Origin: an uncultured Acidobacteriota bacterium
GTDB lineage: Bacteria > Acidobacteriota > Thermoanaerobaculia > Gp7-AA8
NCBI GenBank assembly: GCA_946887105.1
Contig: CAMPKJ010000193.1
Coordinates: forward strand, 1-9,397
DNA: 9,397 nt
Direction of reading: 5' to 3'
Shown here: positions 1-9,397 of the stretch, one piece after another
Position numbering within the stretch: position 1 is the first letter of the stretch
Layout of the letters: each line of letters opens with the position of its first letter
Notes under the pieces: model-generated
Told to the model about the DNA's origin: nothing
The model's input: the letters and a program-made list of their open reading frames with translations, nothing else
Database searches by the model: none
Made by a program: the position numbers and the translations under genes

Positions 1-193
1 CGTCGCCGCCGCCGGCCACGATCTCCTGCGCGATCCACTGGAGATCTTCCAGCGCGTCCGCGCCGTGCGGCAGGAGATAGACGGCGTTCTTGACCGCCAC
101 CGCGCCGGCGCCGGCCAGACGCTGGCGCATCTTCGCGCGCAGGTAGAGCGGACGGGGAGGAATGCGATGGACGAGGATCAGCCAGCGAGGCAT
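1..193 (-). CDS. chrB: Chromate resistance protein ChrB, N-terminal part (cut by window edge)
   Basis: The leftward frame opens with ATG at 193 and stays open to base 1, giving about 64 residues. It begins MPRWLILVHRIPPRPLYLR and continues with a segment on the pattern AVAVKNAVYLLP, then an acidic, Trp-containing stretch (LEDLQWIAQEI) and a glycine run. This is the usual opening of ChrB: a short hydrophobic strand, 'IPP.P.YLR.K', then 'GA.A.KN.VY.LP'. In the family, ChrB proteins accompany the ChrA efflux pump and have been described as chromate-responsive regulators or accessory factors. The C-terminal half lies outside the window, so its integrity is unknown. It is divergent from the phosphatase-like gene and chrA, the common layout of chromate loci. 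No Shine-Dalgarno is obvious, and the predicted -10 box lies so close to the ATG that the mRNA may be leaderless. The family call is firm; the exact role is inferred. Confidence 0.85.
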   Translation of the reverse strand, partial: MPRWLILVHRIPPRPLYLRAKMRQRLAGAGAVAVKNAVYLLPHGADALEDLQWIAQEIVAGGGD

Positions 194-251
194 CGGGCCG
201 ATGCTAACAACTGCGCTGCAATCTAGCAACTGCTATATCATCACGTCCGAA
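194..251. promoter_or_regulatory. Divergent promoter region between chrB and the phosphatase-chrA operon
   Basis: This 58-bp spacer must hold the promoters for both directions. Leftward, a TTGCTA -35-like box (complement of 224-229) and a TAGCAT -10-like box (complement of 201-206) are separated by exactly 17 bp. The -10 ends 7 bp before the chrB ATG, so a leaderless transcript is predicted. Rightward, TGCTATATC at 231-239 looks like an extended -10 with only a weak -35 about 17 bp upstream; transcription would start close to the ATG at 252. The region is less GC-rich than its surroundings. The boxes are pattern matches only. Confidence 0.4.
204..233 (+). repeat. Pair of 11-bp direct repeats in the chrB/chrA promoter, candidate operator
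   Basis: CTAACAACTGC at 204-214 and CTAGCAACTGC at 223-233 agree at 10 of 11 positions and are spaced 19 bp start to start, close to two helical turns. One copy overlaps the predicted -10 and the other the predicted -35 of the leftward chrB promoter. The second copy also abuts the extended -10 of the rightward promoter. A protein bound here could control both directions. ChrB itself is a candidate binder because of its location and the regulatory role proposed for the family, but nothing in the sequence proves this. Confidence 0.5.
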
Positions 252-647
252 ATGAACAGGAGCGTGCTGTTTCTCTGTCCCTACGGCGGCGCGAAGAGCG
301 TCATGGCGATGGCGTACTTCAACCGGCTGGCGGAGGCGCGCGCGCTGCCGTACACCGGCGTCGCCGCGGCGGCCGAGGAGCCGTACGAGGCTGTGCCGGA
401 ACCGGTCGTCGCATCTCTGCGGCGCGAGGGAATCGACGTACACGCATTCAGGCCGCGCCGCGTCGCGGATGACGACATCGCGCAGGCCGCGCGGGTGATC
501 AGCATCGGTTGCGAAGAGGATGTTGAACGAAGCGACGTTGAACGCTGGGATGACGTACCGAAGGTGAGCGAGGACCTCGAGGGCTCGGCGGCCGCCATCC
601 GCCGGCACGTCGAGGCGCTGGTGGCGGAGCTCGATGGTGAGCGCTGA
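252..647 (+). CDS. Low-molecular-weight phosphatase / arsenate-reductase-like protein
   Basis: The protein has 131 residues from ATG 252. It opens with a beta strand (SVLFL) and a P-loop-like motif CPYGGAKS at residues 9-16, in the place where LMW protein-tyrosine phosphatases and thioredoxin-coupled arsenate reductases carry C-x5-R-S. Here the arginine is lysine (K15), while Cys9 and Ser16 are kept. A second cysteine is at 87 (ISIGCEED). Acidic residues at 100-101 (RWDDVP) lie where the family has its catalytic Asp loop. The length suits the family. An in-frame ATG at 201 would add 17 residues; 252 is preferred because family members start just before the first strand. It overlaps chrA by 14 bases, so the two are probably cotranslated. 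A role in oxyanion or thiol chemistry beside the chromate pump is likely, but the substrate is unknown. Confidence 0.7.
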   Translation: MNRSVLFLCPYGGAKSVMAMAYFNRLAEARALPYTGVAAAAEEPYEAVPEPVVASLRREGIDVHAFRPRRVADDDIAQAARVISIGCEEDVERSDVERWDDVPKVSEDLEGSAAAIRRHVEALVAELDGER

Positions 648-1755
648 GGTCAGCCTGCGCGCGTTCGTCGCGTACTTCCTGCGGCTCGGCACGTTCGGGT
701 TCGGCGGCCCGATCGCGCTCGCCGGGGCCATGCAGCGCGATCTGGTCGAGGCGCGCGGCTGGGTCACGAAGGAGGAGTACATGAAAGGTCTGGCCCTCGC
801 GCAACTCGCGCCGGGGCCGCTGGCCGCGCAGCTGGCGATCTATCTTGGCTGGGCGCGCGGCGGCGTTCTCGGCGCGACGCTGGTCTCGGTCGCGTTCGTG
901 CTGCCGTCGTTCGTGATGGTGCTGGCGATCTCCGTCGCGTACGTCCGGTTCGGCGGGCTGCCGTGGATGCAGAGCGCGTTCTACGGCATCGGCGCAGCGG
1001 TGATCGCCATCATCCTGCGCAGCTCGTGCAAGCTGGTGCGCCTGACCCTCAATCGCGATGCGTTGCTGTGGACGATCTTCCTCGCCAACGCGATCGCGAC
1101 CGCGGTGCTGGAGGCGGAGGTGGTCTCGCTGATCGTCGGATGCGGGATCGCCGCGCTGTTCATCGAGACGCGGCGAGCTCCCGCGTTCGCGGCGCTGTCG
1201 ATCGTTCCGCCGCTCGCGTTCACCGCCGCGGCGCCGGGCGGCACGCTGTTCTGGTTCTTCGTCAAAGCGGGCGCGTTCGTGTTCGGCAGCGGACTGGCGA
1301 TCGTCCCGTTTCTCTACGGCGGCGTGGTGCGCGAGCATCAGTGGCTGACCGACCAGCAGTTTCTCGACGCCGTGGCGGTGGCGATGATCACGCCGGGGCC
1401 GGTGGTGATCACCGTCGCGTTCATCGGCTACCTCGTGGACGGCCTCGGCGGCGCCACGCTCGCTTCGCTCGGCGTCTTTCTGCCGTGCTATCTCTTCGTG
1501 ATCCTGCCGGCGCCGTTCTATGCGAAGTTCGCGGACAACCCGCGGCTGAAGGCGTTCGTAAACGGCGTGACAGCCGCGGCGACGGGCGCGATCGCGGGAG
1601 CGGTGTTCGTGCTCGCGCGCCGGGCCATCATCGACCTGCCGACGATGCTGATCTTCGCCGCGACGCTGGCGTGCCTGGTGTGGCTCAAGCGCGTTCCGGA
1701 GCCGGTCGTGATCGCCATCGTCGGCATTGCATCGATCATCGTTCGCGGACTCTGA
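634..1755 (+). CDS. chrA: Chromate transporter ChrA (two-domain CHR family)
   Basis: The 373-residue membrane protein contains two homologous halves, as in long-chain CHR transporters. The first half has GFGGP at 22-26 and APGPLAAQLAIYLG at about 59-72. The second repeats the pattern with FGSGLAIVPFL at 217-227 and TPGPVVITVAFIGY at 253-266. Long hydrophobic segments throughout support multiple membrane spans. In the family, ChrA exports chromate across the inner membrane and lowers cytoplasmic chromate; sulfate is a structural analogue. The start lies inside the preceding phosphatase-like gene. A GGAG at 626-629 is only 4 bases from the ATG at 634 but 7 from an in-frame GTG at 637, so GTG may be the real start. 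No U-rich terminator follows. The family is clear; chromate as substrate is inferred from homology and from neighbouring chrB. Confidence 0.92.
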   Translation: MVSAEVSLRAFVAYFLRLGTFGFGGPIALAGAMQRDLVEARGWVTKEEYMKGLALAQLAPGPLAAQLAIYLGWARGGVLGATLVSVAFVLPSFVMVLAISVAYVRFGGLPWMQSAFYGIGAAVIAIILRSSCKLVRLTLNRDALLWTIFLANAIATAVLEAEVVSLIVGCGIAALFIETRRAPAFAALSIVPPLAFTAAAPGGTLFWFFVKAGAFVFGSGLAIVPFLYGGVVREHQWLTDQQFLDAVAVAMITPGPVVITVAFIGYLVDGLGGATLASLGVFLPCYLFVILPAPFYAKFADNPRLKAFVNGVTAAATGAIAGAVFVLARRAIIDLPTMLIFAATLACLVWLKRVPEPVVIAIVGIASIIVRGL

Positions 1756-1804
1756 AACGTTTTTCCGGTTCCACGCACTACTCCTGTGAAAGGAGCCTCA
1801 CCCC

Positions 1805-2308
1805 ATGTGGATCGGATCAATCAGAGTGGATGTGAAAACGAAGAATCAGCAGTTCGCCGGAACGGATTCGCTCGTGCGCGCGATCATCGTTCGCGACGGA
1901 GCGGAACTGCTGGCGCTGCGCCTGGACTGGCCGGCGGAGAACGACCTCGAGCGCGGCGCGTTTCGCGACTACACGTACTTCACCCTTCCGCGCATCAATC
2001 ACTTCACGCCGCAGCTTCCGGACGGGATCGGCATGAATCCGATGCCGTATCCCGATCACGGCATCGAGTACTCGTTCGGCATGAACGGCCACTTCACGCT
2101 CCGCCTGCGCATCGGCGGCAGCGACATGTGGATCAAGGACAACGTCGACGTGTACATCCGCGAAGTGCGCCAGGTGGCCACGAGCTTCGACACGCTGGCG
2201 TGGCAGGAAGACTCGAACTGGTCGTACATCGCGTCGTGGGGCCAGGACGTGGCCATGAGCACCGACGGCAGCGAGGGCAAGACCACCTGGAACCTGAACC
2301 TGACCTGA
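1805..2308 (+). CDS. Small PLAT/LH2-like domain protein
   Basis: The protein has 167 residues, ATG at 1805, with AGGAG at 1791-1795 nine bases upstream. The first 60 residues carry a pattern seen in PLAT/LH2 (polycystin-lipoxygenase-alpha-toxin) beta sandwiches: strand IRVDVKT, then AGTDSLVRA (18-26), an LDWPAENDLERG segment (40-51) and an aromatic DYTYF. These correspond to the family's 'T..AGTDA.V' and 'L....FERG..D.F' blocks. The rest is polar, with Trp, Gly and aromatic residues spaced as in further beta strands (109 WIKDNVDVYI; 139 WSYIASWG). I see no signal peptide, transmembrane segment or catalytic motif. PLAT domains mediate contacts with lipid or protein partners, usually as part of larger enzymes; a stand-alone copy is unusual. 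It lies 49 bp after chrA in the same direction but has its own ribosome site. The function is unknown, and the domain call needs a profile search. Confidence 0.55.
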   Translation: MWIGSIRVDVKTKNQQFAGTDSLVRAIIVRDGAELLALRLDWPAENDLERGAFRDYTYFTLPRINHFTPQLPDGIGMNPMPYPDHGIEYSFGMNGHFTLRLRIGGSDMWIKDNVDVYIREVRQVATSFDTLAWQEDSNWSYIASWGQDVAMSTDGSEGKTTWNLNLT

Positions 2309-2319
2309 CCCGGAACCCG

Positions 2320-2346
2320 TGAGGCCGCCGCGCAAGGGCGGCCTCA
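2320..2346. terminator. Strong hairpin between convergent genes, possible bidirectional terminator
   Basis: TGAGGCCGCC at 2320-2329 pairs perfectly with GGCGGCCTCA at 2337-2346 around a 7-base loop (GCGCAAG). The 10-bp stem is almost all GC. It begins 12 bases after the stop of the PLAT-like gene, and its right arm contains the stop of the convergent chaB-like gene. Neither side has a run of T, so it is not a textbook intrinsic terminator. Its position between two converging genes suggests that it ends or stabilises both transcripts. Confidence 0.55.
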
Positions 2347-2619
2347 TCCCGCGCGATGGCTCTCCTTCGACCGCCACGTCCCGAGTGAGTCGCGGACGAA
2401 GCGCTCTTTCACCGCCGCGATGGCGCGTTGCCGCGCAATCGCGTCATCGCCGTTCTGCGCGCCATCGCGCCGCAGCGTTTCGTTGTACACGGACCGAAAG
2501 ATCCTTTGCGCCGCCTCGGGCAGGTTGTAGCGATAGACGAACGGAATCTCCACGAGCTCGGTCTGTACGTCGATCTGCAGCTGAATGTCCTCCCCGATGT
2601 CGGATCGCAAATCCCTCAC
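2344..2619 (-). CDS. chaB: ChaB-domain small protein
   Basis: This leftward gene encodes 91 residues if it starts at GTG 2619, one base after the ino1 stop (TGAGGTG). A TTG at 2610 is an alternative, with GAGG close before it. The C-terminal two thirds match the ChaB pattern: LPEAAQRIFRSVYNE, then a charged gap, then AIAAVKERFVRDSLGTW. This matches the family's 'LP..AQ.IY...FN' and 'AW.AVK..Y....G.W'. About 30 extra residues precede it compared with a minimal ChaB. ChaB is named as a cation transport regulator in E. coli, but that role is poorly established and should not be carried over. The gene almost certainly shares a transcript with ino1 and is translationally coupled to it. The stop codon lies inside the downstream hairpin. 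Confidence 0.7.
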   Translation of the reverse strand: MRDLRSDIGEDIQLQIDVQTELVEIPFVYRYNLPEAAQRIFRSVYNETLRRDGAQNGDDAIARQRAIAAVKERFVRDSLGTWRSKESHRAG

Positions 2620-2620
2620 C

Positions 2621-3934
2621 TCAGTCGTAGTACTCGTGGCCCACGTGCGTGATCGGGTCCGCACCCATGGCCCACCGCATGGTGTTTTTCATTTTCATGA
2701 GCTGGATGAACAGGTCGTGCTCGGGATAGAGCTCCGGCGCGTGCATCGGGCACTTGAAGTAGAAGCTCAGCCACTCCTGCACGCCGGAGAACCCCGCGCG
2801 CGCGGCCCAGTCGAGCAGCAGCGCCAGGTCCAGCACGATCGGCGCGGCCAGGATCGAGTCGCGGCAGAGAAAGTCGATCTTGATCTGCATCGGATAGCCG
2901 AGCCAGCCGAAGATGTCGATGTTGTCCCACCCTTCCTTGGCGTCGCCGCGGGGCGGGTAGTACTCGATGCGCACTTTGTGAAAGAGATTTCCGTAGAGGC
3001 TCTGGTGCAGGTGCGGCTGCAGGATGTAATCGAGCACGCCGAGCTTGGTCACTTCCTTCGACTTGAACGAGCCCGGATCGTCGAGCACCTCGCCGTCGCG
3101 ATTGCCGAGAATGTTGGTCGAGAACCAGCCGCGGACGCCGAGCATGCGCGCCTTCAGCGCCGGAGCGACCACGGTCTTCATCATGGTCTGCCCGGTCTTG
3201 AAGTCCTTTCCGGCCACCGGCACGCCCATCTCGCGCGCGAGCTGGAACGCCGCGGGAAAATCGAGCGCGAGGTTCGGAGCGCCATTCGCGAACGGCACGC
3301 CTTCCTTGATGCAGGCCCAGGCGTACAGCTGCGAGCTGGAGATGGTCGGATCGTTGTGATGGAGCGCGGCCTCGAAGGTCTTCGGCGTGTGATGCACGCC
3401 GTTCGCGGAGACGTAGACCTCGGTCGATCCGCACCAGACCGCGACGGCACGCGCGCAATCGTTGTCGCGTTTGAATCTGCGGATGTCGTCGCGCAACTGC
3501 TCGACCATGTCCGCCTTGGTGGCGCCCTGCTTCACATGCGTTCCGTTCAGGCGGCGCACGTATTCGGGATAGAAGACGCCGGGGAACGGCACGACGGCTT
3601 GCAGTTCGTCGCGAATGGGATCGAGGTGCTCGCGCGTGAGCACGTCGGCGTGCACGGCAGACTCGTATGCGTTCTCGGGGAAGATGTCCCACGCGCCGAA
3701 CACGAGCTGATCGAGCGTGGCCAATCCGAGGAAGTCGCGGATGGGCGGAGACTGCGCGTCCGTGCGCTTGCCGAGACGGATCGTGCCGAGCTGGGTGAGC
3801 GAGCCGATCGGTTGCGCGAGACCGCGGCGCGCGAGCATCACGCCGGCGATGAATGTCGTGGCCACCGCGCCGAGACCGGGCAGAAGTACACCGAGGCGTC
3901 CTTCAGGGGAGCGGATCGACTGGGGCTGTTTCAA
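2621..3934 (-). CDS. ino1: myo-Inositol-1-phosphate synthase
   Basis: The 437-residue enzyme converts D-glucose 6-phosphate to 1L-myo-inositol 1-phosphate (EC 5.5.1.4) with bound NAD, the first step to all inositol compounds. Visible landmarks are the N-terminal nucleotide-binding strand and glycine loop (GVLLPGLGAVATTF, 15-28), AWDIFPENAY at 81-90, a Ser/Ala-rich block with FANGAPN at 215-221, the signature GKDFKTGQT at 242-250, STNILGNRDG at 272-281, and a KIDFLCRDS segment at 352-360. These are the conserved blocks of the family. It is longer than the roughly 370-390 residues of many actinobacterial and archaeal enzymes and shorter than the eukaryotic ones. The start is TTG at 3934, supported by a perfect GGAGGT (complement of 3943-3948) eight bases upstream. 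It is divergent from the sugar operon and followed at once by the chaB-like gene. The assignment is firm. Confidence 0.95.
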   Translation of the reverse strand: MKQPQSIRSPEGRLGVLLPGLGAVATTFIAGVMLARRGLAQPIGSLTQLGTIRLGKRTDAQSPPIRDFLGLATLDQLVFGAWDIFPENAYESAVHADVLTREHLDPIRDELQAVVPFPGVFYPEYVRRLNGTHVKQGATKADMVEQLRDDIRRFKRDNDCARAVAVWCGSTEVYVSANGVHHTPKTFEAALHHNDPTISSSQLYAWACIKEGVPFANGAPNLALDFPAAFQLAREMGVPVAGKDFKTGQTMMKTVVAPALKARMLGVRGWFSTNILGNRDGEVLDDPGSFKSKEVTKLGVLDYILQPHLHQSLYGNLFHKVRIEYYPPRGDAKEGWDNIDIFGWLGYPMQIKIDFLCRDSILAAPIVLDLALLLDWAARAGFSGVQEWLSFYFKCPMHAPELYPEHDLFIQLMKMKNTMRWAMGADPITHVGHEYYD

Positions 3935-4014
3935 GGGTGCCGACCTCCGCGTTTGCAGAAGGCAAGAGGTGCGCCAGCTCGTTGCGATTTTCGCAAGAGC
4001 TCCGGGTTTAGCTT
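3935..4014. promoter_or_regulatory. Divergent intergenic region between ino1 and the sugar operon
   Basis: This 80-bp spacer separates the two divergent transcripts. It contains the strong Shine-Dalgarno of ino1 (GGAGGT, complement of 3943-3948) and a perfect inverted repeat, TTGCGA at 3982-3987 and TCGCAA at 3991-3996, with a TTT centre. The palindrome is roughly mid-way between the two starts and could be an operator or a small hairpin. An in-frame TAG at 4009-4011 limits how far upstream the HD-domain gene can begin. I see no convincing -35/-10 pair in either direction. Confidence 0.45.
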
Positions 4015-4908
4015 TTGCATCGTGAGCAAGCCGTGCTGGAGCAGATCGTCATCACATCGCAAGCGCAGAACCACTCCGTTCTGATGCGTGAGCTGGTCAC
4101 GCAATTTCCGTCCGTGTCCATCACCACGACCGACGAGAACGTGGCGGAAGAGATCCGGATCCGCGCGAATGAATGGCGCCGCCGCGACTTCGACGTTTAT
4201 CGCTTCGACTACGAAATCGATCGCGCGGGAGACGAAGATCTGACGCTGCACATCGTCGATGACGATCCGCCGCGCCCCGCCGCGCTGGAGATCCTGAATC
4301 GCTGCCAGCGCGCGATCGGCCGGCGCAATCGCCACACGCAGACGGTGCGCTTCGAAAGAGCGCTGGCCGCCTTTCGCGGCCTGCACGATCTGGCCAAGCC
4401 GCTGGTGCGTGCCGACTACAACCATGCGCTCGACACCTGGCAGTGGTTGCTGCGCCTCGAGCCGGACGCGCCGCTGGCGTTGCAGCTGGCCGCGCTCTTT
4501 CACGACATCGAGCGGCTCGACTCGGAGGCGGACGTGCGCATCGAGCATCGCGCGCCCGATTACATCGCGTTCAAACAGCTCCACGCCGCGCGCGGCGCCG
4601 AAAAGGCGTGCATGATTCTCGAGCGGTGCGGCGTCGACGCGAACACGCGCACCCGCGTGGCCGAGCTCATCACGCAACACGAGCAACGATCGACGGAGGA
4701 CGTCGAGGTGGCGGTGCTCAACGATGCCGACGCGCTGTCGTTCTTCTCGCTCAACAGCACCGGATTCGCCGATTACTACGGTCCGGCGCACACGCGTCGC
4801 AAGCTCAGCTACACGCTCGCGCGCCTCGGCACCGCGGCGCGCGGCCATCTCTCCTCCATCCATCTGCGCAGCGACGTCGAGGAGCTGTTCGCATCGTGCG
4901 CCGAATGA
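4015..4908 (+). CDS. HD-domain protein, DUF4202-like (predicted metal-dependent phosphohydrolase)
   Basis: The protein has up to 297 residues. The longest start is TTG 4015 (a TAG sits in frame at 4009); GTG 4033 and ATG 4084 are alternatives, and none has a clear ribosome site. The C-terminal two thirds look like an HD fold: His137 in YNHALDTWQWL, the paired His163-Asp164 in LFHDIERL, then Asp237/Asp239 in VLNDADAL. Together these give the H...HD...D metal-ligand order. The stretch from AEKACMILERCGV to the end (RRKLSYTLARLGTAARGH) recalls DUF4202 proteins, in which I remember the HD pair as less obvious. Residues 1 to about 100 form a separate region with alternating strands and an acidic patch (IVDDD, 80-84) that I do not recognise. 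The family hydrolyses phosphoesters or nucleotides; the substrate here is unknown. Its stop overlaps the next start (ATGA), so it heads the operon. Confidence 0.7.
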   Translation: MHREQAVLEQIVITSQAQNHSVLMRELVTQFPSVSITTTDENVAEEIRIRANEWRRRDFDVYRFDYEIDRAGDEDLTLHIVDDDPPRPAALEILNRCQRAIGRRNRHTQTVRFERALAAFRGLHDLAKPLVRADYNHALDTWQWLLRLEPDAPLALQLAALFHDIERLDSEADVRIEHRAPDYIAFKQLHAARGAEKACMILERCGVDANTRTRVAELITQHEQRSTEDVEVAVLNDADALSFFSLNSTGFADYYGPAHTRRKLSYTLARLGTAARGHLSSIHLRSDVEELFASCAE

Positions 4909-5960
4909 ACGTGGTCGTGTTCGGCCTGACCATCAGCTCGTCGTGGGGCAACGGGCACGCCACGCTCTGGCGGGGTCTCTGCTCGGCGCTGGCGCGGAGC
5001 GGTCACCGGGTGGTCTTCTTCGAGCGCGACGTTCTCTATTACCGCTCGCATCGCGACGTTCACGCGAGCGACGCGTTCGAGCTCGTGCTTTATGACAAAT
5101 GGGAGTACGTCCACGCCACGGTCCAGCGCGAGCTCGCGCGCGCCGACGCCGCGATCGTGACGTCGTACTGTCCCGACGCATTCGATGCCACGGCGGCGAT
5201 GCTCGCGTCGCCGGCGCGGCTGAAGATCTTCTACGACCTCGACACGCCGATCACGCTCGACCGTCTCGAGCGCGGCGAGACCGTCGACTACCTCTGGCCC
5301 GAAGGACTGGAGCCGTTCGACATCGTGCTCAGTTACACGGGCGGCAGCGCGCTCGACGAACTGCGCAAGCTCGGCGCGCGCGAAGTGCATCCGCTGTATG
5401 GCAGCGTCGATCCGTCCGCGCATCATCCCGTCGTTTCCGCGGAGCGCTATCGCTGCCGGCTGTCGTATCTCGGCACGTACGCCGAAGACCGCCAGGCCGC
5501 GCTGGAGCGGCTCTTCCTGGATACCGCGCGGCGGCTGCCGGACGCGCGGTTCATCCTCGGCGGATCGCAGTATCCGGAGAGCTTCCCGTGGTCGGACAAC
5601 GTCTGGTATCTGGAGCACGTGCCGCCCGGCGATCATCCGGCATTTTTCTGTTCGTCGGACGCGACGCTCAACGTCACGCGCGGCGCGATGGCGAAGCGCG
5701 GCTACTGTCCGTCGGGACGGCTGTTCGAGGCGGCGGCCTGCGGCGTTCCGATCGTCAGCGACGACTGGCCGGGTCTGGACGAGTTCTTCACGCCCGAGGA
5801 GATTCTGGTCGCGCGCGACACGGACGAGGCGGTGGCGCTGCTCTCGCGTCCGCGGGAGGAGCTGCGTGCCGCCGGGGACGCCGCGCGCGCACGCGTGCTG
5901 CGCGATCACACCGCCGATCGCCGCGCCGCGGAGCTGGTCGGAATCATGAGGAGGATCTGA
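4905..5960 (+). CDS. CgeB-like GT-B glycosyltransferase
   Basis: The protein has 351 residues from ATG 4905, which overlaps the HD-gene stop as ATGA. No good ribosome site precedes it, so translation probably relies on coupling. It shows two Rossmann-like halves. The first is MNVVVFGLTI with SSSWGNGHATLWRGL at 11-25, then VVFFERD and KIFYDLDTP at 107-115. The second begins near RLSYLGTY (185-192) and contains FILGGSQYPE and GRLFEAAACGVPIVSDDWPG at 271-290, the conserved C-terminal donor-binding block of GT-B enzymes, followed by LDEFF. This layout matches CgeB / Glyco_trans_1_2-type proteins. No signal peptide or membrane span is seen, so it is cytoplasmic. It should move a sugar from an activated donor, plausibly the one made by the next gene. 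Donor and acceptor are not readable. A much longer open frame upstream of the ATG is antiparallel-style GC noise inside the HD gene. Confidence 0.85.
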   Translation: MNVVVFGLTISSSWGNGHATLWRGLCSALARSGHRVVFFERDVLYYRSHRDVHASDAFELVLYDKWEYVHATVQRELARADAAIVTSYCPDAFDATAAMLASPARLKIFYDLDTPITLDRLERGETVDYLWPEGLEPFDIVLSYTGGSALDELRKLGAREVHPLYGSVDPSAHHPVVSAERYRCRLSYLGTYAEDRQAALERLFLDTARRLPDARFILGGSQYPESFPWSDNVWYLEHVPPGDHPAFFCSSDATLNVTRGAMAKRGYCPSGRLFEAAACGVPIVSDDWPGLDEFFTPEEILVARDTDEAVALLSRPREELRAAGDAARARVLRDHTADRRAAELVGIMRRI

Positions 5961-6748
5961 TGTGGGGCATCATCCCGGCGGCCGGAATCGGCAGCCGCAT
6001 CCAGCCACTCGCATTTTCGAAGGAACTGCTGCCGGTCGGCTCGAGGCACGACGGCGAGACGGAGCGGCCGCGCGCGGTCAGCGAGTATCTGCTCGAGCGC
6101 ATGGTCGCCGGCGGCGCGACGCGCATCTGTTTCGTGATCGCGCCGGGCAAGTCGGACATCATCGAGTACTACGGCGGCAGCTACGGTCCCGCGGAGATCT
6201 GCTACGTCGTGCAGCCGCAGCCGGGAGGTCTCTGCGACGCGCTCTTTCGCGCGCTGCCGCTGATCCACGATCACGAGATGGTGCTGGTCGGATTGCCGGA
6301 CACGGTCTGGTTTCCGGCGGCGGGCCTGCGTCTGCTCGGCGATGACGATCTGTCGTTTCTGCTGTTTCCGGTCGAGCGGCCGGAGCTGTTCGATGCCGTC
6401 GTTTCGGACGACGCGGGCAACGTGCTCGAGATCCAGGTGAAGCAGCAGGACGCGACGTCGCACTGGATCTGGGGTGCGTTCAAACTGCGCGGCTCGGTCC
6501 TGCGCGAGCTGCACGAGCTGTGGTGTACGCGCTCGCCACGCGACCCGTACATGGGCACGCTGGTGAATGCCTGGATGGCTCGCGGCGGACGCGCGGCAGG
6601 CGTGCGGCGCGGCGAAGCGTACGTGGACGTCGGAACACTGAACGGTTATCGCGAGGCCATCGATCTGCTGCGCGAGCGCGATGGCCTCGCAGAGGAAGGG
6701 TTTGCGGCGCGCCCCGCGCGCCTGATCGCCGTAGGAGAGCATGCATGA
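5960..6748 (+). CDS. Sugar-1-phosphate nucleotidyltransferase (RmlA/GalU-like)
   Basis: The 262-residue cytoplasmic enzyme is expected to join a nucleoside triphosphate to a sugar 1-phosphate, giving a nucleotide sugar and pyrophosphate. It opens with the family signature IIPAAGIGSRIQPLAFSKEL: Gly9-x-Gly11-x-Arg13, Pro16 and Lys21, with Pro25 after it. QPGGLCDAL at 87-95 fits the base-recognition loop, Asp114 in GLPDTVW the first metal ligand, and VDVGTLNGY at 222-230 the second metal site (usual 'D.GT...'). The start ATG 5960 overlaps the preceding TGA (TGATG) and has a strong GAGGAGG at 5948-5954. The middle insert is short, as in enzymes without an added C-terminal helix domain. The sugar and nucleotide cannot be named. 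Inositol-1-phosphate cytidylyltransferases belong to the same superfamily, so that is an alternative given the divergent ino1, but a hexose-1-phosphate substrate is more ordinary. Confidence 0.85.
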   Translation: MWGIIPAAGIGSRIQPLAFSKELLPVGSRHDGETERPRAVSEYLLERMVAGGATRICFVIAPGKSDIIEYYGGSYGPAEICYVVQPQPGGLCDALFRALPLIHDHEMVLVGLPDTVWFPAAGLRLLGDDDLSFLLFPVERPELFDAVVSDDAGNVLEIQVKQQDATSHWIWGAFKLRGSVLRELHELWCTRSPRDPYMGTLVNAWMARGGRAAGVRRGEAYVDVGTLNGYREAIDLLRERDGLAEEGFAARPARLIAVGEHA

Positions 6749-7455
6749 TGAGTGTCGATATCGAAGCCGAAGTGCGCCGGCTGGGTCCGTGGTTCCACAA
6801 TCTCACTCTCGGCGGTGTCCGCACGGCGCCCGAGCACTTCCTCGGCGACTATCCGCGCATGAAATGGGAGAAGTTCGCGGATGCGCTTCCGCGCGATCTG
6901 ACCGGCAAGTCGGTGCTCGACGTCGGCTGCAACGCCGGCTTCTATGCGATGGAGATGAAGCGGCGCGGCGCCGTACGCGTGCTCGGCATCGACAGCGATC
7001 AGCGCTATCTCGATCAGGCCCGTTTCGCGGCTTCGGTGGAGGGACTGGACATCGAGTTCGCGCAGCGCTCCGTCTACGACGTCGGCGATCTCGGCGAGCG
7101 GTTCGACCTGGTGCTGTTCATGGGCGTGCTCTATCACCTGCGCTATCCGCTGCTCGCGCTCGATCGCCTGCGCGACGTGGTCGGCGAGATGCTGGTCTTT
7201 CAATCGATGCTGCGCGGCGACAGCGGCGTCATGGAGCTCGCCGGCGATTACCCGTTCGACGAGCGCGCAATGTTCGATGATCCCGCGTATCCGAAGATGT
7301 TCTTCGTCGAGCAGCGTTACGCGAACGATCCGACGAACTGGTGGATCCCGAACCGCGCGTGCGCCGAGGCGATGTTGCGCAGTGCCGGATTCAGGATCAT
7401 TGCGCACCCCGAGGAAGAAGTGTTCCTCTGCGGCCTGGCGGAGGGAGAGGCATGA
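6745..7455 (+). CDS. SAM-dependent methyltransferase, TIGR04290 (Rta_06860)-like
   Basis: The protein has 236 residues. ATG 6745 overlaps the upstream stop as ATGA and has AGGAGAG at 6733-6739; a second ATG follows directly. It is a class I Rossmann methyltransferase: motif I is VLDVGCNAGFY at 57-67, the acidic residue after strand 2 is Asp83 (GIDSD), and FMGVLYHLRYPLLALD at 125-140 follows strand 4. An N-terminal block PWFHNL..GG.RTAPEHFLGDYP (15-37) and a C-terminal block NDPTNWWIPN (194-203) flank the fold. From memory these two blocks match the TIGR04290 family, distantly similar to the tRNA carboxymethyluridine enzyme CmoB. The position between a nucleotidyltransferase and a glycoside hydrolase argues for a sugar or glycoside as substrate rather than tRNA, but this is inference. 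The fold is certain; the subfamily is fairly sure. Confidence 0.85.
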   Translation: MMSVDIEAEVRRLGPWFHNLTLGGVRTAPEHFLGDYPRMKWEKFADALPRDLTGKSVLDVGCNAGFYAMEMKRRGAVRVLGIDSDQRYLDQARFAASVEGLDIEFAQRSVYDVGDLGERFDLVLFMGVLYHLRYPLLALDRLRDVVGEMLVFQSMLRGDSGVMELAGDYPFDERAMFDDPAYPKMFFVEQRYANDPTNWWIPNRACAEAMLRSAGFRIIAHPEEEVFLCGLAEGEA

Positions 7456-8336
7456 TCGAAGCGGTCATGCTGTGGAACGAGCCGAACAATCTCTCGCACT
7501 GGGACTTCGAGCTCGATCCGGAGTGGCAGATCTTCTCGGACATGGTGCGCGTCGCGTCCGACGCCATCCGTACCGAGAACGGCAGCATCCTGCGCGTTCT
7601 CGGCGGGATCTCTCCGATCGATCCGTTGTTCATCGAGCGGATGAGCCGGCAGGGAGTGCTGGACCGGATCGACGTCGTGGCGGTGCACGGCTTCCCGCTC
7701 GACTGGAACCACTGGCAGATTCACGACTGGCCGGCCAAGATCGAGGAGATCCGCGCCGTCACGCACCATCCGGTCTGGGTGAGCGAAGCGGGCGTCTCGT
7801 CGTTCGGCGCCGAGGAGGTGCAGGAGTTCGGGCTGGAACGGACGGCCCGGCTGCTGATCGGCAAGGCCGATCGCATTCACTGGTACAGCCTGCACGACCT
7901 TCCGCGCGCGTGGCCGGCCACGACGCGCCATCGCGAGGCCGAGGGATCGTCGTACTACCGGCACTTCTACATGGGCCTGTTGCGCGAGGACGGGACGCGC
8001 AAGCTGGCATTTCACAAGTTCCGCGAGTTCACGCCGCACCTCGGCATCTGCCAGTGGTTCCACTTCGAAGATCCGCGCCTCGACTCGTCCGTGCAGCTCC
8101 TGAAGGAGCTCGGCGTGAAGAAGCTGCGCACCGGCTTGAGCTGGGCGGACAGCCATCGTCCGAACGCCGATCAATGGTTCGACCGGCAGATGAAGGCGCT
8201 GGAGGATTTCGACGTGACGCTGACGTATTGCTTCACGCCCGAGTCGTGCGGCCTGCGCGCGCACCACACCAGCCCGCCGCAACGCGTGGAGGAGTTCGCG
8301 GACTTCTGCGCGCGGATGACGAAGAGGTATGTGTGA
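7452..8336 (+). CDS. Glycoside hydrolase, clan A-like, apparently circularly permuted
   Basis: The protein has 294 residues. ATG 7452 overlaps the upstream stop as ATGA, and GAGGGAG at 7441-7447 is four bases before it, so the start is secure. Residues 1-17 read MIEAVMLWNEPNNLSHW, with Glu10 as the acid/base in the W-N-E-P-N motif at the end of barrel strand 4 in clan-A retaining enzymes. His79 (VAVHGFP) fits strand 6, Glu112 (VWVSEAG) the nucleophile on strand 7, and IHWYSLHD (142-149) strand 8. Residues 198-294 then resemble strands 1-3 and helix 3 of the same fold: GICQWFHFEDP, VKKLRTGLSWAD, a WFD-containing helix, VTLTYCFTPE, and FADFCARMTKRY. No signal peptide is seen, so it probably acts in the cytoplasm. 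Substrate is unknown; distant likeness to beta-xylosidase-type proteins is only suggestive. Both catalytic Glu are present, so activity is plausible. Confidence 0.8.
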   Translation: MIEAVMLWNEPNNLSHWDFELDPEWQIFSDMVRVASDAIRTENGSILRVLGGISPIDPLFIERMSRQGVLDRIDVVAVHGFPLDWNHWQIHDWPAKIEEIRAVTHHPVWVSEAGVSSFGAEEVQEFGLERTARLLIGKADRIHWYSLHDLPRAWPATTRHREAEGSSYYRHFYMGLLREDGTRKLAFHKFREFTPHLGICQWFHFEDPRLDSSVQLLKELGVKKLRTGLSWADSHRPNADQWFDRQMKALEDFDVTLTYCFTPESCGLRAHHTSPPQRVEEFADFCARMTKRYV

Positions 8337-8670
8337 CGGGCGCCGGGTGGTCTGTGTCGATCTGAACGGCGTGCTCGATTCGTACGCCGGATGGCGCGGT
8401 GCGGAACATTGGGATCCGCCGCGCGCGGGCGCGGAGGCGTTCCTGCAGTCGCTGCGCGTGAATGGCTTTCGCATCGTGATCTTCACGACGCGCTGGCCCG
8501 ATGACGCGAAGCGCTGGCTCGACGAGCACGGCCTGATGCGCTACGTCGACGAAGTGACCGATCGCAAACCGGCCGCGCACGTATTCGTCGACGACCGCGC
8601 CGTCTGTTTCCGCGGCGACTTCGACGCCACGCTCGCGGACGTGCTGTCGTTCAGCGCGCACTGGGAATGA
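8329..8670 (+). CDS. Small HAD-like phosphatase with Asn in motif I
   Basis: The 113-residue protein has HAD superfamily motifs in order. Motif I is CVDLNGVLD at 9-17, with nucleophile Asp11. Motif II is FTTRW at 52-56 with Thr53/54. Lys80 in TDRKPAAH serves as motif III and VFVDDRA (Asp88-Asp89) as motif IV. No cap domain fits in this length, so it resembles the minimal capless HADs. The second motif I aspartate, normally the general acid/base of phosphatases (DxD), is Asn13 here. That could slow or alter catalysis, or mark a subfamily with this residue. The ATG at 8329 overlaps the hydrolase gene by 8 bases, with GAGG almost touching it; GTG 8347 is a weaker option. As last gene of the operon it probably removes phosphate from a small sugar or intermediate. 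The 3' end overlaps the convergent kinase-like gene by 20 bases. Confidence 0.75.
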   Translation: MCDGRRVVCVDLNGVLDSYAGWRGAEHWDPPRAGAEAFLQSLRVNGFRIVIFTTRWPDDAKRWLDEHGLMRYVDEVTDRKPAAHVFVDDRAVCFRGDFDATLADVLSFSAHWE

Positions 8671-9397
8671 GCCGGGCGTAGCGCGCCGCCTGCTCCGCAT
8701 TTCCGGCCAGCGTGTGGAAGCCGTACCAGAAGGCGAGATAACAGATCGTGTAGAAGTGCAGCACGCGCCGGGACCAGCTCCGGCCGGTCAGGCGCGCAAC
8801 GGCGTCCGTGACGTCGAGGTCGAGCTCGACCATCGCGCCGGCCAGATCCCAGGCGATGTCCTGACAGCCGATCAGATCGTGTCCCGCGTGATGATCGACG
8901 CCGTCGCACTTGAGGATCGTGCCGTCGTTCGCGACGATCCACTCCTCGGCGTGCATCTTGTTGTCGGTGACCACGCGTCGTGCGCACGCTTCCACTTCGC
9001 CGATGTGCTCCGAGACATCGACGCCAGTGTTGAAGCGCGCCATCGCGGCGAGTTGGTGCGCGCTCGCGCCGCGGCGCGTGGCCGGCCAGTGGTTGTTGCG
9101 GAAGGCGAGATAGCGCGCCACGGTCTCCGGCAGCGCATTGCGATCGACGGGACGCGACTGCTCGAGCCAGCGCGTGAGGAGGAAGCCGCGGTGCTGGCCG
9201 ATGACCGGCGGCGCGAAGCCGGCTTCCGCGAGCTCGCAGGCGCGCGCGTGCATTTCGTCGCCGCGCAATCCGAGTCCGTTGAACTTTGCGAGCGTTCCGT
9301 CCGCGAGCCGGTACTTGCGGCGGCTGCCGCCGGGCAACTCGTGCGCGCCGTCGAAGAGACGCAGCTCTTCGAAATCGGTCACGGCCTTGGTCACGCT
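8651..9397 (-). CDS. Kinase-fold (aminoglycoside/choline kinase-like) protein, 5' end possibly outside window
   Basis: The leftward frame is open to the right edge. GTG 9394 is a possible start giving 247 residues, but the true start may lie beyond. The N-terminal part has small-lobe features: GGSRRKYRLADGTLAKFNG with Lys37 in an A-K pair, then an acidic residue in a helix (Glu47) and FLLTRWLE (71-78), like the hinge. The second half has a catalytic-loop-like segment (NKMHAEEWIV, 145-154) and LKCDGVDHH (161-169), where Asp164 fits the metal-binding Asp. QDIAWDLAGA (178-187) matches the 'D.A.DLA' helix of APH/choline-kinase folds. The usual H-x-D...N catalytic residues are not recognisable: by my alignment the Asp and Asn positions are Lys146 and Glu151. 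It may be a divergent small-molecule kinase or an inactive relative. It converges on and overlaps the HAD gene, and may belong to the same pathway. Confidence 0.55.
   Translation of the reverse strand, partial: SVTKAVTDFEELRLFDGAHELPGGSRRKYRLADGTLAKFNGLGLRGDEMHARACELAEAGFAPPVIGQHRGFLLTRWLEQSRPVDRNALPETVARYLAFRNNHWPATRRGASAHQLAAMARFNTGVDVSEHIGEVEACARRVVTDNKMHAEEWIVANDGTILKCDGVDHHAGHDLIGCQDIAWDLAGAMVELDLDVTDAVARLTGRSWSRRVLHFYTICYLAFWYGFHTLAGNAEQAARYARLIPSAR

Follow-up and report, generated by a model that had tools for sequence, protein, structure and literature searches.

Does the glycosidase-like gene of this locus encode a TIM barrel whose parts run in a rotated order, and if it does, how did that order arise and what would the enzyme be for? 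The window (the whole stretch of DNA analysed, 9,397 nucleotides) contains, as a single open reading frame of 294 amino acids at 7452..8336 on the forward strand, a protein that an earlier note had read as a circularly permuted barrel. We now regard it as very nearly certain that the protein is a circular permutant, and likely that it is, more specifically, a permuted glycosidase of the clan-A type. The gene and its neighbours are arranged as follows:

2621..3934, reverse strand: myo-inositol-1-phosphate synthase, divergent from the operon (PF07994, 323.8 bits)
4015..4908, forward strand: DUF4202 / HD-domain protein (95.3 bits)
4905..5960, forward strand: CgeB-like glycosyltransferase (PF13524, 135.9 bits)
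5960..6748, forward strand: sugar nucleotidyltransferase (PF00483, 37.2 bits, cut-off 21.2), with an ATGA overlap with the methyltransferase
6745..7455, forward strand: TIGR04290 family methyltransferase (374.6 bits, cut-off 300), with an ATGA overlap with the glycosidase start
7452..8336, forward strand: probable circularly permuted clan-A-like glycosidase, 294 aa (open reading frame, AF2 model, crossed alignments, rotation scan)
8329..8670, forward strand: small HAD-like open reading frame whose start overlaps the glycosidase stop (PF00702, 22.0 bits, under the 26.4 cut-off)

The open reading frame, the ATGA overlap and the ribosome site described in the earlier note are all present in the sequence: the glycosidase start at 7452 overlaps the methyltransferase stop (7453–7455) as ATGA, with GGAGGGAGAGG, a ribosome-site-like stretch, directly 5' of it. 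Overlaps of 1–8 bases join the consecutive genes for the CgeB-like glycosyltransferase, nucleotidyltransferase, methyltransferase, glycosidase and HAD-like protein, indicative of a tightly packed operon. Open reading frames similar to the HAD-like one occur in L001, L006 and L011; a further open reading frame, on the reverse strand at 8651–9394 (247 aa), matches nothing in Pfam or NCBIfam at E values of up to 1. Six of 83 related loci contain a relative of the myo-inositol-1-phosphate synthase, which may hint at an inositol-containing product.

The order seen in the window is shared by its homologues. Our first homology search returned at least 8000 proteins, and among the 120 listed (289–314 aa), both the WNEPN and RT.LSW patterns are found in 119, with WNEPN first in every one; the remaining protein lacks a match to the second pattern only. 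The same holds at the level of DNA for 81 loci (80 kept loci, at 68–85% identity, and one Azospirillum plasmid), in which the chain begins just 5' of WNEPN and mostly terminates just past an RY motif, some carrying short tails. These loci are spread across Acidobacteria, Myxococcales and other Deltaproteobacteria, Verrucomicrobia, Chloroflexi, Gemmatimonadetes, Nitrospirae, Bacteroidota, Planctomycetes and several Proteobacteria; homologues in other genomes thus keep the permuted order, which belongs to a real gene rather than to assembly or annotation.

Strands were assigned by DSSP on an AF2 model of the window glycosidase, which is predicted to form one eight-stranded barrel and not the two partial domains that, by the earlier note, would have counted against a permuted barrel. 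Working along the chain, we see:

7452..8027, forward strand: residues 1–192, predicted barrel strands 4, 5, 6, 7 and 8 (2–7, 47–50, 75–80, 108–113, 142–145) and the helix after strand 8
8028..8042, forward strand: residues 193–197, a short link from helix 8 (former C-terminus) to strand 1 (former N-terminus), placed by the rotation scan peak at 193 and the junction alignment
8043..8333, forward strand: residues 198–294, predicted barrel strands 1, 2 and 3 (198–200, 224–230, 254–260) and helix 3

The first of these segments aligns with the later two thirds of normally ordered homologues and the last with their first third, the latter comprising strands 1–3 and a terminal helix just as had been claimed. 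The proposed opening run of strands 4, 6, 7 and 8 is also present, but strand 5 (residues 47–50) had been overlooked. Confidence in the model falls below a pLDDT of 50 in the conserved loops 11–17, 153–160 and 163–169. As far as predicted models can tell, the permuted protein would share the fold of its relatives, with the old termini joined and new ones opened elsewhere. A fold search with the permuted model did not return GH39 within its best 50 matches, a result that does not speak against GH39; other clan-A families (GH5 and GH10 among them) appeared lower down.

Comparison of sequences bears out the permutation, as homologues align along their whole length only in the rotated register. 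Against eight normally ordered homologues, the local alignment score averages 305 for the native sequence and 472 after rotation, and a scan in steps of three residues peaks at a start residue of 193, with five further permuted proteins peaking no more than three residues from this position; a normally ordered control scores best unrotated (700, falling to 518 when cut at 198). The best in-silico cut thus precedes residue 193 rather than the 198 of the earlier note. At the join itself, the sequence resembles the C-terminal helix of a free-standing normally ordered protein running, after only a few residues, into that protein's N-terminus.

A search of plasmid records gave distant matches within proteins annotated as NAD-dependent epimerase or SDR oxidoreductase, the N-terminal 300 residues of which match the window glycosidase as 198–293 then 5–185. 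By BLASTP, the native sequence splits against one such fused protein into two crossed segments, of 101 and 50 bits, and the rotated sequence gives a single alignment (139 bits, 33% identity over 294 columns); against a second fused protein the rotated sequence scores 127 bits at 30%. Using the normally ordered domain as query, a second homology search found 315 proteins, both fused and free-standing; the 120 listed, together with the two found first, make up a comparison set of 122. All 122 were matched, 108 of them in two native pieces that are crossed in every case, and the best rotated piece exceeds the best native piece in 115. Both motif patterns are present in 73 of the 122, with the strand-2 motif always first (73/73). 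In the reverse comparison, the normally ordered P0235 matched each of the 81 loci with the permuted gene; the match is crossed in 80, in one piece in the remaining one, and linear in none. Taken with the scan optimum at 193 and its control, the 108 crossed cases show that an end-to-end alignment is obtained only after rotation.

Enzymes of clan GH-A have a (beta/alpha)8 barrel with an Asn-Glu acid/base pair on strand 4 and a Glu nucleophile on strand 7. From this pattern we take the roles of Glu10 (acid/base) and Glu112 (nucleophile), and the corresponding positions in the window are:

7473..7487, forward strand: WNEPN motif (residues 8–12) after strand 4, with Asn9 and Glu10 (putative acid/base); Trp8, Asn9 and Glu10 invariant in 201/201
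7686..7688, forward strand: His79 on strand 6, invariant in 201/201
7785..7787, forward strand: Glu112 on strand 7 (putative nucleophile), invariant in 201/201
7881..7883, forward strand: Trp144 on strand 8, invariant in 201/201
8127..8129, forward strand: Arg226 on strand 2 (RTGLSW motif), invariant in 201/201

Trp231 is likewise invariant in the 201 permuted sequences (the 120 listed proteins and 81 loci, which partly overlap). The earlier note's placing of Glu10 within WNEPN near the N-terminus, and of Glu112 on strand 7, agrees with this layout. Asn9, Glu10, His79, Glu112, Trp144, Arg226 and Trp231 all pair with identical residues when aligned to normally ordered relatives; both the predicted model and this invariance point to a barrel with its residues positioned as in clan GH-A.

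Two simpler explanations of the rotated order can be weighed against these data. Were the gene misassembled or mis-started, the true protein would begin upstream and have the normal order, and some GC-rich loci do have long open frames there; against this, the start lies just before WNEPN across 81 loci from many phyla, with an in-frame stop no more than 10 codons 5' of the matched start in 12 of them, the bases 5' of the window start encode the methyltransferase in a different frame, and all 120 listed homologues fall within the same narrow length range. We consider this possibility negligible and conclude, with the earlier note, that the start is not an annotation error. The pseudo-symmetry of the TIM barrel might alternatively create the mere appearance of a permutation in an ordinary barrel whose strand order had been misread. 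This is very improbable: identities of 30–40% over some 300 columns are seen in the rotated register only, the scan has one broad optimum, at the join of helix 8 and strand 1, and costs the control score, and the active-site residues coincide in the rotated register.

Turning to the family of the permuted enzyme, the best solved relative by sequence is PslG, an endoglycosidase of Pseudomonas aeruginosa (CAZy GH39; 4zn2, 5bx9). A rotated profile matches PslG at 41.5 bits (E 8.4e-10) in one continuous stretch, the native profile at 24.2 bits (E 1.7e-4) with no stretch passing alone; the gain that had been predicted for a rotated profile is therefore seen with PslG, but is negligible with Pfam, where PF11790 rises from 16.6 bits (native) to 18.2 (rotated), both under its 21-bit cut-off. 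The closest solved relatives are GH39 enzymes, PslG being so by sequence for the permuted family, whilst by fold PslG and other GH39 members are closest for the normally ordered homologue only (18–19% identity with PslG). The normal strand order 1–8 of GH39 is not that of the window glycosidase. Whichever order is searched, Pfam lists no GH39 model up to E 10 (weak ones may be filtered), giving only PF11790 and, when rotated, PF07745, both below cut-off; we consequently name the enzyme GH39-like and do not place it in GH39. NCBIfam has no match to the native glycosidase up to E 1, and neither GH70 nor GH13 is matched in Pfam or PDB sequence searches.

Among known systems, PslG has the normal order where the permuted family begins its chain at strand 4. 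It is described as a glycosidase of a retaining family encoded within a polysaccharide synthesis cluster (PMC11912335), a setting like that of the permuted enzyme, whose cluster likewise looks synthetic. Also close are the normally ordered homologues (alone at ~300–350 aa, or fused to an NAD-dependent epimerase), which share the active site and, in the alignments inspected, 30–40% identity after rotation. No genomic context came to light for the free-standing ones. The fused forms, found in the same kind of gene cluster as the permuted gene, run from strand 1 to 8 and continue from helix 8 into the epimerase, whereas the permuted form continues from there into strand 1; many, unlike the permuted form, have lost a catalytic Glu. 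Natural permutation of a glycosidase barrel is shared with the GH70 glucansucrases, multidomain alpha-glucan enzymes of another clan (GH-H) which PMC11299179 relates to GH13, with permuted and non-permuted members. Transaldolase B and class I aldolase are, according to PMC2213659, TIM barrels related by a circular permutation with a two-unit shift, transaldolase B being a permuted barrel likewise but no glycosidase. Beta-glucosidases are listed among natural permutants in a passage of PMC2395249 that names no family. A literature search, with subscription papers barely covered, found no paper that brings circular permutation together with GH39, no title or abstract opening that describes a permuted glycosidase of clan GH-A, and nothing on TIGR04290 or ‘rhizo-twelve’. 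Natural permutation of TIM barrels was hence already known (GH70, transaldolase B), and within the papers searched none was found described for clan GH-A; given the beta-glucosidase permutants of unnamed family, a claim to priority would be tentative.

How the permuted form may have arisen is suggested by a tree, built by a quick method, with 29 rows of rotated permuted sequence and 66 in normal order, in which the permuted rows make up one side of a single branch (SH-aLRT 100, length 1.81); the permuted form probably arose once. To our knowledge clan-A enzymes in general have the normal order, as does PslG, so wherever the tree is rooted, the permuted order is derived. The old termini would have been joined by a few residues after helix 8 and new ones opened between helix 3 and strand 4, such that a chain starting on the acid/base strand would still rebuild the clan-A site, with Arg contributed by strand 2, Asn-Glu by strand 4, His by strand 6, Glu by strand 7 and Trp by strand 8. 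A tandem duplication followed by loss of both ends may have been the route, a scheme consistent with the minimal join; no tandem double-domain intermediate was seen among the homologues retrieved, in a search that covered lengths up to 1.75 times the query. The distribution is patchy: the permuted gene turns up in 2 of the 199 genomes sampled in G001's phylum and in 8 of the 385 sampled in G004's class (counts that include G001 and G004, themselves chosen for the gene). Plasmid records with a match number 146 (97 at 60–80%, 49 below 60%), of which only CB3090 has two places; phage records gave no match.

The gene neighbourhood gives some indication of function. Across 83 loci (L001–L083, 81 with the permuted gene, many cut by contig or flank ends) surveyed with 22 query proteins, neighbours include the methyltransferase family (64 loci), CgeB-like glycosyltransferases (63), the nucleotidyltransferase (47), a histidine phosphatase (34) and a B12 radical-SAM protein (TIGR04295; 27), with epimerases and other glycosyltransferases in part of the loci; in Sinorhizobium meliloti, a polysaccharide pyruvyl transferase is among them. 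A 583-residue protein (L083:8972-10723) with relatives in 25 of the 83 loci has no match in NCBIfam (E 0.01) or Pfam (E 0.1). Our best guess is that the permuted enzyme would work on a glycan intermediate as a glycosidase or transglycosidase, cleaving or transferring a beta-glycosidic bond by a retaining mechanism within a glycan-building cluster. It is probably cytoplasmic, the sole basis for this being that the chain begins on a barrel strand and leaves no space for a signal peptide.

We tentatively propose, judging the matter a little short of evenly balanced, that the permuted enzyme displaced a normally ordered, ancestor-type domain in the same biosynthetic pathway. Clusters would then need one active copy, supplied by an epimerase-fused domain that is still intact or by the free permuted enzyme; alongside the permuted gene, the fused domain would usually be decaying or gone. 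Searching 87 permuted-gene genomes with the normally ordered domain (43 + 40 + 4; L009 left out, so that 79 of 80 loci are covered), we found a copy above ~50 bits in 16, with an epimerase behind it in all 10 checked; matches of up to ~48 bits to other clan-A-like frames (G586:C47, G004:C10, G634, G638) were not counted. At least one catalytic Glu is lost in 13 of the 15 decidable fused copies, that of G411 being cut by a contig end and left out as undecidable. The residues at the acid-base/nucleophile positions are:

Q/Q: G588, G639
E/A: G586, G617, G653
T/Q: G597
T/A: G008
H/Q: G629
N/G: G622
R/E: G454
P/E: G628
R/R: G651
A/G: G763

The other two copies keep both Glu (G006, and G004, where the Asn is changed to Thr). 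All six genomes with a normally ordered copy and no permuted gene have it intact, although all are of one class and three copies are nearly identical; pAK26, pR611 (intact) and L230–L232 (both Glu), represented here by plasmid records and not by whole genomes, stand outside this control, as plasmid CB3090 does outside the 15. By Fisher's test, which ignores ancestry, 13/15 against 0/6 gives p 5e-4. Of the 24 epimerases at permuted-gene loci whose upstream end is readable, 21 show no glycosidase domain; the locus end truncates three, and L064 (intact fused copy, epimerase cut) is outside the count.

Loci with the normally ordered domain fused to an epimerase include L005, L019, L048, L123, L187–L191, L201 and L223–L229. 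In L230 (a Xanthomonas sacchari plasmid record) the fused domain is in two pieces and annotated in part only. Five normally ordered domains (P0170, P0181, P0183, P0185, P0196) have LWNKP for LWNEP, the acid/base Glu being replaced by Lys.

Both halves of this proposal, an active permuted enzyme and a decaying counterpart, have a competing account. The glycosidase fold might be kept for a role as transglycosidase or non-hydrolytic partner instead of hydrolase, in keeping with a cluster that looks synthetic rather than degradative and with the strong conservation (68–85% identity) of the 80 loci; we think this unlikely, as all the clan-A catalytic residues checked are invariant in 201/201 (a transglycosidase would require the same ones) and decay hits the fused copy, not the permuted enzyme. 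A more serious contender, which we rate as plausible though on the doubtful side, is that the fused copy loses its catalytic Glu independently of the permuted gene, reflecting a lineage effect or a domain turned binding module. The tree, from which G411, G651 and the second contig copy of G597 were omitted as partial or poorly aligned, allows just two phylogenetically independent pairs, so that the association loses its significance when ancestry is taken into account; an intact fused copy sits beside the permuted gene in G006 and on CB3090, where the two genes lie 15 kb apart and the fused copy has both Glu; and eight further degenerate copies belong to proteins whose genomes' permuted-gene status is not established. 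On the other side, intact and degenerate states change into one another at least six times on a tree of 89 rows (including rows from proteins without genomic context), with differing substitutions (Q/Q, A, H/Q, T/Q, N/G, R and others), as well as the 21 of 24 readable epimerases without a glycosidase domain. If displacement of the fused domain by the permuted enzyme is indeed what happened, these clusters would represent a natural functional replacement by a circular permutant, caught at several stages.
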